Part shown: piece after piece, positions 1-64,000 of the stretch
How the letters are laid out: every line of letters begins with the position of its first letter
Numbering within the stretch: position 1 is the stretch's first letter
Source of the DNA: Enterococcus silesiacus
GTDB taxonomy: Bacteria; Bacillota; Bacilli; Lactobacillales; Enterococcaceae
DNA length: 64,000 bases
Assembly (NCBI GenBank): GCA_001465115.1
Contig: CP013614.1
Location: forward strand, 3,534,001-3,598,000
Direction of reading: 5' to 3'
Translations under genes and position numbers: made by a program
Notes under the pieces: model-generated
The model's input: only the letters and a program-made list of their open reading frames with translations
The model's database searches: none
What the model was told of the DNA's origin: nothing

Positions 1-2
1 AT

Positions 3-128
3 TCTTTTCTGATAACGGAGAAGGCCGCAGCTTCTTACTTGATTCAGAAGATGACTGAAACAGATGTGTTCATCAAAGGTTTCCAGCTTTTTTTCTCAGC
101 GAATAAAAAAGTCTCTGTCAGGAAATAG
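3..128 (+). CDS. 3' end of an unidentified ORF (partial)
   Basis: One plus-strand frame is open from the window edge to a TAG stop at 126-128, giving 41 residues with a protein-like composition (it includes AASYLIQKMTETDVFIKGF). I do not recognise the family. No terminator follows. The other plus frames stop early. On the minus strand two frames run on to the window edge but contain no start codon. If coding, this gene converges on the T-box leader that reads leftward from about 570. It may equally be a chance open frame. Confidence 0.3.
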   Translation, partial: SFLITEKAAASYLIQKMTETDVFIKGFQLFFSANKKVSVRK

Positions 129-323
129 TCGGTGATTACTTGTTCTGTTTATGTGTTTTGGTTTTTATTGGAATGGCTGATGGGATTTTTTTAACTGTTA
201 GTTTCTATTTGTTGCGAGATGTAAGACGTTTGGTAATTCACTAGTAAGGAAACTTCTCTCCCGTTGGTCGCCAAGTACTATTCATCATCTACTCTGGCGA
301 AGCCAGTCGTAGCGATGAATAGC

Positions 324-570
324 AAAAAGTCCTCTGGCAATTAAGCCAAAGGACGTAAAATTCGTGGTTCCACCTTTTTTCGTTATCATCTCACAATGAC
401 AACCTCATGAAGTCATAGACTTCAAATGCTATAACGGGCATTCCCGAACTTTTCTACTTTTTGTTCAAAAAGTTAACTCCCAGATGTGGTTCGCTTTATT
501 CTTCTGTCTTTTTTCACCAGCCAAAGACTCTCTTCAAGAAAAAATAAAGGTACTCTTCTGTTCTTTGTTT
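324..570 (-). promoter_or_regulatory. T-box riboswitch leader, tentative His specifier
   Basis: The minus strand carries the conserved T-box antiterminator element GGTGGAACCACG (plus 363-374). It is followed by an intrinsic terminator: GTCCTTTGGC pairs with GCCAGAGGAC (plus 329-354) and a U-run covers plus 324-328. Upstream is a Stem I-like segment with the typical GGCTGGTGAAAA apical sequence and a specifier region GAACCACATC. If the codon follows GAAC as in known leaders, it is CAC (plus 486-488), meaning uncharged tRNA-His would be sensed; this reading is tentative. No gene starts on the minus strand between the terminator and the window edge, so the target is beyond the window or lost. 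Confidence 0.8.
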
Positions 571-576
571 TTTCTA

Positions 577-605
577 ACTTTACCATCAGTTTTTACCCTT
601 GTCAA
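577..605 (-). promoter_or_regulatory. Promoter driving the minus-strand T-box leader
   Basis: On the minus strand there is a perfect -35 TTGACA (plus 600-605), a 17-bp spacer and a -10 TAAAGT (plus 577-582). Transcription would start near 570 and enter the T-box leader. Confidence 0.6.
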
Positions 606-828
606 CAATGAATTGTTTAGAAAATTCAGAAAATACCATTCTTTAAGCATAAAACTTACTGATTCAGCAAAGTTGAGTTAAAATGAAAATAGTTATTTCC
701 TTTTAAAAAGTAAGTAAATTGTGATAGGTAGAAACTATCGCACTGCCCCTTTTAGTACTATCCTTTTGCGTATATATCTGATAAACTATGTACAATTATT
801 GTCGGAAAGTAAAAAGGAGTGGTGGCGA

Positions 829-1551
829 TTGAAGCGGCCGATTATTGGCATTGCAGCAAATGAAATCGAGGATGCAGGAGCAAAATTATATCATTTACCA
901 ATCAGTTACACTCCTTGCGGGTATGTAAAAGCTGTTCAAAGCGCTGGCGGCTTGCCGTTGGTTTTACCAGTCGGTTCTCCTGAATTGGCAAAAGCATACA
1001 TTACCCAGATCGATAAATTGATCCTAGCTGGTGGGCAAAATGTCTCACCAACCCTGTATGGCGAAACGATTCAGGTTGAAGAGGCGGAGCTATCTAACGA
1101 ACGCGATCAATTTGAGCTGACTTTGATTGAAGAAGCAATTGCACAAGGAAAACCAATCTTTGCAGTTTGTCGTGGTCTACAGCTAGTCAATGTAGCTCTT
1201 GGCGGAAGTTTGTACCAAGATATCAGCTGCTTGAACCAGCAAAAAATTGCTCACATGCAAGTGCCGGTATCTAGAGAAATTCCAACGCATCAGATTCAAA
1301 CAGAAGCAGACAGCATTTTACGTGACATATACGGGGAAGCGACGACTGTTAACTCTTTTCATTTTCAAGCAGTAAAGAAATTGGCGAAAGAGTTAAGAGT
1401 TACAGCACTCAGTGAAGATGGCATCATTGAAGGGGTAGAAAGCAACGATCCTAGCTTAGTATTTTTAGGTGTCCAGTGGCATCCCGATTTTGCCTATGAG
1501 TATTTAGAACAAGAAATGGCTGTTTTTCATTATGTAGTCAAAGAATTATAA
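829..1551 (+). CDS. Gamma-glutamyl-gamma-aminobutyrate hydrolase family protein (peptidase C26)
   Basis: A 240-residue class-I glutamine-amidotransferase-fold hydrolase of the PuuD/peptidase C26 family. The nucleophile elbow is FAVCRGLQLVN with Cys114, and the catalytic His lies in GVQWHPDF near the C-terminus. The family cleaves gamma-glutamyl amides in the cytoplasm; the substrate cannot be read from the sequence. I chose the TTG start at 829 because AAAGGAG (813-819) precedes it by 9 nt and the protein then begins MKRPIIGIAA, as is usual for the family. The frame is open back to 721, but that extension has no ribosome site. The next gene follows after 139 bp with its own ribosome site. Confidence 0.88.
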   Translation: MKRPIIGIAANEIEDAGAKLYHLPISYTPCGYVKAVQSAGGLPLVLPVGSPELAKAYITQIDKLILAGGQNVSPTLYGETIQVEEAELSNERDQFELTLIEEAIAQGKPIFAVCRGLQLVNVALGGSLYQDISCLNQQKIAHMQVPVSREIPTHQIQTEADSILRDIYGEATTVNSFHFQAVKKLAKELRVTALSEDGIIEGVESNDPSLVFLGVQWHPDFAYEYLEQEMAVFHYVVKEL

Positions 1552-1690
1552 CTTATTTAGCTTTACAGAACAACTTCCACGGTAATTAGATAACTCACTT
1601 GAACGCCAAAAAATGACGGTAAGTTGAGTTTCAAAATTGCTTAGGAAGATAGCGTTCTGTTCAGCTTTAAAAAAGAGGAGGAATTGTATA

Positions 1691-3337
1691 ATGAAGAAAA
1701 GATTAGGTGTTTTTGTTTTGGCGGCAAGTCTATTGTTAGCGGCATGTAATAGCAATAGCGAGACAAGTTCAACGAAGGAAAAAGAAGACGGGAACAAAAC
1801 AGCACAAACCCAGGTCATTAAAGTCGCTTCCGGAGGAGAACTGTCAACACTAGACAGTGCTCACTACACAGATGTTTACAGCTCTGACATGATTGGTCAA
1901 GTTGTGGAAGGCCTGTATCGTATGGATAAAAATCATGATCCTGAATTGGCTGTAGCTGCAAGTGAACCTACAGTTAGTGATGATGGATTAGTTTACACAT
2001 TTAAATTAAAAGAGACAAAATGGAGCAATGGTGATCCAGTCGTAGCGGGTGATTTTGTGTCTGCTTTTAAAAATGTTGTCGATCCAAGCTTTGGCTCAAG
2101 CAGCAGCAACCAAATGGATGTGTTCAAAAATGGTCGGAAAATACGCGAAGGACAAGCGAAATTAGATGAGCTCGGTGTGAAAGCGATCGATAATCAAACG
2201 CTAGAAATGACGTTAGAATACCCAATTCCTTATTTAGCTCAAGTGTTAGTTGGCACACCATTTATGCCTAAAAACGAAAAACTTGTTAAAGAAAAAGGGG
2301 AAGCTTACGGAACTTCAGCAGATAATTTTGTTGGCAATGGTCCGTTTGTGATTTCTGGTTGGGATGGTAACACAGAAAACTGGAAATTAACGAAAAATAA
2401 AGATTACTGGGATCAAAAAAATGTCAAACTGGATACAATCGATGTTCAAGTAGTCAAAGAAATCGGTACTGGAACGAACTTGTTTGATGCAGGTGACTTA
2501 GATTACACTGTTTTAGCCGATACTTATGCATTACAATATAAAGATTCACCTCAAGCACACTTTACACCTAAGGCTATGGTGGGGTATTTAAGTCCTAATC
2601 ATAAACGAGAAGTAACGGGTAATGTCAATGTTCGTAAAGCAATTTTACAAGCCATCGACAAAGAAACGTTTGCTAAAGAAATTTTAGGAGATGGTTCAAC
2701 CGCTATCAATGGTTTTGTACCAAAAGATTTTGCCAAAGATCCAGAAAATGGTGAAGACTTCCGTAAAGAAAATGGTGATTTTCTGCCATATGATTTGAAA
2801 GCCGCTCAAAAAAGCTGGGAAACAGCGAAGAAAGAATTAGGCAAAGACGAAATCGAGTTAGAGTTACTTTCAGCTGATTCAGCTTTGGCGAAAAAGACGA
2901 TTGAATATGTGCAAGGACAATTACAACAAAATCTATCAGGCTTAAAAGTTACCTTAAAATCGGTACCATTACAAAATCGTTTGGACTTACAAACAGCTAG
3001 TAATTTTGATTTAGTTTTTGGTACATGGACGCCAGATTATGCTGATCCAATCAATTTCTTAGAATTTTATGATTCTAAGAGTGGGTTGAATACAGCAGGG
3101 TACAACAATCCTGAATATGATAAAGGGTTGAATGATGCAAGAATCACATTAGCAAATGAGCCAGAAAAACGTTGGGATAAATTAAAAGAATTAGAAGAAA
3201 CATTGATTGAAAAAGATGCCGCTGTCTTACCTCTATACCAAGGAGCAATCGGATATCTTAAAGCAGATCGATTAAAAGAACTGCAAGTTTTTCCTTTTGG
3301 GAGAACAGTTTCATATCGTTTAGCTTATGTCGATTAA
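1691..3337 (+). CDS. Oligopeptide ABC transporter substrate-binding lipoprotein (OppA family)
   Basis: A 548-residue SBP_bac_5 family extracellular receptor. The signal peptide ends in a lipobox LLLAAC with the lipidated Cys at residue 19, followed by a Ser/Asn/Lys-rich linker. The body has family hallmarks such as FKLKETKWSNGDPVVAGDF, NGPFVISGW and NVRKAILQAIDKE. It should capture peptides at the outer face of the membrane and deliver them to an Opp-type permease. No permease or ATPase genes are adjacent, so it is an orphan binding protein; enterococcal paralogues of this type include pheromone-binding proteins, but no such role can be inferred here. ATG 1691 follows GAGGAG at 1675-1680. A strong terminator follows the stop. 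Confidence 0.92.
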   Translation: MKKRLGVFVLAASLLLAACNSNSETSSTKEKEDGNKTAQTQVIKVASGGELSTLDSAHYTDVYSSDMIGQVVEGLYRMDKNHDPELAVAASEPTVSDDGLVYTFKLKETKWSNGDPVVAGDFVSAFKNVVDPSFGSSSSNQMDVFKNGRKIREGQAKLDELGVKAIDNQTLEMTLEYPIPYLAQVLVGTPFMPKNEKLVKEKGEAYGTSADNFVGNGPFVISGWDGNTENWKLTKNKDYWDQKNVKLDTIDVQVVKEIGTGTNLFDAGDLDYTVLADTYALQYKDSPQAHFTPKAMVGYLSPNHKREVTGNVNVRKAILQAIDKETFAKEILGDGSTAINGFVPKDFAKDPENGEDFRKENGDFLPYDLKAAQKSWETAKKELGKDEIELELLSADSALAKKTIEYVQGQLQQNLSGLKVTLKSVPLQNRLDLQTASNFDLVFGTWTPDYADPINFLEFYDSKSGLNTAGYNNPEYDKGLNDARITLANEPEKRWDKLKELEETLIEKDAAVLPLYQGAIGYLKADRLKELQVFPFGRTVSYRLAYVD

Positions 3338-3346
3338 TAGTTAAAT

Positions 3347-3402
3347 AAAAGAGCGAGTTGCGTTTTAAGGGAAATTCCCTTAAGTGCAACTCGCTCTTTT
3401 TA
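3347..3402 (+). terminator. Rho-independent terminator after the peptide-binding lipoprotein
   Basis: Arms GAGCGAGTTGC and GCAACTCGCTC flank an inner AAGGGAATTCCCTT-type stem and are followed by TTTTT. Long and well paired. Confidence 0.9.
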
Positions 3403-3504
3403 TAGTAAAAATACTGACAAAGTGGATTCATGCAAGAAACTAGAGAACAATCAAGGGAAGAAAAAAACTGGACAGCCCATTTTGACTGTGCGTATCTTTT
3501 GTAA

Positions 3505-3532
3505 TTGTTGGAAAATGCGTTTAACATAAAAT
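3505..3532 (+). promoter_or_regulatory. Candidate promoter of the gls24 operon
   Basis: TTGTTG (3505-3510), a 16-bp spacer and TAAAAT (3527-3532) lie 56 bp before the first gene of the operon. A second -10-like TATAGA follows at once. The match is moderate, and stress-inducible control cannot be judged from it. Confidence 0.4.
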
Positions 3533-3587
3533 GTATAGATAAGAGAAAACTTTTGTAATAGTCCGAACAACGTTGGAGGGAAAAACT

Positions 3588-4151
3588 ATGCGAGTAATCA
3601 AAGGACTTGTTTCTTTATTGTTAATAGCCGGTATTTTTGGAGTTGTCGGGTTGTATTCACAGATGACGGATTTGGGCGTTGTGAGCACGTTTTTCAACGA
3701 TTTGCTGTTTCAATCTGATGGGTTGTTTTATTTTTACCAGATTGTTCTTTTTGCTTTATTAGCAATACTGCTGCTGCTGTTTTTGATCATTGTATTCAAA
3801 CCGATCACCAAAAAGCAAATACATCAAAAAAAAGATACAGGTCAGGTAAATCTGCCGCTCAATACACTAGAAGCTATTGCGAAATCATCAATACATGACA
3901 TCGTCGATAGTGAGAATGCACAGGTGAAAATAAGACTGACCAAGAGCCAAACAGCAGATGTAGAAGTGACGATTGCAGATGAGCAACAACAACATTTTAT
4001 AAGCCGAGGAAAACAAATTCAAGAACAGATCCCGCAAGCCTTGCAAAAAATGGCTATGGTCGAGACGCACAAAACAAAAGTTATTTTCAAAAAGAAAAAA
4101 GCAGAATCCTCTTTATTGCCAAACAGCAAAAAAGAGTCTCGTGTAGTTTAA
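3588..4151 (+). CDS. amaP: Alkaline shock response membrane anchor protein AmaP
   Basis: A 187-residue protein with two hydrophobic segments (about residues 4-24 and 47-70) followed by a cytoplasmic domain rich in charged and Gln residues. This is the AmaP architecture, in which the protein anchors Asp23/Gls24 proteins at the membrane. The three genes downstream are the expected partners. ATG 3588 is preceded by GGAGGG at 3575-3580; an in-frame codon at 3573 lies inside the ribosome site and is rejected. The last 30 residues are basic (KKKKAESS). It is the first gene of a compact four-gene operon and lies 13 bp before the next. Confidence 0.85.
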   Translation: MRVIKGLVSLLLIAGIFGVVGLYSQMTDLGVVSTFFNDLLFQSDGLFYFYQIVLFALLAILLLLFLIIVFKPITKKQIHQKKDTGQVNLPLNTLEAIAKSSIHDIVDSENAQVKIRLTKSQTADVEVTIADEQQQHFISRGKQIQEQIPQALQKMAMVETHKTKVIFKKKKAESSLLPNSKKESRVV

Positions 4152-4164
4152 AGGAGGAAGTAGG

Positions 4165-4380
4165 TTGAAAAAATTAAAAACTTTCGCTCCTTATCGCAAT
4201 CAAATTATCTTTACGATTTTAGCGGTCCTCATTGCGATTCTTTTGATGACAATTGGATTTTGGAAAACAGTTTTACTTGTCGTTTTAACAGGAGCAGGTT
4301 ATTTTATTGGTAAAACGCAAGATGAAAAACGCTCTATCTCTTCAATTTTAGCTTCTATACAAGCTTTTTTTGAAAGATAA
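4165..4380 (+). CDS. DUF2273 family small membrane protein
   Basis: A 71-residue protein with a short basic N-terminus and two closely spaced hydrophobic stretches (about residues 13-30 and 32-48), followed by a charged tail. This matches the DUF2273 small membrane proteins found between amaP and gls24/asp23 in Gram-positive stress operons. The start is TTG 4165, directly after AAAGGAGGAAG. It probably acts with AmaP at the membrane; its biochemical role is unknown. Confidence 0.8.
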   Translation: MKKLKTFAPYRNQIIFTILAVLIAILLMTIGFWKTVLLVVLTGAGYFIGKTQDEKRSISSILASIQAFFER

Positions 4381-4417
4381 AAATAAATTGAATCAAAATC
4401 AGAAAGGTTGAGAAGAA

Positions 4418-4888
4418 ATGGATAACAAAGCAAATGGAAACACAACTGAAGGAACAAATGCAAATGGCATCAAAACTAAATTAACATTTGACGATCAAGT
4501 CGTGAAAAAAATTGCTGGTATCGCCGTATCAGAAATCCCTGGTATTTTGGGATTAAGCGGAAATGCAATTACAAACTTGACCGACAAATTTACGAATGGA
4601 AACAATCCGACGAAAGGCATCAGTGCAGAAGTTGGAACAAAACAAGTAGCAATCGATTTAGATGTTATCGGGGAGTATGGAAAAAATATTGCCCAAGTAT
4701 TTGATACAGCAACTAAAAAAGTTGCAGATGAAGTGAAAAATATGACTGGTTTAGATGTTATTGAATTTAACATGAATGTAGATGATGTCATGTCAAAAGA
4801 ACAATATGCAGAAAAATTTGAAAACAAGAAAAAAGATGATAACGAAAACGAGAAACAACAAGAAAACAGCACACGTACATTACAATAG
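4418..4888 (+). CDS. gls24: Asp23/Gls24 family envelope stress response protein
   Basis: A 156-residue Asp23/Gls24 (DUF322) protein. The conserved core starts at about residue 25 (DQVVKKIAGIAVSEIPGI) and runs through VAIDLDVIGEYGKNI and VADEVKNMTGLDVIEFNMNV. The C-terminus is an acidic/Lys/Gln tail. In Enterococcus faecalis Gls24 is a general stress protein linked to bile-salt resistance and virulence; that role is known for the species and only inferred here. The preceding ribosome site is GAAAGGTTGAGAAG. The AmaP/GlsB neighbours support the call. Confidence 0.92.
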   Translation: MDNKANGNTTEGTNANGIKTKLTFDDQVVKKIAGIAVSEIPGILGLSGNAITNLTDKFTNGNNPTKGISAEVGTKQVAIDLDVIGEYGKNIAQVFDTATKKVADEVKNMTGLDVIEFNMNVDDVMSKEQYAEKFENKKKDDNENEKQQENSTRTLQ

Positions 4889-4922
4889 TCAGTAATTGCA
4901 TATTACGAGGAGGAAGATTACT

Positions 4923-5171
4923 ATGTTGAGTTTTATTTGGTCATTAATTGTCGGTGGTGTGCTAGGCGCCATTGCCGGAGCAATTTTAGGTAGAGATGTA
5001 CCAGGCGGTATTATCGGGAATATCATTGTCGGATTTATCGGTAGTTGGGTAGGAACGATGCTATTAGGAAATTTCGGTCCAATTATCGGAGGATTTCCAA
5101 TTATATCTGCACTGATCGGTGCTGTAATCTGTATTGCTATTTACTCGTTTATTGCGAAAAAAATGGCTTAA
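4923..5171 (+). CDS. glsB: GlsB/YeaQ/YmgE family stress response membrane protein
   Basis: An 82-residue, very hydrophobic, Gly-rich protein of the transglycosylase-associated (GlsB/YeaQ/YmgE) family, with three membrane segments and the motif GGVLGAIAGAILGRDVPGG near residue 10. ATG 4923 follows GAGGAGGAAG at 4908-4917. It is the last gene of the gls24 operon and is followed by a terminator at 5269. Confidence 0.9.
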   Translation: MLSFIWSLIVGGVLGAIAGAILGRDVPGGIIGNIIVGFIGSWVGTMLLGNFGPIIGGFPIISALIGAVICIAIYSFIAKKMA

Positions 5172-5268
5172 AGAGTTGATCTTTTAAATAACGATCAAGG
5201 TGCTAAGATAGAGAAGTAGAACGTTAGAAATGAGTAGATCAATCAAGTTACTACACAATAAAACTAGC

Positions 5269-5317
5269 AAAGATAATTCATTTTTTATTTTTATAAAAAA
5301 TGAATTATCTTTTTTTG
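5269..5317 (+). terminator. Terminator of the gls24 operon
   Basis: AAAGATAATTCATTTTTTA pairs with TAAAAAATGAATTATCTTT across a short AT loop, followed by a T-run. The rest of the 5172-5553 gap shows no gene. Confidence 0.85.
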
Positions 5318-5553
5318 GAAAAAAACTGAATATAAAAAGAGAAAAAAATAGATTGAAGTGCAGTGTGTAGCGCAATATAATGAAAGTTGTTCTCTTTGTA
5401 AGATACCCGAATACTCCATTTTACATAGGAATCATTTATAGAATGGTATTTCACTATAGCGATTATCGCGCAGTGACCAAAGAAAGAGTGAATAACGTTA
5501 AATTAAAGCAATTTTTTTTGAATAGAACAGTGCGTTTAACAGGAGGAATTACA

Positions 5554-7716
5554 GTGAGGAAAGTAAAAAAAGTCGTTTGTTTATTGATTATCTTTGTTAG
5601 CTGCTCATTAGGTACAGTACTTGCAAAGGCGGAGTCATCAGATGACTACGCGACATCTCGAACTTTTTTACTTGGGTGGCTAGATCAATATCCAAAATGG
5701 AAAAATATTGATAAAACAACCATACCAGTAGAAAATAGTTTTTTTATGAGACATACCAGTAATACGAAGGCCATAGACCTAACAGGGGGGGCGAAACTTG
5801 AAAAGGACCATGTTGATTTTTCTAGTGTGACCTCCACTGGGAGCGTTAGAATAACAAATGTCGGCTTCTATAATGGGAAGTCTATTGATACTAAGGTGTC
5901 TGTAAGCAAGAACAGTAAATCGGAAAAGTTTACCCTTGGTGTGACAGAGAGCAACTTTTTAGATTGGATTTTCAATACGTCTAAAAATGTTACCTCTAAC
6001 CTTAAGTATGAATTTTTTATTTCTAAAACCAATACACCGATAGCTATCGGACAGTACATGGACTATAAAAATATAGATGAAAATTTAAGTATATATATTG
6101 TAAATACTTCATTAGAAAGTGTTGTCTCAAAAACACCAACTTATTTGATATATGATAAAAATAAAAAAGCTGGTCTATATCTTACTGGATCTGAACCTGC
6201 GCCAAATCCAAACGATCCAAAATTTGAAGCGGTAGTCTTGTTTCCTAAGAGAGAGTCAATCACCTTGCAAGTAAGTAAACCCTCAACTTATTCATCTGCT
6301 GTTGGTTTATATTATAACGGAGCCGCAAAAACAGATATTGAAACAAGCGAATTAGAAGGAATAGAGTCTGAATTGGAAGTTGTTGATTCAAAAAATACAA
6401 CTGCTGATATAGAATTTGTTCAAACCGTTCCTTATAAGCATAGTGTGAATAACTATTATAAGAATTATGGTGTAACAATTCCACTGGAAAAAGGCCAGTT
6501 ATCCTATGATTCGATAGAAATTAAGGATATGCAAGATAAGAATGCCTCTAAAAACTTTAATGTTAAAGTGGCAGAGAATGAAATAAAAATAGAAGCTACA
6601 GCTCAAGCGCTGAAGCAAGCAAGTTTCTATGATAATATATATAAGTTTAAGGTGAAGTACAAAATTGACTATTCAAAAGAAATAGACCCTTCGAGTTTAG
6701 ATGAAGTAGGTTATTATAATTTTGAAACAACTGCACAAAGAAATTTGAATGGCGTTGTTTCAAGTGCAACGGCAAAAGAAAAAATCAATTTTAATAGCTC
6801 AATAAGTATCAAACATCATTTGGATGGCAAACCAATAGCGGATGTTCCAGATAGCGTGGAGAAAAAATTCCTCACACAAAAAATGAAAATATCAACTAAA
6901 ATAACCAACCATAAATTAGTTTCCTACACACCAAGTACTATTGATTTAGAAAATCATGTGTTAGAGAAAACAACGGATGAAGTGATCTTAAATTATAAGC
7001 ACTTGAATGCACCACTATTATCGGTAGCTGCTACAACTCTGACTGTCGATGCTGCGGATAATTTACTTCATCTTAAAGGAAATATTAAATTAGATGAACT
7101 AGAGGATTACGGCTATACGTTGCATTTAGCGTACAATAAACAAAATCAGGTAATTGACAAAGGTGCAACAAATAGTGAAGGGAAAAATTTTGAAATAGAC
7201 GTGAAGATGATAGACGTTGTTACGGGGAAGATGAGTGCTACGCTGTATGTAACGGATGAGTACGGAAATCAATCAAATGTAATTGGCTTATCGATCGAAG
7301 TCTTTGGTATTCTACAATTTACCTCTGCACCTATAGAATCAGATTTTGGTACAATCAAAATTCCGAATCAAAAGACATATATCAAACCCAAGGAAATGCA
7401 ATCCTTTAAAGTAGGCGATTTTAGAGGGCCCAATAAGCAATTTAACTTAACGGTGTCGCTAATTGATAAAACCCAAAATAATCAGCTAAGTACACACTTT
7501 TTTTTCAAAAAAAGTGCTGATTCTGAGATGGAAAGATTAGAAAATGGTCAAGCAATTTCTATTTACAGTGGAAAGACGCAAGCAGATAACAGCCAAAAAG
7601 AATTCGATATAGATTATGGGAAAGATTCAGGTCTCTTTTTAGAAGTAACCCCTGAAATGAAAATAGGTTCATACGAGGGAAATCTAATCTGGACGCTAGA
7701 AGATGTTCCAAAATAA
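5554..7716 (+). CDS. WxL-like domain cell-surface protein
   Basis: A 720-residue secreted protein. Residues 1-30 form a signal peptide ending ...TVLAKAES. The long middle is beta-rich, repetitive in style, lacks cysteine-rich or catalytic motifs, and is not otherwise recognised. The C-terminal 125 residues resemble a WxL cell-wall-binding domain: FGTIKIPNQKTYI near 595, VGDFRG, and the terminal motif GNLIWTLEDVP with Trp713. The first WxL motif is degenerate: Phe630 (QFNLTVSL) replaces the usual Trp. GTG 5554 was chosen because AGGAGGAATT sits just upstream; the frame is open back to 5380 without a ribosome site. Unlike typical WxL loci there are no neighbouring DUF916 or LPXTG genes. Confidence 0.75.
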   Translation: MRKVKKVVCLLIIFVSCSLGTVLAKAESSDDYATSRTFLLGWLDQYPKWKNIDKTTIPVENSFFMRHTSNTKAIDLTGGAKLEKDHVDFSSVTSTGSVRITNVGFYNGKSIDTKVSVSKNSKSEKFTLGVTESNFLDWIFNTSKNVTSNLKYEFFISKTNTPIAIGQYMDYKNIDENLSIYIVNTSLESVVSKTPTYLIYDKNKKAGLYLTGSEPAPNPNDPKFEAVVLFPKRESITLQVSKPSTYSSAVGLYYNGAAKTDIETSELEGIESELEVVDSKNTTADIEFVQTVPYKHSVNNYYKNYGVTIPLEKGQLSYDSIEIKDMQDKNASKNFNVKVAENEIKIEATAQALKQASFYDNIYKFKVKYKIDYSKEIDPSSLDEVGYYNFETTAQRNLNGVVSSATAKEKINFNSSISIKHHLDGKPIADVPDSVEKKFLTQKMKISTKITNHKLVSYTPSTIDLENHVLEKTTDEVILNYKHLNAPLLSVAATTLTVDAADNLLHLKGNIKLDELEDYGYTLHLAYNKQNQVIDKGATNSEGKNFEIDVKMIDVVTGKMSATLYVTDEYGNQSNVIGLSIEVFGILQFTSAPIESDFGTIKIPNQKTYIKPKEMQSFKVGDFRGPNKQFNLTVSLIDKTQNNQLSTHFFFKKSADSEMERLENGQAISIYSGKTQADNSQKEFDIDYGKDSGLFLEVTPEMKIGSYEGNLIWTLEDVPK

Positions 7717-7740
7717 GCAACGTTCGTTAGATAATTAAAG

Positions 7741-7802
7741 ACAAACAAATAAGTTCCTTCAGCCAAGTCGTTAAGAGTAAGCTGGAGGAACTTATTTGTT
7801 TG
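7741..7802. terminator. Bidirectional terminator between convergent genes
   Basis: CAAACAAATAAGTTCCTTCAGC pairs almost perfectly with GCTGGAGGAACTTATTTGTTTG. It serves the WxL-like gene from the left and the DUF960 gene from the right. Confidence 0.85.
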
Positions 7803-7821
7803 ATTAGAGAATACACTATAG

Positions 7822-8142
7822 CTATTCCAACATTTCAGCTGGCAATAAAATTGTCTCTTTATTGCCATCATCAAAAGCAAAAACTTGCGATGGATAATCT
7901 TCAGAATAAGGGAAAGGTAAGTCAACGGCCATTTGAACGTCGCTGATTTCTTGTGAGAAATGAACAGTTACTTTTCCGCCATTATCGATCAAATCAAAAT
8001 ACAGCATATTTGTAAGTGGGATAACGCCTTTTAAATCTAAATCAATAATCAGCCAGATACTGTCGATCAAAGCTGCAGGCAGGCTTTCAACCACACCTAA
8101 AGAAGCATAACGACTACGTTCACTATCAAAACTTTCAACCAT
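7822..8142 (-). CDS. DUF960 family protein
   Basis: A 106-residue acidic cytoplasmic protein resembling the DUF960 family of Firmicutes, with the motif IWLIIDLDLKGV in the first half and a C-terminal beta-rich part (PSQVFAFDDGN). No signal peptide or membrane segment. The start ATG at 8142 is preceded on the minus strand by AAAGGAGGTCAATAAA. Function unknown. It is a single-gene unit between the rplY terminator and the terminator at 7741. Confidence 0.7.
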   Translation of the reverse strand: MVESFDSERSRYASLGVVESLPAALIDSIWLIIDLDLKGVIPLTNMLYFDLIDNGGKVTVHFSQEISDVQMAVDLPFPYSEDYPSQVFAFDDGNKETILLPAEMLE

Positions 8143-8266
8143 TTTATTGACCTCCTTTGTTTATCTAATACCAATAGTATACCTTATTTGATTAAAACAC
8201 GCTTCTGTCATGTTTCATAAAGAAAGCAAGTATATTGCTTAGAATAAGGCTTCTTTTAATTGTTGC

Positions 8267-8312
8267 AAAAAAGAGGCCGGGCTATAACTCTATGAGTTAC
8301 ATCCCAGCCTCA
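8267..8312 (-). terminator. Terminator of rplY
   Basis: On the minus strand GAGGCTGGGATGTAACTC pairs with GAGTTATAGCCCGGCCTC and is followed by TTTTTT. The hairpin belongs to a common enterococcal intergenic type. Confidence 0.8.
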
Positions 8313-8328
8313 AGGAATCCGAATAAAC

Positions 8329-8386
8329 GGTGGGAGCAGAAGCAACTCCTTCTTATTTCTCGGAGTTAAACACTTCTGTCCCATCC
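8329..8386. repeat. Intergenic inverted repeat 3' of rplY
   Basis: GGTGGGAGCAGAAGCAACTCC pairs imperfectly with CGGAGTT..ACTTCTGTCCCATCC. It lies directly upstream of the rplY terminator on the minus strand. A related GGATGGGAC...CCATCC sequence with CTTCTGTACCAACCTC lies at 28918-28988. Confidence 0.55.
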
Positions 8387-8413
8387 TCTTTAACTATATA
8401 TTTAGGCAACCAG

Positions 8414-9025
8414 TTATTCTGGTTTTTCACCGATTACTGTAGGTTCAGCTGCTTCTTCTGAGCTTTCTTCAGTCGCTGCTTTGGCTTCTGTAATTGCCAA
8501 GATTTGTTCTTCACCATCAGTAATGATGTCATAATCTTTATCTTTTGGTAAATCAGCGACAGTGATTGCGTCACCGATTGCAAGTTTAGTAATATCAACT
8601 TCTACACGTTCTGGTAATTTATCTGGTGTAGCTGAAACTAAAACGTTGTATAAGTTTTGTGTTAGTTCACCACCGGCTTTCACACCTTCGGATTCACCAA
8701 CAAGAACGATTTCAGCTTCCACTTCAGTTGTTTCCTTCATGTTTACAGCTAAAAACTCAACGTGTTTCATTTGACTTGTAAACGTGTCCAACTGTGCTTT
8801 AAACAGCAACGTATTGATTTTTTTACCACCAATAGTCATTGTGATTACAGCATTGGCACCATTATCTCGTAAAATTTTAGTTAACTCTTTTTGATCAACT
8901 GAAATAGGTGTACTTTCAATTTCATACCCATAAACGACGGCGGGAACTTGACCTGTGTGACGTAGTTGATTTCTTAGGGAACGTGGACGGACAGCTCTTT
9001 CTTTAACTTCTAATGATACTGACAT
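8414..9025 (-). CDS. rplY: 50S ribosomal protein L25 (general stress protein Ctc type)
   Basis: A 203-residue two-domain L25/TL5/Ctc protein. The N-terminal domain (about 1-95, SVSLEVKERAVRPRSLRNQLRHTG, VPAVVYG) binds 5S rRNA. The C-terminal TL5 domain (VEAEIVLVGESEGVKAGGEL...) is followed by an acidic Glu/Ala-rich tail. ATG 9025 is preceded by AAGGAGGA. The frame is open a further 110 codons upstream, but that stretch is a structured leader, not coding. Cellular role: assembly and stability of the 50S central protuberance; Ctc homologues are stress-induced. Confidence 0.93.
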   Translation of the reverse strand: MSVSLEVKERAVRPRSLRNQLRHTGQVPAVVYGYEIESTPISVDQKELTKILRDNGANAVITMTIGGKKINTLLFKAQLDTFTSQMKHVEFLAVNMKETTEVEAEIVLVGESEGVKAGGELTQNLYNVLVSATPDKLPERVEVDITKLAIGDAITVADLPKDKDYDIITDGEEQILAITEAKAATEESSEEAAEPTVIGEKPE

Positions 9026-9360
9026 AACCAAAATCCTCCTTAAATTTAAAGCTAAACGAGTTCGCTTAGTCGAAAGACTGCTCGTGTAGCTTGATAAATC
9101 AAAATGAATGTATATTTGGTCATCTGCAAAAAGCAAAATAATGTAAAAAAGGAGTTTCACTGCTACTTCGTATAAAAGCTGTAACTTAGCTAAAGTTCTC
9201 CTGTTCGTTTGTGAAACGAACAAGCAGCTCCTACAAAAAAGGACAGCAAAGACAAAAAATCCCGAATAATTGTGCACAATTATCCAGGGGAAAATTCTAT
9301 ATGATATCTTATTCTCTCCCAGGTCATTACGCTGTTTTTGAGAAACCTTATTCACTTTCT
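9026..9360 (-). ncRNA. Structured 5' leader of rplY
   Basis: About 335 nt separate the promoter from the rplY start. On the minus strand the leader contains an attenuator-like hairpin (9253-9289), a GTTCGTTT/AAACGAAC stem-loop (9200-9224) and a hairpin just before the ribosome site (9047-9093, AAGCTACACGAG pairing with CTCGTTTAGCTT). No small ORF with a ribosome site was found in it. Such a layout suggests post-initiation control; autoregulation by L25 is an inference. Confidence 0.55.
9253..9289 (-). terminator. Attenuator-like terminator in the rplY leader
   Basis: Minus-strand CCTGGATAATT pairs with AATTATTCGGG around a palindromic GTGCAC loop and is followed by ATTTTTTG. It lies 80-100 nt after the predicted start and well ahead of rplY, so it is placed to act as a conditional terminator. 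Confidence 0.6.
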
Positions 9361-9366
9361 ATATCA

Positions 9367-9395
9367 ACCATAACGCGAATTCAAAGTTAAGTCAA
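9367..9395 (-). promoter_or_regulatory. Candidate rplY promoter
   Basis: On the minus strand TTGACT (plus 9390-9395), a 17-bp spacer and TATGGT (plus 9367-9372). Confidence 0.5.
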
Positions 9396-9521
9396 GGGAA
9401 GTGAAGTCTTTTAATTTTTACTTAAAGGTTACTCTAGCAAAATATCGGTGCATTTATTATCTTGATTGCTTTTCATTCGGTAGAATTTATACTAAACTAG
9501 TAATTGAAAAGAGGAAAAGAA

Positions 9522-10277
9522 ATGCGTTTAGATAAATTATTGGAACAAGAAAAAATCGGCTCTAGAAGAAAAGTCAAAGCCTTAATCCGCAGTAAACAAG
9601 TGACAGTTGATGGACAGATCATTATGAGTGAGAGCTTAAATGTAGACGCAGCGTTACAAGATATTTTTGTTGGTGATAAAAAAATTCAGCAAACCACACA
9701 TGTGTATTACATGCTGAATAAGCCTAATGGTGTTGTGACTGCCGTCAAAGATGCCCAGCACCAAACAGTGATCGATTTAATCAGTGTCAATGATCAAAGA
9801 GTAGGCTTATATCCTGTCGGTCGGTTGGACCGTGATACAGAAGGGTTGTTGCTGTTAACAGATAATGGTCAGTTAGGGTACCAATTACTATTACCGCATA
9901 AAAAAGTCTCAAAGCGCTATGAAGTCATTGTGAATGAACCGTTGACGTTGCTTGATTGTAAAGCATTCTCTGAAGGGATCGTTTTTTTAGACGGAAAAAA
10001 ATGTAAGCCGGCAGAGCTGGTGATTCTATCATCAGAGAAAAATCAGAGTCGTGCCTATTTGGATATCACTGAAGGGAAATTTCATCAGGTCAAAAAAATG
10101 TTTTTAGCTGTAGGTAAAAAAGTGATGTACTTAAAACGTTTATCGATGGGTCCGATCCAGCTAGATCCAACACTTAGTTTAGGAGCATACCGTCCTTTAA
10201 ACCAGGCAGAATTACAGGCATTATTGCCTTATTTTACTATCCATAAAAAAGAAAAGAGCGTGGAACATGAAATTTAA
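9522..10277 (+). CDS. rsuA: Pseudouridine synthase, RsuA/RluB family
   Basis: A 251-residue protein with an N-terminal S4 RNA-binding domain (residues 1-55, MRLDKLLEQEKIGSRRKVKALI) and a pseudouridine synthase domain. The catalytic motif is VGRLDRDTEGLLLLT, with the Asp nucleophile in RLD. Most similar in layout to RsuA-type enzymes that modify uridine 516 of 16S rRNA; a 23S target cannot be excluded. ATG 9522 follows AGAGGAAAAG. It overlaps the HAD gene by 11 bp, so the two are translationally coupled. Confidence 0.85.
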   Translation: MRLDKLLEQEKIGSRRKVKALIRSKQVTVDGQIIMSESLNVDAALQDIFVGDKKIQQTTHVYYMLNKPNGVVTAVKDAQHQTVIDLISVNDQRVGLYPVGRLDRDTEGLLLLTDNGQLGYQLLLPHKKVSKRYEVIVNEPLTLLDCKAFSEGIVFLDGKKCKPAELVILSSEKNQSRAYLDITEGKFHQVKKMFLAVGKKVMYLKRLSMGPIQLDPTLSLGAYRPLNQAELQALLPYFTIHKKEKSVEHEI

Positions 10278-10953
10278 AACGTTATTATTTGATGTCGACG
10301 ATACATTATTAGATTTTCAATTAACAGAAAAAAAAGCCTTACAAGCACTTTTTCAAGAAGAAGAGCTAACTCTGACTGATGAAATAGAAGCAACTTATAA
10401 AAAAATCAACATTCAGTTGTGGCGTGAATTTGAGCAAGGAAAAACAGATAAAAAGACCGTGACCGATACTCGTTTTAGTCTGTTATTTGCTCAATTGAAT
10501 AAAAATGTTGATGGGAAAAAAATGGGTGAGCAATATCGCTATCATTTAAGTCAAGGTCATGATTTATTAGGGAACAGTAAAGAAATTATCGAACGACTTC
10601 AACCGGATTATGACTTATATATTGTGACAAATGGTGTCGCTAAAACGCAATATCAGCGGTTAAATGATTCAAAAATGACCACGTTTTTCAACGACATTTT
10701 TGTTTCAGAAGAAGTAGGTTATCAAAAGCCGATGAAGGAATACTTTGATTATGTTTTTGAACGAATTCCTAGCTTTGATCGAGAAAAAACATTGATCATT
10801 GGAGATTCACTTGCTTCTGATATCAAAGGCGGTAACGTAGCGAATATTGAGACTCTTTGGTTGAATCCATCAAAACAACCAGCGACGCTTGATATTCAGC
10901 CTACTTATGAAATCAGTCGTTTAGATGAAATTTTTAATGTATTAGCACCATGA
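10267..10953 (+). CDS. YjjG-type noncanonical pyrimidine nucleotidase (HAD family)
   Basis: A 228-residue HAD phosphatase. Motif I is LLFDVDDTLLDF (residues 6-17) with the Asp nucleophile, motif II YIVTNG, and motif IV LIIGDSLASDIKGG. The cap and the EEVGYQKPMKEYFDYVF segment match the YjjG group, which dephosphorylates noncanonical pyrimidine nucleoside monophosphates. It overlaps the pseudouridine synthase gene and is probably co-transcribed, a plausible RNA and nucleotide housekeeping pair. A terminator follows immediately. Confidence 0.85.
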   Translation: MKFKTLLFDVDDTLLDFQLTEKKALQALFQEEELTLTDEIEATYKKINIQLWREFEQGKTDKKTVTDTRFSLLFAQLNKNVDGKKMGEQYRYHLSQGHDLLGNSKEIIERLQPDYDLYIVTNGVAKTQYQRLNDSKMTTFFNDIFVSEEVGYQKPMKEYFDYVFERIPSFDREKTLIIGDSLASDIKGGNVANIETLWLNPSKQPATLDIQPTYEISRLDEIFNVLAP

Positions 10954-11001
10954 AAAACAGCGATTACGAGTTTTGAACAACTCTCGTGGTCGCTGTTTTA
11001 T
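10954..11001. terminator. Terminator between convergent HAD and GNAT genes
   Basis: AAAACAGCGAttACGAG pairs with CTCGTggTCGCTGTTTT. A-rich and T-rich flanks let it work in both directions. Confidence 0.85.
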
Positions 11002-11003
11002 GC

Positions 11004-11456
11004 TTATATATCGATGCTTAATCGAACCATATCTTTCAATACAAGCTTATTTTCGACAATTTCGTCTTGATAATGACGAAGGAAAAAGTCACGATCGATG
11101 CTTGTCATACGAAATCCACATTTTTGATAAAGATATAACTGCCCCAAACTAGTGCTACCGGTGCCGATTTCTACTGTTTTATAAGAATGATTTGTGGCGT
11201 AAGCTAAGGCAAACTGAATCAGTTTTTCACCAAGACCTTGTCCTTGGTAACTTTCAGATACAGCGATATTGACGATTTCCAGTGTTTCTGGTCTCGTAGG
11301 AAGTAAGACTAAAATACCTGCTACAGTGTTATTAAAAATAAGTTCAAAACACAAGCCGCGTTTTATGTAATCGTCTACTAACTGTTTATTCGGATCAGCT
11401 GATAATAATAAGTCATAGTGAGGTGCTTGAAGGGGCTGAATTACTCTAATTGTCAT
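11004..11456 (-). CDS. GNAT family N-acetyltransferase
   Basis: A 150-residue acetyltransferase. The acetyl-CoA binding motif A is VSESYQGQGLGEKLIQFAL, and motif B includes LGQLYLYQKCGFRMT. The substrate is not evident. It begins at ATG 11456, after an AGAAAGGAAAAAG ribosome site on the minus strand, and reads toward the shared terminator at 10954. A single-gene unit. Confidence 0.85.
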   Translation of the reverse strand: MTIRVIQPLQAPHYDLLLSADPNKQLVDDYIKRGLCFELIFNNTVAGILVLLPTRPETLEIVNIAVSESYQGQGLGEKLIQFALAYATNHSYKTVEIGTGSTSLGQLYLYQKCGFRMTSIDRDFFLRHYQDEIVENKLVLKDMVRLSIDI

Positions 11457-11601
11457 CCTACTTTTTCCTTTCTGATAAACCTATCTAATAAACGAAGAAG
11501 TTTAAAAAATAAATAGATAAAATTGTAGCTTTCTGGCTCTTTTCTATTATAATAGAAAAAGGATATTATGACTATTACAGATAAGAGAGAGGTTTCGTTG
11601 A

Positions 11602-12225
11602 ATGAAAAATACTCAACCAATCGTGATTGGTGTTACTGGCGGTTCAGGCAGTGGGAAAACTAGTGTCAGTCGGGCGATTTTCAATCATTTCCCAAATCAT
11701 TCGATCATGATGTTGGAGCAAGATTCTTATTATAAAGACCAAAGTCATCTGAGCTTTGAAGAAAGATTAGCGACAAATTATGATCATCCATTCGCTTTTG
11801 ATACGGATTTATTGATCGATCATTTAAAACAATTAATCAATTATGAGTCAATTGAAAAACCAGTATATGATTATGTTGCGCATACGCGGAGTTCGGACAT
11901 TATTATCCAAGAACCAAAAGAAGTGATTATTTTAGAAGGGATTCTGATTTTGGAAGATATCCGTTTAAGAGAGTTGATGGATATTAAATTATATGTGGAT
12001 ACGGATGACGATATCCGTATCATCCGCAGAATCAAACGGGATATGGAAGAGCGTGGAAGAACCTTAGACTCTGTTATTGAACAGTATTTGACTGTGGTCA
12101 AACCGATGTACCATCAATTCATCGAACCAACGAAACGTTACGCAGATGTGATTGTTCCAGAAGGTGGAGAAAATCATGTCGCAATTGACTTGATCACGAC
12201 AAAAGTAGCCAGTATTTTAAAATAA
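11602..12225 (+). CDS. udk: Uridine kinase
   Basis: A 207-residue uridine/cytidine kinase. The P-loop is GGSGSGKT (residues 13-20), followed by the substrate-binding region [12 protein letters not shown] and NYDHPFAFD, and the lid [13 protein letters not shown]. It phosphorylates uridine and cytidine to UMP and CMP in pyrimidine salvage. ATG 11602 follows GAGAGAGG. It is monocistronic, ending in a terminator at 12245. Confidence 0.93.
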
Positions 12226-12244
12226 GTTGACAGTATTTAAAACC

Positions 12245-12297
12245 AAAAAATCAGTAATTGTATTTGAATTTATCAAGTATAATTACTGGTTTTTTTG
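12245..12297 (+). terminator. Terminator of udk
   Basis: AAAAATCAGTAATTGTA pairs with TATAATTACTGGTTTTT, followed by a T-run. Confidence 0.85.
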
Positions 12298-12406
12298 TTA
12301 TTTTATATCTGTTTAAAAAATGAATCATAGACAAAGCATTCTTAGATATAGTATCTTATGAGATAACTATTGAGCACAGATCAGTTTTTTGAAGGGAACG
12401 GAATAG

Positions 12407-13075
12407 ATGAGAATTTTAATTATTGAAGACAATCGTGAATTAGCGCTATCTGTACAAAAAGGATTAGAACGGGAAAAATTTTCGGTAGACCTAGCATTTT
12501 CCGGTGTGACTGGCGAAGAGAAAGCCTATGTAAATACATATGACGCAATTTTATTAGACTTGAACTTACCTGATAAAGATGGGCTATCGATCCTAAACTT
12601 TTTAAGAGAATCGGATATAGATAGTCCAATTATTATTATTACAGCTAGAGATGAGATTGAAGAGCGGGCAAAAGGGCTTGATTTTGGAGCAGATGATTAT
12701 TTAGTCAAGCCGTTTGAATTATTAGAATTGGTTGCTCGTATTCGAGCAGTTGTTCGACGTTTCCATGGTCGAACTTCGCCACATATCAAGATTGGTTCGT
12801 TAATGATCGATCCGGTGAAACGCTCTGTTCGTTATGAAAATTCTGAAGTAGTGTTAAAGCCGAAAGAATTTGATATTTTACTGTGTATTGCCCAAAAATA
12901 TCCAGCAGTGATTTCCACCGAAGAAATAGCTGAACATGTGTATGATGAGAACTTTGATCCATTTTCTTCTGTGCTACGGGTCCATCTTGCACGTTTAAAA
13001 AAACAGCTTGCCAAAGCCTCTGGAAAAGACTTACTAAAAACGATTCGAGCGAAAGGATATCAATTATGCGAGTAA
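12407..13075 (+). CDS. OmpR/PhoB-family response regulator
   Basis: A 222-residue regulator. The receiver domain (1-115) has the phosphoacceptor Asp51 in AILLDLNLPDKDG and the conserved Lys in YLVKPFEL. The C-terminal winged-helix domain (130-222) ends TIRAKGYQLCE. ATG 12407 follows GAAGGGAACGG. The stop overlaps the start of the kinase gene (ATGCGAGTAA), so the two are coupled. It likely controls the downstream ABC/PASTA genes: a candidate direct-repeat operator lies at 14153. Confidence 0.93.
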   Translation: MRILIIEDNRELALSVQKGLEREKFSVDLAFSGVTGEEKAYVNTYDAILLDLNLPDKDGLSILNFLRESDIDSPIIIITARDEIEERAKGLDFGADDYLVKPFELLELVARIRAVVRRFHGRTSPHIKIGSLMIDPVKRSVRYENSEVVLKPKEFDILLCIAQKYPAVISTEEIAEHVYDENFDPFSSVLRVHLARLKKQLAKASGKDLLKTIRAKGYQLCE

Positions 13076-14157
13076 ATTTAAAAATCAGTTTAACCGTTTT
13101 AACCTTTGCCTTTTTTGTTATTTTGATTATCAGTGGTGGTTTTTTTGCAGTCAAAAGTAACTGGCGTTCACTAAATATAGGCCAGTCGATCGGTTCTGCT
13201 GTGTACGTGGTGAATGATGCCAATGAAACCATTGCTCAACCTACTGCAACAGTTGAGCTTAAGGCCTCTGAACTGGTTAGTACACAAGCGCTGGATGATA
13301 TTTATTTAAATAGCTTATTAAAGTATTTACCGATGATTATTTTAGTGGTTTGTTCAGCTATTTTAATTTTGACTATGACTTTGTGGGTTGTTTTACGGCG
13401 GATTTATACCAAGCAAATGGTTTCGATCATTCATGATTTACAGTTTTTAGAAAAATTTTCAGAAGAAAAAGTCGAAGATAAGTCAGTTGCCAAAGCATTT
13501 AAGCAATTAAAAGATAAATTCGATGGGAATCTAAGCGATTATAAAAGGCTTAGCAGCTATCTGACACATGAACAAAAAAATGCCATTGCCATTTTAAGAG
13601 CTAATTTAGAATTGAAGCAAAATGAAACGAGTAATCTACATATTTTGGATCGGTTAACGGATAGTATTGATGATATTTTGACACTTTCAAATAGCACGGA
13701 AGAAGCGATGAGTGAGTCTGTCGATGTTTCTTTGATCTGTGCTGAGGTTTGCGATACCTACCGTAAAAGTTATCCTAATTTGATCTTTTCTTTTGATGAG
13801 GTTGATTCAACGCTGATTTTAGGAAAGAACCGCTGGATTTATCGAGCTGTCTCAAATTTAGTGGACAATGCCATCAAATATGGCGAAAGCAAACCGATTG
13901 AAGTTTCCGTCAATAATCAAAAAGGCAGTGTGATCGTTGAGATCAAAGACCATGGCAAAGGAATCGATCAGGCAGTTCATGCCGCTATTTTTAATCATAA
14001 TTATCGAATCAATGGGTTAAAACAAGATGGTTATGGTATCGGTTTGTCAGTGGTTTCTCATGTATGTGACTTGTGTAAGGGATTTGTTTATGTTGAAAGT
14101 ACAAAGAATCAAGGATCGACTTTTTATCTATCATTTCCACAAATTGCTGAAAGTTAA
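13066..14157 (+). CDS. Sensor histidine kinase
   Basis: A 363-residue membrane sensor. Two transmembrane helices (about 8-29 and 87-110) flank a short extracytoplasmic part of roughly 57 residues. The H-box is YLTHEQKNAIAIL with His168. The ATPase domain shows NLVDNAIKYGE (N box), DHGKGID (G1) and GYGIGLSVV (G2). The small external part suggests sensing at or in the membrane, possibly with the linked ABC proteins. It pairs with the regulator just upstream. Confidence 0.92.
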   Translation: MRVNLKISLTVLTFAFFVILIISGGFFAVKSNWRSLNIGQSIGSAVYVVNDANETIAQPTATVELKASELVSTQALDDIYLNSLLKYLPMIILVVCSAILILTMTLWVVLRRIYTKQMVSIIHDLQFLEKFSEEKVEDKSVAKAFKQLKDKFDGNLSDYKRLSSYLTHEQKNAIAILRANLELKQNETSNLHILDRLTDSIDDILTLSNSTEEAMSESVDVSLICAEVCDTYRKSYPNLIFSFDEVDSTLILGKNRWIYRAVSNLVDNAIKYGESKPIEVSVNNQKGSVIVEIKDHGKGIDQAVHAAIFNHNYRINGLKQDGYGIGLSVVSHVCDLCKGFVYVESTKNQGSTFYLSFPQIAES

Positions 14158-14169
14158 CATTCAGTTAAC
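14153..14169 (+). promoter_or_regulatory. GTTAAC direct repeat, candidate response-regulator operator
   Basis: GTTAAC occurs at 14153-14158 and again at 14164-14169, an 11-bp centre-to-centre spacing typical of OmpR-family binding sites. It lies 46 bp before the first permease gene, and a -10-like TATTGT follows. Confidence 0.45.
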
Positions 14170-14214
14170 AATTGATTTGGTATTGTAGGAGCAGGAAAGG
14201 AGGAGAGTAAGAAC

Positions 14215-15564
14215 ATGTTCGTCTTTAAACATGCTTTCTTAAATCTTAGAAGACACACTTGGAATTATGTACTAGTCGGCATTATTTTATTCTTTTTGAT
14301 GTTAAGTTCAATGGTGACAAACACCATATACACATCTACTAAATTATTTGTAAAAAATTACAGTAAGCAGTTTACGACGCTAGTCACGATTCTTGAACCA
14401 GATTTAAGTAATTTAACGCATGAAGAAAAACTAACAAAAGAACAATATCTCAAATTTGGAGAATCAACGTATGTAAATAACACGCGAATGACAGCAAGTG
14501 TTCCAGTATCGCTTGAATCATTAAAAACAATTACCGCTGTAAGCCCTTTTCAATTTCAAAAAGTAGAGGGCGACGAGCTAAAGCGAAGTTCTTATCAATC
14601 AATAGCTAATTGGCTTGGAGCAGGAGCGGCAGATCTTGCAAAAGAGCTCGCAGAAAGCGGCATGGAAATCAGTGCAGGAAATGCTGATCTAAAAAGAAAT
14701 GACTGTTTGATCAGTGAAGAGTTAGCTCAGATGAACCAGCTTAAGATAGGCGATTCGATTCAAGTAGCGGCAATAGGAAGTGACCAAGCGGAGAAACAAA
14801 GATTGGTCATTGCTGGAATGTATCGCTCACAGAAAAAGACCCAATCAAATGGAGCCAGTGAATTGGTGAAGATTCAGGAAAATGATATTTTTACGAACTG
14901 GGAAACGGTCTATGCAATAAAAACATTTGATCGTTTTGGATACAATAATGTGGCATATGAATTAAAAAACGCAGATGATTTTGATGCGTTTTTTAAAGAA
15001 ATTCAAGCTAAAGGTCTGCCTAGTAAGTATCAGGTTATAACCAATGAAACAAATCTGCAGATGCTTTTAAGCCCAGTTAACGGACTAGGAACATTGGCTG
15101 GAACGATTTTATTAGGCTTATTGCTATTCGGCAGCTTTAGTTTGGCATTATTTTCGATTCGTGCATTTAAACAAAAGCAAACAGAAATTTGTGTGATGCG
15201 TAATATAGGAATCACCCAAAAGCAGTTGATCAATAGCCGATTGATCGAATTAGTAGGGGTTACAATGTTTAGTTTTAGTTTGGCATTCTTGAGCGCACAA
15301 TGGATCGTACAACCGATCGCTGATTGGCAATTGAAAAATCAAAAACTGCTAATGGGCAATGTCGACCAGTTGTTTAGTGTGATGGGCAACAGTAAAAATG
15401 AAGCTATCATATCGATTCCTATGATGATCAACGATAATTCTCTTCTCATGCTGATTGGCATAGCTTGTTTATTTTTGATGACGATCATTTCCATCGAAGG
15501 GTATAAGATTTTCAAATTTGAACCGATTGAGTTTTTGTTAGAAAGGAACAGAAGTGAACAATGA
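14215..15564 (+). CDS. FtsX-type ABC transporter permease (first pair)
   Basis: A 449-residue MacB/FtsX-like permease. One N-terminal membrane helix (about 18-38) is followed by a large extracytoplasmic domain (about 40-280). Three C-terminal helices lie near 285-310, 345-365 and 412-432, with ICVMRNIGITQKQLI in the intervening loop. ATG 14215 follows AAAGGAGGAGAG. It overlaps the ATPase gene by 4 bp. Such permeases transmit ATPase motion to the outside of the cell rather than forming a channel; the substrate is unknown. Confidence 0.88.
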   Translation: MFVFKHAFLNLRRHTWNYVLVGIILFFLMLSSMVTNTIYTSTKLFVKNYSKQFTTLVTILEPDLSNLTHEEKLTKEQYLKFGESTYVNNTRMTASVPVSLESLKTITAVSPFQFQKVEGDELKRSSYQSIANWLGAGAADLAKELAESGMEISAGNADLKRNDCLISEELAQMNQLKIGDSIQVAAIGSDQAEKQRLVIAGMYRSQKKTQSNGASELVKIQENDIFTNWETVYAIKTFDRFGYNNVAYELKNADDFDAFFKEIQAKGLPSKYQVITNETNLQMLLSPVNGLGTLAGTILLGLLLFGSFSLALFSIRAFKQKQTEICVMRNIGITQKQLINSRLIELVGVTMFSFSLAFLSAQWIVQPIADWQLKNQKLLMGNVDQLFSVMGNSKNEAIISIPMMINDNSLLMLIGIACLFLMTIISIEGYKIFKFEPIEFLLERNRSEQ

Positions 15565-16238
15565 TTCTCTCTCTTAAAAATATAGTATATACGCATAAAA
15601 AAAACAAAGTGACTGTGTTGGATGATGTAACGGTTGATTTTTCACCGGGAAAGGTTTACGGCATTTTAGGAAAAAGCGGAGTAGGAAAAACGACATTACT
15701 TGCGCTGATTGCAGGAATGGACACCGTTGATTCAGGTGCGATTTTTTTTAAAAATCAAAATCTTGAGAACATTAATCGAGACAAGTATCGCCAGCAGGAA
15801 ATAGGGACCGTTTTTCAACAGTACAATGTACTCCCGAATGAAACGGCTATGACAACCCTTAAATTGTGTACACTCAATTCCTGTACACAAGGAATTGATC
15901 GTTTGTATGAAGCATTAAAAAAAGTCGGGATCAATCAAAAAATGGCAAACCAAAAAATCAAAAAATTATCTGTTGCTAATCAACAACGTGTTTATTTGGC
16001 CAAAGCAATCATCAATAATCCTGAGCTTATCTTGATGGATGATCCTGTCGAGTCATTAAATGAATTGTCATTAAAAATGGTCATGGAGTACATACGTATA
16101 TACGCAAAAAATGAAAACAAGTGTATCATCATTTGTTCGCAATCAAAAGCAATTGCAGAGCATGTTGATGAGTTGTGGGGATTGAATGGTGGGAAACTAT
16201 CATTTATCAAAGACAATATAGAAAAAGGGAAACTTTAG
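15561..16238 (+). CDS. Degenerate ABC transporter ATPase (first pair)
   Basis: A 225-residue ABC ATPase partner of the preceding permease. Walker A is intact (GILGKSGVGKTT). Key catalytic elements have diverged: the signature is LSVANQQR instead of LSGGEQQR, the Walker B ends LMDDP so the catalytic Glu is Asp, and the H-loop reads CSQS where a His is expected. ATP binding may persist while hydrolysis is reduced or lost. Its start overlaps the permease stop (ATGA). The second ATPase of the locus (17817) is canonical. Confidence 0.85.
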   Translation: MILSLKNIVYTHKKNKVTVLDDVTVDFSPGKVYGILGKSGVGKTTLLALIAGMDTVDSGAIFFKNQNLENINRDKYRQQEIGTVFQQYNVLPNETAMTTLKLCTLNSCTQGIDRLYEALKKVGINQKMANQKIKKLSVANQQRVYLAKAIINNPELILMDDPVESLNELSLKMVMEYIRIYAKNENKCIIICSQSKAIAEHVDELWGLNGGKLSFIKDNIEKGKL

Positions 16239-16319
16239 AGCATATCAAGGTTGTTGTAGGCTTGATGGATAGCTACTTGAGTGATTTCTACATTGTTTGT
16301 AAGTAGGAAGGAAGAGTAT

Positions 16320-17804
16320 ATGAACTATTGGAATCGAGCATTGTGCAGTGTGACAAGGAGAAAAGGAAAATCAATTATTTTATTTGCAGTTATTTTTATC
16401 TTAGGTAATGTGATTGCAGGATCAATCGCGATTCAGCAATCGACTGCAAATGTTGAAAAGAAAATCAAACATGATCTAGGTGCCACGGTAAGTGCTGAAT
16501 TGGATTATCAAAAAATGATGGATGAAGGTCAATCTTTTTCACCCTCAGCGTTAAAAGTAGAAGATGTTAAAAAAATGGGTGAGTCCTCGTATGTTAAAGA
16601 ATTTGACTATAATGTCAAAACCAATCTTTTTGTGAAAAAAATTAAAACGTATGAAATGGAAAATGCTGCGACGATGGGCGGTATGCCAAAAACGTTGAGT
16701 CTTAAAGGGAACAATTTGCTTGAACCATTGGATTTTAAGGATAAAAAAGTCAATCTAGTTGAAGGTCGAACATTTAAACAAGATGAAATCAACAATGGTA
16801 AAGACGTTGCGATCATTTCAAAAAAACTAGCTGAAGCAAACGGCTTTAACGTAGGAGACAAAGTTGTTTTAGATAGTTCTGTCATGGATTTTAAACAAGA
16901 TGGCTCGATGGAAGAGTTAGCAAGTCAAGATCACCCAGTAGAGATCATCGGCATATTTGAACCGACAAGTATTGAAAAGAAAAAATCGGATGGCAAAGAT
17001 CAAAAAGGAATCGAAGAGCAGTTTATGGAAACCGAACAATTCAATACGGTCTATATGCCAAATGATGCAGTAATGAATATCAATAAAGTCGAATTTGAAA
17101 AAGGTAAAGCGCTATTACCAGATCGTTATAAAAAAGCAGATGGTACAGATTCAACTGTAGAAGATATGAATCAAATCACCCCTGTCTATGTGCTTAAAAC
17201 GCCAGAAGATGTGGAGGCATTCAAAGAAGAAGCAAAAGCTATGATCCCAGAAGGGTATAAGTTAACTGCATCGACGGATCAGTATGATCAAGTTGGTGGT
17301 ACCTTCAAAAAAATGTCACAAATTTCTGGTTATGTCGTGCTTTTAGCGATTGGCGCCACCCTATTGATTATTTCATTAGTGGTCATTCTCTTCTTACGTG
17401 ATCGTAAACATGAATTAGGAATTTATTTATCATTAGGTGAAACAAGAGCCAAAGTTATGCAACAGATTCTGATAGAATTGTTACTGATTAGTCTAGTTGC
17501 GATGTGTCTGTCTTTAGTTACAGGAAATATTCTTGGAAAAATGGTTTCAGAATCCTTGATTGCCAGTGATGCCTTCTCACAAACAGGAGATACCGCAGGT
17601 AATGGTGGTGCAATGATGATCGGAGGTAGTGGTGCCAATATGCCGACCTTAACAACAGAGGATGTATCTAGTGCGTATGAAGTGAAATTCTCAATTAGCT
17701 ACATCGTGACATTCTTGATTGCAGGATTAAGTACAGTTTTATTATCAGCGATTTTACCTTTGACCTATGTCTTACGGTTGAATCCAAAGAAAATCATGAT
17801 GTAG
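16320..17804 (+). CDS. FtsX-type ABC transporter permease (second pair)
   Basis: A 494-residue MacB/FtsX-like permease, longer than the first. One N-terminal helix (about 16-37), a large Lys/Glu/Asp-rich extracytoplasmic domain, and three C-terminal helices (about 337-360, 383-405, 460-485). The loop LRDRKHELGIYLSLGETRAKV is the typical FtsX coupling segment. A Gly/Met-rich stretch (GNGGAMMIGGSGAN) precedes the last helices. ATG 16320 follows GGAAGGAAG. The next ATPase gene lies 12 bp downstream. Confidence 0.9.
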   Translation: MNYWNRALCSVTRRKGKSIILFAVIFILGNVIAGSIAIQQSTANVEKKIKHDLGATVSAELDYQKMMDEGQSFSPSALKVEDVKKMGESSYVKEFDYNVKTNLFVKKIKTYEMENAATMGGMPKTLSLKGNNLLEPLDFKDKKVNLVEGRTFKQDEINNGKDVAIISKKLAEANGFNVGDKVVLDSSVMDFKQDGSMEELASQDHPVEIIGIFEPTSIEKKKSDGKDQKGIEEQFMETEQFNTVYMPNDAVMNINKVEFEKGKALLPDRYKKADGTDSTVEDMNQITPVYVLKTPEDVEAFKEEAKAMIPEGYKLTASTDQYDQVGGTFKKMSQISGYVVLLAIGATLLIISLVVILFLRDRKHELGIYLSLGETRAKVMQQILIELLLISLVAMCLSLVTGNILGKMVSESLIASDAFSQTGDTAGNGGAMMIGGSGANMPTLTTEDVSSAYEVKFSISYIVTFLIAGLSTVLLSAILPLTYVLRLNPKKIMM

Positions 17805-17816
17805 GAGGGAACCAAT

Positions 17817-18491
17817 ATGACAATTTTACAAACCAAAAATGTGAGCTATTTTTATCAAGACGGCGACAGACGTCGAATGATCTTGCAAGATACGTCGATC
17901 AATTTTGAACAAGGACAATTTTACACGATTTTAGGCCAATCTGGTTCAGGAAAAACAACCTTTCTTTCGTTGATCAGTGCCTTGGACGAACCAAAATCTG
18001 GCGAAGTGTTGTACAAAGGGCAAAATATCAAAACGATTGGGTTGGAGAAGTATCGGAGAGATGATATCAGTATTATTTTTCAAAGCTACAATTTAGTTCC
18101 GTATTTAACAGCATTAGAAAATGTTCTAGTAGCGATGTCGATCACAGATAACGATATGCCTAAAGATAACCGTGAAGTAGCGTATAATTTGTTGGATTAT
18201 ATTGGCATCAATAAAGCGAAGGCGGACCGTTTAGTGGGCCAATTATCTGGTGGTGAGCAACAACGTGTGGCAATTGCTAGAGCCTTAGCAACGAATGTCG
18301 ATATCATACTAGCAGATGAGCCAACAGGAAATTTAGATGAGGGCATGGAACAAGAAATCGTTGATATCTTTAAAGATTTAGCTGAAACGCATAATAAATG
18401 TGTGATCGTTGTGACGCACTCGAATGAAATAGCCAAACAGTCAGATAAAACGTATTTTCTTAAGCAAGGTGAGTTGATGTTGAATGAGTGA
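17817..18491 (+). CDS. ABC transporter ATPase (second pair, canonical)
   Basis: A 224-residue MacB/LolD-type ATPase with all motifs intact: Walker A GQSGSGKTT, signature LSGGEQQR, Walker B ILADEPTGNLD and H-loop VTHS. It pairs with the permease at 16320. ATG 17817 follows GGAGGGAACC. It overlaps the PASTA gene by 8 bp, coupling their translation. Confidence 0.93.
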   Translation: MTILQTKNVSYFYQDGDRRRMILQDTSINFEQGQFYTILGQSGSGKTTFLSLISALDEPKSGEVLYKGQNIKTIGLEKYRRDDISIIFQSYNLVPYLTALENVLVAMSITDNDMPKDNREVAYNLLDYIGINKAKADRLVGQLSGGEQQRVAIARALATNVDIILADEPTGNLDEGMEQEIVDIFKDLAETHNKCVIVVTHSNEIAKQSDKTYFLKQGELMLNE

Positions 18492-19989
18492 TTTTTTATC
18501 TAATTTCAATAAATCAAATTATGATAATACAAAAGAAAAAAAGTTACGGGAAGACTCTGAAAAAGAGCCCTCAATAAAACAGGAACCAAAAACAGTAGCT
18601 TTAACAGAATCTTTTACTGAAAAAATAAGTGAAGCTCCGACAAAAATGGGCCCATTCAATGCAGAAACAGAAAAAAATGAACGTTCGACCTCATTTGCTA
18701 TCGAACAAGAAACAACTCAACAAACGCTTAGAAACCAGCCAGATGATGACACAGAAATAGATCCTACCTATCATAAGAAAAGAAAAAAGAAATTTTTGCT
18801 GATAGGTCTGGGGGCGTTTATTACACTCTGTATTCTTTATTTTGGTTATTATCAAATGACACATGTTGAGCTCCCAGATTTTACAGGAAAAGAGTTGGCG
18901 GAAGCACGAGCATGGGCAACGGAGAACAAATTGAAATTAAAAGTTGATTCAAGCTATAGTAAAGAGGTTGAAGTCAATAAAGTAATTTCTCAAAAATCAA
19001 AAAAAGGGAGTAAAATCAAAAAAGGAAGCGAATTGACGATTCAATCAAGCTTAGGTGCTGATCCAGAAGAGAAGTTGACGTTGCCAGATTTTATGACAAT
19101 GAAAAAATCAGAAGCTGAAAAATGGATCAAAGACAATCAAGCTGAGAATGTCTCGCTCATTGATGAATACAGTGATACCTTAGAAAAAGGCAAGCCAGTT
19201 CGCTTTGAAATTGTCAATAAAGAAGTCACTAAAGATACTTACAAGCGCAAAGACAAAGCCAATATGTATTATTCTAAAGGCAAAGAGACATTTGAAAAAA
19301 ATATTTCCGTTCCTGATTTTACAAAAAAAATGAAGGCAGAGGTTGAAAGCTGGGCCAAAACAAATGACATCAAAGTGACCTATGAAGAAGCCAGCTCAGC
19401 AGAAATACCAGCAGAAAGTATTATTTCACAAAGTATTGCCAAAGATCAAAAAGTTGCCAAAAAGGATAGTTTAACGGTAACCGTATCTCTCGGTAAAGGC
19501 TTTATCGTACCGAACTTTGCAGACTATACCCAAGAAGAAGCTGGAACAGCGGTAGAAGGACTGAACCTTCAGGCTAAAAGTGTCTTTACGAATAGTGTTC
19601 CATACGGTCAATTAATCTCTCAAAGTGTTGAAGCAGGAACTCAGTTAACAAGTAAGGATGACTTGAAAGTCAAAATCTACTATTCAGCAGGTCAACCTTA
19701 CCTTAAAGATTTAAGAGGAAATACTCTAGAAGGTGATTTGCAAAAACAATTCTATGATGAATTTCAATCAAAAGGTGCAAATATTCAATATACTGTCAGG
19801 TATGTTGACTCGGCAGAACCTAAAGGGACAGTTGTAAGAATGAGTGCATATAATTTATATGTACCATTAGAATATACAGTAGCTTTAGATATTAGCTTAG
19901 GAAATTTAGAGGGAGCGTCAAATCAACCACCTAAATCTTCTAAAAATGATTCTGGAAAGGAACAAGACTCAAAAGAAATGCCGAGCTAA
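18484..19989 (+). CDS. Membrane-anchored PASTA-domain protein without kinase domain
   Basis: A 501-residue protein. A hydrophilic, probably disordered cytoplasmic N-terminus (1-100) is followed by one membrane helix (about 103-122, FLLIGLGAFITLCILYFGYY). The extracellular region has at least three to four PASTA-like units, with starts at VELPDFTGKELAEARAW, LTLPDFMTMKKSEAEKW, ISVPDFTKKMKAEVESW and FIVPNFADYTQEEAG. The tail is Ser/Asn/Lys-rich. PASTA domains bind muropeptides or lipid II in PrkC/StkP kinases, but no kinase domain is present here. Co-translation with the ABC genes suggests an envelope sensor or scaffold for this system. Confidence 0.85.
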   Translation: MSDFLSNFNKSNYDNTKEKKLREDSEKEPSIKQEPKTVALTESFTEKISEAPTKMGPFNAETEKNERSTSFAIEQETTQQTLRNQPDDDTEIDPTYHKKRKKKFLLIGLGAFITLCILYFGYYQMTHVELPDFTGKELAEARAWATENKLKLKVDSSYSKEVEVNKVISQKSKKGSKIKKGSELTIQSSLGADPEEKLTLPDFMTMKKSEAEKWIKDNQAENVSLIDEYSDTLEKGKPVRFEIVNKEVTKDTYKRKDKANMYYSKGKETFEKNISVPDFTKKMKAEVESWAKTNDIKVTYEEASSAEIPAESIISQSIAKDQKVAKKDSLTVTVSLGKGFIVPNFADYTQEEAGTAVEGLNLQAKSVFTNSVPYGQLISQSVEAGTQLTSKDDLKVKIYYSAGQPYLKDLRGNTLEGDLQKQFYDEFQSKGANIQYTVRYVDSAEPKGTVVRMSAYNLYVPLEYTVALDISLGNLEGASNQPPKSSKNDSGKEQDSKEMPS

Positions 19990-20009
19990 CATATAAATAT
20001 CACTATAAA

Positions 20010-20050
20010 GAACGAAATCAGGTGTTGTTTTAACCTGGTTTTGTTTTTTT
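20010..20050 (+). terminator. Terminator of the TCS-ABC-PASTA operon
   Basis: AAATCAGGT pairs with ACCTGGTTT and a long T-run follows. Confidence 0.8.
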
Positions 20051-20512
20051 ATTGCAAAGCAAGCGCTCATTGTAAAATAAAAATTCAATGAGAAGGGTTT
20101 TTCTGTTTTAGTTAGTAGCAAAGGAGAGCAGTTTTTTTAATCAATTTATTTAAATATAAATTTTATTTTTGTCAAGAATAAACAAATAGAACGCTTGTTT
20201 TTGAGGGGGCATATTTTCTGTGTAACTAAAGATATAAAGGGGTTTGCTTTGTATTTAGGTGGTTTTTTATTGTTTATATTTGTAATTATAGTATTTTGTT
20301 GTATTTTTAAGGTTTTAAAAAACGAAACAATATTTATTGTTTATGTTTTTTCGATAAAATATATTACGCTTGTTTTCTCATGAAATCTTCCTTTTTACAG
20401 AGATTATCAAAGTTTTCAGGGGTTGGTATAAAATATTGAAAAATTTTATTATAAAAGCATGATATAATTTACACAGAAGAAGTTTTTGTTAGATTAGAGG
20501 TGATAAACTATT
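20051..20512 (+). other. AT-rich gap upstream of the first mazF
   Basis: It holds a CTCATTG/CAATGAG hairpin (20067-20093) and a very AT-rich stretch. An extended -10, TGATATAAT, lies about 50 bp before mazF. A 62-codon hydrophobic frame (20195-20383) has no ribosome site. I see no MazE-like antitoxin. Confidence 0.4.
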
Positions 20513-20854
20513 ATGATGCGAAGGGGAGAAATCTTTTATGCGAACCTCTCGCCTGTTGTTGGTTCAGAACAAGGAGGGATTAGGCCAGTATTGATTATTC
20601 AAAATAACAAGGGAAACTTATTTAGTCCAACGTTGATCGTTGCACCAATCACTAGAAATGTGAATAAAAAAATGCAGCCGACACAGGTCAAGGTGGATAT
20701 ACCTCATGACGATCGAATGACACCGTCGTTGGTATTACTGGAACAGATCCGAACACTGGATAAAGAACGAATTCTTCACAAAATTTGTCAGTTACATGAA
20801 GACGATATGGTGAAGGTCAATCAAGCACTGAAAATAAGTATTGGTATTCGTTAA
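20513..20854 (+). CDS. MazF/PemK-type endoribonuclease toxin (orphan copy 1)
   Basis: A 113-residue PemK/MazF-fold protein. Family motifs are RRGEIFYANLSPVVGSEQGG, GIRPVLIIQNN with the active-site Arg, APIT with the catalytic Thr region, and LLEQIRTLDKERI. The PTH motif seen in the Bacillus NdoA type is PTQ here. Activity would be sequence-specific mRNA cleavage. There is no antitoxin gene on either side, and the gene has its own promoter region. ATG 20513 follows AGAGGTG; a second ATG is adjacent. It is clearly paralogous to the copy at 43149. Confidence 0.88.
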   Translation: MMRRGEIFYANLSPVVGSEQGGIRPVLIIQNNKGNLFSPTLIVAPITRNVNKKMQPTQVKVDIPHDDRMTPSLVLLEQIRTLDKERILHKICQLHEDDMVKVNQALKISIGIR

Positions 20855-20978
20855 ATGAGGAGTAGTACATAGGTAAAGATATACATAAATATTCGTAAGC
20901 AAAGGATTGAAAAAATTAGGGTAGCCGTAAGGCCGAACGATTCGCGAATATGCTTTTTGGATAATCAAAATGGACTAG

Positions 20979-21022
20979 ATAGGCTGAGATGAGGGTGTTT
21001 TTTACCTTTTGTCTTAGCCTAT
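20979..21022. terminator. Terminator-like hairpin after mazF copy 1
   Basis: ATAGGCTGAGATGAGGG pairs with CCTTTTGTCTTAGCCTAT using G-T pairs. The following T-run is weak. The rest of 20855-21176 shows no gene. Confidence 0.55.
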
Positions 21023-21176
21023 TTCAACTTGAAAAATTATGATGAATGAGAAAGGCCATTAAACGACTTGAATCATCTGCAGTGTTTTTAGTTAAATATC
21101 ATAGAATTTATAGTAAGGAAGTTTTTTGAAGTTTTTGAAATTTATCGTTATAGTATAAAGAAAGGAGTCGATACGG

Positions 21177-22148
21177 ATGAAGAAAATTCGGTATGGCATT
21201 TTAAGTACTGCGCAAATTGTTCCTCGCTTTGTGGCCGGAATTAAACAAAGTAAAGTAGGAGAGGCTACAGCGATTGCTTCACGAAGTTTGGATAAGGGGG
21301 AACAGCTGGCAAATGTTTTGGGGATTCCTAAAGCGTATGGCAGTTATGAGGAGTTGTGTAAGGACGAAGAAATAGACATTGTCTATGTGGCTACCTATAA
21401 CAAAGGGCACTATGAAGCAGCCAAACTGGCTTTGACACATCAGAAACATGTGTTAGTCGAAAAGCCTTTTACGCTAGAAACGGCCCAAGCAGAAGAACTT
21501 TTTGCATTAGCTGAAAAAAATGGTTGTTTCTTAATGGAAGCCCAAAAAGCTGTTTTTTTACCGATCAGTAGACAAATAAAACAGGTGATCCAGCAAAATA
21601 AAATCGGTGAAGTTCGTTGGATGCAGTCAATAACTTCCTATCCAAGTGTAGACCATATCAGTTGGTTTCATTCACTAGAAGCAGGCGGTGGCGCGTTACA
21701 TGGCTCAGGCAGTTATCCGCTTCAGTACATGCAATTTATGCTGGATTATTCCATTGAAGAGTACAGCGGCAGTGTAACGAGAAACAAGGGGGCAACCGAT
21801 GATCAAGTAACTTTGGCTTTAAAATTTCAAAATCAGGTATTGGGAAATATTTTTATTTCGGTAAAAGTAGATATTCCAAGTAAAATGACGATTTATGGTG
21901 AAAAAGGACGGATCGAAATTCCTTATTTTTGGAAAGCTGAGCAGGCGGTTGTTTATTATGAAGATGGCAGCCAAGAAAACTTGCTGGGTGCGTTTGAAAG
22001 TGAGTTTGTCTTTGAAGTGGACCATGTGAACGATTGCATCCAAAACCAGTTACTTGAAAGTCCGATCATGACAAAACAGATGACGATAGATACTGTCCGA
22101 TTAGTAGAACGGCTTTATACAAAGTGGCTTAAAGAAGATAAAATATAG
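21177..22148 (+). CDS. Gfo/Idh/MocA family oxidoreductase
   Basis: A 323-residue NAD(P)-dependent dehydrogenase. The N-terminal Rossmann domain starts [16 protein letters not shown], and the family motif VLVEKPFTL is present. The C-terminal alpha/beta domain includes [16 protein letters not shown]. It probably oxidises a sugar or inositol-like substrate, or a trans-dihydrodiol; the substrate cannot be told. ATG 21177 follows AAAGGAGTCG. It stands alone. Confidence 0.88.
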
Positions 22149-22155
22149 AAGCCAG

Positions 22156-22184
22156 TTGCAATCATAGACTATCTGTGTTAAAGT
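22156..22184 (+). promoter_or_regulatory. Candidate promoter upstream of a structured non-coding segment
   Basis: TTGCAA (22156-22161), a 17-bp spacer and TAAAGT (22179-22184), starting 8 bp after the oxidoreductase stop. Confidence 0.45.
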
Positions 22185-22189
22185 AATTC

Positions 22190-22392
22190 TCATGCGACGA
22201 GTTGACTTAATCAGACAGCTTAGGCTGTTCCGTTTTGACGGCTAGTGATTAACTAAACAACAGAGGCACATATGTTAAATCATACCTACCGGATGTAGGC
22301 GTGTCGGATAAATATTTTTGTGGAGAAGATGTTATCTATTTATTTTTATAAATACTGTGGCAAAAAAGAAGACTTCGGTCTTCTTTTTTGCT
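22190..22392 (+). ncRNA. Candidate small structured RNA
   Basis: About 200 nt between a good promoter and a strong hairpin terminator. TTAATC (around 22210) can pair with GATTAA (around 22248), enclosing hairpins ACAGC/GCTGT and CCGT/ACGG; CCTACCGGATGTAGG forms another stem. The end is GAAGAC-TTCG-GTCTTC with T-rich arms (22360-22391). A 17-codon frame starts at ATG 22191 but lacks a ribosome site. I do not recognise it as a known RNA class. Confidence 0.35.
22360..22391. terminator. Hairpin terminator with TTCG loop
   Basis: GCAAAAAAGAAGAC and GTCTTCTTTTTTGC flank a TTCG tetraloop; the A/T arms make it bidirectional. Confidence 0.8.
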
Positions 22393-22680
22393 GTGAAACA
22401 CTATGAACGAGGAACGAAGAGAATAGATGTTGAACAGTACAAGGTGAAGCGAAGCGGAACGTTGTCACCAGTGTTCCGAAACACTATGAATGTGGAACGA
22501 AGAGACGAAGAGAGTAGATGCATTCTCGCCAAGTGCTCGTCGCAGGAAAACAATGTTGAACAGTACAAGGTGAAGCGAAGCGGAACGTTGTCACCAATGT
22601 TTCGAAACACAAGGAACGAGGAACAAAGAGACGAAGCGAATAGATGCATTCTCGCTCAAGCGCTTATCTTGGGGAAATGT
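22393..22680 (+). repeat. 126-bp tandem direct repeat, two copies plus a partial
   Basis: The unit begins GTTGAACAGTACAAGGTGAA at 22429 and again at 22555, a period of exactly 126 bp. The first about 70 bp are nearly identical; the rest shares GAACGA..AGAGACGAAG and TAGATGCATTCTCGC. A partial preceding copy (AAACACTATGAACGAGGAACGAAGAG) lies at 22396-22428. Both strands have open frames through it because the period is a multiple of three. No ribosome site; I treat it as non-coding. Confidence 0.75.
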
Positions 22681-22854
22681 TGTATTTTTTGCTATAAAAG
22701 CAGCTAGTGCAAAAACTATTCAATCATGGATAAATGTTGTTGCACTAAAAGAAACACCTCGAAAGCTAGTATTTCGCTATATATAGTCTGGGTGAAACAC
22801 TATAAAATAACGAATAAAGAAATTTAAATAGGCAAATAAAAATAGTATACTAAG

Positions 22855-22886
22855 AAAGTTGCACTTGTGTAAGTGCAACTTTTTTG
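22855..22886. terminator. Hairpin terminator before the PRD regulator
   Basis: AAAGTTGCACTT pairs with AAGTGCAACTTTTTT around a GTGT loop. With the hairpin at 22708-22750 (TAGTGCAA/TTGCACTA) it isolates the next operon. The gap holds no gene. Confidence 0.75.
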
Positions 22887-22949
22887 TGTTGTTAAGCAAT
22901 AAAAATCAAGCTATAGTTCAAGTGTAAGGGAAAGAAAGTTGGTGAATTT

Positions 22950-24827
22950 ATGTCACTGCACTTATCAAAACGAGAAATAAAAATCTTGTTATTGCTTTTA
23001 GATTTAGAAGAAAGTGTTACTACAAAAGAATTGGCAGAAACGTTTCAAGTTAGTGTAAGAACGATCAAATATGATTTGGAGAATATTCGTGATTGGTTTA
23101 AAGAACAGAACGTTTTGCTGCAAACACGCCGCAATAAAGGCATTTGGTTGGAACTACCTGATTCAGAACGATTAACCTTAAAAAATGAAATTATCGAGGT
23201 GGAACGCTTTGAAACCTATCCTGATCAGGAGTTGCGAGTAAATCAATTGATTTTTCGTTTGTTGTTGGCATCTAATTATTTAACTTCTCAAGAGTTGGCA
23301 GATGAAATCCAAGTGAGCAGAAATACGATCGTCAGTGATTTAGATCGTGTACAAGAGCTGATTCAGGCATATGGTCTTGTACTGAATAGACAAAGCCGGC
23401 AAGGGTTTTCAATCATAGGGGAAGAAAGTAAGATTCGCTTATTGATGGAATATATCACGCAAAAAGAAATAACAGAGTATGACATTTATCAAATTATGAG
23501 CTATTTTGTTCAATCTGGTCAGCAGAAAAAAATGCAGGAAGTTCATGTTGGCGTCAATACAATCTTTCAAAAAATTTATCAGGTTGCGCTAAAAGAAATG
23601 ACTAGCCTGTTAGATCCGTCCTTGTTTGACCAATTTAATTACGCAGAAATTTTGTCGATCACCTTACGAGTTGCAATCGCAACTGCTAGAATGCAGCTCC
23701 ACCATACTGTTGGCGGCTATAAAATGTTGACGAATCAAAATGTATTGCGGCAAAAACAAGAATTACCGTTTCTATTAATGAAAAAAGTTTTCGATCATTA
23801 TGAGTTGCCGCTTTTAGCTGATGAGTATTTCTATATTTATAGTGATGTGTTTGTAGCTAATAATCAACAGGACATTGTTGGTTTGACTGAAGAGCTGATC
23901 AAGGATGTATCAGAAGAAATCAAGTTTCCTTTTTACCGTGATCGACAATTGTTTACAAATCTTTTCGCTCATTTGTCTTTGCGTTTAACAAAGAAACACC
24001 TTTTTATAAATGAGTATAATCCGTTTGTAGATGACATCAAAGCCAAGTATCCACAATTATTTTCGGCCATCCAATTTGCTAGTCAAAGCGACATTGTTGG
24101 TTCGGCATTGTTGATCAACGATTCATTTATTGCCTATATTGCGCTGCACTTTTTAGTTGCTTATGAAAAAAATCAGCATGAAGTAAACGTAGTGCGGATC
24201 GTTTATGTATGTTCAACAGGTTTAGGTGTAACCAGTTTGATCGAACAAAAAATTCTGGAAGAAGTCGCTAATGTTGAGATTGCAGGATTTGCTTCTGTCT
24301 TGAATGCAGTGGATACAATAGAAGAAAAAAATCCGGATCTGGTCTTAAGTATTTTTCCAATCGAAATCATAAATCGTCCGTTCATAAAAGTGAATCCACT
24401 GCCAACGGAAGCGGATATCCATAGCATCCAAGAAGAAGTCAATAAAATTTTGACACATACGAAAACGGGTAAGGTTCCACGATTGATCCCTCGTCAGCCG
24501 ATCAAAGAAAAACAAGGCATTGAAGCAGAAAGCCGGGACATTATCGTCCGGACATATGTGATTTATGAAGAATTACTGAAAGCATTTGCTGAAAAATTGA
24601 CGCAAGAATACAAAGAAGCCTTTTTGCTTCATGTGATGCTGATGGTTCATCGAATCACGTTTGATAGTCAATATGAGAATGAGGGAAATATTGTTAAAGA
24701 AACCTTGTTGGCACAGCAAGAATTAGTGGAGCAAATTGAACGGATTTTTGCTAAAAATGATTTAATGGTTAATCAAGCAGAAATTACTGCTTTATTGAAT
24801 TATATAAGAGAGGAGGGGCACGTATGA
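22950..24827 (+). CDS. BglG/MtlR-type PTS-regulated transcriptional regulator
   Basis: A 625-residue multidomain regulator. N-terminal HTH (about 1-65, TTKELAETFQVSVRTIKYDL), second Mga-type HTH (80-150, TSQELADEIQVSRNTIVSDL), and two PRD domains (about 190-400). An EIIB-like domain has its phosphorylatable Cys in VYVCSTGLGVTS (about 420), and a C-terminal PRD-like segment runs to about 620 (LLHVMLMVHR). Phosphorylation by the PTS would set its activity. It overlaps the next gene by 4 bp, so it heads and very probably controls the sugar-catabolic operon that follows. Confidence 0.9.
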   Translation: MSLHLSKREIKILLLLLDLEESVTTKELAETFQVSVRTIKYDLENIRDWFKEQNVLLQTRRNKGIWLELPDSERLTLKNEIIEVERFETYPDQELRVNQLIFRLLLASNYLTSQELADEIQVSRNTIVSDLDRVQELIQAYGLVLNRQSRQGFSIIGEESKIRLLMEYITQKEITEYDIYQIMSYFVQSGQQKKMQEVHVGVNTIFQKIYQVALKEMTSLLDPSLFDQFNYAEILSITLRVAIATARMQLHHTVGGYKMLTNQNVLRQKQELPFLLMKKVFDHYELPLLADEYFYIYSDVFVANNQQDIVGLTEELIKDVSEEIKFPFYRDRQLFTNLFAHLSLRLTKKHLFINEYNPFVDDIKAKYPQLFSAIQFASQSDIVGSALLINDSFIAYIALHFLVAYEKNQHEVNVVRIVYVCSTGLGVTSLIEQKILEEVANVEIAGFASVLNAVDTIEEKNPDLVLSIFPIEIINRPFIKVNPLPTEADIHSIQEEVNKILTHTKTGKVPRLIPRQPIKEKQGIEAESRDIIVRTYVIYEELLKAFAEKLTQEYKEAFLLHVMLMVHRITFDSQYENEGNIVKETLLAQQELVEQIERIFAKNDLMVNQAEITALLNYIREEGHV

Positions 24828-25162
24828 TGTTAAATGACGATGCTCAAAAAATCATTGATGAAAGTCCGAATAAGGTTGAGTTGGAAGCATCACTGGAAAA
24901 AATCAGAACCTTGTTACTAAAACAGGCGATTCAACCGACTGAGTTGCAATGGACGATTTTGATCAATCATGTTAATGAAATGATCAAACGCTCGATTGCT
25001 GGAGAAAAAATGTCCGGCGTTGATCCTGTAATGTTTGAAGAAGTGTCTAAAGAAGCCTTAGCAATTGCAGATCAAGTGGTTCAACATATCGGTAATCTGC
25101 CGCAAGATGAAATGTACGTATTATCGATTCATTTTGAAGCAGCTAGACAAAACGAAGGATAA
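24824..25162 (+). CDS. Stand-alone PRD-domain protein
   Basis: A 112-residue single PRD-like domain. The two His landmarks fit the PRD pattern: ILINHVNEMIKR and YVLSIHFEAAR. There is no DNA- or RNA-binding part. Its ATG overlaps the stop of the large regulator (ATGA), so they are made together. It could titrate or relay phosphorylation to the regulator; that is inference. A 59-bp gap with AAATTGGAGGAATTAGG leads to the next gene. Confidence 0.75.
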   Translation: MMLNDDAQKIIDESPNKVELEASLEKIRTLLLKQAIQPTELQWTILINHVNEMIKRSIAGEKMSGVDPVMFEEVSKEALAIADQVVQHIGNLPQDEMYVLSIHFEAARQNEG

Positions 25163-25221
25163 GAGAGAAAAATTGAAGTCTGCATGAGCGGCTTTCAAAT
25201 AAAAAAATTGGAGGAATTAGG

Positions 25222-25575
25222 ATGATAACAGTAGTAATCGCAGATCGTTTAGGTAAAGGGCAAAATGTAGCCAAAGGAGTGGAAGCCGCTGGCGGTAAAG
25301 CCGTTGTTGTACCAGGAATGGGCGCTGATATGCGTTTAGGAGATGTGATGCAGCAAGAAAATGCCGATTTAGGTATTTCATTTTGCGGAAGCGGCGGGGC
25401 TGGCGCTTTAACAGCTGCTACAAAATATGGCTATCCAGAACGCCATGGTATGCGCTCAATCGATGAAGGTGTGACGGCTATCAATGACGGCAAAACAGTT
25501 TTAGGGTTTGGGTTTATGGACCAAGAAGAATTAGGGAAACGTATAGTAGAAGCGTATCTGAAAAAGATTGGCTAA
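25222..25575 (+). CDS. SFCGS family glycine-rich protein
   Basis: A 117-residue cytoplasmic protein bearing the signature ISFCGSGGAGALTAATKYG (about residues 52-70) after a small Rossmann-like half (VVIADRLGKGQNVAKGVEAA). The family is named for this motif and has no established function. The pattern of a short beta-alpha unit, a Cys-Gly-Ser/Thr-Gly loop and then ..AxxKYG loosely recalls the RpiB/LacAB sugar-phosphate isomerase loop (CGTGxG...ANK); this is pattern-level only. First of four consecutive genes always seen here as a block with DUF4312, DUF4311 and DUF4310 products. Confidence 0.8.
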   Translation: MITVVIADRLGKGQNVAKGVEAAGGKAVVVPGMGADMRLGDVMQQENADLGISFCGSGGAGALTAATKYGYPERHGMRSIDEGVTAINDGKTVLGFGFMDQEELGKRIVEAYLKKIG

Positions 25576-25602
25576 GCATTAAAGCTGGAGGGGGAAAACC
25601 AA

Positions 25603-25977
25603 ATGGAAAAAGTAACAATTAAAAAGCGTCAGGTCATTCAGGTTGAAGGAACAGGAAAAGAAAAAAATTTAGCTTTCGCCAATGCTCTGAATCAAATCCA
25701 TAATCGTGTATTAAAGGAAAAAGATGATGTGATCGTTCGAATTGAACCTGTGGATATTCAAATTGTAAGAGCAGAACAAGAAACATTTACAGAACACTTT
25801 CTATTTTTCTTTTTACCTCGCACGCGTGCGGATTATCGCGTACTGCTGGATGTTGAAGTTGAGATCACACTGATTGAGATGGAAACGGTCTCTTTTGTAG
25901 AAAAAAAGGTTGCTGATCCAAATGGTCTTCCGATCCCTTTCGGAAAGAACAAAAGAATGCATAAGGAGGCAAATTAA
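25603..25977 (+). CDS. DUF4312 family protein
   Basis: A 124-residue soluble alpha/beta protein with no signal peptide. The N-terminal half (VIQVEGTGKEKNLAFANALNQI) is followed by a basic segment LPRTRADYRVLLDVEVEITL and a hydrophilic tail. Recognised as DUF4312 from its sequence style and its place in the SFCGS-DUF4312-DUF4311-DUF4310 set. Function unknown. ATG 25603 follows GGAGGGGGAAAACC. The next gene begins directly after the stop codon. Confidence 0.75.
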   Translation: MEKVTIKKRQVIQVEGTGKEKNLAFANALNQIHNRVLKEKDDVIVRIEPVDIQIVRAEQETFTEHFLFFFLPRTRADYRVLLDVEVEITLIEMETVSFVEKKVADPNGLPIPFGKNKRMHKEAN

Positions 25978-26760
25978 ATGGATGTTTTAGTCGTTTTACT
26001 CAAGTCATTACTGATTGGGGGATTGGTTGGATTTGCAGCAGGAGCAGGAGCTGCAAGAATGTTTCATGCACCAAGTACGCAAGGCTTAGGTGCTTTTAGA
26101 ACATTAGGAGAAATGAATGCATGTGAAGGAGATGCGGCTAGTCATTTTTCATTTGGCTTAGGTTTTTTCTTTAACGCTTGGGCTTCAACCGTTGGAGCTG
26201 GGGCATTTACGCAGGATGTGGATCACCGCGTTATTCCTAACTGGGCTGCTGCAGCTTTATTAGTAAAAAATAAAAATGTCGCTGAAACAATGCATAATCC
26301 TAAGAAAATGGGTATTTCAGGTGCAGTTGTGGGGATGTTGGTTGTGGCTTTCTTGAATACAACGGCATCCGCAATTCCGGAGTCTTTACAAGTGACAGCA
26401 ATTGCTGTTTTAGTACCTGCAGCGAACCTTTTGATCAACACAGTAATGCCAGTTTTATTCTGGCTAGCAGCAATTGATGCTGGAAAACGTTCTGGTCTTT
26501 GGGCAACAATATTTGGAGGTCTTGCAACAATGATTATGGGCAATGCCGTTCCTGGTGTGGTTTTAGGTATTTTAATTGGTAAAGGAGTCGATGAAATCGG
26601 CTGGAATAAAGTAACGAAAAGTATGATGGCAGCAGTTATTCTATTATTTGTATTGAGTGCCTTTTTCCGTGGTTTTGATTTGCAAATGATCGAAAGCTTC
26701 CGTTTACAAATTCCTGGATGGCTAGAAAACATGCATGATGTCTTCAGCATCGGTAAATAA
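25978..26760 (+). CDS. DUF4311 family membrane protein
   Basis: A 260-residue Gly/Ala-rich integral membrane protein with about six to seven hydrophobic segments. Notable is a polar, conserved-looking insert after the first segment: ARMFHAPSTQGLGAFRTLG, then EMNACEGDAASHFSFGLG, then FTQDVDHRVIPNW. Short helices separated by small residues suggest a transport or channel fold. Its start abuts the DUF4312 stop, with AAGGAGG inside the end of that gene. No assigned function; probably forms one membrane unit with the DUF4310 protein. Confidence 0.75.
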   Translation: MDVLVVLLKSLLIGGLVGFAAGAGAARMFHAPSTQGLGAFRTLGEMNACEGDAASHFSFGLGFFFNAWASTVGAGAFTQDVDHRVIPNWAAAALLVKNKNVAETMHNPKKMGISGAVVGMLVVAFLNTTASAIPESLQVTAIAVLVPAANLLINTVMPVLFWLAAIDAGKRSGLWATIFGGLATMIMGNAVPGVVLGILIGKGVDEIGWNKVTKSMMAAVILLFVLSAFFRGFDLQMIESFRLQIPGWLENMHDVFSIGK

Positions 26761-26785
26761 TTAAAAAGAAAGAGAGGGAATCATA

Positions 26786-27451
26786 ATGGAAGAAACATTG
26801 GAATTAGAAGGAAGAAAGAATTTTTGGTTTGCTGATTGGTCATTTCCGATTTTAGTTGGATTGTTGTCAGCAGGTGTTTTTGCTGGAACGCATATGTATT
26901 TTGTTTATGGTGTTGGAGCGTTTAATGAGGTAGCGATTGTTGCAATGTTAAAAGCTGGAATGGACGGCGGTTCATATGGTGCGGCGGCGGCATTTGGGGC
27001 TAGTTTCTTATTTGCTCGTATTTTGGAAGGCTCACTGGTTGGGATTTTAGATATCGGTGGTGCAATTTTAACAGGGGTTGGTATTGGGGTTCCGGCAATT
27101 CTTTTGAGTATGGGAATTGAAGCACCACTTACAAACTTTAGCCTTTCATTGTTAACTGGCATGCTTCTTGGTGTAGTCATCGGTGGGATTATTGTAATGA
27201 TTCGTAAATTTACCATCAATCAGTCAAATTCCACATTTGGTGCAGATGTCATGATGGGAGCAGGAAATGCTTCAGGACGCTTTTTAGGTCCGTTGATCAT
27301 TATCAGTGCATGTGGAGCCTCTGCACCCATCGGAATTGGCTCAGTGATCGGTGCCGTGATTTTCTATGTGTGGAAAAAACCGATAGCGGGTGGCGCAATT
27401 TTAGGCGCAATGATTTTTGGTGCAATATTCCCAGTAGATTTACCTAGTTAA
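26786..27451 (+). CDS. DUF4310 family membrane protein
   Basis: A 221-residue Gly-rich membrane protein with about five to six hydrophobic segments after a short charged N-terminus. It has alternating Gly-Ala motifs (DGGSYGAAAAFGASFLFA, GAGNASGRFLGPLIIISACG, AILGAMIFGAIFPVD). Its composition and segment pattern resemble the DUF4311 partner, so the two may be halves of a heteromeric transporter; that is inference. ATG 26786 follows AGAGAGGGAATC. It is followed by an internal promoter and the EIIC gene. Confidence 0.75.
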   Translation: MEETLELEGRKNFWFADWSFPILVGLLSAGVFAGTHMYFVYGVGAFNEVAIVAMLKAGMDGGSYGAAAAFGASFLFARILEGSLVGILDIGGAILTGVGIGVPAILLSMGIEAPLTNFSLSLLTGMLLGVVIGGIIVMIRKFTINQSNSTFGADVMMGAGNASGRFLGPLIIISACGASAPIGIGSVIGAVIFYVWKKPIAGGAILGAMIFGAIFPVDLPS

Positions 27452-27477
27452 AACCGATCCTAATTGCACTTTTCTTT

Positions 27478-27515
27478 TGAAAACCGTTTACATTATAATG
27501 TTACCATGTTATTAT
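27478..27515 (+). promoter_or_regulatory. Internal promoter with overlapping cre-like site
   Basis: TTTACA (27487-27492), a 17-bp spacer and TATTAT (27510-27515) with a TG just upstream. TGAAAACCGTTTACA (27478-27492) overlaps the -35; it resembles a CcpA cre site but has one extra base between the half-sites, so the operator call is weak. Confidence 0.45.
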
Positions 27516-27574
27516 GAATGAGAAATAATTTGATTTTTTATTTATACTAATTTTTTGAATGGAGGACAAAAGAA

Positions 27575-28894
27575 ATGAATGGTTTTGTGCAGTGGATGGA
27601 AGTAAAATTGATGCCGATTGCCAATAAGTTTGGCTCTCAAAGACATATGACAGCGATTAGAAAGGGTCTTATCGCAACGATGCCGTTGACAATTGTTGGT
27701 GCCTTTTTCACGGTATTTCAGAATATCCCGATTGATGCTTATATGAAATTTATTGAACCTTATCAAGCAGTTTTGGATATTCCATCTCGTTATACGATGG
27801 GGATTTTAGCTTTATATGCAACCTTTGGAATTGCTTCTTCTTTAGCAACGAGTTACAAGCTGGATTCTTTAACATGTGGGATTTTAGCTGTTATGGCCTT
27901 TTTAGTCACAGCAGCACCACCTACAAGAGTTTTTGAAGATGTGAAGGATGTCATTGGGACAGGACGTTATATCAATTTAGCGAATATTGGTTCAGCGTCA
28001 TTATTTGGTGCGATCGTGACAGCGCTTGTTTCTGTTGAAATTTACCGCTTCTTTATTCAAAAAAATATTACGATAAAAATGCCTGATGGTGTCCCACCTG
28101 AAGTGTCTAATTCATTTATCGCGTTGATTCCTGGCGCTGTGATTTTATTACTATTCTGGGTGATTCGTCACGTTATTGGTTTTGATTTAAATGGTTTCTT
28201 GAGTACATTATTAATGCCGTTGAAAGATACTTTGGCTGGAAACAGCTTATTTGGCGGGTTGCTTACAGTCTTCTTAATTTGTTTCTTCTGGGTCTTAGGG
28301 ATTCATGGACCAGCGATTATGGGTCCTGTCATCAGACCATTTTGGGATATGTCGATTGCTGAAAATACACTTGCTTTCCAAGAAGGCGCATCTGTTCATA
28401 ATTTGCCGAATATCTTTACAGAACAATTTTTACAATGGTTTATCTGGATCGGCGGTGCTGGTACTACTTTAGCGTTAGTCGTTTTAATGATGTTTTCTAA
28501 ATCAACTTACCTGAAAAGCTTAGGACGTTTGTCTTTCTTACCAGGATTATTCAATATTAATGAACCTGTGATTTTTGGTACACCGATCGTGATGAACCCG
28601 ATTTTGGGTATTCCGTTTATCGTAGCACCATTGATCACAACAACATTTTCTTACTTTTTAACGGTCACAAATGTAATTCCAATGATGGCGGCACGCTTAC
28701 CATTTGCCATACCTGCGCCAGTCGCTGCGTGGATGAGTACCAACTGGAGTGTTCCGGCAGCTCTGCTTGTCTGTGTCAATTTCGCGATTACTTTAGCGAT
28801 CTACTACCCGTTCTTCAAAGTATATGAAAAACAACAGTTAGACAAAGAAGCTGAAGAGTTAGCAGCTGAACAAAAAGCAAAAGCAGTTGCTTAA
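27575..28894 (+). CDS. PTS EIIC permease, lactose/cellobiose family
   Basis: A 439-residue EIIC with about ten membrane segments. Typical family regions are GLIATMPLTIVGAFFTVFQN, the FGIHGPAIMGP-like loop (ILGIHGPAIMGPVIRPFWD) and the GLFNINEPVIFGTPIVMNP signature near the sugar site. It imports and, with EIIA/EIIB, phosphorylates a sugar. No EIIA or EIIB genes lie in the operon, so these must come from elsewhere. ATG 27575 follows TGGAGGAC. The C-terminal tail is Ala/Glu/Lys-rich. Confidence 0.9.
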   Translation: MNGFVQWMEVKLMPIANKFGSQRHMTAIRKGLIATMPLTIVGAFFTVFQNIPIDAYMKFIEPYQAVLDIPSRYTMGILALYATFGIASSLATSYKLDSLTCGILAVMAFLVTAAPPTRVFEDVKDVIGTGRYINLANIGSASLFGAIVTALVSVEIYRFFIQKNITIKMPDGVPPEVSNSFIALIPGAVILLLFWVIRHVIGFDLNGFLSTLLMPLKDTLAGNSLFGGLLTVFLICFFWVLGIHGPAIMGPVIRPFWDMSIAENTLAFQEGASVHNLPNIFTEQFLQWFIWIGGAGTTLALVVLMMFSKSTYLKSLGRLSFLPGLFNINEPVIFGTPIVMNPILGIPFIVAPLITTTFSYFLTVTNVIPMMAARLPFAIPAPVAAWMSTNWSVPAALLVCVNFAITLAIYYPFFKVYEKQQLDKEAEELAAEQKAKAVA

Positions 28895-28917
28895 TTAAGT
28901 AGAGAGGAAGAGAGGAG

Positions 28918-28988
28918 AGGATGGGACAAAACCAAAAACAGTTTTGAACCATCCTTTAAATACTGATAAACGCTTCTGTACCAACCTC
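28918..28988. repeat. Intergenic hairpin element after the EIIC gene
   Basis: GGATGGGACAAAAC pairs with GTTTTGAACCATCC (28918-28957). A CGCTTCTGTACCAACCTC segment follows and partly pairs with the preceding GAGAGGAG. Related to the element 3' of rplY. Confidence 0.5.
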
Positions 28989-29006
28989 TCTTTGGTGATT
29001 AAGGTT

Positions 29007-29258
29007 ATGTTGATTTGGTTCATAGTATTTTTTATTCTTAGTCAAGTAATGATTGAAAGAAAATGGCTGCCTACAAAGTTTACAGATTTAAGATTGTTGC
29101 ATCTATGTATTGCTTCGATTGGTTTGATTTTCTTATCGATCGTAATTGGTATTTTAGTTCAACAACCTCTATTTGTAGTAGGAACGGTCACTATTTTTTG
29201 CAGTTCAGTTATCTCCTGGAGATATAGAAATAAATTCGACCATATAAAGCGAGGGTAA
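29007..29258 (+). CDS. Small hypothetical membrane protein
   Basis: An 83-residue protein with three hydrophobic segments (about 2-16, 29-48 and 51-68) and a basic C-terminus (WRYRNKFDHIKRG). Not recognised. It is inside the sugar operon and ends 5 bp before the DUF871 gene. The start is uncertain: ATG 29007 is chosen because the upstream part of the frame lies in a repeat element; GTG 28995 is possible. The ribosome site is poor. Confidence 0.5.
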   Translation: MLIWFIVFFILSQVMIERKWLPTKFTDLRLLHLCIASIGLIFLSIVIGILVQQPLFVVGTVTIFCSSVISWRYRNKFDHIKRG

Positions 29259-29263
29259 AAGTG

Positions 29264-30352
29264 ATGAAAAGAGCATTAGGTGTATCTGTTTATCCAGATC
29301 ATAGTGATATAGAAAAAGATAAAGCTTATTTAAAGAAAGCCAGTGAATGTGGATTTTCACGGATCTTTATGAGTATGCTAGAAGTAACAGAAGGCAAAGA
29401 AGTGGTCAAAGAACGGTTCAAATCACTAATCTCGTATGCAAAAAGTTTAGGCTATGAAACGATTTTAGATGTGGCACCAAATATTTTTGATGAATTACAA
29501 ATTTCATATGATGATTTAACGTTCTTTTATGAAACGGGTGCAGATGGCATTCGTTTAGATGTAGGGTTTGACGGAAATAAAGAAGCAAAGCTGACCTTTA
29601 ATCCGTTTGAATTGGCGATTGAACTAAACATGAGCAATGATGTGGCGTATTTGGATAATATCTTAACCTATGAGGCCAATGTTCCATTTCTTTATGGTTG
29701 TCATAATTTCTACCCACAAGAGGGAACGGCGTTGCCGTATGATTTTTTTGAACGTTGTAGCGTTCGTTTTAAAAAGCATGGGATTCGGACAGCGGCATTT
29801 ATTAACTCTCAGGCAGGAACGATTGGACCTTGGGATGTCAATGATGGATTGCCGACGTTAGAAATGCATCGACATTTACCAGTGGATATCCAGACAAAAC
29901 ATTTATTTGCGACAGGTTTGATCGATGATGTGATCATTGGCAATGCGTATGCTTCAGATGAGGAACTAGAATTATTAGGTAGTTTAAATCGTTATCAACT
30001 AGAATTTGCTGTGGAATTTACAAAAGATGCCAGTAAAGTTGAAAAGGAAATTACGTTGACTGAACAACACTTCCGTCGTGGTGATATCACAGATCAAGTG
30101 GTTCGTTCAACAGAAGTTCGTAAAAAATACAAAAATGAAGCGAATCCAGCACATGAGAATACGCAAGAATTCCAAGTAGGTGATGTTGTGATTGGCAATG
30201 ATTCATTTGGAAAATACAAAAATGAACTGCAAATTGTTTTACAGCCACATTCAGATGACCGTAAAAATAAAGTGGGGCAAATAACAGAGAAAGAATTGTT
30301 GTTGTTGGATTTTGTAAAACCCTGGACTAAATTTAGATTTAAAGAAAAGTAG
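29264..30352 (+). CDS. DUF871/MupG family TIM-barrel protein (phosphoglycosidase-like)
   Basis: A 362-residue protein. The N-terminal TIM barrel (about 1-240) begins KRALGVSVYPDHSD and includes GADGIRLDVGF and YGCHNFYPQEGTALPYDFF. A small C-terminal beta domain follows (VGDVVIGNDSFGKYKNELQIV). The family includes MupG of Staphylococcus aureus, a 6-phospho-N-acetylmuramidase that cleaves a PTS-imported phosphodisaccharide. Placed after an EIIC and before a deacetylase-like amidohydrolase, it probably hydrolyses the phosphorylated sugar. ATG 29264 lies 8 nt after GAGGG; a GTG at 29261 is less well placed. Confidence 0.82.
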   Translation: MKRALGVSVYPDHSDIEKDKAYLKKASECGFSRIFMSMLEVTEGKEVVKERFKSLISYAKSLGYETILDVAPNIFDELQISYDDLTFFYETGADGIRLDVGFDGNKEAKLTFNPFELAIELNMSNDVAYLDNILTYEANVPFLYGCHNFYPQEGTALPYDFFERCSVRFKKHGIRTAAFINSQAGTIGPWDVNDGLPTLEMHRHLPVDIQTKHLFATGLIDDVIIGNAYASDEELELLGSLNRYQLEFAVEFTKDASKVEKEITLTEQHFRRGDITDQVVRSTEVRKKYKNEANPAHENTQEFQVGDVVIGNDSFGKYKNELQIVLQPHSDDRKNKVGQITEKELLLLDFVKPWTKFRFKEK

Positions 30353-30360
30353 GGGATAAG

Positions 30361-31470
30361 ATGAGTTACGACTTAATCATAAAAAATGGCAAAACCATTG
30401 AAGGTAAACCAATAGAAATAGCGATCAATGCTGGAAAAATAGCAAAAGTTGCAGATAAAATCGAAGCGGACAGTAAAGAGGTTGTTGAACTAGCTGAAGG
30501 GACTTATGTATCGGCAGGTTGGATCGATGATCACGTTCATTGTTTTGAAAAAATGACCTTATACTACGATTTTCCCGATGAAATTGGTGTCAAAAAAGGC
30601 GTAACAACAGTAATTGATGCAGGTACGACTGGCGCTGAAAACATCCACGAATTTTACGACCTAGCAAAACAAGCACAAACGAATGTCTATGCGTTAGTGA
30701 ATATTTCAAAATGGGGGATTGTTGAACAGGATGAATTGGCGGATCTTAGCAAGGTGAAAGAAGAATTAGTTCATCAAGCGTTGTCTGAACTGCCGGATTT
30801 TGTCGTAGGAATCAAAGCCCGTATGAGTAAAACCGTGATCGGCGACAATGGGATCACGCCATTGGAAATGGCTAAAAAGATTCAAAAAAACAACAATGAT
30901 CTTCCGCTAATGGTGCATATTGGCTCAGCACCACCAAAATTAGATGAAATTTTGGCGCATATGTCAAAAGGGGATATTTTAACACATTGTTTCAATGGGA
31001 AAGCGAACGGAATCTTAAATCAAGAAACTGACCAAATCAAAGATTTTGCCTGGAAAGCATATGAGAAAGGTGTTATTTTTGATATAGGTCATGGGACAGA
31101 TAGTTTTAATTTTCATGTAGCTGAAACAGCCTTAAATGAAGGCATGAAAGCCACTTCGATCAGTACGGATATCTATATTCGAAACCGTGAAGCGGGTCCA
31201 GTTTATGATCTAGCGACGACCATGGAAAAACTGCGTGTCGTAGGTTATGGGTGGCCTGAAATTATCGAAAAAGTTACTATAGCTCCAGCTGAAAGTTTCC
31301 ATTTTGATACTAAAGGGCGCTTGAAAGAAGGTTACGATGGCGATATTACGATTTTTACGATCGAAGCAGGCAAAAAAACGTTAACTGATTCAAACGGATT
31401 TACAAGGGAAGCGACAGAATTGATCAAACCTGTAAAGACCATTATTGGAGGAATAGTTTATGACAATTAG
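30361..31470 (+). CDS. Amidohydrolase/deacetylase family metallohydrolase
   Basis: A 369-residue amidohydrolase-superfamily enzyme, related to proteins variously labelled dihydroorotase or adenine deaminase. Metal ligands visible: HVH in WIDDHVHCF (about 57-62), a candidate carboxylated Lys in VGIKARMS, His in LMVHIGS and ILTHCFNG, and a catalytic Asp in SISTDIYIR. In this operon it most likely removes an acyl or amide group from an amino-sugar-derived intermediate before the PLP lyase acts. It overlaps the next gene by 11 bp. ATG 30361 follows TAGGGGAT. Confidence 0.85.
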   Translation: MSYDLIIKNGKTIEGKPIEIAINAGKIAKVADKIEADSKEVVELAEGTYVSAGWIDDHVHCFEKMTLYYDFPDEIGVKKGVTTVIDAGTTGAENIHEFYDLAKQAQTNVYALVNISKWGIVEQDELADLSKVKEELVHQALSELPDFVVGIKARMSKTVIGDNGITPLEMAKKIQKNNNDLPLMVHIGSAPPKLDEILAHMSKGDILTHCFNGKANGILNQETDQIKDFAWKAYEKGVIFDIGHGTDSFNFHVAETALNEGMKATSISTDIYIRNREAGPVYDLATTMEKLRVVGYGWPEIIEKVTIAPAESFHFDTKGRLKEGYDGDITIFTIEAGKKTLTDSNGFTREATELIKPVKTIIGGIVYDN

Positions 31471-32554
31471 TTATGAAAAATTCAACTTAAAAGAAGTGAT
31501 CAATGCTTCGGGACGGATGACCATTTTAGGCGTCTCTAAAGTGTCAGAGAATGTTTTAGCCGCTCAAAAATTTGGCGGTGAACATTTCTTTGAGATGAGT
31601 GAACTAAGTATTCAAACGGGTGCTTATTTAGCCAAACTATTACATGTTGAAGATGCCCAAGTCGTCTCTTCTGCATCTGCCGGAATTGCCCAAAGCGTAG
31701 CTGCTTTGATTGGCGAAGGGTCGGTGTATCATGCCTATCATCCGTATACAGATAAGATTAACAAACGTGAAATCATTTTACCCAAAGGACATAATGTAGA
31801 TTATGGCACACCAGTTGAAGTAATGGTGGAACAAGGTGGCGGTCATGTTGTAGAAGCAGGCTATGCGAATATGTGCTCTCCAGAACATATCGAAATGATG
31901 ATCACAGACCAAACCGCAGCCATACTTTATATCAAGAGTCACCATACTGTTCAAAAAAGTATGTTAACTGTAGCAGAAGCAGCAGCAGTAGCAAAAGCGC
32001 ACAACTTACCACTGATCGTTGATGCTGCAGCGGAGGAAGACTTATTCAAGTATAGCGAAGCAGGCGCTGATCTAGTTATCTACAGTGGTGCAAAAGCTAT
32101 TGAAGGCCCAAGTGCTGGACTTGTGATTGGTCAAAAAGAATATATTGAATGGATTCGCCTACAAGGTAAAGGAATTGGGCGTGCGATGAAGATCGGCAAA
32201 GATAATATTCTAGGATTTACACAAGCAGTCGAAGATTACGTGAAAAATGGCAGTGAATCAGGAGAGTCGATGCAGGCACGTCTGTCACCGTTTATCGATG
32301 AGCTGAATAAAATCAAAAACATTGAAGCTAAAGTCGTTCAAGATGGTGCAGGCAGAGAGATATATCGTGCTAGCATCAAAGTTAGCGGCGCTAAATCGGC
32401 TAAAGAGGTTATCAAAGAATTAAGCGTAGAAAGTCCTGCGATTTACACCAGAGAATACCAAGCCAACAATGGTATTATCGAATTTGATATTCGTTCCGTG
32501 AATGAAACAGAAATGAAAAAAATCGTGACGCGTTTAACTACGATCATGAACTAA
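31460..32554 (+). CDS. dgaE: DgaE-type PLP-dependent ammonia-lyase (SelA-like fold)
   Basis: A 364-residue fold-type I PLP enzyme of the SelA-like group. It opens with EVINASGRMTILGVSKVSENV; the PLP Lys is expected in VIYSGAKAIEGPSAG (about 215). The group includes DgaE of Salmonella, which converts D-glucosaminate 6-phosphate to 2-keto-3-deoxygluconate 6-phosphate and ammonia. The adjacent DgaF-type aldolase supports the same reaction type here. It is coupled to the amidohydrolase by overlap. Confidence 0.85.
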   Translation: MTISYEKFNLKEVINASGRMTILGVSKVSENVLAAQKFGGEHFFEMSELSIQTGAYLAKLLHVEDAQVVSSASAGIAQSVAALIGEGSVYHAYHPYTDKINKREIILPKGHNVDYGTPVEVMVEQGGGHVVEAGYANMCSPEHIEMMITDQTAAILYIKSHHTVQKSMLTVAEAAAVAKAHNLPLIVDAAAEEDLFKYSEAGADLVIYSGAKAIEGPSAGLVIGQKEYIEWIRLQGKGIGRAMKIGKDNILGFTQAVEDYVKNGSESGESMQARLSPFIDELNKIKNIEAKVVQDGAGREIYRASIKVSGAKSAKEVIKELSVESPAIYTREYQANNGIIEFDIRSVNETEMKKIVTRLTTIMN

Positions 32555-32580
32555 CTAAAAATGTAGAGGAGCAATCAATT

Positions 32581-33324
32581 ATGTCATTAACACCAAACTA
32601 TTTAGAAGATCGTATTTGCCTAAATGTCCTAGCTAACTCAGTAGAAAATGCTAAAGAATGTTACGAAGCAGCTGAAGGACACATCGTTTTAGGTGTATTA
32701 TCTAAAAATTATCCAACAGATGAAGCGGCAATCGAGGATATGAAAAAATATGCTGCAGCAACGAACAATGCGTTATCGGTTGGTTTAGGTGCAGGAGATC
32801 CTAACCAAAGCCAAATGGTTTCAAGAATTTCAAAAGACTTACAACCGCAACATGTGAATCAAGTCTTTACAGGCGTTGGTACATCACGTGCGTTACTAGG
32901 ACAAAACGAAACGATAGTTAACGGTTTGGTCTCACCAACAGGCAAAGTCGGCATCGTGAATATCGCAACAGGTCCATTAAGCTCACAAACACCAGCAGGT
33001 GAAGTAACAATTGAAACGGCGATTCGTTTATTGCAAGATATGGGTGGTAGTTCAATCAAATTTTTCCCAATGAAAGGCTTAGCTCATATTGAAGAATACA
33101 AGGCTGTCGCAAGAGCATGTGCTAAATATGATTTTTATTTAGAACCAACTGGCGGGATCGATTTAGAAAACTTTGAAGAAATCGTTCAAATCGCTGTGGA
33201 TGCAGGTGTTAAAAAAATTATTCCTCATGTTTACAGTTCAATCATCGATTCAGAAACAGGCGATACAAGACCAGCTGATGTAAAAACATTACTTGGTATG
33301 ATGAAAAATACATTGAAAAAATAA
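32581..33324 (+). CDS. dgaF: KDGP aldolase family protein (DgaF type)
   Basis: A 247-residue class-I-type TIM-barrel aldolase of the DgaF group. Likely active-site elements are KFFPMKGLAHIEEY, with a Schiff-base Lys in SIKFFPMKG, and YLEPTGGIDLENF. It would split 2-keto-3-deoxy-6-phosphogluconate into pyruvate and glyceraldehyde 3-phosphate. ATG 32581 follows GTAGAGGAGCAATC. It is the last gene of the operon before a terminator. Confidence 0.87.
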   Translation: MSLTPNYLEDRICLNVLANSVENAKECYEAAEGHIVLGVLSKNYPTDEAAIEDMKKYAAATNNALSVGLGAGDPNQSQMVSRISKDLQPQHVNQVFTGVGTSRALLGQNETIVNGLVSPTGKVGIVNIATGPLSSQTPAGEVTIETAIRLLQDMGGSSIKFFPMKGLAHIEEYKAVARACAKYDFYLEPTGGIDLENFEEIVQIAVDAGVKKIIPHVYSSIIDSETGDTRPADVKTLLGMMKNTLKK

Positions 33325-33363
33325 AAGCTGAACAAACTCACTCAGGGCTGACAGAAAAATAGG

Positions 33364-33412
33364 AAACCTTGACTGTGGCGTATTGTGCCACAATAAAGGT
33401 TTATCTTTTTTC
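33364..33412 (+). terminator. Terminator of the amino-sugar operon
   Basis: AAACCTTGACTGTGGC pairs with GCCACAATAAAGGTTT, followed by ATCTTTTTT. Confidence 0.85.
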
Positions 33413-33488
33413 CGAAGACCTAGTTTGTAAAGCTAGACAAAATAAAAGCAGAACGAGCTCGTGAAGCTAGAAATAGGCAGGGATCATG

Positions 33489-34499
33489 ATGAAAATTGCA
33501 GCTTTTGGTGAAATAATGATGCGTTTGACGCCACCGGAATATCTGATGTTGGAACAAACCAAGGAATTACGGTTAGACTTTACTGGTACCGGCGTAAATA
33601 TTTTAAGTAATTTAGCCCATTTTGGTTGTCAAACAAGTTTGATCACGAACGTACCAAATAATCGATTAGGTGAGGCGGCTAAAGCGAGCGTTCGGCAGCT
33701 GGGAATTCAAGATCATTGGATTGGAACAGCTGGTGATCACATCGGTTCTTATTTCGCTGAAATGGGTTTTGGACCAAGGCCGACACAAGTGACGTACCAA
33801 AATCGCCGGAATAGTTCATTTGGTGTGAGCGGGGCTGCTAGCTATGATTTTGATGCATTTTTAGCTGAAACTGATTTAGTGCACATCTGCGGGATAGCAT
33901 TGAGCCTGACTCAAGAAACACGAGATGCGGCGCTTACTTTAGCGAAAAAGGCACATACTTTAGGAAAAAAAGTTTGCTTTGACTTTAATTTTCGTCCTAG
34001 TTTAAATGAAGTACATGGTGTTTCATTTATGAAAGAACAGTATGAAAAAATGCTACCGTATTGCGATTTAGTTTTTGGCAGTCAACGCGATTTAACGGAT
34101 CTGTTAGGGATGTCGCTTGATGAGTCGTTGGATTCTTCTAAACAATTTGAAGAATTAGTGCATCGCTTTATGAAACAATACCAGATCGAAGCATTTGCCG
34201 GAACGATTCGTCAAGGTGAAGCAGACAAACATTATTTGACGGGTTTTCTCTTTGATAGGGAAAACAACGTACAAGCAGCGCCGCGGGAGATTATTAATTT
34301 AGATAGAATCGGTGCAGGAGATGGTTATGCCGCTGGGGTACTGCTTGGCTACAGTGAAGCTTGGTCGTTGTTGGAGACGGTCGAATTTGCTACAGCCAAC
34401 GGTGTTTTAGCGCATACGATTCAAGGAGATGTGCCGCTTACAACGCGCAAGCAAGTCAGACATATCATGGAACAGCCGACCGTTGATTTAATTCGTTAA
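33489..34499 (+). CDS. PfkB-family sugar kinase (2-keto-3-deoxygluconate kinase-like)
   Basis: A 336-residue ribokinase/PfkB-family kinase. The N-terminus is KIAAFGEIMMRLTPPE; the C-terminal ATP/anion-hole signature is DRIGAGDGYAAGVLLGY with the catalytic Asp. It resembles KDG kinases, which would feed 2-keto-3-deoxygluconate to the KDGP aldolase just upstream. It lies past the operon terminator, so it may be separately or read-through transcribed. ATG 33489 is used; ATG 33486 is adjacent and equally possible. Confidence 0.85.
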   Translation: MKIAAFGEIMMRLTPPEYLMLEQTKELRLDFTGTGVNILSNLAHFGCQTSLITNVPNNRLGEAAKASVRQLGIQDHWIGTAGDHIGSYFAEMGFGPRPTQVTYQNRRNSSFGVSGAASYDFDAFLAETDLVHICGIALSLTQETRDAALTLAKKAHTLGKKVCFDFNFRPSLNEVHGVSFMKEQYEKMLPYCDLVFGSQRDLTDLLGMSLDESLDSSKQFEELVHRFMKQYQIEAFAGTIRQGEADKHYLTGFLFDRENNVQAAPREIINLDRIGAGDGYAAGVLLGYSEAWSLLETVEFATANGVLAHTIQGDVPLTTRKQVRHIMEQPTVDLIR

Positions 34500-34502
34500 A
34501 AG

Positions 34503-34561
34503 AAAGAGTAGAACGAAATAGTATAAATGTGTTTATACTACTTTCGTTCTACTCTTTTTTT
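34503..34561. terminator. Strong terminator after the sugar kinase
   Basis: AAAGAGTAGAACGAAA pairs with TTTCGTTCTACTCTTT, with an inner AGTATAAA/TTTATACT stem and a T-run. Confidence 0.92.
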
Positions 34562-34696
34562 CATTATAATGAGTATAGAGCTGGAATTTAGCGTAACCAT
34601 TTACGTGGCTCAGATTAATTGGTATGCTTAGGAAGTATCAGGTAGTATTTAGATGTTATTTTATAGATAAAAGTCTGTTTACAGGAGGAGATCAAC

Positions 34697-35707
34697 GTGA
34701 CCGATGAAAATATTTGGAAAGCACTAGATGATGATGTTTTGAAAGATAGTATTCGAAAACGACCAGGTATGTACATTGGTGGGATTGGTCCGACTGGCTT
34801 AGAAAGTATGCTATTGCAAGTGCTGGATCATTTACTGCAATTAGCAGTCGATCTAAAGCAGGCAGAACTGTCGATTGAATTATCAGAGAAACAATTTATT
34901 TTTTCCTTTTTCAGCCAAAAGGGGTTTCTCTTAGATAAAAGCCCAGAAGAACAGTACACACCGCCTTATCTGTTTCTTTCTGTCGTTAATGCCTTATCAG
35001 AACAGTTGGGTTTTGGTGTAGAAAAGTTAGGTAAGCGGACCATCCAGATCTATCAGAACGGTCAGCTAAACAAAAAAGCATTGATTCCTTCAGAAGATGA
35101 AGGGCAAAGAATCGAATTGGCCTTTACACCTGATGAAACATTATTCGGCAATAAGCCATTATCATACTTTATTTTATTTAACCGTTGTCAGGAATTAGCA
35201 CTGTTGAACAGCGGTTTGACGATTTCATTGACGGATGGGAAAAAACAGAAAAATTATTTGCACTACGAGCAAGGATTGGTTGATTATATTTTTCAAAAAG
35301 ATGATAGCATCACACGAAACGGTCAGCCATTGATCATCAACACAGTCAGTGAAGGGGTGACGATTCAAGCTGTTATTTCCAAAAATGGTTCTACTAGCAT
35401 CAAAGACAGTTTTGTCAATGGACACTTGCCAGCTGATGGTGGGACACATCTTGATGGATTTATTCAAGGAACAGTCGATGCGATCAATCAGTTTTTAGAG
35501 GAAACAAACCGACTAAAATATCTAACGACCGATAATTTTTCTGAACGTTTTGATGTTGTTCTGTCGATCAAAGTCAAACGACCAAGGTACACTGGCGCTG
35601 TCAAAAAGAAAATCAGAAATCCTGAGCTGTATAAAATCGTGAAAGAAGCTGTGTTTACAGATGTGTCGATCTTTTTAAAACGACATCCAGCTTGGTATTT
35701 AAGTTAA
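34697..35707 (+). CDS. Degenerate GyrB/ParE N-terminal-like protein
   Basis: A 336-residue protein matching only the 43-kDa ATPase/transducer part of GyrB/ParE. Landmarks are IRKRPGMYIGG (19-29), SVVNALSEQLG, GGTHLDGFIQGTVDAINQF and GAVKKKIRNPEL, which aligns with the QTKTKLGN loop of the transducer domain. Catalytic features are missing: the Glu and Asn of the EVVDN motif are Gln41 and His45 (QVLDH), the DGRG motif is absent, and the GVGxS lid motif is replaced by YLFLS. There is no TOPRIM domain. It cannot be a working gyrase subunit and probably does not hydrolyse ATP. GTG 34697 follows AGGAGGAG. Confidence 0.8.
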   Translation: MTDENIWKALDDDVLKDSIRKRPGMYIGGIGPTGLESMLLQVLDHLLQLAVDLKQAELSIELSEKQFIFSFFSQKGFLLDKSPEEQYTPPYLFLSVVNALSEQLGFGVEKLGKRTIQIYQNGQLNKKALIPSEDEGQRIELAFTPDETLFGNKPLSYFILFNRCQELALLNSGLTISLTDGKKQKNYLHYEQGLVDYIFQKDDSITRNGQPLIINTVSEGVTIQAVISKNGSTSIKDSFVNGHLPADGGTHLDGFIQGTVDAINQFLEETNRLKYLTTDNFSERFDVVLSIKVKRPRYTGAVKKKIRNPELYKIVKEAVFTDVSIFLKRHPAWYLS

Positions 35708-35732
35708 GTATAATGTGCTGAAAGGAAAAATA

Positions 35733-36179
35733 ATGAAAATATTTATCGATGGTGATGGTTCACCAGTTAAGGATTGTGCAATTGAAATCGCCCGTACTTA
35801 CTCAATTGATGTTGTGATTGTGACAAGTATTGATCATTATTCGCTGAAAGAATATCCTGATAATGTTTCTTTTGTTTACGTAGATAAAGGGGCTGACGCG
35901 GCTGATTATAAAATTGTTCAATTGATTAAAAACAATGATATTTTAGTGACGCAAGATTACGGATTAGCCTCCCTAGTTCTGCCAAAGGGCGTTCGAGTGT
36001 TACATCAATTAGGCTATGAATATACAGGTGAAAATATGGACGGCTTGTTGGAACAGCGTTATTTTAGTGCAAAGGTTCGAAAAAGTGGCGGACGTACAAA
36101 AGGGCCAAAAGCCTTTACGCAAGCCGACCGTGACAAATTCAAGGAAAAACTTATCGAGTTAATCGAAGAGAAGCGTTAG
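35733..36179 (+). CDS. YaiI/YqxD family (DUF188) protein
   Basis: A 148-residue PIN-like/UPF0178 protein. The N-terminal motif is MKIFIDGDGSPVKD; also present are DKGADAADYKIV, DILVTQDYGLASL, and the C-terminal RKSGGRTKGPKAFTQADR typical of the family. Possibly a nuclease-like fold; function unproven. ATG 35733 follows AAAGGAAAAA. It is 25 bp after the GyrB-like gene and likely co-transcribed with it. Confidence 0.88.
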   Translation: MKIFIDGDGSPVKDCAIEIARTYSIDVVIVTSIDHYSLKEYPDNVSFVYVDKGADAADYKIVQLIKNNDILVTQDYGLASLVLPKGVRVLHQLGYEYTGENMDGLLEQRYFSAKVRKSGGRTKGPKAFTQADRDKFKEKLIELIEEKR

Positions 36180-36321
36180 CCAAGCTGTGATAAAAAAATA
36201 ATGGTTGTTCTGCTCGGGTCTGGAAGCTAAAGCTATTACTAAGCGTGCGATCGCAGAATCAATCAGGTACAAAAGTCTGCTTTCAGCGGTACAGATAAAT
36301 CAATAAAATAAACCTTTCTGC

Positions 36322-36355
36322 AATAAGGCATCCTTAATTGAATGTCTTATTTTTG
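36322..36355 (+). terminator. Terminator in the YaiI-ddl gap
   Basis: AATAAGGCAT pairs with ATGTCTTATT, followed by TTTT. Confidence 0.55.
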
Positions 36356-36517
36356 TATCTAGTTGAGTCAATAAAAGGAACCAGAAAGCTTGGTAGAACA
36401 GCCTTGCTAAAATTTTTTGCTTGATTCATGATTTGTTTCTATTCGGACTAACGCTTTTATGCTAAAATATGGAAGAGCTATTTTGAATATCCTTGTTGAA
36501 TGCAATAATAAAAATTA

Positions 36518-36635
36518 TTTAGCTATATGGGCTAGTCGAAAAAAAGATGAAAATTGAATGTGACAAAGAGCATCACAGTCAATTTTTCCTATTTTCTTTT
36601 CAAGGCTAAATGAGCTCTTTCAGCTTTAAAAATTA
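36518..36635. repeat. Long imperfect palindrome, copy A
   Basis: Outer arms TTTAGCTATATGGGCTAG and GGCTAAATGAGC..AGCTTTAAA; inner arms GAAAATTGAATGTGA and TCACAGTCAATTTTTC. About 118 bp and able to fold into one long hairpin. Copy B follows directly. Confidence 0.7.
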
Positions 36636-36757
36636 TCTAGCTTCAAGAGCTAGCCTCTCGGGAAAAAGATAAAAACTGAATGAGACAAAAAACGTCTCAG
36701 TCATTTTTTCCTATTTTCCATTCAAGGCTAAATGAGCTCTTTCAGCTTTAAAAATTA
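36636..36757. repeat. Long imperfect palindrome, copy B
   Basis: Outer arms AGCTTCAAGAGCTAGCC and GGCTAAATGAGCTCTTTCAGCT; inner arms AAAACTGAATGAGAC and GTCTCAGTCATTTTTTC. Its right end runs into the ddl ribosome site (AGGAGG), so the hairpin would be in the ddl leader if that is transcribed. Confidence 0.75.
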
Positions 36758-36770
36758 GGAGGAAAAGCAT

Positions 36771-37847
36771 TTGAAGATTACATTACTATATGGTGGGAGA
36801 AGTGAAGAACACGATGTCTCTATATTATCTGCCTATTCTGTTTTAAATGCGATTTATTATAATTATTATCAAGTCCAGTTGGTCTTTATCAGTAAAGAAG
36901 GACAATGGGTTAAAGGTCCACTCTTGTCAGAAAAACCTGAAAGTAAGGACATTCTTAAGCTGACTTGGTCTGACGATGGGGAAATAGATAAATGGGGCGA
37001 ATTTACTGGTAAAGTGATTCAACCTTGTGACATTCAAGAAGAAGAAGCGATCGTTTTTCCTGTTTTACATGGGCCTAACGGTGAAGATGGTACGATTCAA
37101 GGCTTTTTAGAAACGATCGGAATGCCTTATGTGGGAGCTGGCGTGTTGGCAAGTGCCAACGCAATGGACAAGATCATGACAAAATATCTATTACAAACAG
37201 CTGGGATTCCTCAAGTACCATTTGTACCCGTCCTAAAAAGTGATTGGAAAGAAAACCCTAAAAAAGTATTTGAGCAATGTGAAGGTTCATTGATTTATCC
37301 AGTATTTGTCAAACCTGCTAATATGGGTTCTAGCGTTGGAATCAGCAAAGCTGAAAATCGTGAAGAGCTGCAACATGCTTTAGAAGAAGCCTATCGTTAT
37401 GATTCTAGAGCGATTGTTGAGCAAGGAATCGAAGCCCGCGAAATCGAAGTAGCAATTTTAGGTAATGAGGACGTCAGAACGACATTGCCGGGCGAGATCG
37501 TCAAAGATGTGGAATTTTATGATTATAATTCAAAATATATCGATAACCAAATTACGATGAAAATTCCAGCAGAAGTGCCGGAAGAAGTGCACCAAAAGGC
37601 ACAGGAATTTGCCAAAAAAGCGTATACTATTTTAGATGGCAGTGGTTTAAGCCGTTGTGATTTCTTTTTGACTAGCAAAAACGAGCTATTTTTAAATGAA
37701 CTGAATACAATGCCTGGATTTACAGAATTTAGTATGTACCCATTATTGTGGGAGAATATGGGTTTGAAATACAGTGATTTGATCGAAGAATTGATTCAGT
37801 TAGCCTTAAATCGCTTCAAACAAAGACAAAGCTTTTACGAAAGATAA
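36771..37847 (+). CDS. ddl: D-alanine--D-alanine ligase
   Basis: A 358-residue ATP-grasp ligase joining two D-alanines for peptidoglycan precursors. Motifs: LLYGGRSEEHDVSILSAYSV at the N-terminus, VLHGPNGEDGTIQGFLE, FVKPANMGSSVGISKA and LNELNTMPGFTEFSMYP. The Tyr of the EYSMYP-type or Phe-type omega-loop region could not be assessed confidently. TTG 36771 follows AGGAGGAAAAGC. It precedes murF, the next enzyme in the pathway, after a terminator-like hairpin. Confidence 0.95.
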   Translation: MKITLLYGGRSEEHDVSILSAYSVLNAIYYNYYQVQLVFISKEGQWVKGPLLSEKPESKDILKLTWSDDGEIDKWGEFTGKVIQPCDIQEEEAIVFPVLHGPNGEDGTIQGFLETIGMPYVGAGVLASANAMDKIMTKYLLQTAGIPQVPFVPVLKSDWKENPKKVFEQCEGSLIYPVFVKPANMGSSVGISKAENREELQHALEEAYRYDSRAIVEQGIEAREIEVAILGNEDVRTTLPGEIVKDVEFYDYNSKYIDNQITMKIPAEVPEEVHQKAQEFAKKAYTILDGSGLSRCDFFLTSKNELFLNELNTMPGFTEFSMYPLLWENMGLKYSDLIEELIQLALNRFKQRQSFYER

Positions 37848-37853
37848 GACATT

Positions 37854-37897
37854 AAAAGGGAGGAAGCAAAACGCAGCAGTTTTGTTTCAGCCCTTTT
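37854..37897 (+). terminator. Hairpin terminator between ddl and murF
   Basis: AAAAGGGAGGAAGCAAAAC pairs with GTTTTGTTTCAGCCCTTTT. Confidence 0.7.
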
Positions 37898-37954
37898 ATG
37901 TATCGTTTAATGACAAGAGGTTAGAGCTAACTTAATTTTAAAGGAGAGAAACCA

Positions 37955-39322
37955 ATGAAATTGACTTTTTGGGAAGCAGCTAAAGTGACAAAAGCTACGA
38001 ATAATTGGAAACAATGGACAGATTTCGAATTGACTGGCATTGAATTTGACAGTCGACTGATTACACGAGGTAATTTGTTTGTTCCGTTAAAAGGTGAGAA
38101 TGACGGGCATTCATTTATTGAAAGTGCAGTGAGCAAAGGTGCTGGAGCAGCATTTTGGAGTTCGACAAAAACAGCGCCTGACCAATTCCCAATTTTACAA
38201 GTGGCGGATAGTTTAAAAGCAATGCAGGATTTAGCTGTATATTATTTGAAAAAAATGACGCCCACAGTGATTGCAATCACAGGAAGCAATGGTAAAACAA
38301 CAACGAAAGATATGACAGAAGCTGTTTTGGCGCAACAATTCAAAACATATAAAACCCAAGGGAATTACAATAACGACATCGGACTACCGTATACTATTTT
38401 ACATATGCCTGATGCAACCGAAAAATTGATTTTAGAAATGGGCATGGACCATGCACACGAAATTGATTTTCTATCACAATTAGCTCAACCAGATGTGGCG
38501 GCTATCACCATGATCGGTGAAGCACATATTGAAAACCTTGGCTCAAGAGCCGGAATCGCACAAGCAAAAATGGAGATCACTGCTGGACTTGCTGTTAATG
38601 GCTTATTGATCATTCCAGCAGACGAACCGTTACTACTGCCTTTAACTAAGGAATTACCGCAAACAATCAGCACATTTGGTTTAGAGCAAGCGGACTGCAA
38701 AGCCACGATCATTGAAGCACAAAAAGAGTATACGACCTTTAACATCAGCGGCTCAGATACGTTATTTACGATCCCAGTTCCAGGTAAATACAATGTTGGA
38801 AACGCCTTGATTGCAATTAGTATTGGTCAATGGTTTAAGCTTACCGAAGAAAAAATCCAAGCTGGTTTAGCTGATTTTCAACTAACCAAAAATCGGACTG
38901 AATGGCTAAAAAATAACTTAGAAATCGAAATTTTAAGTGATGTATATAACGCCAATCCAACAGCAATGAATTTAGTTTTGGATAGTTTCAGTCAAATGCC
39001 CACACTAGGACATCGGGTAGCAGTTTTAGGAGACATGCTTGAGTTAGGACCAGATTCAGCTAGAATGCATGCCTCTGTCAGTGAACACTTAAACCCAACT
39101 GAAGTCACAGATGTTGTCTTATATGGCGAGCAGATGCAGGCCCTGTATAATGCGCTAACGAAAAAATACCCGGAAAGTCAACTTCATTACTTCAAAAAAG
39201 ACGAAAAGGAACACTTGATCAATGCATTAAAATCAATTCTTAAACCAAAAGATATGGTTGTTTTAAAAGCAAGTAACGGTATGGGTTTAAATGAAGTCGT
39301 GACAAAACTTCTCGAAATGTAG
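37955..39322 (+). CDS. murF: UDP-N-acetylmuramoyl-tripeptide--D-alanyl-D-alanine ligase
   Basis: A 455-residue Mur ligase adding D-Ala-D-Ala to UDP-MurNAc-tripeptide. The N-terminal domain contains GIEFDSRLITRGNLFVPLKG. The ATP loop is AITGSNGKTTTKD (about 107-119), followed by TQGNYNNDIGLPYTIL and LEMGMDHAHEI. The C-terminal domain contains DVYNANPTAMN and VLGDMLELG. ATG 37955 follows AAAGGAGAG. The substrate is supplied by the adjacent Ddl. Confidence 0.95.
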   Translation: MKLTFWEAAKVTKATNNWKQWTDFELTGIEFDSRLITRGNLFVPLKGENDGHSFIESAVSKGAGAAFWSSTKTAPDQFPILQVADSLKAMQDLAVYYLKKMTPTVIAITGSNGKTTTKDMTEAVLAQQFKTYKTQGNYNNDIGLPYTILHMPDATEKLILEMGMDHAHEIDFLSQLAQPDVAAITMIGEAHIENLGSRAGIAQAKMEITAGLAVNGLLIIPADEPLLLPLTKELPQTISTFGLEQADCKATIIEAQKEYTTFNISGSDTLFTIPVPGKYNVGNALIAISIGQWFKLTEEKIQAGLADFQLTKNRTEWLKNNLEIEILSDVYNANPTAMNLVLDSFSQMPTLGHRVAVLGDMLELGPDSARMHASVSEHLNPTEVTDVVLYGEQMQALYNALTKKYPESQLHYFKKDEKEHLINALKSILKPKDMVVLKASNGMGLNEVVTKLLEM

Positions 39323-39442
39323 TGAGCTTTCATAAAACTTGCTGAAAATATAAAACTATGCTAAAATTACCTATTGCCGAAAGATCGAAGTAGATAAATC
39401 GAAAGTACCTATTGAAGATACTTTTCTATCATATAAAGATTA

Positions 39443-39472
39443 AAAAAGCTAAACGAACTCGTTTGGCTTTTC
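39443..39472 (+). terminator. Terminator of murF
   Basis: AAAAAGCTAAACGA pairs with CGTTTGGCTTTT. The remaining gap to 39657 is an AT-rich leader for cshA with a small AAACCT/AGGTTT hairpin (39531-39550) and no gene. Confidence 0.7.
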
Positions 39473-39657
39473 TAGTGCCTGTAGCTTCATAAGGTGGATT
39501 TTTCGGTAACACTAATGAGAAAATAAACTAAACCTATGTAGAAGGTTTACTGACTCCATAAAACATTTTCAAAATTAGTGAAAGTCAAATCACCTGTAAC
39601 ACCATTTTTAGGAGAATCTATTTCTTCTGCAACAAACACTATTTAGGAGGATATCAT

Positions 39658-41205
39658 TTGAAATTTAAAGAACTAGGCTTAGAACCAGACTTATTGGCAG
39701 CAATCGAGCGCTCAGGATTTGAAGAAGCAACACCGATTCAGGAGGAAACAATCCCTCTAGCATTACAAGGAAAAGACGTAATTGGACAAGCACAAACCGG
39801 AACTGGTAAAACAGCTGCCTTTGGTCTTCCAATGTTACAAAAAATCGATACATCAAAACGTATGTTGCAAGGAATCGTGATTGCGCCAACTCGTGAGTTA
39901 GCGATTCAAACACAAGAAGAATTATACCGTTTAGGCCGCGATAAAAAAATCCGCGTTCAAGCAGTTTATGGCGGAGCAGATATTGGCCGTCAAATCCGTG
40001 GACTAAAAGAAAACCCACATGTCGTTGTCGGAACACCTGGACGTTTATTGGATCACATCAATCGTCGCACGCTAAAACTAGATACAATCGAAACGTTAGT
40101 TTTAGATGAAGCAGACGAAATGTTAAACATGGGCTTCTTAGAAGATATTGAAAAAATTATCTCTAAAATCCCGTCAACTCGTCAAACATTGCTATTTTCA
40201 GCAACAATGCCGCCAGCAATCAAAAATATTGGCGTGAAATTCATGAAAGAACCAGAACACGTGAAGATCAAAGCAAAAGAAATGACAGCTGATTTAATTG
40301 ATCAATACTATGTACGTTCAAAAGACTTTGAAAAATTCGATGTAATGACGCGCTTATTAGACGTTCAAACACCAGAATTGACAATCGTATTTGGTCGTAC
40401 AAAACGTCGTGTAGACGAATTAGCTCGTGGTTTAGAAGCTCGTGGATACAAAGCTGAAGGCATTCACGGAGACTTGTCTCAACAAAAACGTATGAGCGTT
40501 TTACGTTCATTCAAGAGTGGCAACTTAGATATCTTAGTAGCGACAGACGTTGCAGCTCGTGGGTTAGATATCTCAGGTGTAACACATGTTTATAACTACG
40601 ATATCCCTCAAGATCCAGAAAGCTATGTTCACCGTATCGGTCGGACTGGTCGTGCTGGAAAAGGCGGAATGTCCGTTACTTTCGTGACACCAAACGAAAT
40701 GGGCTACTTGCATGTTATCGAAGAATTAACGAAAAAACGTATGACACCATTACGTCCACCAAATGAACAAGAAGCTTTTAAAGGACAACTAGGTGCAGCA
40801 ATCGAAACGGTTGAAGAAAAAATGGCAGAAAATGGACTAGAAAACTACTTACCTGCTGCGAAAGATCTTTTAGAAAAATATTCTGCTGAAGATTTAGCAG
40901 CATTATTACTAAAAACTATTTCTAAAGACCCATCAGATGCTGTCCCAGTAAAAATTACACCAGAACGTCCATTACCATCAAATAAAAAAGGCTTCAATAA
41001 AAACAATCGCAGCGGTGGCGGTGGTAATAGCCGTAACCGTAATAAAACTGGCGGTGGCGGTTACCGTGGCAACAAAAATAACAAAGGTACTGGAGCTGGC
41101 GGCAGTGGAAACGGCGGCGGCTACAACAAGAGCAAAGACAATCGTTCAGCAAAACGTCATAACGATAAAAAACGTAGCTTTGTTATCAGAGACAACTCAA
41201 ATTAA
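39658..41205 (+). CDS. cshA: DEAD-box ATP-dependent RNA helicase CshA
   Basis: A 515-residue DEAD-box helicase. Q motif [13 protein letters not shown], Walker [19 protein letters not shown] box [12 protein letters not shown] motif FSATMPP, and [10 protein letters not shown]. The C-terminal region carries a Gly/Arg/Asn-rich low-complexity tail (about 450-515) typical of CshA and likely RNA-binding. It acts in RNA turnover and ribosome assembly, especially in the cold. TTG 39658 follows AGGAGGATATC. Monocistronic. Confidence 0.93.
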
Positions 41206-41268
41206 TAAATTCGTAAAAAGTAGAAATAAGCAGAAGCTCGCTTCGGTTTAACTATTTATTGAATTTTA

Positions 41269-41312
41269 AGAGGGTAAAACAGAGCTTGCAGGCTTTGCTT
41301 TACCCTCTTTTG
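41269..41312 (+). terminator. Terminator of cshA
   Basis: AGAGGGTAAAACAGAGC pairs with GCTTTGCTTTACCCTCT, followed by TTTT. Confidence 0.9.
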
Positions 41313-41327
41313 TTTATTTTGTTTAAT

Positions 41328-41441
41328 CCAGCTTCAAGAGCTAGCCCTTCGGAAAAAAGGTGAAAATGGAACGAGTCCAAAAGCACCACGGTCAATTTTT
41401 CCTATTTTTACTTGAGATTGGATGAGCTCTTGCAGCTTTTT
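41328..41441. repeat. Long imperfect palindrome, copy C
   Basis: Outer arms AGCTTCAAGAGCTAGCCC and GATTGGATGAGCTCTTGCAGCT; the centre includes CGGTCAATTTTTCCTATTTTT as in copies A and B. It sits in the cshA-acpS gap. Confidence 0.7.
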
Positions 41442-41528
41442 ATTAATTTTTACATTATTATGTGGAAAAATTGTTAAAATTTGATAGAATAAGAGTAATT
41501 TATAAAATAAAGGAGAGGACTTGGAAGA

Positions 41529-41882
41529 ATGATCAAAGGAATTGGTATAGACATGGTAGAACTTTCAAGAATCGAAAAAATTATCAATAACAAGTCTTCT
41601 TTTGTACAACGAGTTCTCACCAATGATGAATATGTCCTCTTTCAACAATTACCGCATAAACGTCAAGTTGAGTTTTTAGCAGGGCGTTTTGCCTGTAAAG
41701 AAGCATTCTCTAAGGCGTGGGGCACTGGAATCGGAAGTGTGGGATTACAGGATATCGAAATCTTAAAAGAAGATAACGGAGCGCCTAAAGTGACAAAGTC
41801 TCCCCATGAAGGAACGGTATTTGTTTCAATTTCACACACGGATACTTTTGCGGTCGCTCAAATCATTTTAGAAGTTGATTAA
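41529..41882 (+). CDS. acpS: Holo-[acyl-carrier-protein] synthase
   Basis: A 117-residue 4'-phosphopantetheinyl transferase that activates acyl carrier protein for fatty acid synthesis. Motifs: GIGIDMVELSRIE at the N-terminus with the Mg-binding Asp, and FLAGRFACKEAFSKAWGTGIG. ATG 41529 follows AAAGGAGAGGAC. It stands in the conserved acpS-alr-mazF order. Confidence 0.94.
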   Translation: MIKGIGIDMVELSRIEKIINNKSSFVQRVLTNDEYVLFQQLPHKRQVEFLAGRFACKEAFSKAWGTGIGSVGLQDIEILKEDNGAPKVTKSPHEGTVFVSISHTDTFAVAQIILEVD

Positions 41883-41902
41883 AAATTTACGGAATAAAGG
41901 TT

Positions 41903-41988
41903 GGAACGAAAGCTATAGTTCAGCGTTCACTGGAATTTTTACGATGTGACAAGTGAACTGCGATAGCTGAAGGATTTCCGTTTCGATC
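41903..41988. repeat. Imperfect inverted repeat between acpS and alr
   Basis: GAACGAAAGCTATAGTTCAG..GTTCACT pairs with AGTGAACTGCGATAGCT..TTTCGATC, forming a long interrupted hairpin just before the alr ribosome site. Confidence 0.45.
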
Positions 41989-42014
41989 ATAAAAGAAAGA
42001 AGGATACAATACAT

Positions 42015-43133
42015 ATGGCAGTAGGATGGCATCGTCCCACAAAATTAGTGATCGATACACAGGCAATTAAAGACAATGTTTACAGTGAGGTCAAACGAAT
42101 GCCGCAGGGAACGGAATTATTTGCGGTAGTTAAAGCAAATGGCTATGGGCATGGAGCTATTCAAACGGCTAAGGCAGCCATTAAGGGGGGCGCTACCGGG
42201 TTTTGTGTAGCAATCTTAGATGAAGCAATAGAACTACGTGAAGCCGGCATTACAGAGCCAATACTCATTTTGAGTGTTGTGGATGTTTCTTACATAGACT
42301 TGCTGCTGAAATACGATCTATCTGTCACAGTGGCGACTCAAGAATGGCTGGAACAAGCAATTGAGCAGTTGAATCATATAGAGAGACAAACACCATTGAA
42401 AATACATATAAAAGTCGATACAGGTATGGGACGCATTGGTTTTACGACACCGAGCGCTGTAAAACAAATCGTTGAATTGGTACAATCAACGAAGTCACTC
42501 TTTTGGGAAGGGGTATTCACTCATTTTGCGACAGCTGATGAAAAAGATACAAACTATTTTGAAAAACAAGCGCAGCGTTTTAAGGAAGTCTTAGCAGTAC
42601 TTTTTGAGTTGCCTAAATACGTTCATGTCAGTAATAGTGCAACAGCGCTTTGGCATCCTGATAATGTGGGGAATATGATTCGGTTTGGTATAGCGATGTA
42701 TGGCTTGAATCCATCGGGGCAAGCGTTACCAGAGGTATATCCCTTGAAACCTGCGCTTAGTTTGGTATCCCAATTGATTCAGGTCAAAGAACTTTCCACA
42801 GGGGAAGGAATTGGTTATGGAAATACTTATACGACAACTAAAAATGAATGGGTTGGTACTGTCCCAATAGGGTATGCAGATGGTTGGTTGCGCCACTTAC
42901 AAGGTTTTTCAGTTTTAGTAAATGGTAAAGAGTGTGAAATTATCGGAAGAATTTGTATGGACCAATGCATGATTCGCTTACCAGAAAAAATGACAGTGGG
43001 TACAAAAGTCACTCTGATTGGACACGATCATGGGGCAAATATCACAATGCAGATGGTGGCAGATCAATTAGAGACGATCCATTATGAAGTAGCATGTACG
43101 TTTTCTGAACGTATGCCAAGAGAGTATAAATAG
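42015..43133 (+). CDS. alr: Alanine racemase
   Basis: A 372-residue PLP enzyme that interconverts L- and D-alanine, supplying Ddl. The PLP Lys is Lys40 in AVVKANGYGHG. The opposite-face Tyr region is GEGIGYGNTY; also present are VDTGMGRIGF and IGRICMDQCMI. ATG 42015 is preceded by AGAAGGATAC. The mazF-type gene begins 15 bp after the stop, so they are co-transcribed. Confidence 0.95.
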   Translation: MAVGWHRPTKLVIDTQAIKDNVYSEVKRMPQGTELFAVVKANGYGHGAIQTAKAAIKGGATGFCVAILDEAIELREAGITEPILILSVVDVSYIDLLLKYDLSVTVATQEWLEQAIEQLNHIERQTPLKIHIKVDTGMGRIGFTTPSAVKQIVELVQSTKSLFWEGVFTHFATADEKDTNYFEKQAQRFKEVLAVLFELPKYVHVSNSATALWHPDNVGNMIRFGIAMYGLNPSGQALPEVYPLKPALSLVSQLIQVKELSTGEGIGYGNTYTTTKNEWVGTVPIGYADGWLRHLQGFSVLVNGKECEIIGRICMDQCMIRLPEKMTVGTKVTLIGHDHGANITMQMVADQLETIHYEVACTFSERMPREYK

Positions 43134-43148
43134 AATAGGAGGTTTCAA

Positions 43149-43529
43149 ATGGTCAAAAGGGGTGACATATATTTTGCAGACTTATCCCCTGTTGTAGGAT
43201 CAGAACAAGGGGGAGTACGTCCAGTACTAGTCATACAAAATAATTTAGGAAATCATTTTAGTCCGACGATTATCGTAGCGGCGATTACAGCAAAAATGGC
43301 TAAACCAAAATTACCGACACATATAGGGATCAATTCTGAAGAAACTGGAATCGAGCGTGATTCTGTCATTTTATTAGAGCAGATCCGCACCATTGATAAA
43401 ATACGATTAAAAGAAAAAGTTTGTCATTTAGGGATAGAAATCAGGGATTCTGTCGACCGGGCTTTAGGAGTTAGCGTGGGAATTCATGAAGCAGAACTAG
43501 AAGAAGAAAATCTTGGTACATATCATTGA
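43149..43529 (+). CDS. MazF/NdoA-type endoribonuclease toxin (copy 2, no MazE)
   Basis: A 126-residue MazF-family toxin closest in layout to Bacillus NdoA. Motifs: KRGDIYFADLSPVVGSEQGG, GVRPVLVIQNN (active-site Arg), IIVAAITAK (Thr), LPTHIG (His) and SVILLEQIRTIDK. All catalytic residues are present. In Bacillus the antitoxin NdoAI lies between alr and ndoA; here only 15 bp separate them, so no mazE exists at this place. ATG 43149 follows AGGAGGTTTC. Confidence 0.9.
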   Translation: MVKRGDIYFADLSPVVGSEQGGVRPVLVIQNNLGNHFSPTIIVAAITAKMAKPKLPTHIGINSEETGIERDSVILLEQIRTIDKIRLKEKVCHLGIEIRDSVDRALGVSVGIHEAELEEENLGTYH

Positions 43530-43818
43530 AAGTATCGGGTATTAATGAAAGAACATAAGACATAGTCGATTTTTGTCAGCAATGCCAAAAAAGATGCCTG
43601 AGACAATGAAATTATACGTGTAGTCACATTGTTACTTACTTATATTGTTATTTTTCATTATTTAGTCAACAGACGCTAAAATACTGATATCAAGCACAAA
43701 GATAGGAGAAACAACTAAATATAAATGATTTTACTCGATTCAAATAATAAAAAAATGCTAAAATTTATCAAGCGCCCTGCTGTTTTTATTGACTTTTTCA
43801 TGAGTTTATAAAAAAAAG

Positions 43819-43847
43819 TTGGCAATAACGCAACGTAATGTTACAAT
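43819..43847 (+). promoter_or_regulatory. Promoter of the membrane/LysM gene pair
   Basis: TTGGCA (43819-43824), a 17-bp spacer and TACAAT (43842-43847). The rest of the 43530-43936 gap is AT-rich with no gene or clear terminator. Confidence 0.6.
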
Positions 43848-43939
43848 AAACTATGTATAATTGGGTGGAAAGTGGATAACTTTCAAAAAATAGATATATT
43901 TAGTGTTTTTTTATTAAGGGATAAAGGAGTTTATATTTG

Positions 43940-44608
43940 ATGACGATTTTCATGTTCGTGTTAGTAGTATTGTTGTTTCTTTTTTTCAGCTATCAGCTGT
44001 ATGTTCGCTTCCAATTGGAGAGCTTAGATTCTGATAGTCCAAAGATGAAACGTAAGATCAATTTTTATAAGTATCAAGAGAACAACCGATCATTATTATT
44101 TTTGATGATTGCAGCAATTATTTTTTGCTTAATATTGTTTGGGGTATTGTACAATCAAGATACTTTGAGAAAAGATAATAAGGATTTAGAATTGAAGATA
44201 GAAGAAATCAAGGATGCCAGAGGCGGAGCTTCTGGTGCTGAAATTGAGAGCTACAAAGAAAATGCATTGAAATTGACTGAATTCCCTTGGAAAAAAGTCG
44301 TAGAAAGCCGAGATGCTCAAGCATTAGACAACTATGAACTTCAACTTATAAGAGATTGGCAGCCCTTTTTTGGAGAAGCGAATGTAGCGATTATGATCAG
44401 TCAAAAAACGGAAACAGTGACAGTTTCAGTTTTTCCAACAGCGTTGACATTTAATGATTTCCAAACAGCTGAAAAAAATATTGAGACCTTTCTCAAAGAG
44501 TTACAATCTGTAAAAGAAATCACAATGATCGATTTTAACTTTACATATCGAGATAAAACCAACAAACTTTCTAAAAAATCGATTGTTTATACAAGAGCAT
44601 CGAATTAG
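43940..44608 (+). CDS. Hypothetical membrane protein with coiled-coil
   Basis: A 222-residue protein with two membrane segments (about 2-19 and 50-71) and a short cytoplasmic loop between them. After the second helix come a short coiled coil (DTLRKDNKDLELKIEEIKD) and an extracytoplasmic alpha/beta domain (100-222). I do not recognise the family. TTG 43937 is an alternative start 7 nt after AAAGGAG; ATG 43940 is adjacent. The LysM-encoding frame overlaps its 3' end. Confidence 0.7.
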   Translation: MTIFMFVLVVLLFLFFSYQLYVRFQLESLDSDSPKMKRKINFYKYQENNRSLLFLMIAAIIFCLILFGVLYNQDTLRKDNKDLELKIEEIKDARGGASGAEIESYKENALKLTEFPWKKVVESRDAQALDNYELQLIRDWQPFFGEANVAIMISQKTETVTVSVFPTALTFNDFQTAEKNIETFLKELQSVKEITMIDFNFTYRDKTNKLSKKSIVYTRASN

Positions 44609-44951
44609 TACTGCTATTTACTTTATGTCTGATTCGGTTGTATTAGGGGCATCAGTAGGTGGAACCGAAACTGCACCAGTAAATGCAGACACAACGGCTG
44701 TTATGCCTGAATCAGCTCCAGTAGCTCCGGAAGTAGAACAAACTACAGAGGAAGCAACCGCACAGAGCACTGCTACCGAAACTGAAAGCAAAGCGAATGA
44801 ACCCCCTAAAGAAGTCTACGTTGTAAAAGATGGCCAGACATTATGGGAGATTGCTCAGGATTCCGGCTTATCAGTCCAAACATTAATGAATAAAAATCAG
44901 CTTAGTAGTAGCGTGATTGTTGAAGGACAGGAATTAGTCTTCGATCGTTAG
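44583..44951 (+). CDS. LysM-domain protein with uncertain start
   Basis: Up to 122 residues. A Thr/Ala/Glu/Pro-rich linker is followed by a C-terminal LysM domain (YVVKDGQTLWEIAQDSGLSV... EGQELVF) that would bind peptidoglycan. No ribosome site precedes TTG 44583 or ATG 44625, and the reading has no signal peptide or membrane helix, which an exported LysM protein needs. It overlaps the end of the preceding membrane-protein gene in another frame. It may be a fragment of a fused gene split by a frameshift, or be translated by coupling. Confidence 0.6.
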   Translation: MFIQEHRISTAIYFMSDSVVLGASVGGTETAPVNADTTAVMPESAPVAPEVEQTTEEATAQSTATETESKANEPPKEVYVVKDGQTLWEIAQDSGLSVQTLMNKNQLSSSVIVEGQELVFDR

Positions 44952-44993
44952 TGAGTATTTATTTAGGTAGTGAGAAGTCACAGAGTGGATTTT

Positions 44994-45040
44994 AGGTGAG
45001 CAAAGCAAAACGCTAAAAGTTTTGTTTTGCTCACTTTTTT
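44994..45040 (+). terminator. Terminator of the membrane/LysM pair
   Basis: GTGAGCAAAGCAAAAC pairs with GTTTTGTTTTGCTCAC, followed by TTTTTT. Confidence 0.9.
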
Positions 45041-45228
45041 CATTAGAAGAGAACGCTGTGTTAAAAAGGATGCGGAAACTAAAGAGGCAAAGAAGATTTT
45101 ATTGATAATCCGGCACAAGACGCTAGATAGCTTTTCGCCTATTTAGTTGGCTTTTCTTTTATATGGAAAAATACACAGCAGTCTGTTATTCTTAAAGAAG
45201 AGCATTAATCGGTATAATGAGGTGTATT

Positions 45229-46077
45229 ATGGATGAAATAAGAGAGCGTTTTGAAACACTAAAACGACAATTAAAAAGGAAATTCAGTACAAACAATAAA
45301 TCAAAAAATAAACGCAAAAATACGAATAGAAGACGTCCGCCATCAGGAGTTCAAAAGAAACGACCTCAATCAAGAGAACGAATTGAACCCGCTAGAGAAG
45401 AGCCAAGAAATAGGCCAAAAACAAAAGAAGAACAGTTCAGAAAAGTACCACCAACTAATAAAAAGAGAAAAAAGAAGAAATTAACGAAAGAAGAGTTTGA
45501 GAAAAGAAAAAGAAAAAAAAGAAAAGAAAACATTGTTGAGATCGTTAAATTTATGCTGCCAGTCCTATTATTTGCAGTCTTTGTTTTTTTCTTTATTTTA
45601 AATACTTCTCCTCATATGGTCGATGGCGATTCAATGAAACCAACACTTTTAAATGGTGACCGGGTCATTGTCCGTCGTACGAAAGAGCCAAAAAGATATG
45701 AGGTCATCACATTTAAGCCACCTGTAAAAAGTGATTTTCAATATGTAAAACGAATTATCGGGATGCCAGGAGATTTAGTTTGGACCGAAGGCAGTGACTT
45801 ATTTATTAATCATCAAGCGGAAGCTTTACCGAAAGTTTCAGAATTATCTGCTGCAAATGAATTGCCGGATGGAACGATCAAAGTAAATGTATCCGAGGAT
45901 AGTTTGGCTCAAATGTCACAATTGAAAAAAATTCCTAAAGGACATTATTTTGTGCTAGGGGACAACCGAAATAATTCCAGCGACAGTAGAGCTTTCGGTT
46001 TAGTAGATGGTCAGGCGATCGAAGGTGTTGTTTCTTTCAGGTTTGCGCCGTTTAACAATATTGGTTGGATAAAATAA
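45229..46077 (+). CDS. lepB: Signal peptidase I with long basic N-terminal extension
   Basis: A 282-residue type I signal peptidase. The catalytic Ser is in MVDGDSMKPTL and the Lys in YVKRIIGMPGD; GDNRNNSSDSR is the C-terminal family box. One membrane helix (about residues 103-122) anchors it. The cytoplasmic N-terminus of about 100 residues is exceptionally rich in Lys and Arg (RKNTNRRRPP, NKKRKKKKLTKEEFEKRKRK) and looks disordered, far longer than the usual short N-tail. ATG 45229 is placed after GAGGTG; ATG 45217 is possible. It removes signal peptides from exported proteins. Confidence 0.92.
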   Translation: MDEIRERFETLKRQLKRKFSTNNKSKNKRKNTNRRRPPSGVQKKRPQSRERIEPAREEPRNRPKTKEEQFRKVPPTNKKRKKKKLTKEEFEKRKRKKRKENIVEIVKFMLPVLLFAVFVFFFILNTSPHMVDGDSMKPTLLNGDRVIVRRTKEPKRYEVITFKPPVKSDFQYVKRIIGMPGDLVWTEGSDLFINHQAEALPKVSELSAANELPDGTIKVNVSEDSLAQMSQLKKIPKGHYFVLGDNRNNSSDSRAFGLVDGQAIEGVVSFRFAPFNNIGWIK

Positions 46078-46094
46078 AAACGATAAATTTTTAT

Positions 46095-46135
46095 CGTTTT
46101 TTTATTTATTATTATTTATAATAAATAAAAAAACG
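46095..46135. terminator. Perfect 18-bp inverted repeat between convergent genes
   Basis: CGTTTTTTTATTTATTAT and its exact complement flank a 5-nt loop. It follows a shorter AACGATAA/TTATCGTT hairpin (46076-46103) at the lepB stop. Confidence 0.75.
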
Positions 46136-46202
46136 AGTATAAATAAAATTATTGATATTTTATTGATCTCATTATTACTATTCTCATTAAATTTACTAGA
46201 CA

Positions 46203-46240
46203 CAAAGAAAACAGAGAACATCAAGAGGAGGTTCTCTGTT
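46203..46240 (-). terminator. Terminator of the Mga-like regulator
   Basis: ACAGAGAAC and GTTCTCTGT (46211-46239) are exact arms. On the minus strand the hairpin is followed by a T-rich run. Confidence 0.75.
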
Positions 46241-46276
46241 ATAATTTCAGATAGTAGCACATATCACAAAGGCTAT

Positions 46277-47758
46277 TTATTTTGTATCGATCAGCTGAAT
46301 AATCAGTTTTTCGACCTCAGTCATATCATAGCTGTTACCAATGTCAGAAAAAATGTAGACTAATTCTTGTTTTTCAGAGATTGTCTCATTGAAGATATTG
46401 GAAAGCAAGATATCATAATGACTGTCTTCTTTGAATGCTTCTGCTTTGATCGGATATTTATGACCTAAAACATTCGTTAAATGTTGGATAACTAATTCAC
46501 CGATAGAAGGATTTAGTGAATGGTAAACACCGATTGCAATTTTTTCTTCATTTAATTCAGCAATATGATTTAGGATGATTGTATAGTGAATCTCAGTAAA
46601 TTTATTTTTATAACTTCCCTTGTCGCCATCTTGATCAAATTTTTTAGTAGCAATATCCATTAATTCAAAAACTTCATTACCCGAAAATGGATGTCGATGC
46701 GCATTGACAATCGATCGTATGGTCCAGCTGTCAAAAGGCAAGATGAAACCATCGAAATAATAGAGTTGTGAATGAAGCTGGAACAACAGATTTTCAATGT
46801 AAAGCAATCTAGCCGATGAAGCATAACTCGAGAGATAGCCTTGGTGCTTTAGGTACTTTAAGATAACTTTATTCATATAATTTAAGTAAGAACTTTCTCT
46901 ACGCTGTTTTTCAGCCAATCTAAAAGCAAAGGAAGAGTTAGGCGAAAAATTATGCATAGAACAAAAAAAGTCATAAAACATATAAGCTTCATAAATAGTA
47001 TATGGACGGTCGATTTTTTTCATATATGTATGTAAGGCTAAATTGATTTCTTCAAACAAAGGACGATCTGGATAATCATAGTTAGGACTGATGACTGGAT
47101 TATATTCACTGGTCAGTCGCCGGAAGGATATTTTCATCCATAATTTTATCTGCAACACCTCAGTCGGATCAAAAACTAAATTAAGAGAATCCTTTAAAAT
47201 ATCCACAAAACCAAGATATTGATTGGCAGTTTCTTTTTCCAAGCTTGTTTTATCTTCAAAAAGAAACCAAAAGAAACTAAAGAAAAAATAACGGATCTGT
47301 TTTTCTTCTCCAATAAGTTTTCCTCGTTTGATTTGTAAGCGAAACTCTTTTAAAAGGTCATTAAGCTCAGTAATTTTACGATAATAAGTCGCAGAACTGA
47401 TGGCGTAATTCAACTGGAAATAATCACAAGTCAATTCACCTTTAGTAAATAACTGATTGACCATTTGGAACTTAATTGATTTTTCTAGAAAAAGGACCAC
47501 AACTTTCTTTAATGGAAAAGTTGGGTGTTTCTTCAAAGAGATATTTTCACCTTGTAAGGTTATTTCTACTTGTTCATTTACATGGTTTTCTTCAAGAAAA
47601 CTTTGTAAGAAAGACAAATATTCATTTAATGTTGGCAAGCTAATTTGAAATTCACTGACTAGCTCGTTTTTTGTCGCATTGCCTTGATTGTTGTATAAAA
47701 ATAATAGTATATCATTCATATAATCGAAGGGCTTCTCTAAAAAATCTCGTTTTAGCAT
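46277..47758 (-). CDS. Mga-like helix-turn-helix transcriptional regulator
   Basis: A 493-residue protein with two N-terminal winged-helix regions (about 15-70, NATKNELVSEFQISLPTLNE; and 105-150, YAISSATYYRKITELNDLLK) and a long C-terminal part with no enzymatic motif but PRD/EIIB-like layout, as in Mga/AtxA-type regulators. ATG 47758 follows GTGAGGTG; a GTG three codons upstream is part of that ribosome site. It is divergent from the flavoprotein gene with a 192-bp AT-rich region between, so it may control it. Confidence 0.8.
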   Translation of the reverse strand: MLKRDFLEKPFDYMNDILLFLYNNQGNATKNELVSEFQISLPTLNEYLSFLQSFLEENHVNEQVEITLQGENISLKKHPTFPLKKVVVLFLEKSIKFQMVNQLFTKGELTCDYFQLNYAISSATYYRKITELNDLLKEFRLQIKRGKLIGEEKQIRYFFFSFFWFLFEDKTSLEKETANQYLGFVDILKDSLNLVFDPTEVLQIKLWMKISFRRLTSEYNPVISPNYDYPDRPLFEEINLALHTYMKKIDRPYTIYEAYMFYDFFCSMHNFSPNSSFAFRLAEKQRRESSYLNYMNKVILKYLKHQGYLSSYASSARLLYIENLLFQLHSQLYYFDGFILPFDSWTIRSIVNAHRHPFSGNEVFELMDIATKKFDQDGDKGSYKNKFTEIHYTIILNHIAELNEEKIAIGVYHSLNPSIGELVIQHLTNVLGHKYPIKAEAFKEDSHYDILLSNIFNETISEKQELVYIFSDIGNSYDMTEVEKLIIQLIDTK

Positions 47759-47950
47759 AATAGACACCTCACTTTAAGGATACTTGATTCACATGAAAAT
47801 GGCAATACGCAACTTATAAAAAGAAATTTACTAGTTATTATTATTTAAAAAAAGCGAAATTTTATATATAATGGAATTGAATGTTATTTTTATTTTGTGT
47901 TTATGTAATTATAACGATGCTTTAGTTGAGTGAAGGGAGAACGAACCTTA

Positions 47951-49294
47951 GTGAAAGTAGTCATTATCGGGGCCTCACATGGAGGGCTTCAAGCCGCATT
48001 AACATTAAAAAAATTGAATTCTCAAACTGAGGTTGTGCTAATTGAAAAAAGAAGTGAAATCAGCTTCGTTTCAAGCGGGATAGTATTGAGAATGAATCAA
48101 TTAGTCGATGAATTAGACAAAGTGAGGTATCTTACCTTAGAAGAATTGGCTAGCAAAAACATAGAGGTTTTGCTTAATACAGCAGTTACTACAATCAATC
48201 CAGAGCAAAAAACGATTATCTATGAAGATACTTCAAAAAAAACATATGAAGTAAACTATGATAAATTGATCCTTGCAACAGGTTCAAATCAATTTTCAAC
48301 AAATCTAACATTGCCAAGTAAAGATAAAGTAACGGTTTTTAAAAGTTATCTCAGTTCTGTAGAAGTATTGGAAAAATTGGAAAAAGCCCAAGCTGTTTCG
48401 ATTATTGGAGGCGGATATATCGGAGTAGAATTGTGCGATGCCTTAAGAGGTCAAGGCAAGGAAATCAACCTGATCGAAAGTGCAGACTCTGTTCTTTTTC
48501 GTTATCTAGATAACGAAATTTCCTCACTGATCAAGCAAAAGATTATAGACTCTGGAGTGAAGCTTCATTTAGGCGAAAGTGTAATTGGTTTTTCAGACAC
48601 AGAGGAAGAGCTATTTACTACAAAAACAACGAATGAAGAAATCAAAAATGATTATGTGATTGTAGCTGTGAACGCTCGACCAGATACCACATTAGTCAAA
48701 GATTTTTTAGATTTGAATACCAATGGAACAGTTCGGGTCAATGAATATATGCAGACCAGTGATGCCGATATTTATGCCTTGGGTGATGTTATTTCATATC
48801 CTGTGCGCAACAGTTACCGCAAGTCATTTATTCCTTTAGTGAACAATGTGGTCAGGAGTGCAACAGTCGCTGCTATGAATGTATTAGGGCATACGCTAAA
48901 ATACAATATGACACAAAAAACAACAGCCACTAAAATTTTCAATAACTATGTTGCTAGTACTGGCTTAACTGCAGTAGAAGCAAAATTTGAAGGACTTGAA
49001 GTTGAAAGCATCTTTTTAACATTACCATGTCAATTACCTTATCTTGAACTTCAAGAAGAAGTACATATTAAGATGGTTTTTGAAAAAGGAACGCATAAGC
49101 TGATCGGCGGTCAATTGATGTCAGAAAAAGATATTACACAATCAATCAACACGTTATCTTTAGCGATTGACAAAGAAACAACCCTAGAAGAATTAGTCAC
49201 GATGGATTTCTATTTTAATCCAGGGATCAATCAGCCGATGGGAATCATTAGTCGAGCAGCTTATGAATTTTTGATAGGAAAGTATAAAGCATAA
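47951..49294 (+). CDS. NADH oxidase/CoA-disulfide reductase-like flavoprotein lacking the redox Cys
   Basis: A 447-residue pyridine nucleotide-disulfide oxidoreductase. FAD site VVIIGASHGGLQAALTL at the N-terminus, LATGSNQ, NAD site VSIIGGGYIGVELCDAL (about 146-162), YALGDVISY for flavin. In NADH oxidase/peroxidase relatives a single redox-active Cys lies in the segment SFLSCG; here the segment is SFVSSG, so the Cys is replaced by Ser. Peroxidase or four-electron oxidase chemistry by the usual route is unlikely. GTG 47951 is chosen as start; GTG 47930 is possible. Confidence 0.85.
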   Translation: MKVVIIGASHGGLQAALTLKKLNSQTEVVLIEKRSEISFVSSGIVLRMNQLVDELDKVRYLTLEELASKNIEVLLNTAVTTINPEQKTIIYEDTSKKTYEVNYDKLILATGSNQFSTNLTLPSKDKVTVFKSYLSSVEVLEKLEKAQAVSIIGGGYIGVELCDALRGQGKEINLIESADSVLFRYLDNEISSLIKQKIIDSGVKLHLGESVIGFSDTEEELFTTKTTNEEIKNDYVIVAVNARPDTTLVKDFLDLNTNGTVRVNEYMQTSDADIYALGDVISYPVRNSYRKSFIPLVNNVVRSATVAAMNVLGHTLKYNMTQKTTATKIFNNYVASTGLTAVEAKFEGLEVESIFLTLPCQLPYLELQEEVHIKMVFEKGTHKLIGGQLMSEKDITQSINTLSLAIDKETTLEELVTMDFYFNPGINQPMGIISRAAYEFLIGKYKA

Positions 49295-49544
49295 CTGAAG
49301 AGAAACATCGAGCAGTCTTGTTTGGAACCTGATGGATGTTTCAGTGACCTAAAAGTGCACAACAATCTTTTGCTTTAAAGAAAGACGACGTATGTCTAAA
49401 CGGAGAATGTTTAAATAGAATTAAACGCAGTGAAACGAAGCTTTATTTTTTTATAAATATTCATTTTTTTGGATAAAAAGCAAAATACTACAACTTATTG
49501 TTATTTAAGCTTATAATAGAATAAAATTCTAGGAGGCATCGCTG

Positions 49545-49772
49545 ATGAAAGCAGAAGAAAAGAAGTTTTATGACTTTATAATGGATCGAACAAAGTCGGA
49601 TCATCAAGAAGACATGAAACATTTGCTGGCAGAATTGATGGAAAGAAAATCAACGAATAAACTCGATAAGATGTATCTTATGAGTGTGGTTCCTAGAGCG
49701 CTTTCTTATTTAGATCCTGATTCAGTAAATGAAGTAAAAAAAGTAGTATCAGAGTTTTCAGCAAAACTATAA
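49545..49772 (+). CDS. Small hypothetical helical protein
   Basis: A 75-residue charged, probably all-helical cytoplasmic protein (KKFYDFIMDRTKSDHQEDMKH, PRALSYLDPDSVNEVKKVV). Not recognised. ATG 49545 follows TAGGAGGCATCGC, a strong ribosome site, and a terminator follows the stop, so it is likely a real single gene. The 49295-49544 gap before it holds a GAAACATC/GATGTTTC hairpin (49301-49342). Confidence 0.75.
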   Translation: MKAEEKKFYDFIMDRTKSDHQEDMKHLLAELMERKSTNKLDKMYLMSVVPRALSYLDPDSVNEVKKVVSEFSAKL

Positions 49773-49781
49773 GCAAAAATT

Positions 49782-49821
49782 CAAGACAAGCTGATTCAAT
49801 TGGATGAGTTTGTCTTTTTTT
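49782..49821 (+). terminator. Terminator of the small helical protein gene
   Basis: AAGACAAGCT pairs with AGTTTGTCTT, followed by a T-run. Confidence 0.7.
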
Positions 49822-50012
49822 AGGTGCTGGAAAGTAGCAAATTAAAATTGAAAAAAATCAGTTATATAGCTAGATAGCGAAACTAAAAGAAAATCTCTAC
49901 GACAGTTTAAGAGACCTGTCGCAGAAATAGACAAAAAAAGCATTTTTCATTTGTTATTGATAAAAAAATTATGCTAAAGTATATCAGTCATTAAAAAGAG
50001 TGGGTGAGCAGG

Positions 50013-52712
50013 ATGAAACATATAAAAAATACATTGAAGTTATTTAAATTAGATTGGCAACGCATTTTTAAAAACCCAATCGCAACATTTTTGATTATTG
50101 CACTGATGATTATTCCATCACTTTATGCATGGTTCAATATCAAAGCTTTGTGGGATCCATATGCGAATACAGGAGAGCTGCCGATTGCGGTCTATAGCGA
50201 TGATCAAGCAGCGACTTTCAAAGACAAAAAAGTTAATATTGGTGAGGAAGTTTTGAAAAATCTCCATGAAAACAAGCAATTGGGGTGGCGGTTTGTCGAC
50301 TCTAAACAAGAATTAGACAAAGGGGTACGATCTGGTAAATACTATGCCGGTATTTATTTGCCTAAAGATTTCTCTAAAGACTTATTAAGTTTCACGACAG
50401 GAGAAATCACCAAGCCTAAAATAGACTATTCAATCAATGAGAAAATCAATGCGATTGCACCAAAGATTGCGGAAAAAGGTGCATCTTCTTTGCAAGCGCA
50501 AATCACAGATGAATTTACTAAGACCGCAAGTAGTACATTAGTTGGTGTTTTTAATGACATTGGCTATAATTTAGATTCTAATCTAGTTAGCATTACCAAA
50601 GTCAAAGACATGATTCTTTCAACAGATGAGAATATTGACCAAATCGATAAGTATACGCAAGAGGTTGTTGCGCTACATGGTAAAATGCCAGAATTGAAAA
50701 CGAAATTAGCAAAGGCGAATGAATTTGTTGATTATTTACCTCAAGTTGATGCCTTAGGGGCAAAACTAGTTGATTTAAATGACAAGATGCCGACGATCAA
50801 GGAGCAGGCAAAAGTTATTTTAACCTTGCAGGAGAAGATTCCAGAAATCCAAAATGCTGGCAAACAATTAGCGATGATCGATGAAGATTTTGCATCAGTC
50901 GAACAAACGATGACCGAGGGAATCGATGAAGCAAAACAAGGCTTAACGATTATTCAGCAAGTTCAAACAGCATTACCAGACATTGAAAAACTTGGGAACC
51001 AAGCAGACCAATTAGCGACTGCAACAAGTGAAGGTGCAGCAAAATTACAAGAAGCACTGCCAAGTATTACAAGCAGTATCAAAGTAACGTTGGAGTCTGT
51101 TCAAACGATTGGCTCAAATGTATCAGCTATTGCAGGACAAATCGATCAATTGCTAACAGACAACGAGCTGACACCAGAAGAGCGTGTAGCGTTAAAACAA
51201 CTGTTACAGCAATTTAGCGACAGTCTAGGTAAACAACAAGCTGCTATTGATCAATTAGCTGTGATGTTGACCGATATTCAAAATTCATCAGGTAATCAAG
51301 AGCTTCAACCGATCATTGATAACCTAAATAATCTTAGTACCTTGATTAGTGGTTTAAAAGCTCGAGTAGATAGTATTGATGCAGACTCGATCTCAGTCGA
51401 TCAGCTAAGAGCTGTTTTAGGTGAAATTGAAAGTATGGCCAACAATATTGCGTCAATTGCGGGAAGTATCAATGTTGATGCTGTTGCAACAGACGTGAAT
51501 GATATTTTGACTAAACTAATCAATACGATAGCAACCGCTCAAGGACTACTTAACCAAGCGAAGCAAATCGATTTTGCTTCGTTACTAAGCTCAACCGAGG
51601 CAACAGTGTCTAATGCGATTGGGATCTTAGAAAAATACCAAGCAGAATTACCAGCAATTAAACAAGAAATCCATGATGCTAATGTTTTACTGAACGGTCA
51701 TATGGAGACGATTGTAAATGGCATTAATAAAGGTGCAGAGCTTTATAATAATGAATTACCTATTATTGATGAAAAACTAGGATTAGCCGCAGATTTTATT
51801 AAAAATGATTATCCAGGCATCAAAGAAAATATCACTGGGACCTTAAAAACAGTCAATGAAAAAATGCCGGATTTAGAAGATGCTTTAAACAAAGCAAATG
51901 ATTTAGTTCAAAATGACTGGCCCAACATTAAAACAGGACTTCATAAAGCGGCTGAAGCGATCCGCAAAGGTGAGAAGGATGTTGATCTTGGTCAAGTGAT
52001 AAAATTGCTTAAATTAGACGCAAATGCAGAAAGTGACTTCTTTGCTAAGCCAGTTGAAGTTTCTGAAAATAAAATATATCCAATCGCCAACAACGGATCA
52101 GCTAGCACACCATTTTATACGGCACTTTGTTTGTGGGTTGGTGCAGTATTATTTTCAAGTGTTGCGACGACTGATTTCCACTTAGATGAAAAAGATCGTG
52201 GCAAATACTCTAAACGAGAACAATTTTCTGCAAGAATGTTAACATTCTTAGTCATGGGACTAGCTCAAGGGCTGATTGTTACTTTAGGGAACTATTTCTT
52301 ATTGGGCGTGGATGTAAGACAACCATTTTATAGTGTCTTATTTGCTTTATTGATCGCCTTTGCTTTTATGATGATGGTCTATGTACTCGTGGCCTTGTTC
52401 GGCAATGTCGGAAAAGGTGCTGCGATTATTATCTTAGTATTGTCTATTTCCGGTGGTGGAGGAAACTATCCGATCCAAGTCTCTGGTAAATTCTTCCAAT
52501 TTATCAATCCATTTTTACCGTTTACACATGCGGTGAATTTACTGCGGGAATCCGCTGGCGGAATCTACTGGCCGAATGCTTGGAAGGCAATCATCATCTT
52601 GACCTGTATTTCGATTGTCTTTTGTGTACTGGGGATTCTTTTATATCCTTATATCGAAGAAAAGACGAAGAAATTAGCGAAGGTCTCACATGAGAGTCAT
52701 ATTTTCCATTAA
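50013..52712 (+). CDS. YhgE/Pip domain membrane protein
   Basis: An 899-residue protein. One N-terminal membrane helix (about 23-42) is followed by a conserved extracytoplasmic domain ([17 protein letters not shown] start, here [20 protein letters not shown]). A very long helical, Gln/Ala/Asp-rich central region (about 160-660) has heptad-like repeats, and five C-terminal helices (about 690-885) form an ABC-2-like membrane domain. Relatives include phage infection protein Pip and the T7SS component EsaA. The substrate or role is unknown; it probably spans the wall as a stalk. ATG 50013 is chosen; GTG 50004 is possible. It is monocistronic with a clear terminator. Confidence 0.87.
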
Positions 52713-52736
52713 GCAATAATGAGACGAGCGATTTTG

Positions 52737-52777
52737 AAAGACTGTGAAGAAATGCAACATTTCTTCACAGTCTTTTT
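52737..52777 (+). terminator. Terminator of the YhgE/Pip gene
   Basis: AAAGACTGTGAAGAAATG pairs exactly with CATTTCTTCACAGTCTTT around CAA. Confidence 0.92.
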
Positions 52778-53008
52778 GTATAGTGCTGAAGATAAACGGA
52801 AGGATTATACTCTTTCTTGGTGCAAAATAAGATCGTTAGTAGTCGTTTTTCAAGGTATCCCTAACAAAAAAACAAATGAACCCAATCAATCAACTTGGGT
52901 CTTTCTAAACAATAAAAAGTCACTAAAAAAGGCCTCATTTTACTATACAAATCTATGAAATCATTTTATAGTCTTAAGATATGCTAAAAAACGAGGTAGG
53001 GATTATAA

Positions 53009-54172
53009 ATGATAAATTTTTTAATAGATCGTTTTGAAAAAAGACAACAGAAAAAATCAGATATGCGGACAGGATTTGGAATTTTTGCCGGTATCGTCGG
53101 CTTAGTATCAAATCTGCTGCTTTTTGTCAGTAAATTATTGATTGGACTGATCTCTGGCAGTGTGTCAATCATGGCAGATGCAATGAATAATTTGTCAGAT
53201 ACAGTATCGTCAGTTTTGACCTTGGTTGGTTTTTATATTTCTGGGAAACCAGCAGATGAAGAGCATCCTTATGGGCACGAGCGTTTTGAGTATATTAGCG
53301 GAATGCTGGTTTCATTATTGATTACATTTGTCGGGTTTCAATTTTTTATGACCTCGATTGAGCGAATCAAAGATCCACAAAGTATTAAGGTGACGCCTGT
53401 GATCTTGATCGTGTTGTTATTATCCATTTTGATCAAAGTCTGGCAAAGTGTTTTTTACCAGCGTGTAGCTAAAAAGATTGATTCTAATACACTTGTTGCG
53501 ACAGCAAAGGATAGCTTAAATGATGTGTTTACGACGATTGCTGTTTTAGTATCAGCGACAGTTGAAGGAATGACTGGATTAAAAATCGATGGGATTGTCG
53601 GCCTGTTGATTGCGTGTTACATTATTTTTAGCGGTTTGCAGCTGATTCGAGAATTTGTGAATGAGCTGATGGGGTTGCGACCTGATCAAGCTGCGATTGA
53701 TCAGATGAAGTTATATTTGTCATCTGTTTCAGAGATTATAGGATATCATGATCTGCTGATTCATCAATACGGTCCCAATAAAACTTTTGCTTCTGTGCAC
53801 ATTGAAATTGACGACCGCTGGGATTTAACGCAAGCCCATGAAACAATCGATGGAATTGAAAAGAATTTTAAGGAGAAATTAGGTGTGGATCTTGTTTGCC
53901 ATATTGATCCTGTGAACTTGCATGATCAAAGACAACAGTTTATCCATCAAGAGCTTAAAAAAATCATCAAGGGAATCAACAGTGAACTAAGAGGACACGA
54001 TATTCGTCTCGTGGACCATGGTGAGAAGCCTCGTATTTTATTTGATTTGGTTGTCCCCAATCACTTTAAAGCAACCGATCAAGAATTAAAGATTCGCATT
54101 CAAGAGCAAGTCTATAGAAACATTGGGGACTACATGGTAGAAATAGTCTTTGACCATAATTATCTTCTTTAA
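53009..54172 (+). CDS. Cation diffusion facilitator family transporter
   Basis: A 387-residue CDF transporter with six membrane helices in the first 210 residues. Metal-site motifs are SIMADAMNNLSDT in TM2, HPYGHERFEY after it, and AKDSLNDVF in TM5. A C-terminal cytoplasmic domain follows (VHIEIDDRWDLTQAHETIDGIE), here extended by about 90 residues. It should export a divalent metal such as Zn, Mn or Co by proton antiport; the ion is not decided by sequence reading. ATG 53009 follows GAGGTAGGG. Confidence 0.9.
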   Translation: MINFLIDRFEKRQQKKSDMRTGFGIFAGIVGLVSNLLLFVSKLLIGLISGSVSIMADAMNNLSDTVSSVLTLVGFYISGKPADEEHPYGHERFEYISGMLVSLLITFVGFQFFMTSIERIKDPQSIKVTPVILIVLLLSILIKVWQSVFYQRVAKKIDSNTLVATAKDSLNDVFTTIAVLVSATVEGMTGLKIDGIVGLLIACYIIFSGLQLIREFVNELMGLRPDQAAIDQMKLYLSSVSEIIGYHDLLIHQYGPNKTFASVHIEIDDRWDLTQAHETIDGIEKNFKEKLGVDLVCHIDPVNLHDQRQQFIHQELKKIIKGINSELRGHDIRLVDHGEKPRILFDLVVPNHFKATDQELKIRIQEQVYRNIGDYMVEIVFDHNYLL

Positions 54173-54317
54173 AAATATATATAATGATATAAAAAATATA
54201 TTATAGAAAAAGTTTCTCAAAAAAATATATAAACTAGCTGTTTTAACTAAAAAAATGAAAAAATACAACTCTCTAACGTGGTAACATAGGTATTGAATGT
54301 TAGGGGGAGTTAAAAGG

Positions 54318-54644
54318 ATGGATGAAAACTTACTGCTTGTTTTATATTTTTTGGTGGTGGTTATTGTTGTTTTAACATTAGTTATTGTCAAAGATAAACA
54401 ATTTTTACGAAGTCTATTGAGTAAAAAAGAGTTACAACAAGAAGAAATTACGGAGTTGATGTTAGAAAAAGTCCGTTTGAAACATATAATAAGAATGCAA
54501 GATGAAACAATTGCTCATATGCTGACAACGAATACTCCGGTAGAAATCAATTATTCAAAACAGAGTGTGCCTGAAGAACCAGTCGTACAAGAGTGGGATT
54601 TAGATCAGTTTAAGAGTATGAATCAGGAGTATTACCATTTATAA
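54318..54644 (+). CDS. Hypothetical single-span membrane protein
   Basis: A 108-residue protein with one N-terminal helix (about 4-24, LLLVLYFLVVVIVVLTLVIV). A basic coiled-coil-like segment (KELQQEEITELMLEKVRLKH) and an acidic tail follow. Not recognised. ATG 54318 is preceded by GGGGGAG and AAAAGG. A terminator follows, so it is a single unit. Confidence 0.65.
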   Translation: MDENLLLVLYFLVVVIVVLTLVIVKDKQFLRSLLSKKELQQEEITELMLEKVRLKHIIRMQDETIAHMLTTNTPVEINYSKQSVPEEPVVQEWDLDQFKSMNQEYYHL

Positions 54645-54667
54645 CAAAGAATCAGCCAGTAAAACCA

Positions 54668-54716
54668 AAGTGACTGAAGAAGTGCGTGACTGCTCTTCTT
54701 TAGTTACTTTTTTTGT
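54668..54716 (+). terminator. Terminator before the MutS-family gene
   Basis: AAAGTGACTGAAGAAGTGC pairs with GCTCTTCTTTAGTTACTTT, followed by TTTT. Confidence 0.85.
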
Positions 54717-54804
54717 TTTCAAAGCGTAAATCAACCGTTCGCTAATTTTTTCTTGAATGTAGAGTGATAAAACCATATACTAAAACTGAAAAGAGGGATG
54801 CTAT

Positions 54805-56465
54805 ATGGAGGCTCAAGTGATTGTCCTTGGTTTTGTCGGACTAATTATTTTGATTATCACGGCAATGGAAATCTATAACCGTTTAAAATTAAGAGCAATG
54901 GTCAAAAGTAAGTGGGAAACTTTTCCTAGTGCTCGTTTTTTTGATAAAGAAAAGAGTTTAAAAGAAGCGTGGAAACAAGCGAAAGAGTATCGAACATATG
55001 ATAGTGAGATTGATGATATTACTTGGTATGACCTAGATGGTTTTGCTTTGTTTGAACGAATTAACGCCACCTATTCAAGTGTCGGCTCTGAGGCCTTGTA
55101 TCAACGACTACGCAATTTTAATTTCTCCGAGAAAAGTCATGAGCGTTTGGAACTATTGATTGAGTACTATAAACAAAATCCTACTATCAGGGAAGAGATC
55201 CAATTTCACTTTGCTTGTTTAGGCAAAAAAGACAGCAACCATGTAGAAAGTTATTTGAGCGAAACAAGAAGTCAAAAACTGCCGAATACTAAATTATATC
55301 TCGGGTTAGGCATATTGCCAATTGTTGCACTGATTTTGTTAGTAGTGTTTCCAGCGACACTGCCAGTGCTACTGCTGTTAGGCTCGATTTTATTCAATGT
55401 TGTCTACTATCTGATAAAAAAGGAAAAGCTGCAGCGTGAATTGGCTTCAATGGGATATTTAGTCCAAACAGTCGCTTGTGCAAAGAAATTAGCGAAAATA
55501 AAGACACCCTATCAAGAAGAGTTAACGAATAATCTCAAACCGCTTGCTTCGATGACAAAATTGGGTGTTTCTTTTAGAATGAAGTCGAACAGTGATGCTG
55601 AGTTGATGTTCGATTATTTAGCAATGATTTTTATGTTACCGTTTATTTCGTATAATTTTGTTTTGGAAAAGTTAAAAAACTACGAAGATCAAGCCAAAGA
55701 AATGTGGCGTTTGCTTGGAGAATTGGAAGTTGCCATTGCTGTGTTGAATTTTAGAACAGTAATGCCTGATACTAGTCAACCCGTTTTTTCTGAAGATATT
55801 CAAGTACAAGGAGAAGAAGTCTATCATCCTTTATTAGCGACGCCAGTACCAAATGACGTTAATTGGACCAAAAATACCCTTGTAACAGGTTCTAATGCCT
55901 CAGGCAAGTCAACCTATGTCAAGAGTGTAGCAATCAGCTGTATTCTATCTACAACGATTCACACTGCTTTAGCAACCAAGTTTCAATTGCCATTCGGACA
56001 TATTTTAACTTCGATGGCTGTCGAAGACAATATTTTCGAAGGGGACAGCTATTTTGTTGCTGAAACTAAATCCGTCAAACGAGTGCTGGCTTTGTCGAAA
56101 CAGGCGTTCCTTGCCTATGTTTTATTGACGAAATACTCAAAGGAACCAATACAATCGAACGAATATCAGCCTCATCCAGTATAGTCAATTGGCTAAAATC
56201 TTATCCATCGCTTGCTTTTGTTGCAACGCATGATATCGAGCTGACAGAAATTTTAAAGGCATCATGCTCAAATGTTCATTTTGAAGAACAAGTGACGAAA
56301 GAACGTGGTGTGACGTTTGATTATTGTTTGAGGGAAGGGCCTTCTACTACTAGGAATGCAATCCAGCTGTTGCATGTCTTGAATTATCCTGAAAAGGTTG
56401 TTGAGCAAGCGAAAAAAGAAGCTGATTATTTTGATGAACATCGTACGTGGCAAACAGTAGAATAA
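54805..56465 (+). pseudogene. MutS-family ATPase gene interrupted by a frameshift
   Basis: The first frame (54805-56184) encodes a membrane helix near residue 10, two more around 170-210, and the Walker A VTGSNASGKSTYVKS, then runs into unrelated residues after SVKRVLALSK. The expected continuation is in another frame from about 56100 to the TAA at 56463-56465: VPCLCFIDEILKGTNTIER (Walker B), VATHDIELTEI and REGPSTTRNAI. A single missing base around 56095-56100 (ATTGTCGAAACAGG would read SETG if one G or A were added) restores about 553 residues. It is either a real inactivating deletion or an assembly error. The family is a membrane-associated MutS homologue, not MutS or MutS2. Confidence 0.85.
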
Positions 56466-56514
56466 TTAAATGTTGGGGCCAAAGCTGTTTTTGCTCGGTC
56501 GTTGATACGGATTT

Positions 56515-56567
56515 CATGTGATCAGGATCTGACTCGAAGAGTTATGTTCCGATCACATCTTTTTTTG
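56515..56567 (+). terminator. Terminator after the MutS-family gene
   Basis: ATGTGATCAGGA pairs with TCCGATCACAT around an inner TCGAAGA region, followed by seven T. Confidence 0.85.
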
Positions 56568-56704
56568 TTGGAAGACAGAAGCAGGACGAAATATTTTTTT
56601 TGAAAAGCTAATCTTGCTAAAATGAAGAAAAGTTGCGGTCTAAGAATTTCTTTAATGGATAAAGAGGAGGGGGTAAATATTTAAATAGTTTAACAGGTAA
56701 ATAA

Positions 56705-56733
56705 TTGACAATCGTAAGTTAGAGGCGTAGCAT
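56705..56733 (+). promoter_or_regulatory. Promoter of the KimA-type gene
   Basis: TTGACA (56705-56710), a 17-bp spacer and TAGCAT (56728-56733). The leader of about 70 nt before the gene is too short for a c-di-AMP riboswitch; I saw none in the whole gap. Confidence 0.6.
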
Positions 56734-56810
56734 ATGTGATTGTTTGCGAAAAAAACATACTTTTTTCTGAAAATAGAACAGAAAAAAATTATAGAAGGGG
56801 AGATTAAAAA

Positions 56811-58634
56811 GTGGACTATTTAAAACGCTTGTTTATCGGAAAACCGTTAAAATCTACTGAAAATGATGAGCATAAACTGAGCCGATTTGCGGCGCTTGCC
56901 TTATTGTCATCCGATGCATTGTCTTCAATTGCTTACGGCACAGAACAAATCGTAGTTGTGCTCGTTACGTTATCCGCTGCCGCTATATGGTATTCGTTAC
57001 CGATTGCTGCTTTTGTTATTATTTTACTTATTTCATTAACCTTATCTTATCGGCAAATCATCCATGCGTATCCTCATGGCGGCGGAGCGTATGTTGTCAG
57101 CAGTGAAAATTTAGGGAAGAATGCCGGGTTAGTGGCTGGCGGCTCGTTGTTGGTTGATTATATGCTGACAGTGGCTGTTTCGGTTTCTGCAGGAGCTGAG
57201 GCGATTATTTCAGCAGTCCCTGCGTTGTATGGTCATCAGGTAGCCATTTCGATCGTGATTGTTCTGTTGATCATGTTGATGAATCTGCGGGGATTAAGAG
57301 AGTCGGCTAGTTTTTTGATGTTTCCTGTGTATAGTTTTATTGCGGTGATTACATTGCTGATCGCGACAGGTTTATTTAAGATCGTTACAGGAGCCGTACC
57401 ATTACATGCAACAGCAGTACCAGGAACCATTGTGCCAGGCATTACGATTGCCTTGATTTTACGAGCATTTTCTTCTGGTTCGTCTTCGTTGACAGGAGTT
57501 GAAGCAATTAGTAATGCAGTTCCTTTTTTCAAAAAGCCTAGAGCAAAAAATGCGGCAGGTACGTTAACTTTGATGGCAGTGATTTTGGGGTTTTTCTTTG
57601 TTGGAATCACATTTATCAACTATTGGTATGGGATTGTTCCGCAAACTGAAGTGACTGTGTTGGCTCAAATCGGAAAAGCGGTCTTCGGTCAAAATATTCT
57701 TTATTATGTATTGCAGTTTACAACGGCGTTGATTTTAGCTGTTGCTGCAAATACAGGATTTTCAGCTTTTCCAGTGCTCGCATATAACTTAGCAAAAGAT
57801 AAATTTATGCCGCATATGTATATGGATCGTGGAGATCGATTAGGCTATTCAAATGGGATATTGACCTTGGCAGCAGGTTCTGTTGTATTGTTATTGATCT
57901 TTCAAGGATCGACCGAACGATTGATTCCGCTCTATTCAATTGGTGTATTTATTCCATTTGCATTATCTCAGACTGGGATGGTACTTAAATGGCGGAAAGA
58001 GACTGAAAAATGGTTGTCAAAATCAGTGGCTAACATTGTTGGAGCTTTCATTTCTTATGCGATCATCGTTATTTTATTCATGTATCGTTTAGGTGATATC
58101 TGGCCATTCTTTATTATTATGCCTGTTTTGATTTTTGTTTTTTACAGTATCCACGCACATTACCAAAACGTCGCAGAACAACTGCGTTTGGAAGAAACGG
58201 TGAAGCAGCAAGAATTTTATGGTAATACCGTCATTGTTTTAGTAGGAAATGCCACTCAAGCAAATGTGGGAGCCTTAAATTATGCTCGTTCGATCGGTGA
58301 TTATGTTGTTGCGATGCATGTATCATTAGATGAAAATGTCGAGAAAGAAAAGGAAATCGAAGCTGAATTTAAACAACATTTTCCTGATATTCGTTTTTCT
58401 GTCGTTCATTCATCTTATCGTTCGATCACAAATCCAATTCTCCGTTATGTAGATTTGGTAAGTAAAAATTCAGCGAAACGAAATTACACGACAACAGTGT
58501 TGATTCCGCAGTTTGTCCCTAATCGGCGCTGGCAAAATATCTTGCATAATCAGACGAGTTTACGGTTACGTCTACGATTATCTTGGCGGGAAAATATTGT
58601 GGTTGCGACATATAGTTATCATTTGAAGAAATAG
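56811..58634 (+). CDS. kimA: KimA-type high-affinity potassium importer
   Basis: A 607-residue APC/KUP-like transporter very similar throughout to Bacillus KimA (YdaO), including the same length. Opening RLFIGKPLKS, then LSSDALSSIAYGTEQI, YPHGGGAYVVS, GGSLLVDYMLTVAVSVSAG, FSSGSSSLTGVEAISNAVPFF and AANTGFSAFP. The cytoplasmic C-terminal domain (about 455-607) ends RLRLSWRENIVVATYSYHLKK-like. It imports K+ with protons and is inhibited by c-di-AMP in Bacillus. GTG 56811 follows AAGGGGAGAT. The gene is monocistronic. Confidence 0.9.
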   Translation: MDYLKRLFIGKPLKSTENDEHKLSRFAALALLSSDALSSIAYGTEQIVVVLVTLSAAAIWYSLPIAAFVIILLISLTLSYRQIIHAYPHGGGAYVVSSENLGKNAGLVAGGSLLVDYMLTVAVSVSAGAEAIISAVPALYGHQVAISIVIVLLIMLMNLRGLRESASFLMFPVYSFIAVITLLIATGLFKIVTGAVPLHATAVPGTIVPGITIALILRAFSSGSSSLTGVEAISNAVPFFKKPRAKNAAGTLTLMAVILGFFFVGITFINYWYGIVPQTEVTVLAQIGKAVFGQNILYYVLQFTTALILAVAANTGFSAFPVLAYNLAKDKFMPHMYMDRGDRLGYSNGILTLAAGSVVLLLIFQGSTERLIPLYSIGVFIPFALSQTGMVLKWRKETEKWLSKSVANIVGAFISYAIIVILFMYRLGDIWPFFIIMPVLIFVFYSIHAHYQNVAEQLRLEETVKQQEFYGNTVIVLVGNATQANVGALNYARSIGDYVVAMHVSLDENVEKEKEIEAEFKQHFPDIRFSVVHSSYRSITNPILRYVDLVSKNSAKRNYTTTVLIPQFVPNRRWQNILHNQTSLRLRLRLSWRENIVVATYSYHLKK

Positions 58635-58635
58635 A

Positions 58636-58678
58636 AAAAAGTAGGTAAGAATTTTTTGAATTCTTACCTACTTTTTCT
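58636..58678. terminator. Terminator of kimA
   Basis: AAAAAGTAGGTAAGAATT pairs exactly with AATTCTTACCTACTTTTT. Confidence 0.92.
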
Positions 58679-58714
58679 GTCAGAGCTAGACGGGCTCAAT
58701 CCGCTTTTTAGTGA

Positions 58715-58831
58715 TCTAGCTGCACAAAACAGCCTTTGAGGAAAATAGATAATCTTGATAGAGAATGAAAAGTGTTCTCTATCAAGATTCCTAATTTTCT
58801 CTAAGGCTAAACGTTTTGTTCCGCTTTTCTA
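58715..58831. repeat. Long imperfect palindrome, copy D (divergent)
   Basis: CTAGCTGCACAAAACAGCCTTTGAGG pattern on the left pairs with CTAAGGCTAAACGTTTTGTTCC on the right; inner arms AATCTTGATAGAGAA and TTCTCTATCAAGATT are exact. Same plan as copies A-C. It also ends the opuC operon, touching its last codons, and may serve as its terminator. Confidence 0.65.
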
Positions 58832-59497
58832 TGAATGTTTACTAGCCGGATCTAATCGACGTTCGATCATGCCTAATACCCAGTCTGTAATGATGGCCAT
58901 TAAAGCCGTTGGCAATGCCCCGACAAGGATGATGGCTGTACCGTCTGTTGCATTGGTTCCGCGAATAATGATATCGCCAAGACCACCGGCACCAACGAAA
59001 GCACCGATAGCGGTGATTCCAATCGCTACAACTAAAGCATTACGGATACCTGCCATGATCACGGATACGGAAAGCGGCAATTCCACCATGTAAAGGCGTT
59101 GCCATTTCGTCATGCCCATTCCTTTACCGACATCTAAAATATTTTTATCTACCTGAATCATTCCAGTATAGGTATTCTTAATGATTGGTAAAAGCGAGTA
59201 GAGAAATACTGTTACGATAACAGTATTTACCCCAAGTCCAAGACCAAGCATTAAGATCGAAAGCATGGCAAGGGAAGGAACTGTTTGGATCAAGTTTGCG
59301 ATACTCACGACCCAGCCAGCCATTTTTCTTCTGCGAGCTATGAAAATGCCAATTGGAATGCCGATGATTGCCGCAAATAATACACCGTAAATGGAAATTA
59401 GAAAATGTCGAACAAATTGACTTAACACATAACTGCCGTTTTGCTCAAAATAATAGAAAAACTGCTGCAGTAAATTCATATCTTGTAAATTCTGCAT
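58829..59497 (-). CDS. opuCD: Osmoprotectant ABC transporter permease (OpuCD type)
   Basis: A 222-residue binding-protein-dependent permease with about five to six membrane helices. EAA-type loop: VDKNILDVGKGMGMTKWQRLYMVELPLSV. It forms the second membrane subunit of a glycine betaine/carnitine/choline importer. Its ATG overlaps the preceding stop by 1 bp (TAATG), with GGAGGTGGG upstream. Confidence 0.9.
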   Translation of the reverse strand: MQNLQDMNLLQQFFYYFEQNGSYVLSQFVRHFLISIYGVLFAAIIGIPIGIFIARRRKMAGWVVSIANLIQTVPSLAMLSILMLGLGLGVNTVIVTVFLYSLLPIIKNTYTGMIQVDKNILDVGKGMGMTKWQRLYMVELPLSVSVIMAGIRNALVVAIGITAIGAFVGAGGLGDIIIRGTNATDGTAIILVGALPTALMAIITDWVLGMIERRLDPASKHS

Positions 59498-60429
59498 TAT
59501 TTCCCACCTCCTTCAGATTCGAAGAAATGGTGTTCTTTTAAGAAATTATCAGCAACTGTTTCAGGTTCCATTAAATCGTTGTCTGCTTGATAATTTAGTT
59601 TTTGCATGGTTTCTGTTGAAATTTTTCCTGATAGTTTACCAAGGACATCATTCAATTCAGGATGTTTTTTTAAGAGTTCGTCCGTTGCAACTGCACAGGC
59701 ATCATACGGCGGGAAGAAGTGAAGATCATCTTCTAAAATAACCAGATCATAACTGCCGATTCGGCCATCTGTTGAATACCCTAAAACAACATCCATCTTA
59801 TTAGCCGCAACAGCATCATAAACTAAACCGATCTGCATCGGGAAGACACGTTTAAAGTCAAAGCCATAAGTTTCAGTAAACCCTTTATAGCCGTCACCTT
59901 TACGGTCAATCCAAGAAGTATCCACACCTGCGGTCAATTGATCACCAACTTTTTTTAGATCACTGATGGTTTTTAAATTATATTTTTTAGCAGTTTCTTG
60001 TGTGACCATAAAGGCATACGTATTGGCAAATCCGTAAGAGTTAAACCATTTTTGCTGAAATCTTTTCTGAAATTCTGATTGTACAACATCAAAGGCTTTT
60101 TTTGGTTCCTTGATCGGTTCTAGATTCAACGTAGTGGTCAAATCAGTCCCAGTATAGCGGGCAGCCGAAATTTGCGCATCACCATTCATCATTGCTTGAT
60201 GGTTGATTGTGGTCGTTGCTAAGTTGTTGATAATCGTAGTTTTTTCATCAGTATAATGCTCGATCATTCCAGCGACTAAACTTGCTAATATCTGCGCTTC
60301 AGAGGTAATTCCTCCGGTAATAGAAATGGTCGAGTCATCAGAGTTAGAAGCTAGTCCAGGCAAAGAACAGCCTGACAATAATAAGATGCTACAAAATGTG
60401 ATGAGGAACAATTTTAATTTTTGTTTCAT
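59497..60429 (-). CDS. opuCC: Osmoprotectant-binding lipoprotein (OpuCC type)
   Basis: A 310-residue substrate-binding lipoprotein. Signal peptide with lipobox LLLSGC (Cys about 21). The mature part begins ISITGGITSEAQILASLVAGMIE and includes ISAARYTGTDL and VVLGYSTDGRIG, typical of the OpuAC/ProX-like OpuCC group that binds quaternary ammonium osmolytes. It lies between the two permease genes, as in known opuC operons. Confidence 0.92.
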   Translation of the reverse strand: MKQKLKLFLITFCSILLLSGCSLPGLASNSDDSTISITGGITSEAQILASLVAGMIEHYTDEKTTIINNLATTTINHQAMMNGDAQISAARYTGTDLTTTLNLEPIKEPKKAFDVVQSEFQKRFQQKWFNSYGFANTYAFMVTQETAKKYNLKTISDLKKVGDQLTAGVDTSWIDRKGDGYKGFTETYGFDFKRVFPMQIGLVYDAVAANKMDVVLGYSTDGRIGSYDLVILEDDLHFFPPYDACAVATDELLKKHPELNDVLGKLSGKISTETMQKLNYQADNDLMEPETVADNFLKEHHFFESEGGGK

Positions 60430-60431
60430 GC

Positions 60432-61067
60432 TTATTCCGCCTCCCTTAATGCTTTAGGCGTTAATTTTTTCTCCAACAGCCCAAGTAATAAGTCTGCTGC
60501 TAAAGCCAAAATAGTAACAGGGATCGTTCCAGCAAAAATTAAATCTGGCTGATAATTGTTTAACCCACTAAAGATAAAGTCGCCAAGTCCGCCGGCACCA
60601 ATATAAGAGGCCAACGTTGCCCAAGCAATAACATAGACTGCTGCTAGTCGAATCCCAGCCATGATCGTTGGCATTGCAATAGGCAATTCTACCATGAAAA
60701 TCGACTGGACATTAGTCATCCCCATTCCTTTGGCAGCATCTTTATAATCAGGACTAACTTCTTTGATCCCAATATACGTATTTCGTAAAATAGGTAACAA
60801 TGAGTAGATAAACAATGCGATGATTGCTGGAATTTTTCCAACACCAAAAATTGGAATCATCAACGCAAGTAATGCCAGAGAAGGAACGGTTTGTAACGCA
60901 CTAGTTAAACCAATGACAATGGCCGCTGTTCGTTTGGTTCTTGTCAATAAAATACCGATCGGGACGGCAAACAAAATCCCTAAAATGAGTGCTACACCAG
61001 AGATAAAAATATGTTCTCCGATTTTAGTAACAAGTTCATTTCCTCTTTCTAAAAGAAACTGATTCAT
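60432..61067 (-). CDS. opuCB: Osmoprotectant ABC transporter permease (OpuCB type)
   Basis: A 211-residue permease paralogous to the OpuCD product. EAA-type loop: [32 protein letters not shown] 61067 follows GGAGGTGTAAG on the minus strand. The frame is open 33 codons further upstream, but that part overlaps the end of opuCA and is basic and non-homologous, so it is excluded. Confidence 0.9.
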
Positions 61068-61071
61068 TTTC

Positions 61072-62265
61072 TTACACCTCCGCTTGAGGTTTTGGGGCGT
61101 CAGTTGTTTCTGGTTCACTTGAAGCAGGAGTCGCCTCTTCTGTTTCTTCTTCACCCCAGATAACATCGTAAACGATATCTACTAAAGAAGCCCGCGTTAA
61201 AATACCAACGACTTTTTGTTGGTCGTCCACAACTGGCACGTATTTTAAACCGCGTTTCAAAATTCGTTGTAAGGTATCACGTAATAAAGAAGATTTTTTT
61301 ACAAAGAATACTTTTGGATTCATGATATCACTAACACTGGTTGCAGCTTTTCTACGGCGATCCAGCGTTTCGACATCGATAAAGCCTTTTAAGACACCTG
61401 TTCCATCAACAACTAGCAATGTATCAACACGTTTTTCTCTCATTAATTTGATTGCTTCAGATAGTGATTTTTCCGGTGTGATCGTAATTGCGTTGTTTAG
61501 CATCACTTCACCAACCGTAGTAATATCTGGTTTGGCTTGAATCAAGCGGTCTTCTCCAATCAATTCTTCAACAAACTCATTCACTGGGTGACGTAAAATA
61601 TTATCGGGTGTATCAAACTGAATGACTTTTCCTTCACTCATGATAGCAATTCGGTTGGCTAATTTTAATGCTTCGTCCATGTCATGTGTAACGAAAACAA
61701 TCGTTTTCCCTAAACGTTCTTGCAAATCTTTCACTAAATCTTGTAAAGAGTCTCTTGTAATCGGATCAAGCGCTCCGAACGGTTCATCCATCAAAATAAT
61801 ATCTTGATTTGCTGCAAGTGCTCGAACAACACCGATTCGTTGTTGTTGTCCACCGGAAAGCTCATTTGGATAACGATCCAGCATTTCTCTAGGTAATTCA
61901 ACTAGATCAATCATTTTTTCAGCAATTTTATTCCGTTCGTCTAGATCAACTTTTAATAGCTTTGGTACAAGTACGATATTTTCTCTGATTGTCATGTGCG
62001 GCATCAAGCCAATACTTTGAATGACATAACCAATTTTCCGGCGTAATTCGACCGGATTGATTGTTTGAATGTCCTCACCATTGATTAAGATTTTTCCTTT
62101 TGATGGATCAGTCATTCGATTGATCATTCGCATAGAGGTTGTTTTACCGCTACCACTGGTTCCGATAAAGCAGACAAATTCACCTTTATCAAAAGACAGA
62201 TTGATGTCATCTACAGCGATTTTACCGCCTTTGTAAATTTTTGAAACATGTTGAAATTCGATCAA
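61072..62265 (-). CDS. opuCA: Osmoprotectant ABC transporter ATPase with CBS domains (OpuCA type)
   Basis: A 397-residue ATPase. Walker [11 protein letters not shown], signature LSGGQQQR, Walker [14 protein letters not shown]-loop VTHDMDEAL. The C-terminal half has two CBS domains (about 250-370), which in OpuA/OpuC systems sense ionic strength or c-di-AMP, then a Glu/Pro/Thr-rich tail. TTG 62265 gives [14 protein letters not shown] and follows GGGGTGAG; GTG 62274 is an alternative. First gene of the four-gene operon. Confidence 0.92.
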
Positions 62266-62306
62266 CTTTCTCACCCCAAATTCTTTTTTCTGTGTCTCAT
62301 TTTCTA

Positions 62307-62318
62307 ACTGACGTCAGT
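62307..62318. promoter_or_regulatory. 12-bp palindrome in the opuC leader
   Basis: ACTGACGTCAGT is a perfect palindrome between the opuC promoter and opuCA start, 27-53 bp downstream of the -10. It could be an operator; no regulator is assigned. Confidence 0.4.
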
Positions 62319-62344
62319 GTTTCCTACTAAATGTTTCTACTACT

Positions 62345-62373
62345 AGTATGCTACAAAACAGCGATTTCGACAA
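62345..62373 (-). promoter_or_regulatory. Promoter of the opuC operon
   Basis: On the minus strand TTGTCG (plus 62368-62373), a 17-bp spacer and CATACT (plus 62345-62350). Confidence 0.5.
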
Positions 62374-62485
62374 ATCAGATGTTTTTTTTGTTTTTTAAGG
62401 TCAAAAATAATGAAGGAATAGTGACATTTTAATACTAAATATAATGAAAAAGTCAGAGAAGATTTTTTGAACAACTATTATTCTA

Positions 62486-62514
62486 TTGACAATAGCTGGA
62501 AACCTTAGTATATT
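62486..62514 (+). promoter_or_regulatory. Promoter of the glycosyltransferase gene
   Basis: TTGACA (62486-62491), a 17-bp spacer and TATATT (62509-62514). Confidence 0.7.
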
Positions 62515-62567
62515 GTTGATTAGCTTCTACTATTTTATGAATAATAGAGAGTGAAAAGGAGAGCGTA

Positions 62568-64000
62568 ATGGAAAAATTTGGGTTAGGTTACTTGGTATTT
62601 AGTTTAAGTTATTTGTTTGTGTTTTATCTTATTTCGAAAAAAAAGGAAGATTATCGGAAATTTGTACTAACTGGTTTTGTGATGATCCAGTTTGTTTACT
62701 TAGTATGGCGATTTTTTTATACGATTCCTACTGGAAATGTTACCGAGCTGATTGCAGGAAGTCTATTGTATTTGGCAGAGTTTATGGGATTTATTCAGGC
62801 CTTTACTTTGGTTGTCTTGTTTTGGAAACCATATAAACGAACTGAAAAATCATTGGCTGAATTAAAAGAATTACCCACAGTCGATATTTTAATCGCTACA
62901 TATAATGAAAATATTGAGATCTTAGAAAGAACTGTTGTTGGGTGTTTATCGATTGATTATCCCAAAGAATTACTGAATATTTATCTTTGTGATGATGGGG
63001 ACCGCTCGATGGTGCGAAAGTTAGCTGAAAAACATCATGTAAAAGTTATTGCCCGTCCGACACATGAGCATGCTAAAGCAGGTAATCTGAACTATGCTTT
63101 AACGAAAACGAATGGAGAAATCATCGTAACGCAAGATGCCGATATGGTACCTAAGCGAGAATTTCTGGAACGGACGTTGGGCTATTTTGCAGAAGAAAAG
63201 GTAGGGTTTATTCAAACACCTCAGACATTTTTTAATTCAGATATCTTTCAGCATAATCTATATTTAGACAGTGAGATCAATAACGAACAAGACTTTTTTA
63301 TGCGTAGCTTAGAAGAGGGTAAAGATCAATTCAATGCGGTTCTTTATGTAGGAAGCAATGCATTGTTCAAGCGTAAGGCACTGGATTCGATTGGCGGATT
63401 TACAACAGGAGTGATCACAGAGGATATGGCTACAGGATTACTGTTGCAAAACAACGGCTGGCAAGGCGTGTTCGTCAATGAAGCCCTTGCTTCAGGTCTG
63501 TCACCAGAAACATTAGCAGATTATGTCAAACAGCGGGATCGCTGGGGACGAGGCAATGTGCAAGTTGCCAAAAAGTATACGTTGAAGAAGTTGAAGAATT
63601 TAACGTTTATTCAAAAATGGTTTTATCTGGATGGTGTGATGTATTGGTATTCTGGCATGTATAAATTGATTTATTTACTGTGCCCTTTTCTATATTTGGT
63701 TTTTAATATTTCAAGCTTGAAGACTACGCTACCACATCTAGTAGTTTTCTGGTTACCGGCATTTCTATCGGGGAGTTTGATGTATAAGTCCGTTGCTAGA
63801 AAAAAATACAATTCATTTATCAGTAATATTTATGAATTAGTTACTGCGCCGCAAGTTTCCTGGGCCGTTTGGAAAGAGACACTATTTAGTCCTAAAAAAA
63901 ATAAAAAATTTCATGTAACGATCAAAGGAATTCAAGGAGAAAAAGGCTATTTTGACTGGCGCAATTGTAAAGTTCAGATCTTATTATTGGCTGCAAATTG
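62568..64000 (+). CDS. Cellulose-synthase-like family 2 glycosyltransferase (partial, 5' part)
   Basis: At least 477 residues, running off the window. Two N-terminal membrane helices (about 5-22 and 32-50) and a third near 64-86 precede a GT-A domain. Catalytic features: VDILIATYNE, LCDDGDRSM (DDG), VTQDADMVP (DxD), VITEDMATG (TED), and QRDRWGRG (Q/RxxRW). Membrane helices resume at about 370. This is the BcsA/processive GT2 layout, so it probably makes and extrudes a beta-linked polysaccharide. ATG 62568 follows AAAGGAGAGCG. Product identity (cellulose or other glucan) is not decided. The window contains none of the downstream partners. Confidence 0.9.
   Translation, partial: MEKFGLGYLVFSLSYLFVFYLISKKKEDYRKFVLTGFVMIQFVYLVWRFFYTIPTGNVTELIAGSLLYLAEFMGFIQAFTLVVLFWKPYKRTEKSLAELKELPTVDILIATYNENIEILERTVVGCLSIDYPKELLNIYLCDDGDRSMVRKLAEKHHVKVIARPTHEHAKAGNLNYALTKTNGEIIVTQDADMVPKREFLERTLGYFAEEKVGFIQTPQTFFNSDIFQHNLYLDSEINNEQDFFMRSLEEGKDQFNAVLYVGSNALFKRKALDSIGGFTTGVITEDMATGLLLQNNGWQGVFVNEALASGLSPETLADYVKQRDRWGRGNVQVAKKYTLKKLKNLTFIQKWFYLDGVMYWYSGMYKLIYLLCPFLYLVFNISSLKTTLPHLVVFWLPAFLSGSLMYKSVARKKYNSFISNIYELVTAPQVSWAVWKETLFSPKKNKKFHVTIKGIQGEKGYFDWRNCKVQILLLAAN

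Follow-up and report, generated by a model that had tools for sequence, protein, structure and literature searches.

Organisation of the locus

The window, a 64,000-nucleotide stretch of the Enterococcus silesiacus genome, carries a gene cluster in which all of the genes named in the first-pass annotation were found on the plus strand, with family matches above cut-off. The cluster opens with REG (22950..24827), a MafR/EbpR-like transcriptional regulator containing HTH_11/Mga and PRD domains. REG had been described as a PRD/EIIB protein, which is borne out for the PRD part, but the EIIB-like stretch (residues 416-472) is sub-threshold, at 13.0 bits against a PTS_IIB cut-off of 23.6. Five genes follow, encoding a small stand-alone PRD protein of 112 residues from the EF_0829 family (24824..25162; TIGR03582), SFCGS (25222..25575; PF14272/TIGR03577), the small protein DUF4312 (25603..25977; PF14189/TIGR03578), the polytopic helical membrane protein DUF4311 (25978..26760; PF14188/TIGR03580) and the Gly-rich membrane protein DUF4310 (26786..27451; PF14187/TIGR03579). 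The closest relative of SFCGS among the matches listed is from E. moraviensis, with 98% identity. A gap of 123 bp separates DUF4310 from a PTS EIIC of the lactose/cellobiose/chitobiose type (27575..28894; TIGR00410), and holds a promoter-like site on the plus strand (27487..27515; TTTACA-17-TATTAT, with TG before the -10) that could possibly be the old 5' end of the second operon. Across the window the promoter scan returned 41 sites, with no excess over the 48.8 in shuffled sequences, and a scan for CcpA sites gave three matches, which is chance level.

Downstream of EIIC lie TM104, a membrane ORF of 104 residues with no Pfam/NCBIfam family (28944..29258), a TIM-barrel protein with a GTG start, a phosphoglycosidase of the MupG family (GH170) by assignment (29261..30352), an EF_0837-type amidohydrolase/deacetylase that we term AMID (30361..31470; TIGR03583), a DgaE-family PLP ammonia lyase (31460..32554; TIGR01437) and DgaF, a 2-dehydro-3-deoxy-6-phosphogluconate aldolase (32581..33324; NF047796/TIGR03581). 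The final gene encodes a PfkB-family sugar kinase (33486..34499). As first annotated, it sits after a terminator-like stem-loop with a T-run (33364..33411, plus strand), which was seen by direct reading of the sequence and is absent from the list of the window-wide signal scan. From the regulator to DgaF there are twelve genes rather than the ten originally counted, the small PRD protein and TM104 having been omitted, and the spacing, described as tight, is uneven at the gap between DUF4310 and EIIC.

The family assignments support the earlier description of a catabolic cluster predicted to end in deacylation, deamination and aldol cleavage. AMID scored 559 bits against TIGR03583, above cut-off, and its closest solved structure is 2ics (650 bits); we propose from these matches that it is a deacylase. 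DgaE scored 569 bits against TIGR01437, also above cut-off, and falls under the cut-off of the strict glucosaminate-6-phosphate ammonia lyase model (351 versus 600 bits). Its His-His pair, which aligns with His162/163 of the Salmonella enzyme, is kept as SHH in 111 of 112 relatives. DgaF reached 393.6 bits against NF047796 (cut-off 300), and the predicted GH170 protein contains MupG_N and MupG_C domains, both above cut-off. The PfkB protein resembles 2-keto-3-deoxygluconate kinases, with scores that stay under the cut-off of each named model. One report suggests that EF0839 may handle amino sugars (PMC7701990), and another describes a duplication of dgaEF in E. faecalis (PMC7396535).

Two proposed import arms share one enzyme trio

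The window contains two separable import arms that share the enzyme trio of AMID, DgaE and DgaF. Arm 1 is a module of the small PRD protein, SFCGS, DUF4312, DUF4311 and DUF4310. Among 102 loci with SFCGS, DUF4311 and DUF4310, the small PRD protein is present in 102 and DUF4312 in 101, being missing from one relative (L003), and all five occur in 101/102. The four genes highlighted in the first-pass annotation do travel together, but the unit is one of five. A match to the regulator was found in 99 of the 102 loci, and each of the four regulators that we scanned, those of the window, L024, L032 and L098, was confirmed to contain PRD domains. The trio accompanies the module in most cases (AMID 97/102, DgaE 97/102, DgaF 96/102), in agreement with the earlier suggestion that the four families form a likely second transporter, and the survey did not place the module mostly away from sugar genes. 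Across 178 Lactobacillales genomes, a DgaF-family aldolase is present in 20/20 of those bearing DUF4311 versus 29/158 of the others. The count of 102 excludes L095, which has the module and trio without PfkB; L100, a copy of L004, was also excluded. Of the listed SFCGS matches 33/120 entered set A1, and 68/91 DUF4311 matches entered set A6, while the module-free DgaF loci came from 15 of 29 DUF4311-free Lactobacillales genomes that have DgaF, together with the unlinked DgaF loci of five module genomes. The loci are related, with 57 of the 94 module-only loci coming from Enterobacterales.

Arm 2 consists of EIIC, TM104, MupG and PfkB. In several clusters of arm 2 the TM104 gene separates those for EIIC and MupG, and no EIIA or EIIB gene adjoins the EIIC of the window. 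In Vagococcus and Priestia we observed an independent operon, ordered EIIC-TM104-MupG-AMID-DgaE-DgaF-PfkB. EIIC and MupG are each present in only 3/102 module loci, and since they are rare there and have an operon of their own in these two genera, the window appears to join two import routes. The first-pass annotation had a single pathway, with a conjugate imported and then cut by MupG; the finding of EIIC and MupG together in only 2/102 loci argues against this.

The kinase follows the import route

We classed 122 DgaF loci by their import genes, using the first DgaF match per locus only and excluding L095; six of 128 loci had no DgaF match (L004, L025, L034, L035, L068 and L081). A PfkB gene lies within 4 kb in 2/94 module loci without MupG. 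It is present in 16/16 EIIC/MupG loci, with or without the module, in 3/3 loci where the trio occurs with a GntP symporter, and in 0/3 with a mannose-type PTS, for which EIIA/B/C/D of L170 were confirmed. L003, classed as a module locus with MupG, has no PfkB (0/1). We also noted a PfkB-like gene beyond the regulator in L128, outside the 4 kb limit. The mannose-type PTS of Salmonella is reported to yield glucosaminate 6-phosphate (PMC9529869). As PfkB is near-absent with both the module and the mannose-type PTS and constant with EIIC/MupG or GntP, the module behaves like a phosphorylating mannose PTS. These counts cover genes within the 4 kb limit, and an unlinked kinase could be encoded elsewhere in the genome.

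Enzyme I and HPr genes beside the module

An HPr gene adjoins the module in 9/9 module loci from Paenibacillus, in L023 and in L098, giving eleven loci in three lineages, seven of which contain both HPr and EI. The phospho-His motif is kept in the module-linked HPr, and a search with 14 enzyme II query proteins returned no enzyme II match in these eleven loci. The other 91 of the 102 module loci have no EI/HPr neighbour or NPr only; in Enterobacterales NPr adjoins the module at seven loci (L032, L033, L036, L053, L114, L115 and L117), a shared chromosomal site that we did not count as support. EI was present in 46/46 genomes or loci with the module or the related yhf operon, which is circumstantial, the count being made up of 35/80 contig loci and 11 genomes, two of which (G244 and G475) seem to represent the same genome. 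In the homologous yhf loci (L101-L106 and the E. coli locus) we found neither an EI nor an HPr gene.

Regulation by HPr is classical for PRD proteins, and the neighbouring EI and HPr could have the PRD regulator as their sole target. This would fit a different reading, in which DUF4311/DUF4310 form a secondary active sugar-acid transporter with SFCGS and DUF4312 as accessory proteins, contact with the PTS is made solely via the regulator and the small PRD protein, and an unlinked kinase phosphorylates the substrate. The lack of EII sequence matches in the module proteins (below) and of EI and HPr genes in yhf loci are both in keeping with it. We consider it unlikely, however, as PfkB lies beside the trio when import is by GntP or EIIC/MupG yet is missing in 92/94 module-only loci, and the presence of dedicated genes for EI and HPr next to the module exceeds what a regulator should need.

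The module proteins

The open literature searched contained no paper on the SFCGS, DUF4312, DUF4311 or DUF4310 families, with indirect mentions only. Pfam/NCBIfam scans of the five module proteins identified no EIIA, EIIB or EIIC domain, and the same was true for scans of DUF4311, DUF4310 and DUF4312 family members. Kinship to the glucitol, mannose and ascorbate PTS was not supported, hhalign giving no match to E. coli srlA/E/B, manX/Y/Z or ulaA/B/C, each target being a single E. coli sequence.

Aligned relatives of the small PRD protein have His49 in 99/99 cases and His103 in 98/99, and we propose that the protein may act as a phosphocarrier in an EIIA-like role. In L097 one natural ORF joins PRD and SFCGS; a start within this ORF has a probable ribosome site, so that two separate proteins may be made from it. 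DUF4312 has no conserved His or Cys. DUF4311 contains five invariant residues (R41, E45, H56, D80 and R84) and DUF4310 three (R78, E81 and D89). Weak matches of DUF4311 to DUF2232 in 22/24 members (best E 7.6e-4) were attributed to a general resemblance among membrane proteins. In the E. coli control genome, where YhfT scores about 0 bits, the DUF4311 model gave a signal below its cut-off.

A structure search with the predicted model of SFCGS identified an RpiB/LacAB-like alpha/beta fold, with EIIB folds absent among the rows shown, so that SFCGS is not a classical EIIB by fold. Against the Pfam LacAB_rpiB model it scored 12.4 bits, below the cut-off of 24.7. Cys55 is invariant (95/95) and falls within a C-G-[ST]-G loop that aligns with E. 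coli RpiB, and SFCGS is encoded beside membrane-protein genes in 102/102 loci; we propose an EIIB-like role for it. DUF4311 found no fold match in the PDB. For the suggestion that the families are of a new type the outcome is mixed, with a known fold class for SFCGS and no match for DUF4311. This fold, RpiB-like and not EIIB-like, means that SFCGS could be a catalytic RpiB/LacAB-type isomerase or epimerase acting on the imported compound, with DUF4311/DUF4310 alone responsible for transport. That seems improbable: the route from glucosaminate to KDGP needs no isomerisation step, SFCGS has no equivalent of the 20 C-terminal residues of RpiB, and the setting of the related YhfU, with another enzyme set but again a small PRD protein nearby and a membrane protein as its neighbour, points to transport.

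Substrate and oxidised chitin

The DgaF family occurs in 31/36 Lactobacillales genomes with an LPMO versus 18/142 others (178 genomes). Thirteen genomes carry a divergent DgaF (250-266 bits), and because the one fetched (L155) lacks DgaE and AMID, we also counted without them, leaving DgaF in 21 LPMO genomes versus 15 others. By genus within Lactobacillales the association is 8/8 versus 10/44 (Fisher p 6e-5). The direct link between module and LPMO is weak in Lactobacillales (genus p 0.011) and not significant in Enterobacterales (6/15 versus 34/143, p 0.14), and Vagococcus G244, which contains both arms, has no LPMO match. Genetic data from L. paracasei involve the GH170 protein ChbE in diacetylchitobiose use (PMC12791066). 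Perhaps the arm 1 substrate is N-acetylglucosaminate derived from oxidised chitin.

Proposed mechanism

We propose, with a probability of about 0.55, that arm 1 depends on the PTS to take up an N-acylated D-glucosaminate, phosphorylates it on entry and feeds it to AMID, DgaE and DgaF, and that arm 2 is a disaccharide route with PfkB. The most likely import of arm 1 would be N-acetyl-D-glucosaminate (GlcNAc1A). Phosphate would pass from enzyme I and HPr to the substrate, perhaps by way of the histidines of the PRD protein and the cysteine of SFCGS, as DUF4311/DUF4310 carry that substrate across the membrane. AMID would strip the acyl group from the imported compound, DgaE would remove ammonia to give 2-keto-3-deoxy-6-phosphogluconate, and DgaF would split this into pyruvate and glyceraldehyde 3-phosphate. 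Arm 2 would import a disaccharide with the same sugar acid as its terminal unit, which MupG would free in unphosphorylated form, hence the need for PfkB.

Known PTS enzymes II belong to a handful of superfamilies. We tentatively suggest that arm 1 might represent a further one, built from none of the domains of the known superfamilies, with the PRD protein in the EIIA role, an RpiB-fold phosphocysteine protein in the EIIB role and a DUF4311/DUF4310 translocator of unseen membrane fold, and with the E. coli yhf operon (YhfY, YhfU, YhfT) as a second branch. A single linear pathway, in which MupG cleaves one imported conjugate, deacylation, deamination and splitting follow, and the four unknown proteins form a membrane enzyme, would account for the clustering of these genes in the window, L006 and L125, but is very improbable given the module without EIIC in 99/102 loci and EIIC/MupG without an adjoining module in 13.

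Comparison with known systems

If the phosphorylating importer is confirmed, a new PTS enzyme II in Enterobacterales and Bacillota would give four DUF-type families a testable role, connect an uncharacterised E. coli operon with transport and provide these groups with a candidate route for oxidised chitin monomers. SFCGS appears, from its predicted model, to have the fold and Cys-loop of the RpiB/LacAB isomerases in common, but it is a shorter protein in which the C-terminal stretch is missing. In the E. coli yhfSTUVWXYZ operon, whose products are uncharacterised or putative, SFCGS has a distant homologue in YhfU (DUF2620) and the small PRD protein one in YhfY. The operon also holds a membrane protein, a phosphotriesterase-like hydrolase (Php) and the aminotransferase-like YhfS. 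Unlike module loci, the yhf loci seen contain no DgaF, and no EI/HPr nearby. YhfT was considered as a DUF4311-DUF4310 fusion and rejected, with no detectable similarity by hhalign or hmmsearch.

Arm 2 resembles MurP/MupG of S. aureus and Chb of L. paracasei (PMC12791066), described as importing a disaccharide through a PTS for a GH170 protein; it differs in that the released sugar would enter the sugar-acid trio with PfkB and that no EIIA/EIIB lies beside EIIC. Marine bacteria have been described as taking up oxidised chitin monomers through a sodium symporter, and their ong pathway likewise involves deacylation, deamination and KDG-6-P as key intermediate, with GlcNAc1A the candidate substrate in common; phosphorylation comes last in that pathway, by KdgK, whereas here it is proposed at uptake (PMC9537276, PMC12017989). 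The Salmonella dgaABCDEF system for D-glucosaminate shares DgaE/DgaF homologues and, as reported, phosphorylating uptake, which is proposed here (PMC9529869, PMC3844500). Salmonella uses a mannose-type PTS for this, whereas the cluster described here has a five-protein transporter of unknown families and the deacylase AMID.

Organisation of the gene cluster

The cluster comprises 13 genes on the forward strand and spans positions 22950-34499 of the window. Family searches gave the order as a PRD regulator, a small PRD protein, SFCGS, DUF4312, DUF4311, DUF4310, EIIC, TM104, a MupG-family protein, AMID (an EF_0837-type amidohydrolase), a DgaE-family ammonia lyase, DgaF and, following a stem-loop with a T-run, a PfkB kinase, which confirmed the genes and location reported in the first-pass annotation. 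We refer to the small PRD protein through DUF4310 as arm 1, or the module, to EIIC, TM104, MupG and PfkB as arm 2, and to AMID, DgaE and DgaF as the trio. DUF4310 and EIIC are set apart by a 123-bp gap, which holds a promoter-like site. TM104 (28944-29258) is a 104-residue membrane ORF that matches no Pfam or NCBIfam family; its placement between EIIC and MupG recurs in several clusters with arm 2, among them loci L006, L125, L142, L143, L159 and L171. Among the matches listed, the closest to the SFCGS of the window is from E. moraviensis, at 98%.

Upstream of the cluster lie a PemK/MazF-like toxin gene (20513-20854) and an Rfam match to the Enterococcus sRNA Ref68 (Lacto-3; 22193-22328). A 129-residue ORF at 22318-22707 carries the internal repeat VEQYKVKRSGTLSP, with an antisense ORF across it, and this repeat is probably repeated non-coding DNA. 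At 34697-35707 we observed a GyrB-like protein of 336 residues, far below full GyrB/ParE length.

A conserved five-gene module

A scan of genome contigs kept 80 loci out of 236 encoding a relative, and a further 23 from additional genome searches brought the number scored to 103. SFCGS, DUF4311 and DUF4310 occurred together in 102 of these, the exception (L116) being a short contig. Among the 102 module loci the small PRD protein was present in every case, DUF4312 in 101 (it is missing in L003) and a regulator match in 99. The enzymes were present in 97 (AMID), 97 (DgaE) and 96 (DgaF); of the loci without them, L025 and L068 end at a contig edge. Arm 2 genes were found in five (PfkB), three (EIIC) and three (MupG) loci. 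The gene content of L095, which is outside this count, agrees with the pattern. The counts therefore identify the five genes as the transport-like unit, with EIIC, MupG and PfkB as extras. Within the phylum of the window the SFCGS model passed its cut-off in 6/299 genomes, and the module did so in 20/178 genomes of the window's order, 2/291 of the class of Hungatella and 15/158 of the order of Pantoea.

The two arms are separable

The module occurs without the enzymes in four uncut loci (L004, L034, L035 and L081), and all four genomes encode an aldolase for 2-keto-3-deoxy-6-phosphogluconate (KDGP) at another site. Conversely, 13 loci carry EIIC/MupG and the trio with no adjoining module. Priestia and Vagococcus have a second site of the order EIIC-TM104-MupG-AMID-DgaE-DgaF-PfkB, which is flanked on one side by a GntR-type regulator; the GntR of L143 was confirmed by search and the other GntR genes were assigned by eye. 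The second site in two Paenibacillus genomes reads AMID-DgaE-DgaF-PfkB-GntR. Both arms share a single trio in the window, L006 and L125. Because the arms occur apart, we discarded the one linear pathway through MupG proposed in the first-pass annotation, whose interpretation is thus partly supported; its unit of unknown families is retained as a likely transporter, now of five genes. This separability, the kinase distribution and the PTS genes near the module (both described below) are the strongest new points of the analysis.

Second DgaE-DgaF pairs with a mannose-type PTS, resembling the Salmonella dga operon, were also seen in some module-bearing genomes (L169, L170 and L172 in G424, G432 and G399), and at L169 the pair adjoins a sigma-54 activator that has both PRD and EIIA domains. 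At L163 a DgaF-family aldolase adjoins DgaE with no recognised transporter, and at L155 a divergent DgaF accompanies a php-like gene; these aldolases possibly serve other substrates.

Kinase linkage follows the transporter

We sorted 122 DgaF loci by adjoining transporter and scored PfkB within 4 kb of DgaF. The kinase was present at 16/16 EIIC/MupG loci (three of these with the module), 3/3 GntP symporter loci, the one MupG-alone locus and two of four loci without a recognised transporter. It was found at none of the three mannose-type PTS loci, where AMID is likewise missing; EIIA, B, C and D were confirmed at L170. The 94 module-alone loci (37 Bacillota and 57 Enterobacterales, as counted from record titles and search scopes) gave two cases, L042 and L077; in both, the enzymes and the kinase sit together as an adjoining group, after which comes a GntR-like gene. 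No PfkB lay within 4 kb of DgaF at L003, which has the module and MupG. The simplest reading is that a linked kinase is needed by a non-phosphorylating importer, or by a glycosidase freeing the unphosphorylated acid, and not by a mannose PTS or the SFCGS module. One study states that the product of the mannose-type DgaABCD of Salmonella is glucosaminate 6-phosphate (PMC9529869). AMID was present in 94/94 module-alone loci and 0/3 mannose PTS loci, a distribution consistent with the module importing an N-acylated substrate.

HPr genes encoding the phospho-histidine motif were found at all nine Paenibacillus module loci as well as at L023 (Hungatella) and L098, and seven of these 11 loci also have an enzyme I (EI) gene. 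A search of the eleven with 14 enzyme II query proteins returned no match. EI was present in each of 46 genome handles that carry the module or the yhf operon (two of these handles resemble a single genome); since most such genomes have a PTS in any case, the result amounts to a check that the PTS idea could have failed, and no more. Arm 1 is inferred to act as a phosphorylating importer of the PTS type, with a probability of roughly 0.55. That it forms a wholly new enzyme II class is a more tentative proposal.

A candidate substrate

Judged by their families, DgaE and DgaF would fix the route as amino-sugar acid to KDGP. Among 178 Lactobacillales genomes, which are related to one another, the DgaF family was present in 31/36 with an AA10 LPMO versus 18/142 without (by genus 8/8 versus 10/44, p 6e-5). 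Thirteen DgaF genomes carry the divergent form only, and the single such locus viewed, L155, has neither DgaE nor AMID; removing them left 21/36 versus 15/142. LPMO was present in 13/20 module genomes versus 23/158 others in Lactobacillales (genus p 0.011); the link was not significant in Enterobacterales (6/15 versus 34/143, p 0.14), these genomes again being related. The co-occurrence makes N-acetyl-D-glucosaminate (GlcNAc1A), an LPMO product, a good candidate substrate.

Family names such as EF_0830/AHA_3911, in which we take AHA to be Aeromonas hydrophila, point to this cluster in Aeromonas. Two further studies describe an ong pathway of marine bacteria that processes GlcNAc1A without early phosphorylation (PMC9537276), unlike the phosphorylating uptake proposed for arm 1, and Aeromonas with LPMOs and no clear OngB/OngC (PMC11653859). 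Genetic data from another study give a GH170 protein a role in the use of diacetylchitobiose (PMC12791066), and make a chitobiose-like disaccharide with terminal GlcNAc1A a plausible arm 2 substrate.

Relation to the yhf operon

Single hhalign comparisons identified SFCGS and YhfU (E 3.9e-6), and the small PRD protein and YhfY (E 2.3e-10), as distant homologues. YhfT matched neither DUF4311 nor DUF4310, and EI and HPr genes were not found in the seven yhf loci searched. A yhf-type operon (L106; G000:C1:1413000-1432000) is also present in the genome that contains the window, with homologues of yhfU, yhfT, php, yhfS, yhfZ, yhfY, yhfX and yhfW. Besides YhfU and YhfY, the E. coli yhf operon (yhfSTUVWXYZ) encodes a membrane protein, together with a hydrolase and a protein resembling aminotransferases.
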